Virus record (IMG/VR): IMGVR_UViG_3300027692_000005 | Location: 1-41,443 of that record | From: a virus | Strand: one strand, 5' to 3' | DNA length: 41,443 bases | Shown: piece after piece, positions 1-41,443 of the stretch | How the letters are laid out: each line of letters begins with the position of its first letter | Numbering within the stretch: the first letter of the stretch is position 1 | The notes under the pieces: model-generated | Told to the model about the DNA's origin: nothing | Databases searched by the model: none | Seen by the model: only the letters and a program-made list of their open reading frames with translations | Position numbers and translations under genes: made by a program

Positions 1-2
1 CA

Positions 3-281
3 TACCCGCTCGCCGCGCATACCGCCGGCCCGATCATCAATGTCACCAAGAACATCGGCTGCAAAGTCGCCAAGCCAAAACCGTGGACGGTAACGTACGG
101 GCCCAAAAGCAGCACGTCTGCAGCCGCATCGTGCGAGACGGCCATCAACTATGTCGGGGTATCGCCAGCGAAGCCATACTCGATCAGCACGATCAACAGC
201 GCCGCGCTCCGCTGCACGCTGATGCCGCGATGGATGGAGGCCAACGTCATCACGATATCACCGGCTAACGGCAGCATTTAG
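3..281 (+). CDS. C-terminal part of an unknown protein (partial)
   Basis: This reading frame is open from the window edge and ends at TAG 279-281, giving the last 92 residues of a protein that begins upstream. The sequence is rich in Ser, Thr, Ala, Asn and Val, has three Cys and no obvious membrane segment. Such a composition would fit a beta-rich virion or secreted protein, but I recognise no family. It lies directly before a small membrane-protein gene and the terminase, so it probably belongs to the same late operon. The other two forward frames are either broken by stops or give an Arg/His/Gln-rich shadow peptide, which is why this frame was chosen. Function unknown. Confidence 0.55.
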   Translation, partial: YPLAAHTAGPIINVTKNIGCKVAKPKPWTVTYGPKSSTSAAASCETAINYVGVSPAKPYSISTINSAALRCTLMPRWMEANVITISPANGSI

Positions 282-294
282 GAAGGAAGTCAAG

Positions 295-477
295 TTGCTA
301 ATCCTACACGCTTTTATCGCGCTCATCGTCATCTGCATCGTCGCCGCGTTCGTCTACTATCTGCTCAAGGCGTCCGGCGCGCCGAGCATCATCACGCTCC
401 TGCCATGGTTCGCCGTGGTCCTGATCGTCCTGATCTGGATCGCGAAGAACTACAACGCCCTGTGGAGTGCGATCTAA
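295..477 (+). CDS. Small two-helix membrane protein
   Basis: A 60-residue protein starting at TTG, with a strong GGAAGGA Shine-Dalgarno sequence at 281-287. It is almost entirely hydrophobic. One transmembrane segment spans about residues 4-24 and a second about 33-52, joined by a short loop (LLKASGAPS) and followed by a short polar tail. Two-helix phage peptides of this size can be holins or other lysis or membrane helpers, but the position before the terminase and the lack of a charged tail do not decide this. It sits 13 nt after the preceding stop and 16 nt before the terminase start. Function inferred only as a membrane peptide. Confidence 0.55.
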   Translation: MLILHAFIALIVICIVAAFVYYLLKASGAPSIITLLPWFAVVLIVLIWIAKNYNALWSAI

Positions 478-493
478 AGTCGCAGACCTCTAG

Positions 494-2848
494 GTGATCG
501 TAAGACTCAATCATCTCCCGGCGCAAGACGACTTCTACAATGCTACCGAAGACCAAGTCGCCTACATCGGCGGCGTCGGTTCGGGCAAGACCCAGGTCGG
601 CTCGGATGACATACTGAGGACGGCTTTTGAGTACCCGCGCTGCGGTAAAGGCGAAAAAACCCCTGGTATAGCGATCTGCAGCAACACGTTCCCGCAGCTG
701 ATCGACGGGACCATGGCTACGTTCTTCGATCGCTGTGAAGACTGGGGCGTTCACGTCGTTGACCGCATCAGAGCTGAGCACAAAATCTACCTCAAAGAGC
801 CCGATGCTTGGATAGGCGTCTATTCCGTTGACGAGCCCGATAAGTTCAAATCGTATGAGTTTTGCTACATCTGGATTGATGAAGCGCAGGCCGCAACGTG
901 GTCGAGGGCGGCCTACGATAAGCTGATGACTCGTCGGCGCGGCACCGAACGCCAGCGCAGACTCTATCCGAACATGCCGCTGCGCACCCGCATTACGGCT
1001 AATCCGCCATGGACGATGGATCATTGGCTCGTTGATCTGACGACCAAGGTGTCGCCGGTCACCGGAAAGATTCCTTGCCGCCTCATCTCGGCCGCTACGC
1101 AAGATAATCCGTTCCTGCCAGCCGAATACATCGCGCGTCTGCTGGAGAACTTCGATCCGGAACTCGCCGCGATCGAAATGGGCGGCAAGTTCGGAGACAT
1201 TGGCTACGGTCGAGTCTTCCGTCGGTTCAGCCGCGCGAAGCACGTCTATAGCGATAAGCGCGCAGCCGACGTCGGCCTGCCGGCGCTCCGCTACGATCCG
1301 AACATTCCGATCTGCTGGTCGCACGACTTCAACGTTGACCCGCTCTGCTCGGTGCTCTTTCAATGGCGCCGCGTTCGCGTCAACGGCTTCCAGAAGATCG
1401 TAATGTACGTTCTGGACGTGATGCAGCTTCGGCACGCGCTGATTGAAGATGCGGCCAAGGAGCTCCGCAACCGTCGCGACGCGCTACAGATCGCCGAGCG
1501 GCGTGGGATCGTGCTCTACGGTGATGCCACCGGCAATACGCAGACAAACCGACATACGGGCATCACAGACTTTGCGGCGCTGACTCAAGCGCTCGAAGCT
1601 GAGGATCTGTCTGGAGTCATTGCGCAGAAGAAGGTGGGCATTTCAAACCCACGGCGTGGCGCTCGATTTGCTGCGGCCAATCGAATGCTCGAGAACGGCA
1701 ACGGCGATATCGGCGTCGTCATTCGAGAAGAGGCGTGCATGCCGCTCGTCATCGACCTCGAGCGCATGTTTTACAAGCCGGGAACGCAAGAAGTCGAGCA
1801 ACCCAAATATAAAGACGGCGTGCCGAGCAAACTCTTAACCCATTGCTTTGTCGCCGGTACCGCTGTCGCCACCGAGACGGGTCAGGTTCCTATTGAAGAC
1901 ATTCGGCCTGGCGCAAAAGTATGGACGCGCGATGGGCTGTTTCCAGTAAGAGCCGCAGGGCTAACAGGATATCAACACGTATCCGACGTACTTCTCTCAA
2001 ACGGAGTAACGCTTACAGGCACGGCCGACCATCTTATTTGGACGAAGGAAGGGTTCCGTCCGTTGCAGACTCTCCGTGAAGGAGACGCAGTATCGACAAG
2101 TCCGAACCTCCCCTTATTATTTTCAAAGGCCGGAAGTACCGGGTGTATCCCGGCGACAAATACTACAGGAACGGGCGGCGCTATCTTCACCGAGATGTCT
2201 GGGCGGATGCTCACGGAAAGATTCCGCCGGGCCACGACGTTCATCACATTGACACTAACCGATTTAATAACAAGATCGAGAATTTGGAGTGCCTTCCAGC
2301 GGCTAAGCATCGCGATGAGCACAAAGAAGCTCGCGTTGCAGTCGGGAAACGGCTTGCTGTTAACGGCCACTTCGATAAGATGCGCAAACTCGCCAAAGAG
2401 TGGCACGCTTCGGAGGCGGGCCGCTTATGGCATCGAGAGCATGGTAAGCAGAGTTGGAGCGGCCGCAAGAAAGTGCGCGCGGTCTGCGAGCATTGCGGGA
2501 AAGCATATTGGCACAGGGCTACACGCAACAAGTATTGTGGGCGTAATTGCCTATCTGACGCAAGGCGGAAATCCGGCCTCGACGACGTTGCGCAAGTGTG
2601 CCCCATCTGCGGGGAAGCGTTTACCCGTAACAGATACAAGCCGCGTAAAACTTGCGGACGTGTTTGTGGTCAAGCTCTCCGAAAGAGAGACGCCTGAGTA
2701 CGTCTACGATTTAACCGTAGCCGGCACACCGGAGTTTTTCGCAAATGGCGTGCTCGTTCACAATTGTGCGGACGCCTTCAGTTACCCGATCGAAGAAGAG
2801 TACCCGGTCGTCATGGACAGCGACGGCGACCCTTCAACTTCACGTTAG
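494..2848 (+). CDS. terL: Terminase large subunit precursor, intein-containing
   Basis: This is the DNA-packaging motor: an ATPase that translocates phage DNA into the prohead through the portal, plus a nuclease that cuts the concatemer. The 784-residue precursor shows a Walker A motif GGVGSGKT (residues 26-33), a Walker B motif ending in D129-E130 within YIWIDEAQ, and RNase H-like nuclease acids at D278 (SHDFNVDP), D344 (LYGDATG) and D760 (CADAFSY). Residues 451-757 are an intein, beginning at Cys451, ending His-Asn and followed by Cys758. Removing it leaves a terminase of about 477 residues, normal for the family. The insertion falls right beside the last nuclease aspartate, so unspliced protein should be inactive as a nuclease. 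The start is GTG; no strong Shine-Dalgarno sequence is visible. The small subunit is not in the window. Confidence 0.92.
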   Translation: MIVRLNHLPAQDDFYNATEDQVAYIGGVGSGKTQVGSDDILRTAFEYPRCGKGEKTPGIAICSNTFPQLIDGTMATFFDRCEDWGVHVVDRIRAEHKIYLKEPDAWIGVYSVDEPDKFKSYEFCYIWIDEAQAATWSRAAYDKLMTRRRGTERQRRLYPNMPLRTRITANPPWTMDHWLVDLTTKVSPVTGKIPCRLISAATQDNPFLPAEYIARLLENFDPELAAIEMGGKFGDIGYGRVFRRFSRAKHVYSDKRAADVGLPALRYDPNIPICWSHDFNVDPLCSVLFQWRRVRVNGFQKIVMYVLDVMQLRHALIEDAAKELRNRRDALQIAERRGIVLYGDATGNTQTNRHTGITDFAALTQALEAEDLSGVIAQKKVGISNPRRGARFAAANRMLENGNGDIGVVIREEACMPLVIDLERMFYKPGTQEVEQPKYKDGVPSKLLTHCFVAGTAVATETGQVPIEDIRPGAKVWTRDGLFPVRAAGLTGYQHVSDVLLSNGVTLTGTADHLIWTKEGFRPLQTLREGDAVSTSPNLPLLFSKAGSTGCIPATNTTGTGGAIFTEMSGRMLTERFRRATTFITLTLTDLITRSRIWSAFQRLSIAMSTKKLALQSGNGLLLTATSIRCANSPKSGTLRRRAAYGIESMVSRVGAAARKCARSASIAGKHIGTGLHATSIVGVIAYLTQGGNPASTTLRKCAPSAGKRLPVTDTSRVKLADVFVVKLSERETPEYVYDLTVAGTPEFFANGVLVHNCADAFSYPIEEEYPVVMDSDGDPSTSR
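1844..2764 (+). mobile_element. Intein (Hint domain) in terminase, with a nested HNH gene
   Basis: This 307-residue element excises itself from the terminase by protein splicing. The N-terminal splicing block starts CFVAGTAVATETG and contains the block-B-like TADHLIW (T..H). The C-terminal block contains EYVYDLTVAGTPEFFANGVLVHN, split here as EYVYDLTV and FFANGVLVHN, followed by Cys+1. The nucleophile Cys1, penultimate His, terminal Asn and Cys+1 are all present, so class 1 splicing should work. Between the two blocks about 180 codons of this frame are low-complexity Ser/Thr/Arg/Ala-rich sequence with no family resemblance. The recognisable endonuclease is in another frame. The splice sites flank the third nuclease motif of the terminase, a typical choice of a highly conserved site. 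Confidence 0.88.
2092..2697 (+). CDS. HNH homing endonuclease nested out of frame in the intein
   Basis: A zinc-ribbon HNH endonuclease, likely the enzyme that spreads the intein by cutting empty terminase genes. The core reads YLHRDVW, then HDVHHIDTNRFNNKIENLE, the classic HNH beta-beta-alpha metal site. It is followed by two C-terminal zinc ribbons (VCEHC..YCGRNC and VCPIC..TCGRVC). It lies in the -1 frame relative to the terminase/intein and ends at its own TGA (2695-2697), while the intein frame stays open throughout. Family-like residues (IIFKGRKYRVYPG) precede the first GTG (2143), so translation probably starts upstream. An AUC at 2092 lies 7 nt after a good GAAGGAG (2078-2084). The GTG start at 2143 is the conservative alternative, giving 184 residues. 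No canonical slippery heptamer is seen at the frame boundary. Confidence 0.8.
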   Translation: MDKSEPPLIIFKGRKYRVYPGDKYYRNGRRYLHRDVWADAHGKIPPGHDVHHIDTNRFNNKIENLECLPAAKHRDEHKEARVAVGKRLAVNGHFDKMRKLAKEWHASEAGRLWHREHGKQSWSGRKKVRAVCEHCGKAYWHRATRNKYCGRNCLSDARRKSGLDDVAQVCPICGEAFTRNRYKPRKTCGRVCGQALRKRDA

Positions 2849-2857
2849 GAGCAAACC

Positions 2858-3085
2858 ATGGCTGCGTTCAATGTCAAGACCGGCTACGGCGCCAAAGGCG
2901 ACGGCGTCACCGACGATACCGCTGCGATTGAAGCCGCGTGTACCGCAGCGATCGCTGCCGGGACATCGAGCACGCTCGTCTTTCCGTTCGGCACCTACTA
3001 CGTCAAGGGCAGCAACACCGGAACCGATCCGATCGACGTGCAGGAGCAGTCCGTGACGGCGAAGACCGAAGAGTTTCCGACGTAG
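2858..3085 (+). CDS. Orphan pectate-lyase-superfamily N-terminal cap protein
   Basis: A 75-residue protein with AGGAG eight nucleotides before its ATG. It begins NVKTGYGAKGDGVTDDTAAI and continues to FPFGTYYV. This is the signature N-terminal strand and cap of the Pectate_lyase_3 right-handed beta-helix family, common on phage tailspikes and capsule depolymerases. The family normally runs for several hundred residues; here the reading frame stops after the first turn, with no downstream continuation in any frame. It could be a reduced adaptor or trimer cap, or a remnant of a tailspike. Its place between terminase and head genes is not where a tailspike is expected. Enzymatic activity is not expected from so short a piece. 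Confidence 0.65.
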   Translation: MAAFNVKTGYGAKGDGVTDDTAAIEAACTAAIAAGTSSTLVFPFGTYYVKGSNTGTDPIDVQEQSVTAKTEEFPT

Positions 3086-3147
3086 CTTTCACGTCGCGAT
3101 CTGTCTCAGTTAGTAAACCACTTTGTCACGTCTCAGTTAGGAGTAAC

Positions 3148-3927
3148 ATGGACGAGAATCTCCAGGACACCGTTAGGCCAACAGCCGACAGCGGCGATAT
3201 AATCGCGCCGATCGGTATCAGCGACAGCAACACGGACCCCGGAGCACCCGATGGGCCGCCGGCCGAAGCTGCGTCCCTAGCGCCCTCGGTGGCACCGGAC
3301 CCTGCAGCGAGCAACGCCGCCGAGGAAAAGCTCGGCGAAGAGATCGAATCAGCGGGCGCTGCGCCCGACGCCGCCATGAAGCCACCGGCGCTCGATGCGC
3401 TCCAAGGCGATCGCGTTGCGTCCAAACCGGACGACAGTACGGTCGCGGGCTTCACCGACCTTACGCCCGACGAACAGATCGCGCAGCGCACGGCCGAAGT
3501 GCAGCGTCGCGCCGCGCAGGAAAGCGCTCAGGCGGCCATTTTGCGTGCTCGTGTTTCCGACGTACCGGAGGATGAGCAGAAGGCTCCGGTCGTCGCGTTG
3601 GCCGACGGCACCACGAGCAACGGCGAAGGTGCGGAAACGCTCGCCAAGCGCGAGCAGCGCGCGAATGCACTAATGTTGCTCGACGAACGCCTCACCGATC
3701 TGAAGAACCACCGCTTCAATATGAAGAAGTCGTTCGACACCGACCTCGAAGCGATCGACCTCGTCATCCAGACGGTGCAGAAAGAGCGCGACGAGATCGC
3801 CGCGGCCGATTTGCCATTTGGCACGGCGGAAGTCGGGGCGGCCGACCGTAAGCTGCACGAAGCGGCCATCGACCCGCTGCAGCCCGGCCCGCGACCCGTC
3901 GTCAGGGAAATGGCGCCGTATCAGTAG
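3148..3927 (+). CDS. Hydrophilic coiled-coil protein of unknown function
   Basis: A 259-residue protein with a clear GTTAGGAG ribosome site before ATG 3148; earlier in-frame starts lack one. The first ~110 residues are Pro/Ala/Asp-rich and probably disordered. The region from about residue 110 to the end is strongly charged and helical (QRTAEVQRRAAQESA, then LDERLTDLKNHRF and VQKERDEIAAA), consistent with a coiled coil. No enzyme motif is visible. Its stop is immediately followed by the next ATG, so the two are co-translated. Position between terminase and portal suggests a head-assembly or internal head protein, but this is inference. Upstream, the 10-mer TCTCAGTTAG occurs twice (3105-3114 and 3131-3140), the second running into the ribosome site. 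Confidence 0.6.
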   Translation: MDENLQDTVRPTADSGDIIAPIGISDSNTDPGAPDGPPAEAASLAPSVAPDPAASNAAEEKLGEEIESAGAAPDAAMKPPALDALQGDRVASKPDDSTVAGFTDLTPDEQIAQRTAEVQRRAAQESAQAAILRARVSDVPEDEQKAPVVALADGTTSNGEGAETLAKREQRANALMLLDERLTDLKNHRFNMKKSFDTDLEAIDLVIQTVQKERDEIAAADLPFGTAEVGAADRKLHEAAIDPLQPGPRPVVREMAPYQ

Positions 3928-4521
3928 ATGAGCGATCTCACCACGCTCGCCGCCGCAGTAGGCGGCATTCCCGGCCTCGTCGTGGAGATCTCGACGGGGA
4001 AGCGCGTTCGGATCGTCGAGGGCAAGATGGTGACGGAGGATCAGGACCGCGTCACCTGCTTCGTCGGGAACGCGTCGCTCGAGTTCTCGAACGTCGCCGA
4101 TGCGCTGCTCGCCATCAAGCTCCACGAGCTACTCGCTGGCAATGGGTTGCTGACCGTCGCGAGCTTAACGCCAACGTTACCCGTCGTCGAAGCAATCGCA
4201 GCGCCAGCGGAAGGCAAACCAAACCGCCGTCGCCGTAAGGCCGCCGAGGCCGCCGGCGAGCCTGGAACGCGTCCACCGCCGAAGCCCGGGCTACCGGGCC
4301 CGCCTCGGCCGACCTTGCCGACATCGCAGGAGTCGATCTCCCTCGCTGAAGCCGATCGTCAACTCGCCGCTGAGGAACAAGCAGCGCCCGCCGTTGCAGC
4401 CGCCGCAGCATCGCCCATGTCATCGCGCTTCGCCGATCGTCAGGACCGTCCGACCGCGACACCGAGACGCACGGCCGATCCGAATCGAGTTAACGTCGCT
4501 ACATCGCCCGCCGTCATCTAG
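3928..4521 (+). CDS. Unknown protein with a small folded N-terminus and disordered tail
   Basis: A 197-residue protein whose ATG abuts the preceding TAG with no gap, indicating translational coupling. Residues 1-75 look like a compact alpha/beta domain (ISTGKRVRIVEGKMV, then an acidic/hydrophobic stretch ending KLHELLA). Residues ~90-197 are Pro/Ala/Arg-rich and low in complexity (NRRRRKAAEAAGEPGTRPPPKPG), typical of disordered linkers. No catalytic motif is recognised. The basic tail could contact DNA or the capsid interior. Its place just before the portal suggests a minor head role. Function unknown. Confidence 0.55.
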   Translation: MSDLTTLAAAVGGIPGLVVEISTGKRVRIVEGKMVTEDQDRVTCFVGNASLEFSNVADALLAIKLHELLAGNGLLTVASLTPTLPVVEAIAAPAEGKPNRRRRKAAEAAGEPGTRPPPKPGLPGPPRPTLPTSQESISLAEADRQLAAEEQAAPAVAAAAASPMSSRFADRQDRPTATPRRTADPNRVNVATSPAVI

Positions 4522-4536
4522 TAGGGGACCGAAGCC

Positions 4537-4881
4537 GTGATTAAGCAACTTTGTCCGCCGGCTACCGCTGTCGGAGCTGGCGGGAATATCCAGACTGTCG
4601 GCTTCGGTCTGCCGAACGTTCCGCAATCGCCAATGCTAGGCGAAATGAACCGCCTCACAATCGGCGTGTACGCCAGCGCCACGACGACGATCACTATCTT
4701 CGTTTCGTACGACAACGGCACGACGTGGATGGCGGCCACAACGCGCGGCACGGACACGCCCGTCAGTATCTCGCTCACCGGCGCCAGCGGCCAAGCCGTT
4801 GAGATCGTGCCGGCACCGAACGTCAAGATCGTTTCGAGCGCCTCCGTTAACCTCACCGCGTACGCGTACATCAGCAACTAA
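4537..4881 (+). CDS. Small beta-rich virion-type protein
   Basis: A 114-residue protein starting at GTG (4537), preceded by TAGGGGACC. It is rich in alternating hydrophobic and Thr/Ser residues (TIGVYASATTTITIFVSYDNGTTWMA; key part ITIFVSYDNGTTW), suggesting a beta-sandwich of the Ig-like or jelly-roll sort. Such small proteins near the portal are often head decoration or stabilisation proteins. That assignment rests on composition and position only. It ends at TAA 4879-4881, ten nucleotides before the proposed start of the portal. Confidence 0.5.
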   Translation: MIKQLCPPATAVGAGGNIQTVGFGLPNVPQSPMLGEMNRLTIGVYASATTTITIFVSYDNGTTWMAATTRGTDTPVSISLTGASGQAVEIVPAPNVKIVSSASVNLTAYAYISN

Positions 4882-4890
4882 GAGCGCACC

Positions 4891-6642
4891 ATCGACTTCC
4901 AACAATTCCGCGAGGCGATCTTTCGCTCGCAATCGCCGCGCTGGACGCTGCGCCAAAAGCGCCTCGACGCCCTCAGCCGCATCCTCAAAGGCAAGCAGTA
5001 CGCGCACATCAAGCACTCGTACTCGCAAGAGCGCAACGGCGATCCGTTCACCGGCGAACGCATCCTGCTCGACGATCGTCGTGCCGCTGTGCAGGCGAAG
5101 TTGCCGAAGATCCTCGTACGCGACCAATGCGGTTTGATCTTCGGCGAAGACCATCGCCCGCTTGTCGTCGTCAAGAAGGACAAGGACGCCAAGAAGAAGC
5201 CGGCCACCGGCGATACGCCGACTGCGCCGACGAGCGATCCGACGAACGATTGGATCGCTGCGTTCGTCCACGACACGCACTTCTGGCAAGTGCTTATGGA
5301 TGCGCTCTGGAAGGGCGCACCGGGCTCGTCTGTCATCGTGCTCAAAGTTCTCGGCAAGACGACGACGACGCCACCAGACCCCAACGACGAAACCAGCGTT
5401 GCCGTCACGAAAGCCGACGGTCCTGGCCGCTTTTTCTTCGAGGTATGGCCCGGGCAAGAGTGCTCGCCAACGTTCTATCAGCACGCACCCGACACGTTGG
5501 AGAAGGTCGAACGCCGGTACTTCATTGGCGAAGATGCGCTCGCCGCGCAAGGCTACGACGTCGCCACGCTCAAGCTGGCGTGGAAAGACAAGATTCGTCG
5601 CGGCCGCAAAGGCGGTAACTCGCCGCTCGACATTCCCGAGTGGGTCGTCCGGATCGTTCTTGACGATCACGACGAGACGTGGTATCAGCCGGTCCCGAAG
5701 TTCTACTACGAACGCCAAGACTGGAAAGATTCGGAGTTTAAGGTCGATCCCGACCGCACGCTGTCGCACAACTGCGAAGAAGTGCCGGCGTATTGGGAAC
5801 GTCCGTTCCCGCTTGATGCCGACGAGCACTATCCCGACGGCGCGTGCCTGTATGAAGACGTAATCGACCCGGAGTTCCGGATCAACCGTACACTCTCGCA
5901 AACCGGCCGTGCTTTCGACTACGCCGGCGATCCGCAGCTCTCACGGCTAATCGACAAAGCGACCGGCAATATCCCGCGATCGACGTTCGGTACGAAGCTC
6001 GCCGTTGGCGGCACGGCATCCGACGTCATCGACGGCGATGCCAAGTTCGTCGAGATCGACGGCTCGGGCCTTGCGGTCGCGATCGACACGTACGTTAACG
6101 CCATCCACGAGTTCGGAAAAGCCGCTGGCGCCATGAGCCGCGTCACGCCAAACTCCAAGGGAGGCACGCTGCCCGATCTGTCGTCGCTCGCGATGAAAAT
6201 GCTCAATTATGCGCAGTTGATCTTGTCGGGCATCCTGCGTGAAACCGCCGGCGAAATGCCGGGCGATCATCTGCTGCGGCTCGCAATGCGCGTCGCCGAC
6301 AAGGTCGACGTCGAGCTACCGTCACTCGTCAAGAACGTAACACCCGATCCGACTGCGCGCTTCGAGTGGCAATGGCCTGAATACTATGCGCCGCACGGCC
6401 AAGAGAAGGTCTTCGAAGTGCAAGCGGCGTTGAGCGCGGCCGAAGGCGGGGGAATCTCCAGCGAAACGAAGGTTGCCAACATCGGGCCGTTGTTCGATGT
6501 CGCTGACACCGACGCCGAGATCGCACAGATCGCCACCGACAAAGAGAACAGCGATGCCGATGAGGTGTCGCAAGCCGACGCGTTAGCTACCGTCGCAGCA
6601 AACCACGCCACAGAGGGCGGCGCGAAGCCACCCGCATCTTAG
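4891..6642 (+). CDS. Portal protein
   Basis: The portal is the dodecameric ring at the packaging vertex that docks the terminase and later the tail. The 583-residue frame lies between terminase and scaffold/capsid genes and has the length and layout of a portal. It has a helical N-terminus, a central region with WPGQECSPTFY and YFIGEDALAAQGYD, and a long helical C-terminus ending in an acidic tail. The first ATG/GTG/TTG in frame is GTG 5089, but clear coding sequence (QFREAIF, RLDALSRILKGKQYAHIKH) lies before it, back to the previous gene's stop. The best initiator there is AUC 4891, six nucleotides after a weak TAAGAG. This is an unusual start and should be regarded as inferred. Starting at 5089 would remove about 66 family-like residues. 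Confidence 0.75.
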   Translation: MDFQQFREAIFRSQSPRWTLRQKRLDALSRILKGKQYAHIKHSYSQERNGDPFTGERILLDDRRAAVQAKLPKILVRDQCGLIFGEDHRPLVVVKKDKDAKKKPATGDTPTAPTSDPTNDWIAAFVHDTHFWQVLMDALWKGAPGSSVIVLKVLGKTTTTPPDPNDETSVAVTKADGPGRFFFEVWPGQECSPTFYQHAPDTLEKVERRYFIGEDALAAQGYDVATLKLAWKDKIRRGRKGGNSPLDIPEWVVRIVLDDHDETWYQPVPKFYYERQDWKDSEFKVDPDRTLSHNCEEVPAYWERPFPLDADEHYPDGACLYEDVIDPEFRINRTLSQTGRAFDYAGDPQLSRLIDKATGNIPRSTFGTKLAVGGTASDVIDGDAKFVEIDGSGLAVAIDTYVNAIHEFGKAAGAMSRVTPNSKGGTLPDLSSLAMKMLNYAQLILSGILRETAGEMPGDHLLRLAMRVADKVDVELPSLVKNVTPDPTARFEWQWPEYYAPHGQEKVFEVQAALSAAEGGGISSETKVANIGPLFDVADTDAEIAQIATDKENSDADEVSQADALATVAANHATEGGAKPPAS

Positions 6643-6652
6643 GAGCGATTCC

Positions 6653-7606
6653 TTGTTTGACAAACTCCGCGCGTGCATGACGCGCTACTTCGACAATCTC
6701 ATCGAGAGCATTTTAGGAGCCGCGCCCGCGTATCTGCGCTGGCATACTCGCGGCGTCGTTCTGCCGCCCTACCAGCTCGCGATCTTCGACGACCCGCCGC
6801 CACCGACTCCCGCGCCACCAGCACCAACGCCGCCCACGCCTACCGCGCCAGCGCCTACGCCAACGCCGCCAGCACCCACGCCGACCCCGCCAGCACCCAC
6901 TCCTACGCCGCAGGCTCGCAACGAAGACGGCAAGTTCGTCAGCCGCGACGAGTTCGACCGCATCCAAGCGCACAATAAGGACCTTGGCACGGAGAACGGC
7001 GAGCGCCGTCGCGAGAATAAAGAACTCAAGAGCGAAGTCGAAGTGCTGCGCTCCATTCGCGTTCGCGATGAAGTAAGCAAGATTATCACCGACGGCGGCG
7101 CGATCAGCGAACGCATTGTCGACTTGTTCATCGCCGACCAAGTTGACGCCGAGGGCAAGAGTGCGCTGGGGATCGACAAGAAGACCGGGCGTGTCACCGG
7201 GCTCGAGAAGCTCGACGATTGGAAGCGCGAGAACCCAACGTTCTTCAAGCCCGACACCGTCTTCGACAAAGAAGGCTTCAACACCAGCGGTTTCAACAAG
7301 GCTGGCTTCAACAAAGACGGGTTCGACAAAGACGGCTACAACAAAGACGGCAAGGATAAGGACGGTAAGGCAAAAGTGGAAACTCCTCCGGGAAATAACA
7401 ACAACGGCCAACGTCCGAATCGCACCAGTGCCGGCGCCGCCAATGGCGCAGGTTCCGGAACCGAACCGGATGCCGGCAACCGTCAGGGTCTGCCCGATCT
7501 TACGAAGTGCAAAGATGCTGCCGAACGTCGGCAAGTCGTCGCCGATTGGAAGCGTAGCTTGCGCGGTGCTGGCGGCGGATTTGGTAAAGCGTCTAGCCGC
7601 CGTTGA
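6653..7606 (+). CDS. Scaffold-like protein with Pro-rich and GFxKDG repeats
   Basis: A 317-residue protein starting at TTG after TTAGGAGCG. It lies between portal and capsid, where the internal scaffold that shapes the prohead normally lies. Domains in order: a hydrophobic N-terminus (1-45); a Pro-rich spacer of repeated PTPTPPAP (about 48-87); a charged coiled coil (about 90-130, KDLGTENGERRRENKEL); a folded part (130-200); a tandem run of five-residue repeats of the type GFNKD (about 203-240); then a Gly/Asn-rich tail ending with basic residues (RRQVVADWKR, GKASSRR), which could bind the capsid shell. Coiled coil plus basic C-terminus fits scaffolds, but no direct homology can be claimed from reading. 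The two repeat tracts are unusual for the role. Confidence 0.6.
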   Translation: MFDKLRACMTRYFDNLIESILGAAPAYLRWHTRGVVLPPYQLAIFDDPPPPTPAPPAPTPPTPTAPAPTPTPPAPTPTPPAPTPTPQARNEDGKFVSRDEFDRIQAHNKDLGTENGERRRENKELKSEVEVLRSIRVRDEVSKIITDGGAISERIVDLFIADQVDAEGKSALGIDKKTGRVTGLEKLDDWKRENPTFFKPDTVFDKEGFNTSGFNKAGFNKDGFDKDGYNKDGKDKDGKAKVETPPGNNNNGQRPNRTSAGAANGAGSGTEPDAGNRQGLPDLTKCKDAAERRQVVADWKRSLRGAGGGFGKASSRR

Positions 7607-7676
7607 AGCGCTGGCCCATAACCGTGACGATGCGGTTCACAAGTAATGGCGGGCGTATATTGACGATCCTCAGCTC

Positions 7677-7718
7677 GCGAGCACGTGTGCTGACCGCTCG
7701 CATTCGTTAGTCTTTTTT
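7677..7718 (+). terminator. Possible terminator or processing hairpin upstream of the capsid gene
   Basis: GCGAGC (7677-7682) can pair with GCTCGC (7696-7701) around a 13-nt loop. A run of T follows at about 7711-7719 after roughly ten nucleotides. The gap between stem and T run is longer than ideal, so this may only attenuate transcription or be a processing site. Confidence 0.35.
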
Positions 7719-7726
7719 TCCAAAAC

Positions 7727-7817
7727 GCGGCGTGATGCCGCCCGCATAACAATCAGCCTCCTACGACTGCGTGATGCAGATCGAGTGGCACTTTCGCTCG
7801 GCGCCCGCGTGATGCGG
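7727..7817 (+). repeat. Three stem-loops sharing a GC-GTGAT-GC core
   Basis: Three hairpins present the same five-base loop GTGAT closed by GC/GC. The first is 7727-7741 (GCGGC/GCCGC). The second is 7767-7779 (CTGC/GCAG), extended by CGA/TCG at 7764-7766 and 7781-7783 around a bulged A. The third is 7805-7817 (CCGC/GCGG). The third pair of the stem changes from G-C to T-A to C-G while pairing is kept. That is what selection on RNA structure, rather than on a DNA repeat, would give. They precede the major capsid gene and are candidate binding sites for a protein or for RNA-RNA contacts. Confidence 0.7.
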
Positions 7818-7864
7818 AGTCCGCCCGAGTTTTTGCTCATTTGCTCTGCAAAGGAACACGCATT

Positions 7865-9361
7865 ATGCGCGGACAGAAATATATCGCGCTGCCCGAGTAT
7901 TGCTTGGCGATCTTCGACATCGCGGATCTGCCCTCGCAACTGCAGCCGTTGCTCCAATCAAACTTCCTGGAAACGTCGATGGACGACTTCCTCATCGCCC
8001 ACAACGGCTATTGGGAAGCCACCGACGCCGAGTCGTTCGCCGAGTCCATCTTCGAGAAGCACCGCGGCGTCACGATCACGCGCACGCGGCCCGGCCTCAA
8101 AGCCCCGGTCGTCGTCGCAGCCGATCCGTCGGCCGCACAAACGCCGCCCAACGACGGCGTCACCCCGTCCGACTTCTACGTCGAGCAGTACACGTTCTCG
8201 CCGTTCGAGCTCACCGATGGCATCGACCTCGATCTCATCGGTACGAACTTCGCGATCGTCGACCGCTTCGAGCATGACGTCGTCACCTCGTACCACCAAG
8301 CGACGCAATCCGTCGATCTGCTCGCTCGCGACACCTATCTCGCCGCGTATGCGTCTGGATACACGATCGCGCTGTCGAACATCAGCGGCGCTGCGCTGCA
8401 CGTGGACGACATTCGCGCCTTCACCAGCGTCATCACCGTGGGCGCCGGGGGCACCAACGGCGTGCTCACGCCTGTCTCGTCTGGCGTGCCGCTCCCGGTC
8501 ATCATCTACAAGGGCGGCAACCCGGCCAACTCCGTCACCGCCGAAGTCACCGCCGCGGTAGCGGACGTCAGCAATATCTCGAACTTCGTGCCTTACGGCT
8601 CGCCGTACGGCTCGCAGGGCGCACCGACGGCCGCACGCGGCAACGGTGTCTCGGGAGTGCTTACGCTCGCCTCGATCGGCGGCTCCTACTCACCGGTCAC
8701 GGGCGACGTCGTCGTCGCTGGTGATGCGCCGATCCAAATCTTCGCCGGCGGCTCCTCGCACTTCTCGCAAGTGACGTCGGGGATCTCGCAGGCGAACGTT
8801 CTCGATGCGTGCGGCTACCTGGAAAACAACGCCGTTCCGCACGGCAAAAACTGGGATGGCGACAGCGAAGAGACGTACGTCGGCCACATCGCCCCGTCGA
8901 TCAACCGGCAGCTCTTCGCCGATCCGGACTTCAAACAGGCGAATCAAACGCTTGGCAAGTCCGACATCTATACGCAGGGCATCGTGTCGCGGTACTGCGG
9001 CGTGACGTTCCTGAAGAACACCAACGCGCCGCGCATTCCGCTGGCCGCTTATGGCGGCTCCGGCTATGCGTACGCGACGGTTATCGCCGGTCAAGGCGCC
9101 CTGATCGACGCGTGGTACGAGGGCCTCGTCGACTGGGTCGAGAGTGCCTTCCAGCCGGGCCTCGTCGAGCTCAACCGCGGTATTGCGCAGATCCTCATGC
9201 CGGCATACGCCGACCGTCAAGGTCGTCGGATGCACATCGACTGGCTGACGATCCGCGACATCGTGGCACCCACCGACGTCACGCGCTCGTCTGTCGTGCT
9301 CACCGGCACGGCTGGCCGTCGCGCTCGTGCGGTCGTGATCTGGAGCTGGTCGGCGACGTAA
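7865..9361 (+). CDS. Major capsid protein
   Basis: A 498-residue protein that should form the icosahedral head shell. It follows portal and scaffold genes, has its own structured leader and is followed at once by a strong terminator, the usual arrangement for the most highly expressed phage gene. ATG 7865 is chosen because AAAGGAA lies nine bases upstream; an in-frame GTG at 7841 lacks a ribosome site. The sequence runs from an N-terminal arm (MRGQKYIALPEY) through an alpha/beta core, with a C-terminal stretch (MHIDWLTIRDIVAP, then TSSVVLTGTAGRRA-like basic end) ending in aromatic residues. The overall composition fits an HK97-fold shell protein, though no diagnostic motif exists for that fold. 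No protease or delta domain is apparent. Confidence 0.75.
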   Translation: MRGQKYIALPEYCLAIFDIADLPSQLQPLLQSNFLETSMDDFLIAHNGYWEATDAESFAESIFEKHRGVTITRTRPGLKAPVVVAADPSAAQTPPNDGVTPSDFYVEQYTFSPFELTDGIDLDLIGTNFAIVDRFEHDVVTSYHQATQSVDLLARDTYLAAYASGYTIALSNISGAALHVDDIRAFTSVITVGAGGTNGVLTPVSSGVPLPVIIYKGGNPANSVTAEVTAAVADVSNISNFVPYGSPYGSQGAPTAARGNGVSGVLTLASIGGSYSPVTGDVVVAGDAPIQIFAGGSSHFSQVTSGISQANVLDACGYLENNAVPHGKNWDGDSEETYVGHIAPSINRQLFADPDFKQANQTLGKSDIYTQGIVSRYCGVTFLKNTNAPRIPLAAYGGSGYAYATVIAGQGALIDAWYEGLVDWVESAFQPGLVELNRGIAQILMPAYADRQGRRMHIDWLTIRDIVAPTDVTRSSVVLTGTAGRRARAVVIWSWSAT

Positions 9362-9394
9362 ACCGTCGTCATCCCGCTCCGCAATGCAATGTGA

Positions 9395-9427
9395 GGGCGG
9401 GCCGAGCGATTCGGCCTGCCCTTTTTT
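9395..9427 (+). terminator. Rho-independent terminator after the capsid gene
   Basis: GGGC plus GGCCGA at 9395-9405 pairs with TCGGCC plus GCCC at 9410-9421 around the loop GCGA, with one G-T pair. Six T residues follow at 9422-9427. This is a textbook intrinsic terminator 34 nt after the capsid stop codon. Confidence 0.88.
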
Positions 9428-9445
9428 CGTAAAGGAGCGATTCCT

Positions 9446-9763
9446 CTGTCAGACTCATTTGGTAAGAACCCGCCTGCGCAAACTTCGCCATCCGGCACGG
9501 CCCCAATCGTCAAGCCAGGGCTAACCGCCCAACGCGACCCGAAGCCGATCGCCAAGCGCCACGAGCTGCTCGGCGATGCGCGCAGACTCAAGTTTCCCAA
9601 CCCGAAAGACCTCTACGTCGTCGATGAAGTCGCCGAGGTGTCCCGCACATCGCTTCACACGACCATCGTGTACCGGCCGGGCGAGCTGCTCGATCCGGTG
9701 CGCGACAAGATCAAGATCGAACTCGCGCAGAGCACCAACGTCCGCCTTCGCAAAAGGGAGTAA
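9446..9763 (+). CDS. Small head-region protein with a CTG start
   Basis: A 105-residue protein that would be missed if only ATG, GTG and TTG starts were considered. A strong AAAGGAG (9431-9437) lies eight bases before CTG 9446. The frame stays open to TAA 9761-9763, seven bases before the next start. The first ~35 residues are Pro/Ser/Lys-rich and flexible. The rest contains a compact strand-rich region (KDLYVVDEVAEVSRTSLHTTIVY, key part DLYVVDEVAEV) and a basic end (VRLRKRE). The mRNA is probably transcribed by a promoter after the capsid terminator or by read-through. It may be a head-completion or decoration protein; function not recognised. An internal GTG at 9632 is a possible but poor alternative start. 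Confidence 0.65.
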   Translation: MSDSFGKNPPAQTSPSGTAPIVKPGLTAQRDPKPIAKRHELLGDARRLKFPNPKDLYVVDEVAEVSRTSLHTTIVYRPGELLDPVRDKIKIELAQSTNVRLRKRE

Positions 9764-9769
9764 TGCACC

Positions 9770-10612
9770 GTGACGATCTCGCTAACGCAGATGGCCGAGG
9801 TCGCAAGGATATTAGGGTACCCGAATCTGTCGCCGCAATCGTCACTCCAACCGCATTACCCCAACTTCTCGTCGCAGTTTGCCATGTGGCAGCCGTACGC
9901 GTTCTTACTCAATCGTCTTGCCGCGTGCTCATCGGACGACGAAGTGCAAATGCTCGGCGCGGAGAGCGCGCTGTTCGGCTCGAAGTTCGTCCCATCGTCC
10001 GTCACGCTCACGTTCATGCTCACCGGCGGCGGCGTCACGGCCGGCGCGATCTACAAGATGAACGTCGGCAATGTCTCCTTCGCGTATCAAGCACAATCCA
10101 GCGACACCGTCGCGTCGATCGCCGCGCAGTTCGCCACGCAGATCGAAGACGATCCCACCGCCGGCGCACAGTTTATGCCCAACGCGATCGCCGCCGCACT
10201 CACCCTCTACAATATCGCCAATCTCGGGTCGGACGGCAACGGCGTCATGTGCGTCGCGTCGACGAACGACCCCAACGTCACGGTGTCATTCGGAGGCAGC
10301 GCCGGCGCTTTCAGTAACGGGGCCACCTCCGGCGGCATGGCACCCAACGGGCCGTCGTATCCGGACATCATCAGCGGAGAGGTCGTGTACGGCTACGTGC
10401 CGATCATCCACGTGCTCGAGGGCGACTTCATCAACTCGCGCCAGAACCTTGATACCAAGAGCGCCGCCGAGTGGAACCCGCGCCAAGACGAGCTCGACGT
10501 CCGCTGGAAGCTCAAGCAACAGTATTGCCGCGAGCTCGCCAACCGTTTGTCGGTGCCGCTCTATCCGGATATAGTGAACAACAATAATTCCTTGCCGCAA
10601 AGAATTCGCTAG
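9770..10612 (+). CDS. Head-tail connector-like protein with an inserted beta domain
   Basis: A 280-residue protein starting at GTG. Helical segments at the N-terminus (residues 1-60, LTQMAEVARILGYP) and C-terminus (220-275, AAEWNPRQDELDVRWKLKQQ; key DELDVRWKLKQQYCRELANR) flank a Thr/Gly/Val-rich beta region at about 75-190. That region includes SSDTVASIAAQFATQIE. The helical ends resemble small portal-adjacent adaptor proteins, so a connector role is likely but inferred. The beta domain resembles one in the 13512-14420 protein. An endonuclease gene on the opposite strand follows, overlapping the stop by four bases. Confidence 0.5.
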   Translation: MTISLTQMAEVARILGYPNLSPQSSLQPHYPNFSSQFAMWQPYAFLLNRLAACSSDDEVQMLGAESALFGSKFVPSSVTLTFMLTGGGVTAGAIYKMNVGNVSFAYQAQSSDTVASIAAQFATQIEDDPTAGAQFMPNAIAAALTLYNIANLGSDGNGVMCVASTNDPNVTVSFGGSAGAFSNGATSGGMAPNGPSYPDIISGEVVYGYVPIIHVLEGDFINSRQNLDTKSAAEWNPRQDELDVRWKLKQQYCRELANRLSVPLYPDIVNNNNSLPQRIR

Positions 10613-11184
10613 TCAACAGCACCCGGCATTAGTTTCATCCGCGCGTCGAGTGCTGCAAGCCCTGCCTCTTCGGCGCTAGCAAATACACCGAGATGCATCT
10701 CGACACCATTGATTTTTATCCGAGCGCGCCACTTACCACGAAAGCGACCCACGCCCCTAAAGCCCGACGAATTGTCTGAGCGCGTCTTAATGTTTCTAGA
10801 ATTCTCAGCTTGAGTGACAAGACGCAAGTTACAACGCCTATGGTCCAGTCGATTGCGATTGATATGATCGACCCTGTACCCAGGCGGTGGTCGCAATAGA
10901 ATATTGTGCATCGCTTCGTTTTTGCCGCGACGGCTGTATGGATACCCATCTGTCCCGATGCTCCATGATCGCGATAAAATGCTCGCTTCATCACAAGAGT
11001 CAAACAAGATACCCATTGCGGCGAGCGACTGATGTGTTGACCGCTTCCGATGGCTGTGCCCTAACACAAACTTCTGCGGCCTACCATAATGCAGTCGCGT
11101 TCTCATTCCGCAGTCGCATGCACACAGCGGGGCATCATCCGGGACAATAACCGGGTACTTACGAGCAGGCATTGTACCACACAC
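10609..11184 (-). CDS. HNH endonuclease with AP2-type DNA-binding domain
   Basis: A free-standing homing-type endonuclease on the opposite strand to its neighbours. An N-terminal zinc-binding segment (CACDCG...GHSHR) is followed by an HNH core (PPGYRVDHINRNRLDHRRCNLRL) and a C-terminal AP2-like DNA-binding region. The AP2 part reads NSSGFRGVGRFRGKWRARI, then HLGVFASAEEAGLAALDA. HNH-AP2 proteins are mobile genes common in phages. The start may be GTG 11184 (191 residues) or ATG at 11172-11170 (187 residues); neither has a clear Shine-Dalgarno sequence. A TACAAT-like sequence spans the ATG region. It sits between two structural genes without disrupting either, which suggests intergenic insertion. 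Confidence 0.85.
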   Translation of the reverse strand: MCGTMPARKYPVIVPDDAPLCACDCGMRTRLHYGRPQKFVLGHSHRKRSTHQSLAAMGILFDSCDEASILSRSWSIGTDGYPYSRRGKNEAMHNILLRPPPGYRVDHINRNRLDHRRCNLRLVTQAENSRNIKTRSDNSSGFRGVGRFRGKWRARIKINGVEMHLGVFASAEEAGLAALDARMKLMPGAVD

Positions 11185-11228
11185 ATTTGACGTGGTTGGG
11201 AATGCCGCCTACTTAGCGAGGATAGAAT

Positions 11229-12044
11229 ATGCCCACGCGCCTCGCTTACTTGGACCGAAAGGTGCAGTACGGCCGCGGTAAGGCCGCCGGCGTCTACGGC
11301 CAGACCTACGATGTCTACCGCAACGGCCCAAATGTCAGCGGCTCGATCTACGACAGCAAACCGGTACTCTCGAACTATCCCATGTCGCCGGCCAAAGCTA
11401 AGTCGTCGCAGATTGAAAACGAAACGTTCAAACTGCAAGTTTTCGATGGGGACTGCGACAACGGCAAGCTGCAGCTCGGCGATATCCTCAAGGAAACCGG
11501 CTACGAAGCCCTTACGATAAGCGGCCAGCAGGTGCAAGGCGGCACAAGCAACGCCTTCACCGGCGACGTCTTTTGCTTCGCGCAGCGCCGGCCGTTTCGC
11601 GGCAAGAACCTCTTCGTACGCTGCGAAGCGGCGATCTCCATCACGCGGCCTACGCCCCGATCGGGAGCGGCCGCGCAGCAGCCGCAAAGCGGCGGCGTCA
11701 AGGCATCGTTCCATATCGGCGTTGACAAGGCGTCGGAGTGGGGCATGGTGCTCAGCAACGGCGAGTACTTCTTTAGCAACGACCCGCAGTACAATCTTGC
11801 CGGCGTGCCAGCGGGCTTGTTGCAACTCAACCGCATTCGCGATGCCAGCAACCCGAAATGGCCCGTGGCGCTCTATCGCGAGCACTTCGTGATCTACGTG
11901 CCGTTGCTCAACGGCGTGCAGATTCAGGAACTCGACAGCTTCAACTTTCCGAACAGCGATCGCTATACCGCCGCATCGGTCTATACCAGCGAAGACACGG
12001 GGCTCATAGGCTGGGTCATCATCCCAGAAAAGCTGGGAACTTGA
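11229..12044 (+). CDS. Unknown structural protein of the head-tail region
   Basis: A 271-residue protein with GAGGATAGAAT before its ATG. It is beta-rich with many aromatic and Gly residues. Examples are YDVYRNGPNVSGSIYDSKPV near the N-terminus (key YDVYRNGPNV) and ASVYTSEDTGLIGWVIIPEKL near the end. The N-terminal pattern of phage head-tail or minor structural proteins is suggestive, but no diagnostic motif is present. It lies between the two free-standing HNH genes. The next gene begins 35 nt downstream, across a palindrome. Probably a head-completion protein. Confidence 0.5.
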   Translation: MPTRLAYLDRKVQYGRGKAAGVYGQTYDVYRNGPNVSGSIYDSKPVLSNYPMSPAKAKSSQIENETFKLQVFDGDCDNGKLQLGDILKETGYEALTISGQQVQGGTSNAFTGDVFCFAQRRPFRGKNLFVRCEAAISITRPTPRSGAAAQQPQSGGVKASFHIGVDKASEWGMVLSNGEYFFSNDPQYNLAGVPAGLLQLNRIRDASNPKWPVALYREHFVIYVPLLNGVQIQELDSFNFPNSDRYTAASVYTSEDTGLIGWVIIPEKLGT

Positions 12045-12066
12045 TGGAAGAAAAGTAGTAAAGCTG

Positions 12067-12083
12067 CCACACTTAAAGTGTGG
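12067..12083 (+). promoter_or_regulatory. Perfect palindrome over the HNH gene start
   Basis: CCACACTT and AAGTGTGG flank a single A. The right arm contains the proposed GTG start (12080) of the following HNH gene. A one-base loop makes a simple RNA hairpin unlikely. A DNA operator for a dimeric repressor, possibly autoregulatory, is the more natural reading. Confidence 0.45.
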
Positions 12084-12889
12084 AATGCAGCAAGCGTCCA
12101 TCATGCCATCGCGAGCCGACGCCTGGTAAATCGTGGTGCGAATATCACCTCGCCCTTGATAGGGCGCAATACGCGAAGCGTCGCGCGAAGTCCGTAAAAA
12201 CGCATTGCCGTAACGGTCATGCGCTCAGCGGCGATAATGCAGCGATCGGAACAAAGAGGACCGTCTGTCGGACGTGCAAGGGGTGGGGTCCAAAGAAAGA
12301 CCTTCCCGAATACGCCTGGCGGAAGCAGCGCGGTCTTTGCCCTAGGTGCGGCGATAAGGCGCGGCTAGGATATACAACTTGTGAGTCGTGCCAGGGCCTC
12401 GGCCGCCAAGCGTATCGCGACAATCCCGCACGGTTTACCGAATCGAAAAAGCGCTGCAAGATCGAGAATCCCGATTGGTTCAGGACATACCAAGCAAAAC
12501 GAAGGGGGCTCGAACTCGGAGTCATCGGCGAGATCACTCCCGACGAGTGGCTCGCAATCAAGCAAAACCAACGCAACCGCTGTGCCCAATGCGGTAAAAA
12601 GAAACCCCTCGAACTCGATCACATAACGCCGCTCATCCACGGCGGAACAAACTTTGCCTTCAATATCCAAGGGCTCTGTCGTACGTGCAACGCGCGGAAA
12701 CACGCGAGCATCCGCGTTGGCCAACCCGTATCGTTATTCGACGGACAACCGGCCGGCCCACGAATGCACTGCAAGGCTGGGCATTTCTTAAGTCCGGAAA
12801 ACCTAATCATCGCCTCAGATGGGCGCAGGATCTGTCGGCTTTGCCGCTGCCGTCCACATAAACGCGCAGAGGTCGGCCATATGAGGTAG
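12080..12889 (+). CDS. Zinc-ribbon HNH endonuclease
   Basis: A 269-residue HNH endonuclease. The core RCAQCGKKKPLELDHITPL, then GGTNFAFNIQGLCRTCN, holds the DH..N..N-type metal site and its structural Cys pairs. Around it are several Cys/His motifs: CSKRPSC..WCEYH at the N-terminus, CPRCG..CESC in the middle, and two related modules. These modules are HCRNGHALSGDN..CRTC (about residues 42-68) and HCKAGHFLSPEN..CRLC near the C-terminus. The duplicated C..GH..N..C..C unit is probably a zinc-bound DNA-reading module. The start GTG 12080 is chosen because the first Cys motif begins at residue 3. Like other phage HNH genes it is probably a mobile intergenic element. Confidence 0.85.
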   Translation: MECSKRPSCHREPTPGKSWCEYHLALDRAQYAKRRAKSVKTHCRNGHALSGDNAAIGTKRTVCRTCKGWGPKKDLPEYAWRKQRGLCPRCGDKARLGYTTCESCQGLGRQAYRDNPARFTESKKRCKIENPDWFRTYQAKRRGLELGVIGEITPDEWLAIKQNQRNRCAQCGKKKPLELDHITPLIHGGTNFAFNIQGLCRTCNARKHASIRVGQPVSLFDGQPAGPRMHCKAGHFLSPENLIIASDGRRICRLCRCRPHKRAEVGHMR

Positions 12890-12897
12890 TGACGTAA

Positions 12898-13122
12898 ATG
12901 GAGAAGATCGAGCAGAGCCTTAAACGGATCAAGAATAAAGATCAACTTCATCGCTTGATTGACGAAATGCCGGAAGGCGCCACGGCCGTACTCATTGCCG
13001 ATGGCGGTTTTGAAAGCGCCTTTGGAATACAGTACGGCGTCTACGGCGAGCCTCAAGCATCGGCGCTACTCTGGAACACGGAGCGATTTAAACGCTGGCT
13101 TTTTGAAGGTGACTACGAATGA
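12898..13122 (+). CDS. 74-residue unknown protein coupled to the receiver gene
   Basis: This small acidic alpha/beta protein starts at ATG nine bases after the HNH stop, and its own stop overlaps the ATG of the receiver gene (ATGA). It begins with a charged helix (KIEQSLKRIKNKDQLHRLI), followed by a strand and Gly segment (TAVLIADGGFESAFGIQYG) and an aromatic end. No known family is recognised. The overlap suggests stoichiometric co-translation with the receiver, so it could be a partner or regulator of it. That is inference. Confidence 0.55.
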   Translation: MEKIEQSLKRIKNKDQLHRLIDEMPEGATAVLIADGGFESAFGIQYGVYGEPQASALLWNTERFKRWLFEGDYE

Positions 13123-13511
13123 ACCCGACGCCGCGGAAACTGCGCGTGGTCATCGCTGACGATTCATCGATCATGCGCGGCCGTCTGCGGCAGTACGTCG
13201 GCGCCGCAGGCTGCATCATCGTGGGCGAAGCCTCCAACGGCGATATGGCCTACACGGTCGCCAAGAAGCTGCGTCCAGACATCGTGATCCTCGACGTGAT
13301 GATGCCGCCTGGCAGCGGCAAGGAAACCGCGCTGCGCCTCAAAGCCGAGCAGCTCGTCCGCGACGTCGTCGTCGTCTCATCCAACTCCCAAGATATGATT
13401 AAGCTCCCACTTATCGCGATTGGCGTGGAGTGGCTCACCAAGCCCGTCAACGACGCGCAAGTACTCGATCTGGTCAACCGTCTGCGGGCCAAACGCGAAG
13501 CCGAGTCCTAA
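13119..13511 (+). CDS. Stand-alone response-regulator receiver (CheY-like)
   Basis: A 130-residue receiver domain with nothing attached. All phosphorylation residues are present: acidic pair D14-D15 in VVIADDSSIMRGRL, phospho-acceptor D59 in DIVILDVMMP, Ser87 at the Thr/Ser switch position, and K108-P109 in WLTKPV. Such domains accept phosphate from histidine kinases or small phosphodonors and act by protein contact. No output domain follows, and no kinase is in the window. It lies between structural genes, with a four-base overlap with the previous gene and zero spacing to the next (TAA then ATG). It may tap the host chemotaxis or another two-component system, or may have been captured with the nearby HNH gene. 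Confidence 0.9.
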   Translation: MNPTPRKLRVVIADDSSIMRGRLRQYVGAAGCIIVGEASNGDMAYTVAKKLRPDIVILDVMMPPGSGKETALRLKAEQLVRDVVVVSSNSQDMIKLPLIAIGVEWLTKPVNDAQVLDLVNRLRAKREAES

Positions 13512-14420
13512 ATGGCGACCGTCGATGAAGTCACCGACGCGGTCGTCGATGCAGTTCTTGCTGCGCTCAACAACACTGGCGGGGAAACCATTTGGTACGA
13601 CGGCTCCTACACATTGATTCCGAATCCGCCGTTCCAATGCGGCGTAGGCAAGCCGTACGGGCCATCCGCAACGGAGATCCTCGGGCAGAACGAAGCCCAA
13701 GTCACCGTCTGGCCTCTGGCCGAGGCTGCGCAGAACCGCACGTCGCGCAAACCGACGTGGAAGGCCGCCACCATCCAGCCCGTTACGATCGCTGCGGCTG
13801 TCGTCGGGATCAACGGCGGCTACAGAATTACGCTTTCCGGCACACCAGCGGCCGGTTTAAACGTTCATGCGTTCTGCGGCGGGCCGAGATTCGATGGCTA
13901 CTACTCGGTGCTCCCCGGCGATACACTTGATAGTATTTGCGCAGCACTTGCCGCGGCGATCGAGGCCGCTGCGACCGCTGCGGGCCAGCCCGGAGTCACC
14001 GCGATCTATTCCGAAGCCTCCGTCGACGTGCTCGGCACGCCATATTGCGAAGTGAACATCGGCGGCCAGGTCACGTTCGTCGCCGAAGCGCGGCGTACGA
14101 TGCTGCCGGTGCAAGTTTCCATCTGGGCAGCACAAGCGAAGTTTCGCGATGCGATGTCCAAGCAGATCGAAAACAACATCGCGCTCGCGACGTCCCCGTT
14201 TCTTCAGGCATACGACAACGCTGCGGTTTGGGTTCGGCTGCGCGGAGCGCCGCGTTGGGACGAAACATCGCAGCACTCCTACTCGCTTTACGAAGCACAT
14301 TTCATCTTGGAATGCGAGTACCCGACGTTCATCACGTCGACCGGCGCCGTCGTCGAGGGCGTCGGCATCACGTTCGTTGACGAGACGGACAACATCACGA
14401 TCAACGAAGCCGCTCCATAA
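13512..14420 (+). CDS. Tail-completion or connector-like protein
   Basis: A 302-residue protein starting at ATG directly after the receiver stop. The N-terminus (VDEVTDAVVDAVLAAL) and a C-terminal region after about residue 200 form one apparent unit. Within that region, PVQVSIWAAQAKFRDAMSKQI and FHILECEYP-like strands (key VQVSIWAAQAKFRD) resemble tail-terminator or completion proteins of contractile tails. A beta region at about 95-170 interrupts it, containing GGYRITLSGTPAAGLNV and GDTLDSICAALAAAIEA. Position just before the sheath supports a tail-terminator role; this is inference. The inserted domain recalls that in the 9770-10612 protein. Confidence 0.5.
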   Translation: MATVDEVTDAVVDAVLAALNNTGGETIWYDGSYTLIPNPPFQCGVGKPYGPSATEILGQNEAQVTVWPLAEAAQNRTSRKPTWKAATIQPVTIAAAVVGINGGYRITLSGTPAAGLNVHAFCGGPRFDGYYSVLPGDTLDSICAALAAAIEAAATAAGQPGVTAIYSEASVDVLGTPYCEVNIGGQVTFVAEARRTMLPVQVSIWAAQAKFRDAMSKQIENNIALATSPFLQAYDNAAVWVRLRGAPRWDETSQHSYSLYEAHFILECEYPTFITSTGAVVEGVGITFVDETDNITINEAAP

Positions 14421-14430
14421 GGACACGAAC

Positions 14431-14691
14431 ATGCAATACGATTACATCGTCAAGCACAGCTTCTCGCTCGTCGAGTACGACCCCAAGACGCACGAGCAGC
14501 TAAACTCGCGCAACCTCGAACGGGGCGACCTCGTAACCGGCGACGACGCTCGCGCGATCGAAAAAGACGAGAAGTTGATGAGCCACGTTCGGCGCATCAC
14601 GCCGCGCCCGGCGGCCGCGCCTACTGCTGCATCCTCACCAACAGCGCCACCGACGCCGCCCACCACGTCCGAAACGCAGACGAAGTCCTAA
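14431..14691 (+). CDS. 86-residue unknown protein before the sheath gene
   Basis: ATG 14431 is ten bases after the previous stop, with AAGGACA upstream. Residues 1-55 look folded (YDYIVKHSFSLVEYDPKTHE). Residues 58-86 are a Pro/Thr/Ala-rich tail, likely disordered. Small proteins at this position in contractile phages are sometimes completion factors. No family is recognised. Confidence 0.5.
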   Translation: MQYDYIVKHSFSLVEYDPKTHEQLNSRNLERGDLVTGDDARAIEKDEKLMSHVRRITPRPAAAPTAASSPTAPPTPPTTSETQTKS

Positions 14692-14718
14692 TCTCTCTCG
14701 CTTTCAGGGAGTTTACTC

Positions 14719-16365
14719 ATGCCGTTCACGTCACAAGGCGCCAGCCAGCAAATCGTCCCTGGCGTCTACATAAACGTTCTGCCGCCGCTGCAGGCGCTCA
14801 ATCCGTACATCAACACCACGCTCAACGCGTTCGTCGGCGGCGCCAACTATGGGCCTGTCAATAGCCCGGTCTTCGTCGGCAACGGCGCTGGGATTCTCGC
14901 CGCCTTCGGCAACGATTCGATTGGGGCCGGATCGGGCGGCATCAACGTGTCGCTCGTGCAGGAAGGGCTCATGGCGCTCAACGAGGACGGCAACAGCGTA
15001 CTGGTTCGCCAGACTGACGGCACCGATACCGCCGCGTACATCGATATGCTCGACGCGAGCTCTGGCATCGTGCTCATCTTGACCCTTGCAGACACCGGAT
15101 CGTATCCCAACGGCAATCCAGCGACCAATACGGCAGCGGCGGCCGCTCGAATCGATCTCGTCGGAGTCTACAACTTTCGGATTACGCTATTCTTTCCAGG
15201 TGCCGCGCCAACCGTTTACAATAACATTTTCGGCGGCAACCCGTACACCGCCGCGACGTTCAAACTCAATGCGATCGCCGCGATCAACGGCACAGCACCG
15301 AACAGCGTACCGGACCCCCACTTTATCTGCTCGGGCGGCTCGAGCACGATCGTGCCCGTCACGGGCGTTGTCACGACCGTACCGAGCAGCGGCGCGGGCG
15401 CCGGCACCGATGGCACGAGCGGCTTGACATTCGCCACGCTCATCGGCGCCGACTCGCAAACCGGAGCTCGCACGGGCATCTATGCGTTGCGCGGCACTAA
15501 CGCGTTCCAGATGGCGATCTGCGGGCTTACGGATCTCTCGAAGGCCGCCACCGTCTCGGCGTTCTGTACCAGCGAAGGGATCGCACTTGGGTTTGCCACC
15601 GTCCCGATAGGCACGAGCGATAGCGCTGCCGTCGGCTTGCGTCAGACCAACGCCGTCGTGTACGGCAACATGGTGCTCGTCAAAGACTTCGTGTACACGT
15701 ACGACAGCATCTTCCAAACGTACCGCTACGTGTCGCCGATCGGTAAAGCCATGGGCATCATCGGCTTGTGTCCGCCGTACGCGTCCCCGATCAACCAGCC
15801 ATGGAACATTACGGGGAACACGGCCGCCAACGTTCTCTCGACCGAGCAGACGCGGAACGGGCCACGCTCGACCGACGAGATCGCATACCTAATCACCAAC
15901 GGCTTCATCTGCATCACCAATCAGATGCCGATTAACAACGATGCTTACGGGCTCGCGTGGGACGTCACGTCCACCGGCGATCCTAACGCCAACAACGGTG
16001 CCGGCTACTACATCCCCGTCGAGCGGATGAATATCTTTTTGGCGCAAGCCTTCAACGATATCGGCGGCGGCCTTGTCGGCAACAATCAGTCGATCTCGCC
16101 CACCGACACGTTCCGTCAAACCGCGAAGGCTGCGTATAACAACTTCCTCACGAACCTGCAGCCGCCAGGCGGCCCGAACCAAATCGATCAGTTCGTCGTC
16201 ACATGCGATCTCACAAACAACACCCTTGCGAACATCGCCAATGGCATCTGCTACGTCTCGATCCTCGTCCGATACCTTGGCGTCGTGCGGGTCCTGTACG
16301 TTACGCTGCAGGGCGGCACGAACGTCGTCGTCAGCAACACCCCACCACTCGGCATCGCAGCCTAA
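14719..16365 (+). CDS. Tail sheath protein
   Basis: The sheath contracts on host binding and drives the tube through the envelope. This 548-residue protein starts with VPGVYINVLPPLQ, the typical N-terminal linker of sheath subunits. It has a variable beta-rich middle and a C-terminal core with STDEIAYLITNGFICITNQ, YYIPVERMNIFLAQAF and a final strand (SILVRYLGVVRVLYVTLQG; key LVRYLGVVRVLYVTL) used in sheath handshake contacts. It precedes the tube gene, the fixed order in contractile phages. The middle part, including VGVYNFRITLFFPGAAPTVYN, resembles the beta domain inserted in the connector proteins. Ribosome site CAGGGAG lies eight bases before ATG. Confidence 0.82.
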   Translation: MPFTSQGASQQIVPGVYINVLPPLQALNPYINTTLNAFVGGANYGPVNSPVFVGNGAGILAAFGNDSIGAGSGGINVSLVQEGLMALNEDGNSVLVRQTDGTDTAAYIDMLDASSGIVLILTLADTGSYPNGNPATNTAAAAARIDLVGVYNFRITLFFPGAAPTVYNNIFGGNPYTAATFKLNAIAAINGTAPNSVPDPHFICSGGSSTIVPVTGVVTTVPSSGAGAGTDGTSGLTFATLIGADSQTGARTGIYALRGTNAFQMAICGLTDLSKAATVSAFCTSEGIALGFATVPIGTSDSAAVGLRQTNAVVYGNMVLVKDFVYTYDSIFQTYRYVSPIGKAMGIIGLCPPYASPINQPWNITGNTAANVLSTEQTRNGPRSTDEIAYLITNGFICITNQMPINNDAYGLAWDVTSTGDPNANNGAGYYIPVERMNIFLAQAFNDIGGGLVGNNQSISPTDTFRQTAKAAYNNFLTNLQPPGGPNQIDQFVVTCDLTNNTLANIANGICYVSILVRYLGVVRVLYVTLQGGTNVVVSNTPPLGIAA

Positions 16366-16380
16366 ACACTCGGGCGCGAG

Positions 16381-16412
16381 GGCGATAGGTTCGATCTCAG
16401 CAGCCTATCGCC
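16381..16412 (+). other. Hairpin between sheath and tube genes
   Basis: GGCGATAGG (16381-16389) pairs perfectly with CCTATCGCC (16404-16412) around a 14-nt loop. No T run follows, so it is unlikely to be a simple terminator. It may stabilise the downstream tube mRNA or be a processing site, allowing different amounts of sheath and tube. The rest of this gap (16366-16463) holds only the tube ribosome site TAGGAGAAA. Confidence 0.55.
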
Positions 16413-16463
16413 ACAATCTCCTTGCGCCTGAACCCTTCTACTCGTCTTTAGGAGAAACAAACC

Positions 16464-16928
16464 ATGACGGCCGGATTACTCGCTGGCTTCAATACCGGCA
16501 TTCAGCGTTCGTGGATCATCATCGACAACGCAACGCAGTTGCCGGTTCCGTTTGGCGGCGACGTGCTCGACCTCGAGTCGTCACCGATGATTAACGAGAT
16601 CACGATCAAGCCGATCTCGACGCAAGGTTACGACAAGTTCAAGGACGACCGTTCGGGTTGGGAAGGTACGATGACCGTCGCGCGCAACAATGGCGACGCC
16701 GACAACTTTGAGGCGGCGCAAGAAGCGCTCTACCATTCGATCGGCGGACAAAAATACTTCACAATCTACGAAACGACGATCAATGACGACAACTCGATCG
16801 ACGAGTTCGTCTATGCCGGCGCTACGCTCAAAATGACGAACTCTGGTTCGGCGCGTAAAGATTCGTCAATCGATCTCAAGTTCAAGGTTCGGGCGCAGTC
16901 GCGTCAAGCGCCAGGACAAAGCACTTAA
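16464..16928 (+). CDS. Tail tube protein
   Basis: A 154-residue protein that should stack as rings to form the inner tube of the contractile tail. Family-like features are a beta-rich body with NEITIKPISTQGYDKFKDDRSGWEGTMTV (key RSGWEGTMTVARNNGDADN) and a C-terminal strand DSSIDLKFKVRAQSR. Length matches tube proteins of Mu-like and similar phages. It lies between sheath and tail assembly chaperone, the usual order. TAGGAGAAA lies about eight bases before the ATG. Confidence 0.78.
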   Translation: MTAGLLAGFNTGIQRSWIIIDNATQLPVPFGGDVLDLESSPMINEITIKPISTQGYDKFKDDRSGWEGTMTVARNNGDADNFEAAQEALYHSIGGQKYFTIYETTINDDNSIDEFVYAGATLKMTNSGSARKDSSIDLKFKVRAQSRQAPGQST

Positions 16929-16947
16929 CGCCTAACGAAAGGGAACC

Positions 16948-17487
16948 ATGGACCAAGATCGCGTGGAGGCTGGAGCACTCCCGTACGACCCCTCGAAACC
17001 CGGACACCCTTCTATGCCGATCGCGCCAGAACAAAAGCCAAAGCTACCGATTGCCGATTCGGCCGAGCCGGAGCTCGATCCGGAGCAAAAAGCGCTGCTA
17101 CAAAAAATGCTCGAGGGCAAGCGATTCTCGCCGGAAGAAATGCGCCGCTTGTCGCCCGGGAAAATGGAAGGCGGTAAACTCGTCGTCAAGCTAGACGGCT
17201 GCGAAGCCGTCATCCATGAACTGAGCGGTCAAGAGATTCAGATTGGCGACTCGATGCTCACCACCGGCGGCAACGCCGACCTGCAGTTTCAGACCTATGC
17301 GCTGATCGGGCTCGATAAGCTGACACTCGGTGGCCAGGAAATGGTCATGCCGCCGCCCACTAACGACTTCAACGTCGGGAACCGTTCGCGTCTATTCAAA
17401 CACGGACGTCATTTGAAAGCGCTTGGTCAAGCGTATGCGCTGTTCTTTATGATGCCCATGAGTGAGGACGAACTAAAAAACGCCTGA
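16948..17487 (+). CDS. Tail assembly chaperone, short (G-like) product
   Basis: A 179-residue protein located between tube and tape measure, where tail assembly chaperones lie. These proteins coat the tape measure and recruit tube subunits; they are not in the mature virion. It has an acidic Pro-rich N-terminus (about 1-60) and a folded core with GGKLVVKLDGCEAVIHELSGQ (key LVVKLDGCEAVIHEL) and MSEDELKNA at the end. Termination at TGA 17485-17487 gives this short form; a frameshift two codons earlier gives the extended form. GAAAGGGAA precedes the ATG. Confidence 0.78.
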   Translation: MDQDRVEAGALPYDPSKPGHPSMPIAPEQKPKLPIADSAEPELDPEQKALLQKMLEGKRFSPEEMRRLSPGKMEGGKLVVKLDGCEAVIHELSGQEIQIGDSMLTTGGNADLQFQTYALIGLDKLTLGGQEMVMPPPTNDFNVGNRSRLFKHGRHLKALGQAYALFFMMPMSEDELKNA

Positions 17488-17666
17488 AGTCTCCGATCTT
17501 GCAACAGGTCGGAGACTTTGTGCTTTTAGGCGGTGGTAGTCACGCCGATGCGATGAAAATGACGCCACGCGAGTTGACGGCGATGATCATCGTCCTCGGC
17601 AGTAAGCGCGGCGGTAAATACGACACCAAGCACAATCGATGGATTGAGAAACCGACGGTTTGGTAA
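16948..17666 (+). CDS. Tail assembly chaperone, -1 frameshift (GT-like) product
   Basis: Reading passes from the first frame to the -1 frame at 17475-17481 (A AAA AAC) and continues from 17481 to TAA 17664-17666. This adds 61 residues after Asn178 and gives a protein of about 239. The extension (RLKSPILQQVGDFVLLG, then ADAMKMTPRELTAMIIVLG and a basic end) is protein-like and has no start codon of its own. The ratio of short to long product controls tail assembly in lambda and many other phages. The extension's stop overlaps the next ATG (TAATG), so the frameshifting ribosomes may be coupled to the downstream gene. The exact efficiency cannot be told from sequence. Confidence 0.8.
17475..17518 (+). 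promoter_or_regulatory. Programmed -1 ribosomal frameshift signal
   Basis: A slippery heptamer A AAA AAC (17475-17481) is in the correct phase (codons AAA AAC in the 0 frame). After five bases comes a perfect 10-bp stem, AAGTCTCCGA (17487-17496) with TCGGAGACTT (17509-17518), enclosing a 12-nt loop. Slippery site, spacer and stem all match the standard -1 frameshift design. Confidence 0.88.
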
Positions 17667-18346
17667 TGCCACCTAACATTGGACCGGGAACTGCCGCGTC
17701 GTTTATGAACCTGGGCGGCGCCGGGCGACAGCGCGTCTTCACCGGGCTCAAAGAGTTCCAGCAATACTTGCGCCTGTGCGCAGCCGAGGAGCCCATCAAG
17801 CTGCTCGCGTGCGCTAGCGCCGTCGCTGCCGTCACCAAGGCGTCGATTCAGAAAGTCTTCGGCGACTCATCGATTCTTGCGCCGAACACCGAGACGACGC
17901 AGGACCTCCGGAGCGATGAAGGCGCCGGCGGCCCGCTCTATATCGATGGCACGACGCTGCGCGCCTCGATCGAAGCTCGCGCCGAACCGGACGGCAGCGG
18001 TGCGCTCGCCGGCGTCGGCAGCGCCTCGCAGATCCTCGTATGGCAGGAACACGGCTACACGACTGCGCCTGATTCGATGATCCCCAACAAGATCGTACCG
18101 CCGCGTCCCGCCTTCTCTGCCGGCGTCTACATGGCGATGCCGATCTGTCAAAAGATCGTATCGCGTTTCGCATTGCCGGGGCTCGAGTGGCGCAACATGG
18201 CCGGCGAATACGCAAACCTTCTCAAGCCCGAAGCTGCGATCGGCGGCGTTCTAAAGGGGGCCGGCGACATGCGCGATATCGCGCGCGGCCAGATGCCGTA
18301 TCAAACCGGCGCCGAACACGAAACCGGCGTCTTCCTGGGAGAGTAA
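17666..18346 (+). CDS. Tail-morphogenesis protein, possibly HK97 gp10-like
   Basis: A 226-residue protein whose ATG overlaps the stop of the chaperone extension by one base. It contains a helix-rich N-terminus (FTGLKEFQQYLRLCAAEEPI) and a motif LVWQEHGYTTAP, then IPNKIVPPRPAFSAGVY. The latter recalls the H-x-G...IPARPF pattern of gp10/Mu G-like tail completion proteins. That family normally lies before the tube gene rather than after the chaperone, so the assignment is tentative. An alternative TTG two codons upstream is unlikely. Confidence 0.5.
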   Translation: MPPNIGPGTAASFMNLGGAGRQRVFTGLKEFQQYLRLCAAEEPIKLLACASAVAAVTKASIQKVFGDSSILAPNTETTQDLRSDEGAGGPLYIDGTTLRASIEARAEPDGSGALAGVGSASQILVWQEHGYTTAPDSMIPNKIVPPRPAFSAGVYMAMPICQKIVSRFALPGLEWRNMAGEYANLLKPEAAIGGVLKGAGDMRDIARGQMPYQTGAEHETGVFLGE

Positions 18347-18349
18347 TCT

Positions 18350-20464
18350 GTGGCTTTCGGCGAGAGCTGGTTAATCTCGGTAATGATGCGATTCGTCAGC
18401 AACGGATCGCAAGTAATGAACGAGATCGCCAACGTGACCGGCGGCGCTAACTCTCGCCTCGACGAGCACACCCGCAAAGTCAACGAAGCTACCGCCGCAT
18501 GGGGGCGTTTCAACTCCGCAACCATCAAGGCCGGGACGATGCTGGCCGGCGGCGGCGCGCTCGTAGGCGTTGCCGCGATCGCCTACGGCATCAATCAGGC
18601 TGCGAAGTTGCAGCTCGCCATAACAGGCGTCTACGCGTCTACCGGCACCCTGCACAACCCCGCCATGCAAAAGCGGCTGTTCGATATGGTCGTCGGGACG
18701 TCGGGCGTCACGGCGCAGAGCGCCACGACGATCGCCAACGAAGCGTATATGCTCGGCTCAGGCGGCCTCAACGATCCGAAGTTCTTGTTATCCGCGTTTC
18801 CGCAGATCGCCAAAGCCGCTGACGTTCTCTGGCTCTCGACGATGGGTACCCCAAAGGCCGTGAACCCGGTCGACGCCGCCTCGCAAATGTTGAGCCTCGC
18901 GCATCTGTTCGGCGATTACCAAGGCAAGCCGCTGCACGACGCGATCGATGCAATGGTGCGCTTGCAAATGGTGCAGCCCGCCGCACTCTCGAAAGTCCTA
19001 ACGCAAGCGAAATACTTCGTGCCAACGGCGATCGCCGCGGGCGTCAACCTCCAAAACCTGCCGCAATCCGATCTCCTCGCTTTGATGGCCAGCGGCGGTC
19101 AACTCGGATTGATGTCCGGACGAATGGGCACGGGGCTCGCGCGCTACATTCAATATATGGAAAAGGCGCCGGTGATGACGGCGCATCTGTCCGCGGCGCA
19201 GCGTGCCGGCATGGTTGGGCTTGGCCTGTTCGATTCATCCGGTCGCAATAAGTTCATCGATTCGCACGGTAATCTCGAGCTAGGTGCATCCATCCATTAT
19301 CTCGGCCAAAAGATGGACGAGATGGTGAAGCAGGGCAAGCGCCCCGAGTTCCTCGCCGATCTCTTTGCTGCGTTCTTGCAGCAAGGCGGTACGTTCACCT
19401 CAACGATGCTGTTACCACAAGTGCGCGCGCAGCGGCAACGCAATATCGCCGGCATGGCTGGTATCGCGCCGCCTGGCAGCGCCGTCGAAGCGTTGTGGGA
19501 CGCGTACATGCACACGACTGTCGGTGCGTGGAAATACTTCACCACAAACTTTGAGAACATCTGGATCTACACGTTCACACCGATGCTGCCGGATATCACG
19601 AGCGGCCTGCGCGCCGCCGGGTACGCGTTCGGTCAGTTCGGCAACACGCTCAAAGATCACCCTGAAATGGCGTCGGACCTCGCTCATATCGTCGAGGGGA
19701 TCACCGCGCTCGCTGCAGCGCGCTTCGCCCTCGGTGGCGGCATCTGGCTCTTTAGTCTTGCGAGCGGCCTCAAGGGTATCGCGGCAGCAGCCAGCCTCGC
19801 TGAAGGCGTGGAACTCTCGAGGATCGCCGTTGGATTGCGCGCGATCGACAATGTCGCGACCGGCGGCATGATTACCAACCTCGCGAGAGTTACCGGCGGC
19901 ATCGGGATACTAAGCATTGCCCTCGCAGCGCTCGCCGACGCCGAGATCTTCAAGTTGGCAAGTCAGTACCACAAAGCGCATCCCGACCAGCCTGTAAACT
20001 TCCAAACGATCTTCGGTGTCGCTGGGCTGCAGGCACTTCATAATGCCGGGCTATACTTTCCCGGCGAAAAGCACGACGGCGCAAGCGCCCACAAGTACCC
20101 CTACCATGTGTCGCAGCACCGCTATTGGAGCGCGGCATCGCCGGCTACCGCGGGACCGTCATGGTGGGAACAAGTCCTTAACGTCCTTTCAGGCGGCGGC
20201 AATCTGCCGCACCCGCAAGGCTCGCTGCCGCAACACGACGCGCAGATCATCCGCGCGCTGAAGCCGCTCACCAAGGAACAAACGAAAGCGGCGTTTAGCG
20301 ATGCGCTTAACGATCATCCTACGAAAATCACGCTCACCATCAACGATCGCACGCAAGCCGGCATTCGTTCGACGGTGAGTTCGACCGGCACGACGCCGGT
20401 TAGCAAACACGCACCGCCAGTCGTTACGAGTGGCGATCTCCACCATTCAGGAATCGGACAATAA
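18350..20464 (+). CDS. Tail tape measure protein
   Basis: At 704 residues, this follows the chaperone gene as tape measures do. It has an N-terminal helical part (MMRFVSNGSQVMNEIANVTGG), a hydrophobic segment at about 61-85 (TMLAGGGALVGVAAIAYG), long helical stretches, and a second hydrophobic region around 450-520. The protein sets tail length and later helps DNA cross the host membrane. By the usual rule of about 1.5 angstrom per residue, the tail would be near 100 nm, an estimate only. No muramidase or peptidase motif is visible. The start is GTG, six bases after the previous stop codon region. Confidence 0.75.
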   Translation: MAFGESWLISVMMRFVSNGSQVMNEIANVTGGANSRLDEHTRKVNEATAAWGRFNSATIKAGTMLAGGGALVGVAAIAYGINQAAKLQLAITGVYASTGTLHNPAMQKRLFDMVVGTSGVTAQSATTIANEAYMLGSGGLNDPKFLLSAFPQIAKAADVLWLSTMGTPKAVNPVDAASQMLSLAHLFGDYQGKPLHDAIDAMVRLQMVQPAALSKVLTQAKYFVPTAIAAGVNLQNLPQSDLLALMASGGQLGLMSGRMGTGLARYIQYMEKAPVMTAHLSAAQRAGMVGLGLFDSSGRNKFIDSHGNLELGASIHYLGQKMDEMVKQGKRPEFLADLFAAFLQQGGTFTSTMLLPQVRAQRQRNIAGMAGIAPPGSAVEALWDAYMHTTVGAWKYFTTNFENIWIYTFTPMLPDITSGLRAAGYAFGQFGNTLKDHPEMASDLAHIVEGITALAAARFALGGGIWLFSLASGLKGIAAAASLAEGVELSRIAVGLRAIDNVATGGMITNLARVTGGIGILSIALAALADAEIFKLASQYHKAHPDQPVNFQTIFGVAGLQALHNAGLYFPGEKHDGASAHKYPYHVSQHRYWSAASPATAGPSWWEQVLNVLSGGGNLPHPQGSLPQHDAQIIRALKPLTKEQTKAAFSDALNDHPTKITLTINDRTQAGIRSTVSSTGTTPVSKHAPPVVTSGDLHHSGIGQ

Positions 20465-21459
20465 TGGGCGGCTTTGGCACCGGTCTCGGGTTCGGCGGTA
20501 GTGCTGGCAGCGGCAGCGGTCAAGTATCGCAGACCAGCGGCCCCTACGATCCGCTTACTATCACCGGCAACGGCGTTACAGTCGCGTTCACCGACGAAGA
20601 GAGCCCCGAAGAGTTCGAGACGGCACTCAAACGGATGCAGTCGATCACCACGTACATCGGTGGGACGCGCATCGCGCAAGATATGGGACCGGACCCCGAC
20701 CCCATCACGATCAAGGGGCAACTGTTCGCCGGCAACGTCGCGCTACGCGTGGGTCAACTCTTCGCGCTTTGGGGCGCCGGGCAAACCTGCACGCTCTCGT
20801 ATTTGACCAATAAGTACAGCATTCTCATTAAGAGCTTTAAACCGAAGTGGCTGCACCGCTGGCGCTGCGAGTACGAGCTAATCGTTTCGATCCTTGCCGA
20901 TCTCGCCGGGCAGTACAATCAAACGCCGCCGCAGGGCGTCGACCAGCAAGTCGATATGATTTCGCAGCAGACGGCGGACTACGTCAACGGCCTCATCGCC
21001 AAAGACGCCGGCGGCACCGTTGCGCTCAACGCCGCGTTCACGCTCCTGTTTGCGACCCTCGAAGCCATCGGCCTCATTCAAGACCTCGCCAGCGGCGATC
21101 TCCAGCAGCTCGTCAACTATGCAGACGCCGCAGCCCTGTCGGCCGGCACGTACGCCCAAAGCATAGGCGGCGCCAATGGCAACAGTGCGCAATACCTGCT
21201 CGCCCTGCAAGCGCAAACAGGCGCCCAACTCATCAGCAAAAACCTCCAGAAGGGGAGTGCGCCGACTGTCATTCGAGTCAACGGCGGTACGACGCCCGAT
21301 CTCTTCGCTCTCGCCAGTTCGCTCACCGCATCGACCGGCGGCAATCCCGACTTCGCCTTTGCGATCGCTGCCGCCAACGGCCTTACGTCCCCCTTGCTTT
21401 CCGCCTCTCAGGTGTACGACTTGCGCATTCCCCCGATCCCAACGTCGACCGCAGCCTAA
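20464..21459 (+). CDS. Tail/baseplate protein, DNA-circularisation or gpU-like
   Basis: A 331-residue protein whose ATG overlaps the tape-measure stop. After a Gly-rich start (MGGFGTGLGFGGSAGSGSG) comes a region with GGTRIAQDMGPDPDPITIKGQLF and a core YSILIKSFKPKWLHRWRCEYELIV (key SILIKSFKPKW). These resemble the circularisation-protein and P2 gpU-type tail proteins that lie next to the hub. The C-terminal half (about 150-310) is helical and Ala-rich. The last residues, VYDLRIPPIP, are reminiscent of extended contacts to a neighbour. The start sequence is similar to that of the next gene product. Confidence 0.55.
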   Translation: MGGFGTGLGFGGSAGSGSGQVSQTSGPYDPLTITGNGVTVAFTDEESPEEFETALKRMQSITTYIGGTRIAQDMGPDPDPITIKGQLFAGNVALRVGQLFALWGAGQTCTLSYLTNKYSILIKSFKPKWLHRWRCEYELIVSILADLAGQYNQTPPQGVDQQVDMISQQTADYVNGLIAKDAGGTVALNAAFTLLFATLEAIGLIQDLASGDLQQLVNYADAAALSAGTYAQSIGGANGNSAQYLLALQAQTGAQLISKNLQKGSAPTVIRVNGGTTPDLFALASSLTASTGGNPDFAFAIAAANGLTSPLLSASQVYDLRIPPIPTSTAA

Positions 21460-21462
21460 ACT

Positions 21463-22791
21463 ATGGGTGGCTTGGGTTCTGGCATCGGGTTCCCGGGAGG
21501 CGCCTCGCCTGGCAGCGGCCTTACGGCTGTCAAGTTCACGCAACTGGGAGCCGCCTGCTCGCCGCGCGCGTGCATCGTGATAAACGGCACGACGTATCCG
21601 GTGCGCCGCTTCCATATTTCAAAGAACGGCCACGGCGCCACCAACGTCGCCGACTTCGAGCTCGCGTATGCCAGCAACCCGGATTGGACGCAATTACTAG
21701 TCGCCAACGGCAGCGCGCCAACCTACGTGAAAATCTACGCTGGGTTCCCACCGAACCCAGGCCCGGTCGCCAGCAGCGCAGGTCTGTCGCAGCGCTTCTA
21801 CGGGATTCTCGATCAGTACGAGCCCGAAGATATGAAGCAGACGACGTTCCGTCTGCGTTCGATCGCTGCGCCGCTTACAACCGATCGCATCACGACCGCC
21901 GTGCAAAACGTGACGACGGTCGACTTCATCAAGCAGCAATGCGCGCAGTACAATATCAAAGCGAATATCGATCCGTCGATCCAGCCCTTTACGCTAGCAA
22001 ACGTCTACGCTCAGGACTTCGTCGTTGGGCTAAAAAACCTCATCAAGTGGGACGTCATGCTCCGCAGCTCGATCTTCGACGATGCCGAGCTGTGGGAAGA
22101 CAACGGCGTCCTTAACTATTTCCACCCGTGGAACGTGCCGCGGCAGACGATCAACCTGCAATACGGGACGAACGTCAAGTCTTTCAAGGGATTACACGCG
22201 CCGCAGTTCTCGCGTCTCATTCGCGTGCAGATTCATTCCTACAGCGACAAGACGCGCTCCTCGGTCACGACGAGGTTGGCAAGTGTACTCGGTGGCGTCG
22301 CCCTGTCAGCCGTTAAAAAGACGCTCACCGCGACTCCAAACTGGGGCACGAACAGCGGATCGACTACCACCTTCTACGACAACGGCCAGGTCACGCAAAG
22401 CCAATGGAGCAGCAGCGGCGGCTCGACCGGCTCGAGCAACACCGCGATCGCCGAATCGGGCGTCGAGCTTTACGACTATTACCTGCCGAACCTCAGCTAT
22501 GCGCAATGCAACGCGCTCTGCACGGCCATCTGGCGCCAGCTCTCGATGTACGAATACCAGGGAACACTCACGCTTCAAGTCACCCCCGATCTGCTCGATG
22601 CGCTAAATATCGCCGCGCTGCTCAACATGAACGGCTATGGTATGTCGTCTTTCAACACACAGTATTGGCCGCGTACGCTCGACGAGACGTTTGAGGGTTC
22701 AGGCGACAGCGAAGGCTCCGGCGATATCGAGGGCTGGTTCGTCGAGTATCATGGGGTGAATCACGCCGCGCCACCTGGGGGTGGCGTCTAA
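21463..22791 (+). CDS. Baseplate hub protein (gpD/gp27-like)
   Basis: A 442-residue protein between the circularisation-like protein and the spike, the place of the trimeric hub. It shows a typical hub N-terminal domain (PVRRFHISKNGHGATNVADFEL, key GHGATNVADFEL), the RFYGILDQYEPEDMKQTTFRL strand region and the FIKQQCAQYNI helix. The later half has VTPDLLDALNIAALLNM and a Gly/Ser-rich tail. Hubs hold the spike and close the tube tip. Like the preceding protein, it starts with a MGG-rich segment (MGGLGSGIGFPGGASPGSG). Confidence 0.68.
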   Translation: MGGLGSGIGFPGGASPGSGLTAVKFTQLGAACSPRACIVINGTTYPVRRFHISKNGHGATNVADFELAYASNPDWTQLLVANGSAPTYVKIYAGFPPNPGPVASSAGLSQRFYGILDQYEPEDMKQTTFRLRSIAAPLTTDRITTAVQNVTTVDFIKQQCAQYNIKANIDPSIQPFTLANVYAQDFVVGLKNLIKWDVMLRSSIFDDAELWEDNGVLNYFHPWNVPRQTINLQYGTNVKSFKGLHAPQFSRLIRVQIHSYSDKTRSSVTTRLASVLGGVALSAVKKTLTATPNWGTNSGSTTTFYDNGQVTQSQWSSSGGSTGSSNTAIAESGVELYDYYLPNLSYAQCNALCTAIWRQLSMYEYQGTLTLQVTPDLLDALNIAALLNMNGYGMSSFNTQYWPRTLDETFEGSGDSEGSGDIEGWFVEYHGVNHAAPPGGGV

Positions 22792-23870
22792 TGGCAAACC
22801 TTCTCGAAAACGCGAGCTGGCAGCAGGGCAAGTCACGTGGCACCGTCCTGTTGTCGTTTGAAGGCACGATCGTCGCCGACACCTACAACCCGGCGGACAC
22901 AACCGTCCAGGTCGCGATCGGCGAAGCGTTTGCAAACTTCGACGATCCCAACCAACAGCCGTACGCCGTGCTCGGCAAACTCTTCACGACGCATATCGGC
23001 ATTCGCACGCCGCCGCTCGGCGGCGAACGCTGCGTCGTCATCCTGACTCGCGGCATCCCGCGCGTGATGCTTAACGTCGACGAAGACGATTCCATGGCTG
23101 CGCCGGCGATGCCAGGCGAGTTCTATTTCATGCACATCAAGCCGGGCACGACCGGCGCCGGCAATACGCCGGTCACCGATTCCGGTATAACCGTCGAGCA
23201 AGACGCCGCAACCCCGGGCGATGGCCTCGGCAGCGTCCACGTCGGGCAGAAGGGCGCGTACACGACCGCCGACACCGCCAGCGGTCACCAAGTCGCGCTC
23301 GATGATACGGCGCAAACCGTCACAGCCAAATCCGCCGGTGGTCACGAAGTCTCACTCGACGACGACGACGAAACGCTCTCGGTCACGTCGGCCACCGGGC
23401 ACTCGATGGTCATGGACGATACCGAAGAGGCGTCTGCGATCACGGTGCAGACGGCAACCGGGAAACTCCAAGCGATATTCGACGACGTTGCACAGACCGT
23501 CAAGACGGCCGCACAAACCGGGGCGCTCTATACGCTACTCGACGGCAATGGCAACGCAATCTCACACGTTGCGCCGATCATCGCACTCGGAGCCGTCGCC
23601 GGCACGGGTACGCTCGTCAAGGCGATCACTACAACCGACGTTACGACGATGCTCGGCGATTCATCAACCGGGCTAAACATTCAACGTCTCACTGACCTGT
23701 GGAACATGACGCAAGCGCTCGTCGCTGCGGGCGCCACCGGCGGCATCGGCCGTATCGCCATACTTGCTGAGCTGGCGGCTCTTTTAGGCCTTAGCGGCTT
23801 TCCGTCGGTGCCGAGTTACGCCGAGGTTCCCGTGCCATCAGGCTCGAGCGTCGTCTCGATGCTGCCGTAG
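22791..23870 (+). CDS. Baseplate central spike (gpV/gp45-like)
   Basis: A 359-residue protein whose ATG overlaps the hub stop. The N-terminal ~110 residues form an OB-like domain (GTVLLSFEGTIVADTYNPADTTVQV, key GIRTPPLGGERCVVI). Then come repeats of the type GHQVALDDTAQTVTA, GHEVSLDDDDETLSV and GHSMVMDDTEEASAI, which make the triple-stranded beta-helix of contractile-tail spikes. The C-terminal part (from ~250) is Ala/Leu-rich and unlike a metal-bound needle tip. A PAAR-type tip protein is not evident next door. The protein should pierce the outer membrane or envelope. Confidence 0.75.
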   Translation: MANLLENASWQQGKSRGTVLLSFEGTIVADTYNPADTTVQVAIGEAFANFDDPNQQPYAVLGKLFTTHIGIRTPPLGGERCVVILTRGIPRVMLNVDEDDSMAAPAMPGEFYFMHIKPGTTGAGNTPVTDSGITVEQDAATPGDGLGSVHVGQKGAYTTADTASGHQVALDDTAQTVTAKSAGGHEVSLDDDDETLSVTSATGHSMVMDDTEEASAITVQTATGKLQAIFDDVAQTVKTAAQTGALYTLLDGNGNAISHVAPIIALGAVAGTGTLVKAITTTDVTTMLGDSSTGLNIQRLTDLWNMTQALVAAGATGGIGRIAILAELAALLGLSGFPSVPSYAEVPVPSGSSVVSMLP

Positions 23871-23878
23871 GAGAAGCA

Positions 23879-24388
23879 ATGTCAGGACTCCCGACGATCA
23901 GCGCGATCGCGACGCCGCTCTCTGCTGTCGAAGTCTACATCGGCTTTTCTGAAACCGGTTGGCCGCCGGCCTGGGGCGGCGACTACCAGCTCGACGCCAG
24001 CGGCGATCTAATTACTCTCGAGGATACGGCCAACTATCCGTGGGCCACCGTGCAGCGCGTGATGTTCCTCGTAATGAGCAACCCGGCGCTGCAAAACATT
24101 CTCCAAAACGCCACGGCCCCGCCAGACGACGTCTATTACCCAAACTATGGTGCGGGCGTTAGGGCCTACGTCGGGCGACCAAACTCCCAAGCAAATCTCG
24201 ACGCGATCCAAAATGCGATCCTCAACGCGCTTACCACCGATCAGTTCGTCGCGCAATCGCCCAAGCCAATCGTGACGCTTACGCCGCAAGGCGACGGCGC
24301 TACCGTCGTTTGCGTGATCGAGTTCTGGACGATCACCGGGCAAAATGCCACGACGCCAGATTTCCCGCTCTCTCAGATAGCTGCGTAA
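23879..24388 (+). CDS. Baseplate wedge protein (gp25/gpW-like)
   Basis: A 169-residue protein with AGGAGAAGC before its ATG. The stretch DVYYPNYGAGVRAYVGRPNS, followed by a helix NLDAIQNAILNALT and strands IVTLTPQGDGATVVCVIEF, matches the gp25-like wedge family, which starts sheath assembly at the baseplate. Position between spike and baseplate J is standard. Confidence 0.65.
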   Translation: MSGLPTISAIATPLSAVEVYIGFSETGWPPAWGGDYQLDASGDLITLEDTANYPWATVQRVMFLVMSNPALQNILQNATAPPDDVYYPNYGAGVRAYVGRPNSQANLDAIQNAILNALTTDQFVAQSPKPIVTLTPQGDGATVVCVIEFWTITGQNATTPDFPLSQIAA

Positions 24389-24397
24389 GGAGTCTCC

Positions 24398-25615
24398 GTG
24401 CCGTTCACCCCCTACGGGCTCAGTGATATTGTCAACATTATCGCTGCAGCCTACGCCGCCGTCGCCAATCGCGCGGCGAACACCGGCATGGGATCGCAAC
24501 TCGGCCCGTCCTTTCGTGCCAACGCCATGGCCGCAGCGCTCCTGCAGAACGAGACGCTTTACATTCAAGCGTTTGCGCGCCTGTCGACGATGCAGGACCC
24601 GTTGCCCAACGGGCAGCCGAACCCCGACATCGACTCCTTCATGGATGCGTTCTATCCGGGGCCGGGCTCGTTTCGGCAAGGTCCATCGGCAGCGTTCCTC
24701 TACGCAACCTTTAGCATCCCCCAGGCTCTCGCCGCCGATTATACGATTCCGGTCGGCTACGTCGTAGGCGCTGCCGGCGGCCCGCAATACACCGTCGTCG
24801 TCAACGGCACCGGCTTTGACGCGGAAACCGGTGGCTACGTCATTCCGGCCGGTCAAACGAGCGTCGCCGCGCTCGTCCAATGCAACGTCACTGGATCGAT
24901 CGGAAACGCGCAAGTCGGCACCATCACGCAAGTTATTTCCGGTCCAAACGGAGCGCCGCCGAACCCAACGCTTTCCGTCACGAACTCAAGCACCGCGTCG
25001 ACGGCCGGACTCGATCCCGAGTTCGGCAACCTACTCAAGCAGCGTTTCGCGCTTTACATTTCCGGCGGCGGCGAAGGCACTCCAAACAGCATCATCGCAG
25101 CCGTTGGCGGGTTCCAGAACGGCTTAACGGTGGGCTATGCCGATTACGTCAAGGCCGTCAGCGGTAGTCCGTGGACTTTCACGCCAGCCACGCCATCGTG
25201 GTTTACGGTGTGCGTCGATATCGCCGGCGCACCCGGCACGATCACGACCTCGCAGCTCGCGGCGATCCAAGCATATCTGATTAACGACTACCGTCCTGCC
25301 GGCGCGTACTTTGCCGTTGCGCCTCCAACGCCGCTCGTCGTATCGGGTGCCGGCACGATTCTTTTTGCGCCAGGGGCGAATCAGGCGGCGGCCACCGCGG
25401 CTGTCAACGCGGCGTTTACGTCGTTTGTCAACAATATCGGGCTCGATCCGTTCGGCAATCCCAAAACGTGCTCACTCATGGGCGTCTACGTCGCGTTGAG
25501 CATGGTGCCGGGCGTACAAGAGATCCAAGCGTTACAACTCAATGGCGGCAACGTCGACGTCACCGCCGACTTCGGACAGATCCTCGCGGCCGGCACGGCT
25601 GCATTCGCCGCATAG
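24398..25615 (+). CDS. Baseplate J-like protein
   Basis: A 405-residue wedge protein starting at GTG after AAGGAGTC. The pattern of baseplate J is present: an N-terminal helical part (YAAVANRAANTGMGSQLGPSF), then VPVGYVVGAAGG-like and YVIPAGQTSVAALVQCNVTGS (key IPAGQTSVAALVQCNVTG). It also has NAQVGTITQVISGPNG, DPEFGNLLKQRFALYI, and the SIIAAVGGFQNGLTVGYADYV segment. J and the gp25-like protein form the wedge that triggers sheath contraction. Confidence 0.75.
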   Translation: MPFTPYGLSDIVNIIAAAYAAVANRAANTGMGSQLGPSFRANAMAAALLQNETLYIQAFARLSTMQDPLPNGQPNPDIDSFMDAFYPGPGSFRQGPSAAFLYATFSIPQALAADYTIPVGYVVGAAGGPQYTVVVNGTGFDAETGGYVIPAGQTSVAALVQCNVTGSIGNAQVGTITQVISGPNGAPPNPTLSVTNSSTASTAGLDPEFGNLLKQRFALYISGGGEGTPNSIIAAVGGFQNGLTVGYADYVKAVSGSPWTFTPATPSWFTVCVDIAGAPGTITTSQLAAIQAYLINDYRPAGAYFAVAPPTPLVVSGAGTILFAPGANQAAATAAVNAAFTSFVNNIGLDPFGNPKTCSLMGVYVALSMVPGVQEIQALQLNGGNVDVTADFGQILAAGTAAFAA

Positions 25616-25624
25616 GGAGGCTTC

Positions 25625-28600
25625 ATGTTCTCGCGACTTCTGCGCTTTGCGATTCCGATCGCGATCGCGCTGGCGTTTGCCCCGATTGCGGCGCGTGCGA
25701 ATCAAACCGGCGGCACGACCTACTGCAACCCGCCCAACGTCTTTCAAGACGGGGTCACATGGTTCGCCGCACCGCTCAACGCGGATCTCTCACATGCCGA
25801 GCAATGCGGTGGGCAGTACGGCGACCTTTTCAGCGATGGCCCGCTCATCAACCCTGCTCTCGGCGGCGTCTCCGGGTCGTCGCTGCAGTTCACGATCCCG
25901 GCCGAAACCTGGGTTGCTATGGGGCAGCGCATTTCGCTCGGCGCGGTCCTCGAGACCGCGCCGGCCGCGACGACGAGCTATTGGTGGCTGTCGACTGCGA
26001 CGAATCAGTATAGCTACACGCTCTCCAACTCGCCGCCGGATGCGTACTCGGTACTTGAGTACACGATCACGGCCAACGGCACAGGCATCACGGGCGTCGT
26101 CAATCCGACGCTCGCCGGCGAGACGCTCAACGGCACACTTGCACTCCCGTCGCTTGCAGCCGGATGCGCGCAGTTCGCGGCCGGTGGCGTCTTGACGAGC
26201 ACCGGCTTAGGATGCGGTTCGGGATCCGGCGCAATCGCGGCCGTCGTGAGCGGAACGAACACGACCGTCAACACCGTCAGCGGAACGGCGACCGTCAACG
26301 TCAACGCCTCTCCGACGTTTACGGGAACGCCGACGATCGCCAGCAGCTCGACGGCCGGCACGTTGGATTTCGGCTCAGATGCCACCGCTGCGCTCGCGCG
26401 CACCGGCACAAACACCTTCACCTTCACCGCAACCGCGGGCAGCGGCGTGGCGACCATCGTAGCTGCTGGCGGATTCCAAAGCGCCTCATCGACCTACGGG
26501 CCGACCTCGGCGACCGTCAACGGCCCGCTTTTAGCCGCAACGGTGGCCGGTAGCGGCCTCACGCCGGGTCAATGCGTCCAGACCACCAGCGGCGGCGTTT
26601 TGACGACCACAGGGTCCGCGTGCGGCCCTGGAACAGCACTTTCCAATGTGCTCGCCGGATCGAACATCGGGGTTTCCGTATCAAGCAACGTCGCAACGAT
26701 CAACGCCGTCTCGAGCCCGGCCTTCAACGGCTCAGTCACCGCCGGCAATAGCACCGCCTACATCCCCACCGTGAGCGATCTGTCGGCCAGCGACTCGACC
26801 AGTTCTGGCGGACTCGATCTCGGCGGTACGATCTCGCATTGCCGAATCGACTACGGCGACACGACAGTCGGCACGCTCACGATCGGATGCCCCCTCGCCT
26901 CGAGCATCGCCGTAACGAGCATTTCCGTACCGAGCTATGTCATCGCCGGCAATGCCACGGCCTACATTCCAAGCGGTCCCCATTTGTCGGCCTCGTCGTC
27001 AACGACGAGCGGCGGCCTGGATCTCGGTGGGACCAGCTCTCATTGCCTGTTCGACTTCGGCATTACAACGGCTTTGTGGTTCAACGCTGGGTGTCCAGAG
27101 AAGATCAACGGCGCCCTAACTTCGAGCAGCTACATCGAGGCTGGCAATGCGACCGCGCCGACCTCCGGCGTCAACGCTGGCGATCTCGTCGCCTCGCGCA
27201 GCGTGTCGACCGGCCAGCTTTGGTTGGGCGGATCATCGCAAGATTGCACGCTCGACTACAACATCACGCACACCCTCGCCATGACGTCGAGTTGCTCCAT
27301 TCAAAGTGCCAACAATCTCGCGGCTATCGGCGACGTCGTGTCCGGACACGCCACATTTTACGTCCCGCCCAGCTCCGAAATGTCGAGTTCCGACTCGACG
27401 ACCAGCGGCGGTATCTATCTCGGCGGATCGCTCGGCGAATGCGAGATCGACTATGGCATCACGGCGGCCAGCAAAGTCACTGTGAGCTCCGTTATCCAGC
27501 CGTGTCCGGTTCAGGTTGCCGACGGCAGCATCTTGGCATCGTATTCTTCAACCCTAGCCAATGCGCCAACACTTGCGGCTGGAGATCTCGGAGGCTCGGA
27601 AAGCGCTACGGCCGGAAAGTTAGTTCTCGGCGGATCGTCAAGCGCTTGCACAATCGACTACGGGATCACGACCGCCAGCACGTTAACTGCCGGATGCAAC
27701 GCAACAGTCGACGGAGAGCTAACGAGTGCGGTTAGTACCTCAACCGGCGAACTGAAGCTCGGCGGCACGTCGAGCAACTGCCTTGAAGATTACGGGGTAA
27801 CGGAACCAAATACCGTAAACTTTGGCTGCAATCTTTGGACGTCTGTAGGGTTTTCTGCTACGGACGCAGTCGAAGCTGGCGGCGCAGTTATTGCCGGACA
27901 GTTCAACGGCATCCCGTCGACGATCGTCGGCGGCGATCTCGTCGCGACGCGCGGCGTTACAAGCGGCCGGCTCGTGCTTGGCGGAAACAACGCCTTCCAT
28001 TGCTGCGCATATCTCGACTACGGAATAACCACTGCCAATGCGCTCACGCTCAACGGCGCCACTGCCTTCAATCTCTCGATCGCATCGTTTTCTGCCAGCT
28101 CGTCCTCGGGTTCCATCCCATCGGCGATTGCGGCTGGCGATATTAGTGCATCGGAAGGCGCATCGAGTGGGAAAGCCTGCCTTGGCGGCAGCAGCACCGC
28201 GGATTGCTTCGACTTCGGTATTACCGCCAGCAACATCGAGACGCACCCCGTCGACGTACAGATCGCCGGCGCATGGCTGCTGTCGAGCTACTCATCGACC
28301 GGCGCGAACGCGCCAATACTTGCGGCTGGCGATATCGGCGCATCGGAAGGTGCATCGAGCGGTAAGGTCTGCCTCGGTGGCAGCAGCGCGGTGGACTGCA
28401 TCGATTTTGCTATAACGACTTTAGGCGTCGAAACCCACGGTAAATCCGTAGCGGTCCCGCGCCTTTTCCAGAACGCTACGAACGACTTTGGCGGCACCTG
28501 TACTAACTCGTCTAGCACGACTTGCACCGCGACCATCGCTGTTGCCTACACCTCGACGCCGATCTGCATTGCGCAAGACACAAGCTCCACGAACAAGGTA

Positions 28601-28912
28601 GACGCGACGTGTGCGGCTAGCGGCCTGACGGTCACGGTCGCGAATGCCAGCACGACGTTCTCGGGAAGCTGTATCGTCTCAAGTTCAACCTCTTGCACGA
28701 TAACCGCCCCATACAATCTAACCGGAACAACCTGCGTCGTCTCACCTACTGCCACCGCCTCTGCTCCGGCGGCCATTTGCAGTATCAGCGGGACAACGAT
28801 CACCGTGACAACGGCTTCGTCCACGAGCAATACCTACGGCGTCATTCTACGCGGGACGCCAAGCGCATCGGGTCACACCTTCAGCTACGTCCTCATCGGG
28901 AATCCAAATTGA
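25625..28912 (+). CDS. Repeat-rich tail fibre with a Sec-type signal peptide
   Basis: A 1095-residue protein directly after baseplate J. The first 25 residues form a classic signal peptide (MFSRLLRFAIPIAIALAFAP, then ARA before Asn26), unexpected for a phage fibre. Residues 26-160 are unlike known fibre anchors. Residues ~195-340 hold fibre-like Thr/Ser/Ala repeats (GTNTFTFTATAG). From about residue 370 to 940, nine modules each contain a GGLDLGG-type strand, a Cys and a DYGIT motif. The C-terminus (950-1095) is Cys-rich and strand-rich. The export signal and many cysteines suggest folding outside the cytoplasm. AGGGAGG precedes the ATG. Confidence 0.7.
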   Translation: MFSRLLRFAIPIAIALAFAPIAARANQTGGTTYCNPPNVFQDGVTWFAAPLNADLSHAEQCGGQYGDLFSDGPLINPALGGVSGSSLQFTIPAETWVAMGQRISLGAVLETAPAATTSYWWLSTATNQYSYTLSNSPPDAYSVLEYTITANGTGITGVVNPTLAGETLNGTLALPSLAAGCAQFAAGGVLTSTGLGCGSGSGAIAAVVSGTNTTVNTVSGTATVNVNASPTFTGTPTIASSSTAGTLDFGSDATAALARTGTNTFTFTATAGSGVATIVAAGGFQSASSTYGPTSATVNGPLLAATVAGSGLTPGQCVQTTSGGVLTTTGSACGPGTALSNVLAGSNIGVSVSSNVATINAVSSPAFNGSVTAGNSTAYIPTVSDLSASDSTSSGGLDLGGTISHCRIDYGDTTVGTLTIGCPLASSIAVTSISVPSYVIAGNATAYIPSGPHLSASSSTTSGGLDLGGTSSHCLFDFGITTALWFNAGCPEKINGALTSSSYIEAGNATAPTSGVNAGDLVASRSVSTGQLWLGGSSQDCTLDYNITHTLAMTSSCSIQSANNLAAIGDVVSGHATFYVPPSSEMSSSDSTTSGGIYLGGSLGECEIDYGITAASKVTVSSVIQPCPVQVADGSILASYSSTLANAPTLAAGDLGGSESATAGKLVLGGSSSACTIDYGITTASTLTAGCNATVDGELTSAVSTSTGELKLGGTSSNCLEDYGVTEPNTVNFGCNLWTSVGFSATDAVEAGGAVIAGQFNGIPSTIVGGDLVATRGVTSGRLVLGGNNAFHCCAYLDYGITTANALTLNGATAFNLSIASFSASSSSGSIPSAIAAGDISASEGASSGKACLGGSSTADCFDFGITASNIETHPVDVQIAGAWLLSSYSSTGANAPILAAGDIGASEGASSGKVCLGGSSAVDCIDFAITTLGVETHGKSVAVPRLFQNATNDFGGTCTNSSSTTCTATIAVAYTSTPICIAQDTSSTNKVDATCAASGLTVTVANASTTFSGSCIVSSSTSCTITAPYNLTGTTCVVSPTATASAPAAICSISGTTITVTTASSTSNTYGVILRGTPSASGHTFSYVLIGNPN
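26728..28443 (+). repeat. Nine-module repeat region of the tail fibre
   Basis: Within the fibre gene, nine modules of roughly 45-75 codons repeat the order: small-residue turn, GDL or Y.P strand, SG-x-L-x-LGG, Ser-rich turn with Cys, D-Y/F-GIT, then a Thr/Leu strand usually ending at a second Cys. Examples are GGLDLGGTSSHCLFDFGIT, GKLVLGGSSSACTIDYGIT and GELKLGGTSSNCLEDYGVT. Copies differ enough that they are ancient duplications, not recent slippage. A beta-solenoid shaft stapled by Cys pairs is the likely structure. Confidence 0.7.
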
Positions 28913-30003
28913 TGACGTTCGGTATCGACCCGCTCGGGGCGCCAGCGCTCGGCTTGGTTTTCGTAGACGAAACCGGGCTAAACCCACTCCCCGCTGGTAT
29001 CTTCGTCCAGGTCTTCAACTCGGTAACAGACGTACTTATCGGGGAGGCATGGACGCAACCCGGTGGCGTGTGCTCGATCGCCGCACCGCTCAATGTCGAG
29101 TGCTACGCGGAGTTCTCGTACAGTTCGCAAGCGCCGGGCCAGGGCTCGAGCTGCATCTTTACCAATGCCGGCGGCCCAGAAGGCGGCGTTGTAACCGTCA
29201 CAGGCTACCGATCGCCGTCACTCTCCGGCCCTGGTTATGCCGCGTTTGAAATGACCAAGCTCGTGCGCCTCTGGCAGAACACGAAAGCCAAGTCGCTCGG
29301 GGGCAACGCGTACGCGCTAGGGGCTGGTTTCGGTGCCGGCATCGCGGCAATCGACGCGCAGGCGCAGCAGGTGCTGCAGATGGACCGGCTGCAGTCATCG
29401 GTCGACGGCCAGGTCGACACATGGTCGATGGATTTCGTTGGGCCGCTGTTTGGCCGCTATCCGGGCGAATCCGATCCGATCTTCATTTCTCGCAATCGCT
29501 TGATGGTATCACGGCCACGCACGACGCTCAACGCAATCACTGCCTTCGTCACGCAGTTTTACGAATCGGTTCTTGCGGGATGGAACTCCACCGGCTCGGA
29601 GGGGCTTGCGTTCGATACTGCCGGCGCGTTTGATGTATCCGGCGGCTTTAACACGCCGCCGGCTCCGCCCGTTCCGAAGACGCTGCCACCTATCTTAGTA
29701 TGGGACGGAATGTCGCAGCCCAAGCTCGCTACGACATTCGGCATCGTTGCAGGGGAGTTCGTCATCCAGCTCGGGCTCTTTGCCTCGTCGCTGCTCGAGC
29801 AGCTCGCGTTCGATACCGCCGGGGGATTCGGCGGCGGCCCACACGGCGATTCGCCGGGCTCCGGTTCGTTCAGCAACGCCATCACCACCGACGAGCTGCC
29901 GGTGCCGACGGCGACCGCACCAGACCCGCGGCTCGGACTGCTCATCAACTGGCTCGCAAAAGGCGCGAGTTACAAACCGCTCTATCTTATTGGACAGCTC
30001 TGA
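28912..30003 (+). CDS. Baseplate or fibre-attachment protein
   Basis: A 363-residue protein; its ATG overlaps the stop of the fibre gene (TGATG). The N-terminus (1-105) is a beta domain (GLVFVDETGLNPLPAGIFVQV). Next is a helical part AFEMTKLVRLWQNTKAKSLGG through DAQAQQVLQMDRLQSSVDGQV (key RLQSSVDGQVDTWSMDFVG), then GPLFGRYPGESDP. The middle recalls the gpI/tail-protein-I role of linking fibres to the wedge. The C-terminus has two copies of LAFDTAGxF flanking a Pro-rich linker. Function inferred from position and partial pattern. Confidence 0.5.
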   Translation: MTFGIDPLGAPALGLVFVDETGLNPLPAGIFVQVFNSVTDVLIGEAWTQPGGVCSIAAPLNVECYAEFSYSSQAPGQGSSCIFTNAGGPEGGVVTVTGYRSPSLSGPGYAAFEMTKLVRLWQNTKAKSLGGNAYALGAGFGAGIAAIDAQAQQVLQMDRLQSSVDGQVDTWSMDFVGPLFGRYPGESDPIFISRNRLMVSRPRTTLNAITAFVTQFYESVLAGWNSTGSEGLAFDTAGAFDVSGGFNTPPAPPVPKTLPPILVWDGMSQPKLATTFGIVAGEFVIQLGLFASSLLEQLAFDTAGGFGGGPHGDSPGSGSFSNAITTDELPVPTATAPDPRLGLLINWLAKGASYKPLYLIGQL

Positions 30004-30005
30004 AG

Positions 30006-30182
30006 ATGAAGCCGATTATTGCACGACTGCAAGTCGCCGTACGATGCCTCGAAGATGCGGCAGTTCCTGGATCGACGAGTACCATGGTGACCATTGAATC
30101 AGGCTATCTGCGTGGCGTAGCTCGCGATCTCAACAACGTGATTATCGACCTTGGCGGTCAACCCGTACAGTCAACGATGTAA
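30006..30182 (+). CDS. 58-residue small protein
   Basis: ATG 30006 lies two bases after the preceding stop codon. The peptide (MKPIIARLQVAVRCLEDAAV to the end VQSTM) is amphipathic, with one helix and a hydrophobic C-terminal stretch. No family is recognised. It is tightly packed between two virion-type genes with AAGAAGGAGA following as the next ribosome site, so it is likely translated. It may be a fibre chaperone or a minor subunit. Confidence 0.45.
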   Translation: MKPIIARLQVAVRCLEDAAVPGSTSTMVTIESGYLRGVARDLNNVIIDLGGQPVQSTM

Positions 30183-30194
30183 GAAGGAGACTTC

Positions 30195-31541
30195 GTGAAA
30201 AGGTTATTCTTGCTGGCGTTCGCGATCGCTGCATTGCTTCCGGTTGCGGCACGAGCGCAAGTGACTGCGACCGCCGGCACCGCGCGCGTCGAGGTCTATG
30301 CCGGGCAGAACCCCGATACCAACGAAACGAACCTCGGGCCGCGCTTCAGCCGCTTGCAGATGGGCACGCTCTTGCGCGACCTGTTCGCGTCGTCGGGACT
30401 CACCGGTGCATGGAACGGCATCAACATCGTCTCGACGACCGGGCTCTACGTCACGATCAACCCGGCGCCATCGTCACAGTACGGCTCGATCTATCAGATG
30501 GGCGTCGACGATGCGACCGCTCTGCCTCCATCTCCCGGCCAGCCCCCGAATCAAATCCCCGCCGACAACACGCGTATTATGATTCAGGCCACGCAGGCGG
30601 CCGCGACAACGGCGCTCGGGCCGTTTCCTGCACCCGGCGGCGCCGGCAACGCTACATACTACATCGTCGAAGCCCAGCTCTCGCCAGCCGACACGGACAA
30701 TCAGTCGAGGCTCTTCGTTAGCACGTCGGGCATCACGTCTTATCAGAACATCAACACGCAGCGCCAAGATCAAATCACCTATCAGGTTGGGACGAACACC
30801 TCGACCGGTACGGCGGACTGCAACTCAACGTTCCCATCGCAGCCATCGCCGGATAGCGGTTGGATCGAGGTCGGGTTGGTTTGCGTGCCGCATGGTACGA
30901 CACAGTTGACCAGTGCGCTTATCGCGATGTTCACGAACACGCAGTTCACAAACTCGCAGTTCGGCACCGTATCATTCGGAGGAAACTACGCGGTGAGCGG
31001 CGGCACGTCGCCATCGATTCTCACCACGTCGACGACCAACTCCTGCGACAGCGGCACCAATGGCGGCTTGGGGTTCTCGATCCATAACCCTGCATCGGTA
31101 ACGACTCAGGACCCTGGCGGAAATATCATCCGCGCCGATCTTACCGGTGACTTCACGATGTGCGGCGCGAGTTTGCTCATCGATGCGCAGCACGGCACGC
31201 TTGGCGTCCCGAATATCGTCGTAGACACGACGGTCGACACATCGTCGCCACAAGACGAAACGTTCTATCCTGCAAGCACGAGCGGGAACTTTACGGCCAA
31301 CGCCTTTACGATCACGTCGTGCTCGGTCAACACCCGTTGCACTCTAAGCGCCACTAAAACGATTTGCTATAACGCCGGGACGCCAACGGGGGCGCTCATC
31401 ACGTTTGCTAACTCCGATGCTGGAGATTTTACTGCAAGCGTATCGGCCGCTCCAGGTGGAGGGTTCAACGTGGCGCTTTACAACATCAGCGGCGGGACGC
31501 TATCAAGCGGGACGTACAGTTTCGGGTACGTCTGCCTCTAA
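30195..31541 (+). CDS. Fibre-like appendage protein with a signal peptide
   Basis: A 448-residue protein with AAGAAGGAGAC before GTG 30195. Residues 1-21 form a signal peptide (MKRLFLLAFAIAALLPVAARA before Gln22, written in full because it is exactly 21; key LLPVAARA). Residues ~25-270 have the layout of a phage fibre/appendage domain: GLYVTINPAPSS, VDDATALPP, IPADNTRIMIQATQAA, YYIVEAQLSPADTDNQS, DSGWIEVGLVCVP. The rest is Thr/Ser/Gly-rich with Cys pairs. Export of a protein with a fibre-like body is unusual. It may instead act as a secreted decoy or as an adhesin on the infected cell. Confidence 0.6.
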   Translation: MKRLFLLAFAIAALLPVAARAQVTATAGTARVEVYAGQNPDTNETNLGPRFSRLQMGTLLRDLFASSGLTGAWNGINIVSTTGLYVTINPAPSSQYGSIYQMGVDDATALPPSPGQPPNQIPADNTRIMIQATQAAATTALGPFPAPGGAGNATYYIVEAQLSPADTDNQSRLFVSTSGITSYQNINTQRQDQITYQVGTNTSTGTADCNSTFPSQPSPDSGWIEVGLVCVPHGTTQLTSALIAMFTNTQFTNSQFGTVSFGGNYAVSGGTSPSILTTSTTNSCDSGTNGGLGFSIHNPASVTTQDPGGNIIRADLTGDFTMCGASLLIDAQHGTLGVPNIVVDTTVDTSSPQDETFYPASTSGNFTANAFTITSCSVNTRCTLSATKTICYNAGTPTGALITFANSDAGDFTASVSAAPGGGFNVALYNISGGTLSSGTYSFGYVCL

Positions 31542-31795
31542 ACCCAGAGCGCGAGCGCTGCCCCAAGGATCGCGAGTAGAAGAAAAATACCGAAAAAGGG
31601 AGCTACGAGCGTGCGGTCATCGTGTCCGTCATTGTCGTAGGTCGGCGGCTCGGGCGCCTCGCTCTGCACCATCGTGAGGTATTGGCCGGGGGGCAAGCTG
31701 TCGTTCCGATAGAGCGTCCCGTCCTTCCAGACCAGGAAGCCGCCGATAAAGCCGTTACTGCCGCCGCGGACCATCCTGCGCACAAGCCCTCGCAT
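31538..31795 (-). CDS. Small tail-anchored membrane protein, opposite strand
   Basis: An 85-residue protein convergent with the preceding gene, overlapping its end by four bases. The first ~60 residues are polar (VRGGSNGFIGGFLVWKDGTLYRND, key FLVWKDGTLYRND), and residues ~62-85 form a single hydrophobic helix at the C-terminus. That C-terminal helix is a strong sign of real coding. No Shine-Dalgarno sequence is clear before its ATG. As one of only two genes on this strand, it could be a separately expressed accessory gene such as a moron. Function unknown. Confidence 0.5.
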   Translation of the reverse strand: MRGLVRRMVRGGSNGFIGGFLVWKDGTLYRNDSLPPGQYLTMVQSEAPEPPTYDNDGHDDRTLVAPFFGIFLLLAILGAALALWV

Positions 31796-31815
31796 GGAGG
31801 ATTAGGATACCACAG

Positions 31816-32079
31816 ATGACGGCAGAGGGCTACCGGAACCGCTTGGCGGCTCAGGAGTGGCATGTAAACCTCTGGCGGGCTCACGGCACCTCGCACGACT
31901 TTTGCGAGCGTGCCATGCTCTACTTCCAAGAAACGCTTGACGCGGACTATTACCAAGTGCCGCGGCCTCCGATCGACGACGCAGAGATACTCGCGTTGCA
32001 GCGCTACTTCGACGATCTGTTCAGCCGACCGGGAACCGGGATTTCCTGCGGGCGCGAATATCCCATTCAATATAGCTAA
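31816..32079 (+). CDS. 87-residue unknown protein
   Basis: A small protein rich in aromatic and charged residues (AQEWHVNLWRAHGTSHDFCER, then DADYYQVPRPP and EILALQRYFDDLF). The start ATG has GGAGGATTAGGA upstream. It appears helical and soluble, with two Cys. No family is recognised. Confidence 0.45.
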   Translation: MTAEGYRNRLAAQEWHVNLWRAHGTSHDFCERAMLYFQETLDADYYQVPRPPIDDAEILALQRYFDDLFSRPGTGISCGREYPIQYS

Positions 32080-32095
32080 GGGGTTGTGATTACTT

Positions 32096-32770
32096 ATGGC
32101 TGCAACTGTCAGCGCGAAGGTCGATGAGATCTTGGAGTTCGTGCGATCGCAGAAGCTCGCCACTGATGACCCCCGCTACGCCCGAGAGCCCACTCCTACC
32201 GAGCGCATCGACCCAACGCTCAACGTCAAAGAACTCGTCAACCTTCAAATGCTGCGTCAAGACGAGTTACGAGTTGCTGAAGCCAGGCGCGTCACCGAAA
32301 TACTTACGCTGCAGGATAAGTGCGCGCACGAAATCGCCGAGATACGCCTCCAAGCGCAGAAGGAATCACAAGCCGCCGAGTCGCGACGGATCGACGCGCT
32401 TATGCTCGCGGAGTCGCGACGGATCGACGCTCTTCTTGCGGCAGCGGCCAATGCCGTTACGCTCGCAAGCACGAGACAAGAGTTGACTGCGGGCGCGCTG
32501 GCCGAGCGCGTGGACACGACAGCAAAAGCTGCCGCAGCCTCGGTGCTTGCATCGGCGGAGGCGCTGTCCAAGCAGGTCGCTGCGCAAAGCTCAGTATTCG
32601 ACGCGCGACTCACGCGCTTGGAACAGGCTGGGTACGAAACCGGGGGCCGCGACACGCAGCGCCTCGAATCGCGCACGTCCGCGCAATGGACGACCGGGAC
32701 GATCGTGTCGAGCATGAGCGCGGCCCTCGCCTTCATCTCGGTTCTCATGTACGCTTTCTTGCATCACTAG
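32096..32770 (+). CDS. Coiled-coil protein with a C-terminal membrane anchor
   Basis: A 224-residue protein. Residues ~45-185 are a long charged coiled coil (NLQMLRQDELRVAEARRVTEI), with an internal duplication of ESRRIDAL at about residues 98-105 and 109-116. A single transmembrane helix lies at about 199-221. The shape resembles membrane-anchored coiled-coil proteins often found near phage lysis genes, but I cannot assign a function. It may be an i-spanin-like or membrane-organising protein. Confidence 0.6.
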   Translation: MAATVSAKVDEILEFVRSQKLATDDPRYAREPTPTERIDPTLNVKELVNLQMLRQDELRVAEARRVTEILTLQDKCAHEIAEIRLQAQKESQAAESRRIDALMLAESRRIDALLAAAANAVTLASTRQELTAGALAERVDTTAKAAAASVLASAEALSKQVAAQSSVFDARLTRLEQAGYETGGRDTQRLESRTSAQWTTGTIVSSMSAALAFISVLMYAFLHH

Positions 32771-32926
32771 TACAGGGCTTACTACATGGACACCATCATC
32801 GCCCTCGGAGCCTTTCTCGCCGGAATACTATTCTTTCGGCTGCTCAACCGGGGACCGACGCATAACCCCGCCGTCAAACTCGTACTCGCTCTGCCAATCA
32901 TCACTCATAAACAGACAGGAGAAATC

Positions 32927-33283
32927 ATGTCCGATATCGTTCTGCTCAACGACACAATCGAAAGTGTCCCGATTCAGTACGAGGACGCCGGAGGCGCGGT
33001 CGTTCCGGCCCCGACCGGCGACTCGCTCACCGCCGTTTCCTCGAATCCTGCATCGCTTGGCGCAGCGATCGGCGCAGACACCAACGGTAATCCGTTGCTC
33101 GTCCTCACGCCGCTTGTACAAGTGTCGCCGGGACTCACCGTAACCGTTACCGACAGTTCCGGCCTGCCGGCGCTGACGCGCGTTGTCGATATCGTCGCCG
33201 ACCTCAAGGCAACGAACATCGTGCTCGACGATGCTGGCGCGACTACCGTGTCGCAGGCCGTCCCGGTGAACCCAGGACCCTGA
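32927..33283 (+). CDS. Small Ig-like protein, possible second upstream start
   Basis: ATG 32927 has a good AGGAG seven bases upstream and gives a 118-residue beta-rich protein (DTIESVPIQYEDAGGAVVPAP, key TVTVTDSSGLPALTR). The same frame is open upstream to ATG 32786, adding a 47-residue leader with a transmembrane helix (IIALGAFLAGILFFRLL), but no ribosome site is seen there. The gene may give a soluble product only, or a second anchored form. The fold looks like an Ig/Big domain of the kind used as phage decoration. Function unknown. Confidence 0.55.
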   Translation: MSDIVLLNDTIESVPIQYEDAGGAVVPAPTGDSLTAVSSNPASLGAAIGADTNGNPLLVLTPLVQVSPGLTVTVTDSSGLPALTRVVDIVADLKATNIVLDDAGATTVSQAVPVNPGP

Positions 33284-33362
33284 TGGATCCGTAGCGCGGG
33301 CGTTCTTGTTAGGGGAGCGCCTGTGTTGCGGTTCTCAACCCAAAAAGAAAGAAGGCCAAACG

Positions 33363-33413
33363 ATGAGTCAAATGCCGCAGCTTTCGCATCTCGGGGCGCT
33401 ATCGAGAGGATGA
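33363..33413 (+). CDS. Sixteen-residue leader peptide
   Basis: A purine-rich AAGAAAGAAGG lies six bases before ATG 33363. The peptide MSQMPQLSHLGALSRG ends at TGA 33411-33413, overlapping the ATGATG of the next gene. It may couple translation to the downstream membrane protein or be a leader peptide. A longer frame from TTG 33323 is the alternative start for the downstream gene. Confidence 0.35.
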   Translation: MSQMPQLSHLGALSRG

Positions 33414-33904
33414 TGAGCGCACAAACAATCAACTCGGTCGCCTCCTTTTCCGCGCTGTTCATCAGCGTCGTTACGGCCATGACCCTGCTTTACAATGTCG
33501 CCGTATGGAAAGCGAAGATTGAAGTCAAGGTCGAAACAATGTGGGCCTTCCAAATGCGGCGCGCCGTATCGGAAGCCGTCGAAGGGGGCCTTGCAACACT
33601 CAACAGCCCTTTGGCCTTCACGGCGACGGCGCTTGATGCGCTTGCGCCGATTCGCGACCGCCTCATTGCGTTCGGAAAGGCTCACCAAGGGGAGAGCCAG
33701 CTCGAACTGACCTTCCATATTGAAGCTGCGTTTGGCGACGAGCTTCTCGAGAACTTCTGCCTACCGCTGAAAACCTCGCATGGCGCGTGCGTACTAGCTG
33801 CGCTGGAAATAGCTAAAGGCAGTCCGATTGATATTTCATTCGACCCGCACTTCAAGCCGAGTCTTCCGTTGATGCGACTGAGCAAGCTAGAGCGGAAGAT
33901 GTAA
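33410..33904 (+). CDS. Membrane-anchored unknown protein
   Basis: A 164-residue protein; ATG 33410 (or 33413) overlaps a leader stop codon. Residues ~9-31 form a transmembrane helix (SVASFSALFISVVTAMTLLY). The rest is soluble, mixed alpha/beta, with TFHIEAAFGDELLENFCLP and SPIDISFDPHF. Starting instead at TTG 33323 would add 29 polar residues. No family is recognised. It lies among lysis and membrane genes but its soluble domain is too large for a simple holin. Confidence 0.5.
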   Translation: MMSAQTINSVASFSALFISVVTAMTLLYNVAVWKAKIEVKVETMWAFQMRRAVSEAVEGGLATLNSPLAFTATALDALAPIRDRLIAFGKAHQGESQLELTFHIEAAFGDELLENFCLPLKTSHGACVLAALEIAKGSPIDISFDPHFKPSLPLMRLSKLERKM

Positions 33905-33909
33905 TTAAC

Positions 33910-33932
33910 GTTTCCGGCACTTGTCAGGAAAC
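33910..33932 (+). promoter_or_regulatory. Bulged hairpin TTTCC-GGC / GTC-N-GGAAA, copy 1
   Basis: The outer stem GTTTCC/GGAAAC and inner stem GGC/GTC (with a G-U pair) are separated on the 3' side by one unpaired base (A), with loop ACTT. It lies upstream of the signal-peptide gene at 33970. The same architecture recurs at 40332-40355. Confidence 0.55.
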
Positions 33933-33969
33933 CCACCGCGTAAAAGCCAAAAGAAAGAAGGATAAGTTC

Positions 33970-34332
33970 TTGAAACTAACTCCCGTGCTGGCGATCGCCG
34001 CGATGGCGATGCTCACAGCACTCCCCGCGTTCGCGGCGCCGCCGACGGTAGTTCCGAGTGCACCCCCCGTCGCAACGAAAGCGACGCCGGCCCCAACGGT
34101 CGGCCAGCAGATCGACGCCTTGCAGAAGCACGACGCAGCCGTGACCGCGCAGCTTAACATCGTTGCACGTAACTATCAGTCCTTCGCCATTACCGTGTAC
34201 GCGCCATATTGCAAAGACGGCGTGGTAGGCGTTCGCCTCATCAAACCGCTCACCGCGTGGCCGGCGGCCGTGTGGTGCAAAGGCATGGACCTCAAGAAGC
34301 CCGGCCTCATGGCGGAGGGTCCGAAGCCGTGA
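33970..34332 (+). CDS. Exported small protein (signal peptide)
   Basis: A 120-residue protein starting at TTG with AGAAAGAAGGA upstream. Residues 1-22 are a signal peptide (MKLTPVLAIAAMAMLTALPA, FA before Ala23). A Pro-rich linker (23-45) and a helical segment QQIDALQKHDAAVTAQLNI follow. The C-terminal half holds two Cys (YCKDGVVGVRLIK, WCKGM) likely joined by a disulfide. Its stop overlaps the start of the endolysin by three bases. It could be a periplasmic lysis helper (o-spanin-like in place but with no lipobox), or a secreted effector. Function not known. Confidence 0.6.
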   Translation: MKLTPVLAIAAMAMLTALPAFAAPPTVVPSAPPVATKATPAPTVGQQIDALQKHDAAVTAQLNIVARNYQSFAITVYAPYCKDGVVGVRLIKPLTAWPAAVWCKGMDLKKPGLMAEGPKP

Positions 34333-35024
34333 ACGGATTCGATCCGCTCGGCGGATTCAACCCCAGCGCGCCACTTTTGCAAGCGGCGATCGACGCATCT
34401 CGCGCCATCATGCCGAGCTTCCCCGATCTGCAGGGGCTCCTGCGCCGCATCTATTACCATTGGGCGGTCATGCCGTTCGGCTGCCTCGACGGCGCGTACA
34501 ACGGCGAAGTCGATCTCGAAAACTTGTTATGGGTGATGAAGATCACGCACGGGTTCGCCGACAATATGCCCGGCCTCAATAACAATGCCATGGCATCGCA
34601 CACCTGGGAGCGTAACACCGGCGCACTCGGCATCGCGATCACCGGCATGGACGGTGCGACGACAACGGACTTCGGTCCCGACGGCGTGCAACTGCACGAG
34701 CTCGAGTTCATCTGCGCGTTCGGCGCGGCCGTCTGCGCCAAGTACGGGCTCGACGCGCTCGGCACCGTGTCGGCGCCCGGCGAAACGCATCCGAGCAGCA
34801 ACGATTCTGGCAACGTGCCGGGTCCGATCAACACGACCGGCGAGAACGTCATCGAAACACACGCCACCTGCGCGCTGTTCGACGACTATCGCGGCGAGCG
34901 CTGGGACTTCGGCTCACTTACCGCGTTGCCACCGGGCGTTTCCCTCACCGATGCGATGCGCGTGGCGTCTGCAAATGCGATGCGCTTTCGCACTCACCTC
35001 TATAAGATCGCGATCGCCGCATGA
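34329..35024 (+). CDS. Endolysin, N-acetylmuramoyl-L-alanine amidase-like
   Basis: A 231-residue protein from GTG 34329, overlapping the previous stop. It has the pattern of zinc amidases (Amidase_2/PGRP, T7 lysozyme type): HTWERNTGALGIAITGMDG in place of the SHA.G.N...IGV strand, and ETHATCALFDDYRGERWDFG near the C-terminus, which carries the conserved His and the Asp that replaces the Cys ligand in some members. Between them is the usual helix LHELEFICAFGAAVCAKYG. It should cut the amide bond between MurNAc and L-Ala at lysis. It has no signal peptide, so release would need a holin. Its stop overlaps the next ATG. Confidence 0.68.
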   Translation: MNGFDPLGGFNPSAPLLQAAIDASRAIMPSFPDLQGLLRRIYYHWAVMPFGCLDGAYNGEVDLENLLWVMKITHGFADNMPGLNNNAMASHTWERNTGALGIAITGMDGATTTDFGPDGVQLHELEFICAFGAAVCAKYGLDALGTVSAPGETHPSSNDSGNVPGPINTTGENVIETHATCALFDDYRGERWDFGSLTALPPGVSLTDAMRVASANAMRFRTHLYKIAIAA

Positions 35025-35344
35025 GGCTCGAACTCGCGAGAGCGTTGGCCGCACTCGATTGCATAGAGTCGCTAACAGTCGACGAGGCGCAGTCGTTCAT
35101 CGAACGGCTTCGCGAGAAGACGCCAAAGAGCTATTTAATCGGCAACTCGCTTGCCGTCGAATGCTCGAGTGTCGAGATCACCGTCAAAGAGGAACACCGC
35201 GATCTGAAGCCTGGAATGTTCCTCGTCTCGACCGATCTGTCGATCAAGATCGACGACGAGGAGTGGGGCGGCAAACTCACCGCTGCAACGCTGCGCATCC
35301 ATCCGATCGACGCCGTGATGCTTACGATGGAGCGAATCGTCTAA
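35021..35344 (+). CDS. 107-residue unknown protein downstream of endolysin
   Basis: Start ATG overlaps the endolysin stop (ATGA), and the stop overlaps the next ATG (TAATG). It begins with a helix (RLELARALAALDCIESLTVDE) and continues as a beta-rich domain (LAVECSSVEITVKEEH, LVSTDLSIKIDDE). It appears soluble and cytoplasmic. Tight coupling with the endolysin suggests co-production. No family is recognised. Confidence 0.5.
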   Translation: MRLELARALAALDCIESLTVDEAQSFIERLREKTPKSYLIGNSLAVECSSVEITVKEEHRDLKPGMFLVSTDLSIKIDDEEWGGKLTAATLRIHPIDAVMLTMERIV

Positions 35345-35661
35345 TGCTCGGACTATTGCTTGCGGCGCTTCTACAAGCCATCCCGTTCGCCAATCTCGGC
35401 GACGACACTATGATTCCGACGCCATCGCCGCAAGCAACGATCCCCATTTCCCTCGATCAGTTCTGCGAATCCCATCACGCCGGTCACTATACCGGCAGCA
35501 TCCCGGCGCCGATCGTCATCTTGACGTGCCAGCGTTTCGATCTGAAATGGGATACCTCGCCAAAGTGCGATTTGCGCAAGCATCCGTATCGCGATTCTTG
35601 CTGGCTCAAAATCAACAATCTCCCTGGCATCGACAACGAAAGGAGTTCTCGTGGACACTAA
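35344..35661 (+). CDS. Cys-rich small protein with a signal-like N-terminus
   Basis: A 105-residue protein whose ATG overlaps the preceding stop. The N-terminus is hydrophobic (MLGLLLAALLQAIPFANLGD) with few charged residues, so it may be a weak signal peptide or anchor. Four Cys follow (QFCESHH, LTCQRF, KCDLRKH, SCWLKI), likely forming two disulfides after export. In gene order it sits where a spanin could lie, but no coiled coil or lipobox is seen. Function unknown. Confidence 0.5.
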   Translation: MLGLLLAALLQAIPFANLGDDTMIPTPSPQATIPISLDQFCESHHAGHYTGSIPAPIVILTCQRFDLKWDTSPKCDLRKHPYRDSCWLKINNLPGIDNERSSRGH

Positions 35662-35827
35662 CTCAGGCGCCCCAGCCGCTCCCGCCGGTGGCCCCGAGGG
35701 CTCGAGCGCGCCATCCGGCACCGTTACCGCCGTCGTGATTCATGCTGATGGGAGCCGCACGGCCGTTAACCCCGACGGTATTCTCGCTCACATCCTCTCT
35801 TGGTTTCATGGAGTTGAAAATGCGTAA
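35651..35827 (+). CDS. 58-residue Gly/Ala/Pro-rich protein
   Basis: GTG 35651 has AAAGGAG upstream, within the end of the previous gene. The frame stays open to TAA 35825-35827, overlapping the next ATG. The N-terminal half is flexible (NSGAPAAPAGGPEGSSAPS), and the C-terminal half includes TVTAVVIHADGSRTAVNPD and a helix ILAHILSWFHGVEN. The fit to the overlapping chain of starts and stops suggests real coding. Function unknown. Confidence 0.5.
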   Translation: MDTNSGAPAAPAGGPEGSSAPSGTVTAVVIHADGSRTAVNPDGILAHILSWFHGVENA

Positions 35828-36782
35828 GCCTCTTCTTGCTGCAGTCGCAGCTTTAGCACTCGCGCTGCCCTTCGCCGCGCCTTCGCAGGCGCTCACGTGG
35901 CCATGGCAACACCATCGCGCGCCGATGTCCGGTAGCTACGGTGGCGCGACGCGGCTCTTTGGTCACGTCATCGTCGACGTATTCGATCGCTTCGGCATAC
36001 CCAAGGCCCGCTATGACGAAGGGTGGGGCACAATCACGAACCTCGGTGCGCAGTCGATCGCGTACGACTACTCATGGCCAGAGGGCTCCGGTGCGGGCTA
36101 CTGTACGCTGTGCATCACGAAGTATATCGCAACTGGCACCGGCTCGGCTGCTGCGGCCGTCACCGATATCGCCTTAACGACGAACGATCTTTCGGGTACG
36201 GCAACGCCGCCACCGGCTGCCACCGTATCGTCTTCGACGTCTGCGCCGACCGCAGGGCCATTCGAGCAGCTCGTCGCGACAACTGCGTACGTCGGCACGG
36301 AAACCGTCAACGAAGTCGGCATTTTCAACAGCCCGCCCTACTTAGCAACGCCCAACCCATCGCCGTCGTTTAGCGCCGGATCGGCGACCACTGGCACACT
36401 CGCATCGGCCGTGCTCACCGCATCGTCTGCTTCGGTGCAAGGCGTTGCCGGTGAAGTCGTCGAGGATACGACGCTCTCGTGTTACGCGCTAGTTCTGTCG
36501 AACACAACGACGGTTGTAACCGTTCCGGCCTGGTCGAATATCGGTGCGATCACCACATGCTCGTCGGGCGGTCACAGCTTCCCGCAAGCGAACGATCACG
36601 CGGCTTTCTTGCCGCTGTTGTTCGATCACCTCGTGTTCGGCACGGGTGTCGGGGTAGCTCCCGGCGATTCAATTCAGGTAAATTTTAAGGCCGTTTTTCC
36701 TTCAGGAAGTCTGGTGTTCATCGCCATGTTCGGCCGTCGTCGCAAGTTGATGGACGACATCCGCACCCTACTCGCAGCCTAA
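35820..36782 (+). CDS. Virion-type protein with a signal peptide
   Basis: A 320-residue protein from ATG 35820, preceded by GGAGTTG. Residues 1-24 form a signal peptide (MRKPLLAAVAALALALPFAA, PSQA before Leu25). The body looks like a family of small phage structural proteins. It has KYIATGTGSAAAAVTDIALTT, then VATTAYVGTETVNEVGIFNSP (key ETVNEVGIFNS) and a C-terminal APGDSIQVNFKAVF, matching the EvGlF...gDsiq pattern seen in phage tail or decoration proteins. Export of such a protein is unexpected. It ends in a basic helix (GRRRKLMDDIRTLLAA). Three Cys are near the start and middle. Confidence 0.6.
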   Translation: MRKPLLAAVAALALALPFAAPSQALTWPWQHHRAPMSGSYGGATRLFGHVIVDVFDRFGIPKARYDEGWGTITNLGAQSIAYDYSWPEGSGAGYCTLCITKYIATGTGSAAAAVTDIALTTNDLSGTATPPPAATVSSSTSAPTAGPFEQLVATTAYVGTETVNEVGIFNSPPYLATPNPSPSFSAGSATTGTLASAVLTASSASVQGVAGEVVEDTTLSCYALVLSNTTTVVTVPAWSNIGAITTCSSGGHSFPQANDHAAFLPLLFDHLVFGTGVGVAPGDSIQVNFKAVFPSGSLVFIAMFGRRRKLMDDIRTLLAA

Positions 36783-36804
36783 ATCCGCAGCGGAGGTATC
36801 CACT

Positions 36805-37311
36805 ATGCGAGCCTTACTAGCTGGCATTTTTGTGCTGCTCCTCTCTGGCTGTTCTGGGGGTTGCGGAGAAGCCGTGCTGCAAGCCTGTCCGCTTTCGCCG
36901 CGTACCGCCGATACCGACACTGCATCGGGCGGCTTTGCCAGTGTCACGATTACCAACGACTACACCTATCCGATAACCGTCAACGAGGTAGGAGTAGAGA
37001 CAACCGGCTACCTGTCGGGAAAGACGTGCGGATTTCCGCTTTATCCTCGCATCTTCGCCTTGTCGGCGGCCCAATCACAGACGATGACCGGCACGTTTAC
37101 CGGGTGCTACGTTGGCGACCTTCAAGCGGTGTGGCTGTTCATTACGCAAGACGGAAGAAAAGCCACGACCTGCGACTACGCCGTGACCTACGATCCCGTT
37201 GGAGGCAGTTTCGTTTTCCCGTTTATTAGCAGTTTGAGCGCGGACTATGAATGCGATCGTCAAGCCTCGGGTGGAACGGCCTCGATCACATACAAGTATT
37301 CTGGCAGTTAA
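36805..37311 (+). CDS. Predicted lipoprotein
   Basis: A 168-residue protein with GCGGAGG before ATG 36805. The lipobox LSGC with Cys16 follows a short signal (MRALLAGIFVLLLSGC), and several Cys come soon after (SGGCGEAVLQAC). The body is beta-rich (ASVTITNDYTYPITVNEVGVE), with further Cys. The mature protein would be lipid-anchored to the inner or outer membrane. Candidate roles are superinfection exclusion or an outer spanin, but it is longer than most spanins and not coiled-coil. The next gene starts four bases later. Confidence 0.65.
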   Translation: MRALLAGIFVLLLSGCSGGCGEAVLQACPLSPRTADTDTASGGFASVTITNDYTYPITVNEVGVETTGYLSGKTCGFPLYPRIFALSAAQSQTMTGTFTGCYVGDLQAVWLFITQDGRKATTCDYAVTYDPVGGSFVFPFISSLSADYECDRQASGGTASITYKYSGS

Positions 37312-37314
37312 GCC

Positions 37315-39627
37315 GTGGCGAACATCGCTTTTGTCCAAGCTGCTCCGGGAATTGGCGGCACGGGTGGCGTGACGATGGCGACGGCTCCCGTTGCAGGCAA
37401 TCTGCTTATATGCGTGGGCTTTGATGGTTCCACTGCCCCCACTTTAGCAACTGGAAACAATAAGACTACGTGGGTTGCTGGCACAACCCAAGGCTCTGCG
37501 CCCAAGATGGCTCTAGCGGTACGTATAGCTGGAGCAAGCGAACCTACCGCGCAAACCGTTACTAGCAACACCAGTATGACGTGTGCCATTTTTGAGTTTA
37601 GTGCCGTCAGCGGATGGGCGGCATTAGTTGCCAATACGAACTTCGCTTCTAATGCTACTCACGCCACAGCCGCCTCGCCGCCTTCAGTAACCCCGTCTTT
37701 CATCGGCCCCATCATTTCAGTTAAGGGCGATGCAGTAGGCGTTCTGTTCTGCTTTCAGGGCAGCACTGCTAACACGGCACCGGCGTCAATAACTAGTCTC
37801 AGTACAATATCTATCGCTAATCTTGACCAGGGTGCCGGTAGCCCCGGTGACGGCTGTGCGGGATATTCAATAGACCCAACCCTCGTAAGCGGCAATTGGG
37901 AACCTGGGGCTTGTACCTGGACGGGAAGTACAAGCGAAGCCGCAACGGTCGGCTTAGTTATTGCTATCCCTGCTCCATTTGTCGAATCCGAATCCGGTAG
38001 CATCACTCCGACGAGCAGAAGCCAAAAATTCACATTGCTAATGCTCGCCGCCGCCTCGATGGTCGCCGGCAGCGTCGTCAAGTTCATCCAAAAGGCGAAC
38101 CTTAGCGGGACAATGGCCGCATCGGGTTCCGCCGTAAAGCAAGCCTGCCTCTATCTCTGGGGAGCGATCACTGGCTCGGCATCGTTCACCTATATCTTTA
38201 GCGGCGGCGGTACGCAATACAACGAGAACTTCACATCGTCGCTCACGGCCACCGGCTCGGTCATTCGGCAAACAGGCGCGCTTCTGTCCGGCAGCATCAC
38301 GCCGCAAAGCGTGATCTCCAAGCTCGTCGAGGAGACGCGCTCGGGCACGATCTCGCCAAGCGGTTTCGCTGGCCGCCTCTCGCAGGTCATCTACATCGGC
38401 ACCATCGCGGCCGCCGGTTCCGTCGCTCGAGCGATCTTCGCGCCCTTCTCCGGTTCGCTCGCCATCGCGAGCACGATCTCGAAGAATATCGGTGCCCTCG
38501 CATCCGGCAGTATCACGCCAGCCGGGCTCGTCGATAAGGCTACGTCGCTCTACGAAAGCGGCAGCGTCACGCTCGCCGGGTCGGCGGCGAAGCTGTTTGG
38601 CATGGCGTTTGCTGGAAGTATCGCGATCACGAGTTCCGTCGTTCGGAAAACGAGCGTTGCCGTCAACGGCAGCATCGCTCTGGTGAGTTCGGCCACACGA
38701 TACAGTCAGATGCTCTACACCGGGTCTATCACTCCTCAGACGGCCGTGAGCAAGGCGATAGCGCTGCTTGAAAGCAGTTCCATCACGCCGGCTGGCACCG
38801 TATCGGCGGCGCATCTCTTTGTCATCGCCGTTTCTGCAACGATCGCTGCCGTCGGCTCGATCTCGCGTGGCGACTTTCTTGCCTTCAGCGGCTCGCTGGC
38901 CATCGCCAGCTCCGTCATCAAGCAATCACGCCTGCTGTATTCCGGCGAGATCACGCCGCAGGGCGCCGTCAACAAGGCGATCGCCCAGCAAGACAGCAGC
39001 TCGCTCACCCCAGCCGGCGCAGTCAGTAAGAGCATTGGCCTCCTCGTCGCCGCCACGATCGATGCGGCCGGTTCGTTTGTCTACAACCATATTCATGGCG
39101 GGCAGGAATACTTCGATAGCTTCACCGCCTCACTGGCTCCTGGCGGCACCGTCAACAAGGCGACGTCGGTATTCTACAGCGCAGCCCTTGCGCCCATCGG
39201 CACGGCGTTCAAACGAGGCGCGTATGCCTTCGCTGGCATTGTCGGACCAGAGGGGTCGCAGCAGCGCGCGTTCGGCATTCGGATCGCGGGGTCGATTGCG
39301 GCCGTGAGCCGCGCATCGAAAGCGATCTCGCTACAACTCTTTGGCGACGTTACACCCGCCGGCACGGTACGCCGTCTTATCAGCAAGGCGTGGAGTGCGA
39401 TCGTGGCAATCGCCGGCAGCGTCTCGGCGTTCCTCTTTCCAACGCCGCCACCGCTCGTTCTAACCATGCCGATCTATGACACGCCCGAGCTCGTCCTGCC
39501 CGTCACGGATACGCCAGAGCTCCTAATCCAGATTGTCGGCACTCCGCAGCTTTCGCTTCCGATCGCCGATACGCCAGAGCTACCGATGCCGCTTGCACCG
39601 CCCGTCATCGTCTTAACCGTGGGGTAA
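37315..39627 (+). CDS. Tail-fibre-like protein with GSITPxG repeats
   Basis: A 770-residue protein starting at GTG. Residues 1-225 are a beta-sandwich of the lectin-like type seen at phage fibre ends (IAFVQAAPGIGGTGGVTMAT, LICVGFDGS, CAIFEFSAVSGW). From about residue 228 to 700 there are about twenty repeats of ~20 residues of the form GSITPAG..V.KA......, such as SGSITPAGLVDKATSLYE and TGSITPQTAVSKAIALLE. Two copies are interrupted by HGGQEYFDSFTASL and FSGGGTQYNENFTSSL. The C-terminus repeats PELVLPV.DTP-type units four times. No signal peptide is present. A solenoid stalk ending in a lectin-like or anchor domain is likely. Confidence 0.65.
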   Translation: MANIAFVQAAPGIGGTGGVTMATAPVAGNLLICVGFDGSTAPTLATGNNKTTWVAGTTQGSAPKMALAVRIAGASEPTAQTVTSNTSMTCAIFEFSAVSGWAALVANTNFASNATHATAASPPSVTPSFIGPIISVKGDAVGVLFCFQGSTANTAPASITSLSTISIANLDQGAGSPGDGCAGYSIDPTLVSGNWEPGACTWTGSTSEAATVGLVIAIPAPFVESESGSITPTSRSQKFTLLMLAAASMVAGSVVKFIQKANLSGTMAASGSAVKQACLYLWGAITGSASFTYIFSGGGTQYNENFTSSLTATGSVIRQTGALLSGSITPQSVISKLVEETRSGTISPSGFAGRLSQVIYIGTIAAAGSVARAIFAPFSGSLAIASTISKNIGALASGSITPAGLVDKATSLYESGSVTLAGSAAKLFGMAFAGSIAITSSVVRKTSVAVNGSIALVSSATRYSQMLYTGSITPQTAVSKAIALLESSSITPAGTVSAAHLFVIAVSATIAAVGSISRGDFLAFSGSLAIASSVIKQSRLLYSGEITPQGAVNKAIAQQDSSSLTPAGAVSKSIGLLVAATIDAAGSFVYNHIHGGQEYFDSFTASLAPGGTVNKATSVFYSAALAPIGTAFKRGAYAFAGIVGPEGSQQRAFGIRIAGSIAAVSRASKAISLQLFGDVTPAGTVRRLISKAWSAIVAIAGSVSAFLFPTPPPLVLTMPIYDTPELVLPVTDTPELLIQIVGTPQLSLPIADTPELPMPLAPPVIVLTVG
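38098..39430 (+). repeat. About twenty GSITPxG-type repeats in the fibre-like gene
   Basis: Codons for SGS-[IL]-[TA]-[PA]-[AQS]-G-x(2)-[VS]-x-K recur every ~20 residues (60 bp) across the region. Individual copies have diverged at the DNA level, but the Gly, Ser and Lys positions hold. The regular spacing is typical of a beta-solenoid. Confidence 0.6.
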
Positions 39628-39628
39628 C

Positions 39629-39979
39629 GTGAATAACAACCTAGAGGTCCAGCCGCAGAAGATTCCGCAGAATCGGATCGGCCGCGTCATCGAGTTCAAC
39701 CTCGCACCCTACGTTATCGTCGAAGGCGCTACCGTCGTCGTCGCATTCCGCCAAACTTCTGGTGCGAAGGACGTCGTGCAGGTGCCGTCATCGGGGTCCT
39801 GCGTCTTCACACCTGGCCAAAGCACCACAACGTATACGACGGTCGGCGGCGAGTTCGCATCCGTGCCCGGCTTGTGCGATGCCCAAGTCATGGTCTACGC
39901 GAGCGGCCTGCTCGACTACAGCTATATTTTCCCGCAGTTCGTCTACTTCGAGCCCCCAATAATCTCGCCGCCAGCATAG
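39629..39979 (+). CDS. 116-residue beta-rich protein
   Basis: GTG start two bases after the previous stop. Strand-rich sequence (GRVIEFNLAPYVIVEGATVVV, then YTTVGGEFASVPGLCDAQVMV; key VPGLCDAQVMVYASG), with two Cys and an aromatic C-terminus (YIFPQFVYFEPP). It could be a fibre-tip or small virion protein. No family is recognised. Confidence 0.45.
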   Translation: MNNNLEVQPQKIPQNRIGRVIEFNLAPYVIVEGATVVVAFRQTSGAKDVVQVPSSGSCVFTPGQSTTTYTTVGGEFASVPGLCDAQVMVYASGLLDYSYIFPQFVYFEPPIISPPA

Positions 39980-39987
39980 GAGTTGTC

Positions 39988-40296
39988 ATGCCGAAGATTA
40001 CCAACCCGTGGCTCGCCGCGCTGCAAGCCGCACTTTATTCCTGGTACATTTCGATCTTCACGATTCTCAGCGCGATCATCGCCACCGGCTGGGCACTCGG
40101 CGTCGGCACACCATCGCAGCCCGCCGGCGGCTTCAACGATTGGCCAACGTTCGTGATTTTTATGAAGCACGTGTGGTTTGCCGGGCTCATCGGGCTCATC
40201 TTTCAAGTCGGGCCGTACGCTCGCGCGAAGCAGGCCGCGTCTGCGGCCTCTGGAGGCAACGCGCTTCCTCCGCCTGAGCAGATGCCAAAATCCTAG
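39988..40296 (+). CDS. Holin candidate, two transmembrane helices
   Basis: A 102-residue protein starting at ATG 39988 with AGGAG upstream; an earlier in-frame start (39874) lies inside the previous gene. Transmembrane helices lie at about residues 13-38 (LYSWYISIFTILSAIIATGW) and 54-76 (FVIFMKHVWFAGLIGLIFQV). The C-terminus is short and polar (EQMPKS). Size, two helices and the presence of an endolysin without a signal peptide fit a class II holin. It is not adjacent to the endolysin, which is less usual, so the membrane peptide at 295-477 remains an alternative. Confidence 0.55.
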   Translation: MPKITNPWLAALQAALYSWYISIFTILSAIIATGWALGVGTPSQPAGGFNDWPTFVIFMKHVWFAGLIGLIFQVGPYARAKQAASAASGGNALPPPEQMPKS

Positions 40297-40331
40297 AGCG
40301 CGCCGTCGCTCGGATCCCTGCACTGTAAACC

Positions 40332-40355
40332 TTTCCGGCGCAACGCGTCGGGAAA
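40332..40355 (+). promoter_or_regulatory. Bulged hairpin TTTCC-GGC / GTC-N-GGAAA, copy 2
   Basis: TTTCC (40332-40336) pairs with GGAAA (40351-40355). Inside, GGCGC pairs with GCGTC with one G-U pair, loop AAC and an unpaired G on the 3' side. The design is the same as at 33910-33932. It is followed by GCTAGGAGA, the ribosome site of the 40383 gene. Confidence 0.55.
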
Positions 40356-40382
40356 ATCACCCAAACCTAGCTAGGAGAAATA

Positions 40383-40607
40383 ATGACCGATACCGCGGCC
40401 CTACTTCAAGCCGTCAACGACGAAGCCAAGGGCGAGACCATTCTGCAGCAAACGATCCAGTTCGTGGAAAACGTCGCGCTGCGCCAACCCGCGAAGATCG
40501 ACTACGATATCCCGACCGAAAAGCTCACGCAGACCGTTCTGAACGGTACGCTGACCGAGGAAGAGGTTGACGGTAAGCTCGAGGTCACCTGGACCCCGAA
40601 CCCGTAG
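40383..40607 (+). CDS. 74-residue unknown protein
   Basis: A soluble acidic protein (GETILQQTIQFVENVALRQPA, LTEEEVDGKLEVTWTPNP). TAGGAGAAATA precedes the ATG. Its stop overlaps the next GTG by one base. No family is recognised. Confidence 0.5.
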   Translation: MTDTAALLQAVNDEAKGETILQQTIQFVENVALRQPAKIDYDIPTEKLTQTVLNGTLTEEEVDGKLEVTWTPNP

Positions 40608-40876
40608 TGCTGCCTCTCATCATCGCGTTGCTTAACCTCGCGCCCTCGATCATTCCGGCGTTCCGGAAAGCGGGCGTTGCGGTGGCGCCGATCCCCGGCG
40701 GCTCAAACGCCACGATCGATGAGGTCGAGAGCATCATCGGCACGGCCGGCGCGGACTTCACGAACTTCGAGAGCGGGCAAGCCGTTGTGCTTGGAACGTT
40801 CAGCGAAGGCGGGAAGCCGTGCACGATCGTCGCGTTCCAGAACGGCGGCGCGGCTGCCGTAAGCCTGGGACTGTAA
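40607..40876 (+). CDS. 89-residue unknown protein
   Basis: The start GTG overlaps the preceding TAG. The N-terminus is hydrophobic (MLPLIIALLNLAPSIIPAFRK), possibly membrane-associated, followed by a mixed alpha/beta part (ATIDEVESIIGTAGADFTNFE and GTFSEGGKPCTIVAFQ). It closes the last run of structural genes before a strong terminator. Function unknown. Confidence 0.5.
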   Translation: MLPLIIALLNLAPSIIPAFRKAGVAVAPIPGGSNATIDEVESIIGTAGADFTNFESGQAVVLGTFSEGGKPCTIVAFQNGGAAAVSLGL

Positions 40877-40906
40877 GCCCGAGCCTATCGGAGATCCTCT
40901 ATTGGA

Positions 40907-40943
40907 AGCCCGGTTGCCTCTTCGGAGGTGGCCGGGCTTTTTT
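40907..40943 (+). terminator. Rho-independent terminator with UUCG loop
   Basis: AGCCCGG (40907-40913) pairs with CCGGGCT (40932-40938). The inner CCTC/GAGG continues the stem to a TTCG tetraloop, and six T residues follow. This is a strong terminator that ends the long late operon. Confidence 0.9.
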
Positions 40944-40971
40944 GTTTTTGTATTACAGAAAGTCACCCAAG

Positions 40972-41133
40972 TTGTACGAGTACGATGACGAACGAATCCG
41001 CGAGGCCCTCAATGCGCCGATCGAGGAGCGCGAGAAGATGGAGCTTCCGAAGACAATCCCGCTCGAGCAGCTCGAGCGTTGCCGGCTGAAGCCGCTGCCA
41101 GCGCACAGCAAGAAGGGCACCATCCCCCGCTGA
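40972..41133 (+). CDS. Possible 53-residue soluble protein
   Basis: TTG 40972 opens a frame of highly charged helical sequence (YEYDDERIREALNAPIEERE, then ELPKTIPLEQLERCRLKPLP) ending at TGA. The frame also extends upstream through the terminator, where coding is unlikely. Only a weak AAG purine site precedes the TTG. It could be a small regulatory protein or chance. Confidence 0.35.
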   Translation: MYEYDDERIREALNAPIEEREKMELPKTIPLEQLERCRLKPLPAHSKKGTIPR

Positions 41134-41165
41134 TGCGTGACCGCTTTCGTACGGCGAAACGACGA

Positions 41166-41191
41166 GTTGCGAAATTGCGCAATTCCGCAAC
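41166..41191 (+). repeat. Inverted repeat GTTGCG / CGCAAC with AATTGCGCAATT core
   Basis: The perfect 12-bp palindrome AATTGCGCAATT (41173-41184) is flanked by pairing GTTGCG and CGCAAC. The whole is near-symmetric over 26 bp. No T run follows. It could be an operator or a hairpin upstream of the tRNA-like element. Confidence 0.5.
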
Positions 41192-41203
41192 CGCTCATTT
41201 CCT

Positions 41204-41226
41204 GAGTGCCACCACGTATGGCACTC
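41204..41226 (+). repeat. Inverted repeat GAGTGCCA / TGGCACTC
   Basis: Eight perfect base pairs with a seven-base spacer (CCACGTA). It lies just upstream of a TACAAT (41235-41240) that could be a -10 box for the tRNA-like element, though no -35 box is clear. The position fits an operator. Confidence 0.45.
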
Positions 41227-41257
41227 GGCTGCCGTACAATATAAGCATGAAAGATAC

Positions 41258-41323
41258 GGGGGTGCTAGGTGGGAGCGCGGTCTCCTAAACCAACGCTCGA
41301 GGGTTCGATTCCCTCCACCTCCA
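41258..41323 (+). tRNA. tRNA-like element, Arg(CCT)-like, lacking a D arm
   Basis: A 66-nt element. An acceptor-like stem GGGGGTG pairs with CACCTCC (41316-41322) with one G-U pair, followed by A. A perfect T arm (GAGGG, loop TTCGATT, CCCTC) spans 41299-41315. An anticodon-like loop CTCCTAA (41282-41288) reads CCU. The classical anticodon stem has only three pairs, but GAGCG/CGCTC (41273-41277, 41294-41298) extends it around mismatches. The region where a D arm should be is only CTAGGTGG. It may be a functional minimal tRNA, a degenerate tRNA or an attachment-site remnant. No encoded CCA. Confidence 0.5.
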
Positions 41324-41395
41324 CTCCACGCGTGGACTCCGGTTCGTTCGCGTGGTAGGATAAACGCTGGAGACCGCGCCCTATCCTGGTACGAG

Positions 41396-41428
41396 GGGAC
41401 CGCTGAAAGGCGGTCCCTTTCATTTTTT
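41396..41428 (+). terminator. Rho-independent terminator after the tRNA-like element
   Basis: GGGACCGC (41396-41403) pairs perfectly with GCGGTCCC (41410-41417) around TGAAAG, followed by TTTCATTTTTT. The remaining bases to the window end show no feature. Confidence 0.85.
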
Positions 41429-41443
41429 GTGGAGTCCGGCGGG

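Follow-up and report, generated by a model that had tools for sequence, protein, structure and literature searches.

How can a complete homing endonuclease lie inside a terminase intein in a reading frame that the intein itself does not use? The question arises from a 41,443-base metagenomic virus record of IMG/VR (IMGVR_UViG_3300027692_000005), the whole stretch of DNA that we analyzed and here call the window, which also encodes terminase, major head, and tape-measure genes by Pfam and PHROG profile matches. The original prediction was that the intein splicing blocks and the terminase exteins share one open frame, and our analysis agreed. A terL open reading frame (ORF) at positions 494 to 2848, in frame 2 of the plus strand like all features of the intein and exteins described here, has no internal stop and carries the TerL exteins and both intein ends. 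Pfam identified Terminase_3/Terminase_6N and Hint_2 (E of 8e-12) in this ORF, and the Intein_splicing profile covered ORF residues 491 to 757, matching on both sides of an insert and bridging it. There was also a TIGR01443 match to the intein C terminus.

The N-extein (494 to 1843, with a putative GTG start at 494, where the ORF begins) provides the ATPase and most of the nuclease domain of the terminase large subunit. The intein occupies 1844 to 2764, from the Cys1 codon (1844 to 1846) to the Asn codon (2762 to 2764) that closes the C-terminal EFFANGVLVHN. The Cys1 nucleophile is invariant in the alignment of relatives (A4), and the C-terminal His-Asn is followed by a Cys at 2765 to 2767 (VHN/C, the slash marking the junction at 2764/2765). 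IntN, the N-terminal half of the Hint splicing domain with C1 and blocks A and B with TADH, extends from 1844 to 2113 according to Pfam, direct reading, and AlphaFold, and IntC, the C-terminal half (VYDLTV...FFANGVLVHN), extends from 2645 to 2764 according to Pfam, TIGR01443, and AlphaFold. The C-extein that follows (2765 to 2848, stop codon at 2846 to 2848) begins CADAFSYP and, by comparison with intein-free relatives, contains Cys+1 and TerL nuclease motif III. Between IntN and IntC, the intein-frame spacer (2114 to 2644) is free of stops over some 180 codons with no recognizable domain, as had been noted at the outset, and the second gene occupies the -1 frame of this same DNA.

That second gene is the complete HNH endonuclease with its own stop codon that had been predicted. 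Frame 1 of the plus strand is open from after a TGA at 2077 to 2079, that is, from 2080, to the TGA at 2695 to 2697, and the encoded protein matches HNH_3 (Pfam E of 8e-15) and, over residues 11 to 196, nearly its whole length, phrog_15471 (E of 1e-36). We place the nested homing-endonuclease gene at 2092 to 2697, with a putative start at ATC 2092 or GTG 2143. Its HNH_3 catalytic domain by Pfam (2179 to 2310, residues 30 to 73 of the frame counted from 2092) is followed by a first zinc ribbon (C132-C135...C149-C153, 2485 to 2550), whose cysteines are invariant among 62 nested HNH sequences, and by a second, defined from the alignment (C170-C173...C188-C192, 2599 to 2667), whose end overlaps IntC. 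The HH-D-N-N-H residues and both C2C2 sets are intact, the frame runs for 200 codons with neither a stop nor a frameshift, and the last ~53 nucleotides (nt) of the gene overlap the start of the C-terminal splicing block.

Structures were predicted for both frames. AlphaFold2, given the window intein with 57 relatives, produced a confident Hint domain (pLDDT of 97 to 98 for residues 1 to 80 and 96 to 98 for residues 271 to 307) and a spacer of low predicted order (pLDDT mostly 42 to 56), and the best Foldseek match of this model in the PDB was the gp41-1 intein (TM score of 0.86 normalized to the target). The HNH-frame protein was predicted at a pLDDT of 93.7. Foldseek on the whole HNH protein returned weak PDB matches only, including HNH Cascade variants, and the best homing-endonuclease match was I-HmuI (E of 0.26).

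Two compensating indels, whether from sequencing or mutation, could in principle yield such a layout by displacing an in-frame HNH in one isolated case. The original prediction judged two sequencing frameshifts less likely, proposed alignment to homologous terminase inteins, and named homologues with the HNH fused in frame as evidence that would count against the overlap. We searched for such homologues among the relatives and found none. Among the first relatives identified were Tetrasphaera phage TJE1, Acinetobacter phage Highwayman, Rhodobacteraceae phage LS06-2018-MD07, a gut phage clone, and an IMG/VR contig; in each of these, the HNH sits precisely one frame behind an uninterrupted TerL-intein ORF. 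An HNH-based scan gave 63 loci (window included) with IntN and IntC in one ORF spanning the HNH gene, which was always in the -1 frame and never in frame, and 4 more loci with a divergent IntC. A second scan of IMG/VR was queried with IntC and the C-extein instead of the HNH; among the best-scoring 80 loci for one query, near-duplicates included, 71 had a full HNH in the -1 frame, 5 had a partial or remnant HNH, 1 was a mini-intein (L121), 3 had an interrupted host frame (L122 to L124), and none had an HNH in frame. Prophage and viral contigs in bacterial assemblies also showed the nested layout (e.g., L184, L187, L191, and L197). The total for the -1 layout came to 154 loci with 127 distinct HNH sequences, and 2 further loci (L070 and L078) used the other alternative frame. 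The layout thus recurs in independent contigs and cultured phages, is kept across very divergent phages with HNH proteins ~32 to 42% identical to that of the window, and includes an HNH end that overlaps IntC, so that both frames are used at once; an in-frame copy of the HNH_3 family was not found among the relatives. The relatives in practice refute paired indels or an isolated sequencing error, to which we give essentially no credence.

Other relatives mark the range of states. HNH remnants beside an open splicing frame occur in L111, L112, L114, L117, and L118, with a degraded HNH in L111, L112, L117, and L118. One locus (L188), in which a single stop breaks each frame, was left out because it may be a pseudogene or reflect a sequencing error. 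The HNH tree, which is weakly resolved, intermingles nested, free-standing, and split copies; with L070 and L078 in the other frame, a single origin in one frame is unsupported.

The original prediction also proposed that selection keeps the splicing frame open. We shuffled synonymous codons within each HNH gene and counted the stops that appeared in the intein frame. Over the 63 loci (window included), the intein frame had 0 stops versus 128 expected, a sum of log10 P(open) of -87 when the loci are treated as independent, though near relatives are not. The third frame, which served as a control, had 1,091 stops versus 1,146 expected, and across 31 further loci of this family, for the most part with free-standing or split HNH genes, the same frame had 179 stops versus 177 expected. 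Some AT-rich loci were individually significant (e.g., L041, L024, and L068, with 0 of 1,000 shuffles open). For the window alone, 1.8 stops were expected, and the result was not significant (P(open) of 0.086). The proposal is therefore supported by the group, and in the intein frame only; the openness of the window taken by itself is not decisive. The shuffling likewise rejected, at the level of the group, the idea that codon usage alone leaves the host frame open.

On dual coding, for which a synonymous-rate test had been suggested, the answer was divided. Stops are avoided in the intein frame, but the spacer residues are not conserved. In pairs whose HNH proteins differ at 20 to 30% of residues, the intein-frame translations of the same DNA differ at 36 to 62%, which puts the divergence rate of the HNH protein at about half that of the overlapping translation. 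The overlap is thus not one in which both proteins are conserved: the HNH is, and the spacer residues diverge about twice as fast. Because of this faster divergence, the spacer seems to be kept open without being conserved as a protein, and this comparison leaves selection on it as a second protein unsupported.

If the intein is mobile, its insertion site should be visible in the host genes. Nearly all the nested HNH_3 inteins that we tabulated lie in the C-terminal nuclease motif of terL, typically at H/CxDAxRY; nearly all have C1 and end in HN or SN followed by C or S, and the N-exteins of the relatives match terminase families. Intein-free terL genes 60 to 75% identical to that of the window align without a gap across the junction, with the empty alleles reading TH/LADAFSYP (L006 and L007, whose TerL is 75% identical to the window N-extein) or TH/LADAWSYP (L008) versus TH/CADAFSYP in the spliced window product. 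Relative to these three alleles, the insertion is precise and in frame. One exact site is patchily occupied, and free-standing members of the HNH family adjoin terL in several phages (e.g., BP10, PAE1, EauM-23, and PhiSTP1). From these sequences, homing into terL would be the natural reading. HNH genes of phages are often found in group I introns, and an RNA intron carrying an ORF, with the open host frame incidental, is another way in which such a gene could interrupt terL. The host frame, however, specifies an entire Hint fold in which every splicing residue is present, there was no Rfam match in positions 1600 to 3000 up to an E of 1, and it is specifically in the host frame that stops are avoided. 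An intron origin is scarcely credible on this evidence, and an intein remains our reading.

We then considered how the HNH protein is made. Among 127 distinct nested HNH genes, the best start candidate was ATG in 112, GTG in 9, and TTG in 5, mostly ~30 to 45 codons before a conserved LHR motif, and free-standing relatives start at the equivalent position. Shine-Dalgarno (SD) matches of at least 4 nt preceded 45 of 126 start ATGs versus 10 of 119 internal ATGs. Because of these start ATGs and the SD enrichment, internal initiation is the likely route to the HNH. A -1 ribosomal frameshift out of the intein frame, with a TerL/IntN-HNH fusion as its product, would fit a gene nested in the -1 frame and a window copy that lacks a standard start at the family position. 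Against it stand the start codons and SD enrichment just described, together with the many loci in which stops close the HNH frame immediately upstream of the ATG, the equivalent starts of the free-standing relatives, and the use of the +1 frame by two other endonuclease families (see below) and by L070 and L078. Nor was a slippery site seen by eye at 2090 to 2125. Programmed frameshifting is disfavored as a general route, and we consider it improbable here.

The window copy is among the few exceptions to the ATG/GTG/TTG rule. The predicted SD-like GAAGGAG is present at 2078 to 2084, but no ATG, GTG, or TTG follows it at the family start position; its AAGGAG (2079 to 2084), a candidate SD-like element in DNA that also encodes REGD of intein block B, is separated from the downstream ATC 2092 by 7 nt. 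The first standard start in the HNH frame is GTG 2143, which still precedes the entire HNH domain, although initiation there would drop the first beta strand of the protein. Possible explanations are a non-canonical AUC start, a shorter form from the GTG, or a silenced gene. The last of these, an HNH that lost its start codon in an element drifting toward an endonuclease-free intein, draws on the missing start and on the existence of related inteins with a degraded HNH (L111, L112, L117, and L118) or none (mini-intein L121), but it must account for catalytic and zinc residues that are all intact, for 200 codons free of stops and frameshifts, for AAGGAG at its position before ATC 2092, and for a GTG that precedes the whole domain. 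We regard silencing as unlikely. Because the start codon is unusual, expression of the window HNH is less certain than that of its relatives.

Taken together, we put at about 0.85 the probability that the window carries a mobile intein in the TerL nuclease domain whose homing endonuclease is a complete overlapping gene in the -1 frame, translated separately. All the sequence tests agree with the predicted endonuclease nested in a splicing-competent intein, and a start codon for the HNH, in many cases close to an SD match, is present in most relatives. Both frames are intact, the layout is conserved, stops are selectively avoided, and empty sites are exact, as far as sequence comparison can establish; splicing, internal initiation, cleavage, and homing are what we infer from them. 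One mRNA would give two products. Ribosomes from the terL start would make a TerL-intein precursor that splices itself to active TerL, with the ~180-residue spacer translated as mostly unstructured filler that leaves with the intein. Ribosomes starting within the intein would make the HNH enzyme with its two zinc ribbons, which would cut intein-free terL at the nuclease motif III site, and repair would copy the intein and the HNH gene together. Selection would preserve the HNH protein and hold the intein frame open.

The arrangement extends to other endonucleases, making three unrelated kinds in all. An IntC scan of bacterial and archaeal assemblies identified two more families nested out of frame, one base ahead (+1): PF01844 HNH genes in inteins of the terL Walker B region (L201, L220, L231, and L237) and DUF559/MTES_1575 genes of the PD-(D/E)XK type in a DnaX intein (L229) and helicase inteins (L235, L240, L247, and L248). 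Each of these loci had 0 intein-frame stops versus 6 to 18 expected. In IMG/VR, the DUF559 gene was nested in the +1 frame in 59 of 65 distinct loci (0 stops versus ~5 to 20 expected per locus), and the PF01844 type gave 10 distinct nested loci. The hosts of these +1 inteins are DnaX-like clamp loaders, SF2/SNF2 helicases, and terminases, with DUF559-type inteins typically inserted at hhhDE/CH; in the cultured Vibrio phages CP-T1 and 1.194.O, the annotation of the gene that holds the DUF559 type names only a helicase or a coil-containing protein. The scans returned no contiguous intein with an in-frame endonuclease of the HNH_3, PF01844, or DUF559 family. Out-of-frame coding is not universal, because an in-frame HNH intein of another type exists in a ribonucleotide reductase (L221).

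Genes of the HNH_3 family are also found where IntN and IntC are separate genes, standing between the two, as in Lactobacillus phage CL2 (L021) and in L038, L045, L051, L055, L060, and L062, with a decayed split case in Brochothrix phage BL3 (L016). In L122 to L124, the -1 phase is kept, host-frame stops and a possible IntC start are present, and the nearest HNH relatives are nested. We hypothesize that overlapped and split inteins interconvert. More broadly, and at even odds in our judgment, overlap-encoded endonucleases would be a general third architecture of mobile inteins beside the in-frame and split ones, usual for several non-LAGLIDADG families in phage inteins, which arose repeatedly in both alternative frames and interconverts with split inteins as host-frame stops come and go, making it one route by which naturally split inteins originate.

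Several known systems resemble this arrangement in part. Fractured genes, reportedly described by Dassa et al. in 2009, are said to have split inteins with a free-standing endonuclease between the halves. The likeness is an endonuclease as a separate gene between IntN and IntC, an arrangement in which the HNH_3 family is also found; the difference is that the host frame of a fractured gene is broken and its intein has to splice in trans, whereas the window has a single continuous ORF and splicing would be in cis. The nested DUF559 gene resembles the PD-(D/E)XK type reportedly described in that work. Free-standing HNH genes of phrog_15471 beside terL belong to the same family over the whole length but, unlike the nested genes, have no overlap and no selection on another frame. 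Canonical bifunctional inteins, such as PI-SceI and the mycobacteriophage TerL inteins (PMC5050341), share with the window a self-splicing Hint domain in an essential phage gene, often that for TerL, and a homing endonuclease. Their endonuclease is an in-frame domain of the intein, whereas that of the window is a separate overlapping gene with its own stop, and the mycobacteriophage inteins sit in the TerL ATPase domain (PMC5050341) whereas that of the window is at nuclease motif III.

The only direct precedent that we found in the literature is the ShiLan domain/Pacc40 insertion (Arsenault, Gosselin, and Gogarten 2025, PMC11855218), an out-of-frame HNH gene in a phage methylase whose host frame is open. 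Its authors proposed a GTG start, inferred homing from its distribution, rejected an intein, and think that the insert stays in the methylase (PMC11855218). That insertion has no intein splicing motifs or fold, whereas the window HNH is surrounded by a complete intein with a full Hint domain. For overlapping reading frames in actinobacteriophages, the same paper cites Gosselin et al. 2025 (bioRxiv 2025.01.02.630785, on actinobacteriophage inteins of "non-canonical architecture") and Gorbalenya 1998 ("Non-canonical inteins"). To judge from the citing text, these two works may hold further precedents and may already describe overlap-encoded intein endonucleases, which are part of the present finding. 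The multi-family census, the synonymous-shuffle test, and the group at the TerL nuclease site may be the additions to known work.

In records such as those of Tetrasphaera phage TJE1, Acinetobacter phage Highwayman, Rhodobacteraceae phage LS06, and Vibrio phage CP-T1, the locus is annotated as a single long terminase or helicase, and the endonuclease is missing. It is usual to look for the endonuclease of an intein in the host frame only, and nested endonucleases go unnoticed because of this. Bringing them to light supplies many new candidate inteins and specific nucleases, together with well over 100 naturally occurring dual-coding genes that come with clean controls (free-standing relatives, empty sites, and degraded copies) for the study of overlapping-gene evolution. 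For the inteins themselves, the overlapping layout would uncouple the dose of the enzyme from expression of the host protein, would let free-standing endonucleases enter mini-inteins without in-frame fusion, and offers a testable link to split inteins.

Window-family HNH genes were also found nested within terL inteins in the other alternative frame at two related loci (L070, 1359-3650; L078, 1383-3674). The host frame, which encodes the intein and exteins, had 0 stops at both loci, compared with about 11-13 expected after synonymous codon shuffling of the endonuclease gene.

Another endonuclease family, DUF559/PD-(D/E)XK, was nested in the +1 frame of an intein at 59 of 65 distinct viral loci. 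The hosts of this +1 nesting were DnaX and helicase inteins located at the Walker-B/DEAH motif, and the observation covers loci L256-L334, together with L229, L235, L240, L247, and L248. Inteins with a hidden out-of-frame DUF559-type endonuclease were present in Vibrio phage CP-T1 (L416, 1055-4036) and Vibrio phage 1.194.O (L417, 1253-3955), where the existing annotation gives a single helicase or coil-containing protein.

Other loci carried a split terL. The Lactobacillus phage CL2 locus (L021, 1600-2760) has an IntN half closed by a stop, then a free-standing HNH gene, and then IntC with the terL 3' end, and the same layout occurred at L016, L038, L045, L051, L055, L060, and L062. The IntC is short and unannotated, and TerL in these loci would require trans-splicing. 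A terminase-like gene at L213 (1256-3662) was also divided by separate intein halves, with an intervening gene that by eye appeared to be of the GIY-YIG type.

Four of the 59 terL N-exteins in alignment A5 also had a LAGLIDADG-type domain upstream, which suggests a second, canonical intein within the same terL gene. The only in-frame HNH match of the census was in an apparent ribonucleotide reductase intein (L221, 3-3158).

Between terL and the genes that follow it, the window has a short ORF (2858-3085) that, by eye, looks like the N-terminal portion of a tail protein of the pectate-lyase-like kind and is possibly a fragment. In the terL intein of an archaeal metagenome-assembled contig (L188, 1680-2740), single stops break the intein and HNH frames alike, reflecting either decay or sequencing error. 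The terL inteins at L111, L112, L114, L117, L118, and L121 were shortened and held HNH remnants or none, with the splicing frame still open, a pattern consistent with loss of the endonuclease earlier than the intein.

Follow-up and report, generated by a model that had tools for sequence, protein, structure and literature searches.

In RNA phages such as MS2 and Qbeta, the coat operators are single hairpins located at the replicase gene, with loops of the ANYA type. The lambdoid boxB element, the target of the N peptide, combines a stem of about 5 bp with a GNRA-like pentaloop in which one base is looped out (PMC12550061). The SAS/ESAS elements of mycobacteriophages, which belong to one cluster (cluster K), contain a 13-mer, GGGATAGGAGCCC, a few nucleotides 5' of the start codons of non-structural genes (PMC3203893). 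In phage P22, the free scaffold protein gp8 lowers its own synthesis post-transcriptionally, and the operator is unknown. To our knowledge, no RNA site has been known for the head genes of dsDNA phages.

We analysed a window that is a whole IMG/VR virus record of 41,443 bases, in which head-gene leaders carry short hairpins capped by a G-N-G-A-N pentaloop. Like the MS2 and Qbeta operators, these have a short stem and a small specific loop, lie at or near a start codon, and are proposed to serve autogenous control by a head protein; they differ in forming arrays 5' of dsDNA phage head genes and in that no binding has been shown. The ANYA loop of the MS2 operator is absent here, and a bulged stem A occurs solely in copy 2 of the window. 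A hairpin that abuts or covers the ribosome-binding site, an MS2 trait, was found in the window (6641 and 9433), in its relative L007 and in Streptomyces phage Rowa; most copies in capsid leaders are further upstream, many of them 25-100 nt 5' of the start codon. By sequence, the GNGAN consensus resembles boxB as a GNRA-like pentaloop hairpin, the fold being inferred. However, boxB acts together with boxA in early antitermination, whereas the hairpins described here lack boxA, would extrude a different loop position and are located in head-gene leaders. The likeness to SAS/ESAS lies in short one-orientation repeats near phage start codons, with symmetrical outer bases, a proposed role in translation and an unknown reader, but SAS is a fixed 13-mer, whereas here the loop alone is fixed, the stems covary, and head genes are marked across many phage groups. 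A search of the window for the SAS 13-mer with up to 3 mismatches gave 6 matches vs 9.1 expected, none of them at the hairpins. The scaffold feedback proposed here is reminiscent of P22 gp8, but the first 12 kb of P22 contain no GNGAN hairpin with a stem of at least 4 bp, so P22 itself is not a user of the element.

No Rfam family matched the window or 14 related loci at the gathering score, and none matched the window leader up to an E value of 10. The motif was not described in the open-access literature searched (subscription papers and preprints were outside the scope), and the RNA-motif surveys found there made no mention of capsid leaders. The element is of a known kind, a leader RNA hairpin that is probably read by a protein, while its class, gene specificity and breadth appear to be new.

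Hairpins around the head genes of the window

The features of the head-gene region are given in Table 1. The L007 homologue of the scaffold-like protein matched Pfam Phage_scaffold with an E value of 5e-5, under the curated cut-off, and the window's own protein did not match this family. A repeated FNKDGF / DKDG peptide stretch was observed within the scaffold-like protein (window ~7262-7380). The capsid gene is preceded by the Shine-Dalgarno sequence AAAGGA (7850-7855).

Table 1. Genes, hairpins and terminator in the head-gene region, in window coordinates
Feature	Coordinates	Strand	Description
Hairpin agga-GCGAT-tcct	6641..6653	+	aggaGCGATtcct; on ribosome-binding site of scaffold-like gene
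Scaffold-like gene	6653..7606	+	317 aa, TTG start; named from location 5' of capsid gene
Hairpin 1, gcggc-GTGAT-gccgc	7727..7741	+	gcggcGTGATgccgc
Hairpin 2, cga-ctgc-GTGAT-gcag-(a)-tcg	7764..7783	+	core ctgcGTGATgcag 7767-7779; bulged A at 7780
Hairpin 3, ccgc-GTGAT-gcgg	7805..7817	+	ccgcGTGATgcgg; 48 nt 5' of capsid start codon
Major capsid protein gene	7865..9361	+	498 aa; phrog_1357 major head protein, E 8e-8
Intrinsic terminator 3' of capsid gene	9393..9423	+	tip ggccga-GCGAT-tcggcc
Hairpin agga-GCGAT-tcct	9433..9445	+	same as 6641-6653; covers Shine-Dalgarno of gene 3' of capsid gene
Small gene 3' of capsid gene	9446..9763	+	105 aa; open frame, apparent CTG start just after hairpin

A previous sequence-only reading had reported three copies of GC-GTGAT-GC before the capsid gene, a third base pair that changes from G-C to T-A to C-G while staying paired, and a lengthening of copy 2 by CGA/TCG around a bulged A. 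All three claims held, each copy lying exactly where it had been placed (hairpins 1 to 3). The window contains 6 occurrences of the string GCGTGATGC vs 1.39 expected, 3 of them inside 86 nt. Hairpin 2 has a predicted RNA folding energy of -7.7 kcal/mol (z -2.46). The whole capsid leader folded alone has an unremarkable energy (z -0.83), and hairpin 1 has a competing fold register; for these reasons, our case was built on comparison and not on folding energy.

The same reading had missed the two GCGAT hairpins and the terminator. In the first GCGAT hairpin, the Shine-Dalgarno sequence AGGAG forms the 5' arm, and the 3' arm reaches as far as the TTG codon at which the scaffold-like gene starts. 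At positions equivalent to the first and second of these hairpins, L007 has aggaGTGATtcct and aggaGAGATtcct, respectively. An arrangement AGGAGNGATTCC(T)-TTG/CTG, with the ribosome-binding site folded in a hairpin and a non-ATG start next to it, was observed in the window at 6641-6655 and 9433-9448, and in L007 at 1873-1890 and ~4562. The counterpart of the terminator in L007 (~4528-4552) has a GTGAT loop, which is of the same class as the loops of the leader hairpins; the post-capsid terminator, with its GCGAT or GTGAT loop, may be a dual element or may have a separate function. Of the + strand G-N-G-A-N hairpins of at least 4 bp in the window, six belong to the head-gene stretch, and the other three are at 2071, 9957 and 33994.

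In the closest capsid homologues (L007-L009, 76-83% identity), the leaders have diverged and the hairpins are retained with other stems and loop variants, namely cgcGTGACgcg and ccgcGCGATgcgg in L007, and gtcgcGTGATgcgac and gtccGTGACggac in L008. Among the distant homologues L010-L086 (31-33% identity), the element is essentially absent, the sole carrier being L053 with one GCGAC hairpin. The sequence-only reading was to be refuted by related phages that keep the capsid gene and lack the stems, and this is partly met: the close relatives retain the stems, and the distant ones are mostly without them. Another distant homologue, Komagataeibacter phage phiKX1 (L685), has three UGAU tetraloop hairpins (GC-TGAT-GC) in its scaffold and capsid leaders (~2195-2260 and 2860-2960), which probably represent a lineage-specific loop variant. 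UGAU was also considered as a general form and rejected: a tandem scan gave, by inspection, one scaffold-leader case (L725), the rest being mostly unrelated repeats, so UGAU is a minor variant.

Position, loop rule and stem covariation

An unbiased sample of 159 loci was selected by the capsid protein alone, with scaffold genes assigned by a simple upstream-frame rule. In the 250 nt 5' of the capsid gene, GTGAT was the top pentaloop in both sets, whether counted by loci or by distinct hairpins. The profile of GNGAY hairpins showed two sharp peaks, each counted over 200 nt: 68 hairpins (41 distinct) preceded the capsid start and 59 the scaffold gene, over a background of about 0-6 per 100 nt outside the peaks. 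At these peaks, zero hairpins were found on the antisense strand and zero with two control loop classes, and within 4 kb no GNGAY hairpin peak preceded any other late gene. The 240 unique leaders contained 51 distinct G[TCA]GA[TC] hairpins with 4 bp stems, vs a mean of 1.04 and a maximum of 4 in dinucleotide shuffles. At least one hairpin was present in 95 of 153 capsid leaders (about 62%) and 64 of 119 scaffold leaders (54%). In Pseudomonas phage MP1412, GTGAY hairpins of at least 4 bp occur mainly in the head region.

Just 5' of the hairpins, -10-like hexamers were found in 17 of 112 cases vs 8.4 in shuffles (shuffle maximum 18). In capsid leaders of Yuavirus-like phages (L600-L613, e.g., L605 and L607), a conserved CACTTTTGGTTGA..AGCCA and a TATACT hexamer were observed before the hairpins, ~60-100 nt 5' of the start; this segment could possibly comprise the capsid promoter and another stem.

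To avoid circularity in assessing the stems, sites were selected by the loop only, taking every GTGAY in the leaders, paired or unpaired (192 distinct 17-mers). Watson-Crick pairing reached 82% at pair 1 (34% expected), 81% at pair 2 (55%) and 70% at pair 3 (30%), while the antisense and coding controls were near expectation. For 110 of the 192 17-mers, the covariation score was 0.615, a value reached in 0 of 500 shuffles, vs 0.220 after shuffling; slid partners gave at most 0.227, and 180 double-sided changes were recorded. These statistics are uncorrected for relatedness, part of which is covered by the slid-partner control. Single-base variants of GTGAT showed that positions 1, 3 and 4 are essentially fixed and that positions 2 and 5 are free with a preference for U, giving the rule G-N-G-A-N. 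Stem mismatches were G-U in 23 cases vs A-C in 13 (P 0.066), an excess that is merely suggestive and leaves action as RNA, and not as DNA, a possibility on this ground. Such a pattern of fixed and free loop positions fits a GNRA-like pentaloop of the protein-read type. The GNGAN loop probably adopts a GNRA-type fold in which the extra fifth base after the A is flipped out, as inferred from sequence alone. Solved structures include GNRA-type loops with n5-n6 insertions, and in pentaloops the base that is looped out often contacts protein (PMC12550061).

It is almost certain that the element is a functional RNA. The sequence-only reading had drawn this from a conserved loop with compensating stem changes, interpreted as probable protein-binding sites at the capsid gene, and it is supported at large scale, with no binding data. 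Strong covariation is seen in the loop-selected sites. Its claim of an invariant GUGAU loop failed as stated, as GUGAC, GCGAU, GAGAU and GUGAG also occur. The assignment to the capsid gene held in part: the capsid leader is marked, but so is the scaffold gene, and the element is therefore not capsid-only.

The loop rule bears on the alternative that the hairpins are ribosome standby sites whose loop base-pairs with the tail of 16S rRNA. GUGAU is exactly complementary to AUCAC beside the anti-Shine-Dalgarno at the 16S 3' end, and some stems yield GGUGAUCC, which is fully complementary to GGAUCACC. However, the loop varies freely at positions 2 and 5 and not at 1, 3 and 4, a closing C-G pair, which would disrupt extended pairing, is commoner than G-C (30 vs 23), and plain AGGAG loops are not enriched. 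Because of the loop variation in particular, we regard this alternative as unlikely.

A transcriptional alternative holds that the hairpins mediate boxB-like antitermination or, as DNA, are bound by a regulator or used in packaging. It is favoured by the resemblance of five-base GNRA-like loops to lambdoid boxB and by the one hairpin of the window region that caps a terminator. Against it, a boxA-like sequence was found upstream in 1 of 112 segments vs 1.8 in shuffles, the orientation is strict, the position adjoins start codons, and the stems covary freely, which a reader of DNA sequence would not need. The missing boxA disfavours a nut site, and the alternative as a whole is very improbable.

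Distribution among phages

Viral contigs were scanned for GC-GTGAT-GC in tandem, and the counts are lower bounds. With a third base pair required and no long open frame allowed, at least 23 non-coding arrays were obtained, 21 of them followed by a frame of at least 100 aa. Twenty of these 21 readable genes belong to PHROG major head families (13 phrog_212, 2 phrog_10 and 1 phrog_247) or to the scaffold family phrog_206 (4); the remaining one (L114) has no PHROG assignment and is scaffold-like in appearance. In L163 and L197, contig ends truncate the genes, which on inspection start scaffold- and capsid-like proteins. The largest capsid-leader array seen, five GTGAY hairpins in a single leader, was observed in L197 (7560-7749), next to the truncated capsid-like gene. 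Further capsid families were phrog_283 and phrog_3990 (L121 and L125), and a scan with GTGAC in place of GTGAT also yielded L426 (phrog_212) and L456 (phrog_247). A control scan with a scrambled loop gave 4 non-coding arrays, 0 of them before a head or scaffold gene.

The element is present in at least six capsid families, and these show no sequence relationship. This bears on the explanation that the hairpins have no function, a stable loop being favoured by composition and copied among relatives. Many sites of the phrog_212 set are indeed from near-identical relatives, but the number of distinct hairpins (51 against a shuffle maximum of 4), the background levels of control loops, antisense and coding sequence, and the breadth of capsid families already contradict this explanation, which is virtually excluded.

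Carriers include Pseudomonas phages MP1412 and PaMx28, Bordetella MW2, Stenotrophomonas Sonora, cyanophage PSS2, Streptomyces Rowa, Microbacterium Huwbert and, with a single GAGAT site, Gordonia Nyceirae. The hosts are Proteobacteria, Actinobacteria and one cyanobacterium. The element was not found in Unity, MD18, qsb1, P106B, Klebsiella phi1.3, E. coli 611R4, Eidolon, P23, Eileen or Cuke, and it is absent from the head leaders of Tunturi_4. The location, strand, loop specificity, covariation and breadth of the element are shown by these data, and its distribution is patchy.

In ~85,000 cellular genomes, a scan for tandem ggcGTGATgcc gave 66 matches, mostly in coding frames; one was a scaffold gene, and no host gene was recurrent. 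Long runs of ggcGTGATgcc, with as many as 14 copies and in some cases within coding frames, were observed in cellular contigs L272 (4479-4870), L219, L227 and L226/L251, and are probably unrelated repeats.

Candidate readers and the proposed control of head-protein synthesis

We propose that the element would act in cis as an RNA in scaffold and capsid 5' leaders, with a stem of 3-7 bp of free sequence capped by the GNGAN pentaloop, in one to three or more hairpins per leader, at the start codon or up to ~100 nt away. The loop would be read by a protein, most likely a head protein encoded by the phage itself. Subunits left free because assembly does not use them would attach to the hairpins of the messages that encode them and reduce translation, and this reduction would set the scaffold:capsid ratio. 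A trans-acting reader on both messages is inferred from the position, the gene specificity and the conservation of the loop only. Repression is inferred from the ribosome-binding sites inside hairpins in the window, L007 and Rowa, together with the known feedback of P22 scaffold; hairpins 25-100 nt upstream are too distant for a direct ribosome block, so these copies would have to act through cooperative binding or by altering mRNA decay. Whether a phage head protein indeed binds hairpins in its own mRNA leaders and tunes translation could go either way: binding, a phage-encoded reader, repression and the scaffold identity are all inferred, with no binding or expression data. The roles named in the sequence-only reading (translational control, mRNA stability or recruitment to heads) likewise stay hypothetical, without experimental evidence.

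A phage-encoded reader is favoured because the loops change together in both leaders, as with the UGAU tetraloops of phiKX1 and, accounting for part of the signal, in one clade (L622, L638 and L640) with GCGAY in both, and because there is no equivalent cellular set. Loop agreement within a phage was 0.89 vs 0.71 (P 0.0002, uncorrected for relatedness). Rowa, Nyceirae and MP1412 had no detected gene family in common other than the capsid protein, and phmmer detected no dedicated regulator gene common to these three and the window. The scaffold is inferred, on weak support, to be a likelier reader than the capsid protein, because phrog_206-type scaffolds recur while the capsid families differ. 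Such scaffolds are commoner, though not universal, and a capsid reader would need repeated invention, given that the carrier capsid families are unrelated by sequence. A fold search of the predicted scaffold structure (mean pLDDT 80) against the PDB matched no RNA-binding protein.

A remaining alternative, which is possible, is that the reader of the hairpins is a conserved ribonuclease or RNA-binding protein of the host, which might, for example, stabilise or process the two late messages that are most abundant. The range of hosts would be accounted for if such a factor were widespread, and arrays 5' of the start codon look like 5' stabilisers. However, the cellular genomes show no recurrent host gene among the 66 tandem matches, no peak precedes the remaining late genes within 4 kb, and loop variants change together within a phage clade.

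Returning to a phage-encoded reader, a bolder reading, which we lean slightly against, is that dsDNA tailed phages have widespread undescribed RNA operators, GNGAN arrays on scaffold and capsid mRNAs that would be read by the phage's own assembly protein, as a general stoichiometry feedback across unrelated capsid families. The motif can serve to flag scaffold and capsid genes where viral DNA is unannotated, and it may offer tethering or control applications a new, compact RNA-protein pair. Phages need a correct scaffold:capsid ratio, and the motif provides a concrete, testable site in isolated phages (MP1412, MW2, Rowa and Huwbert).
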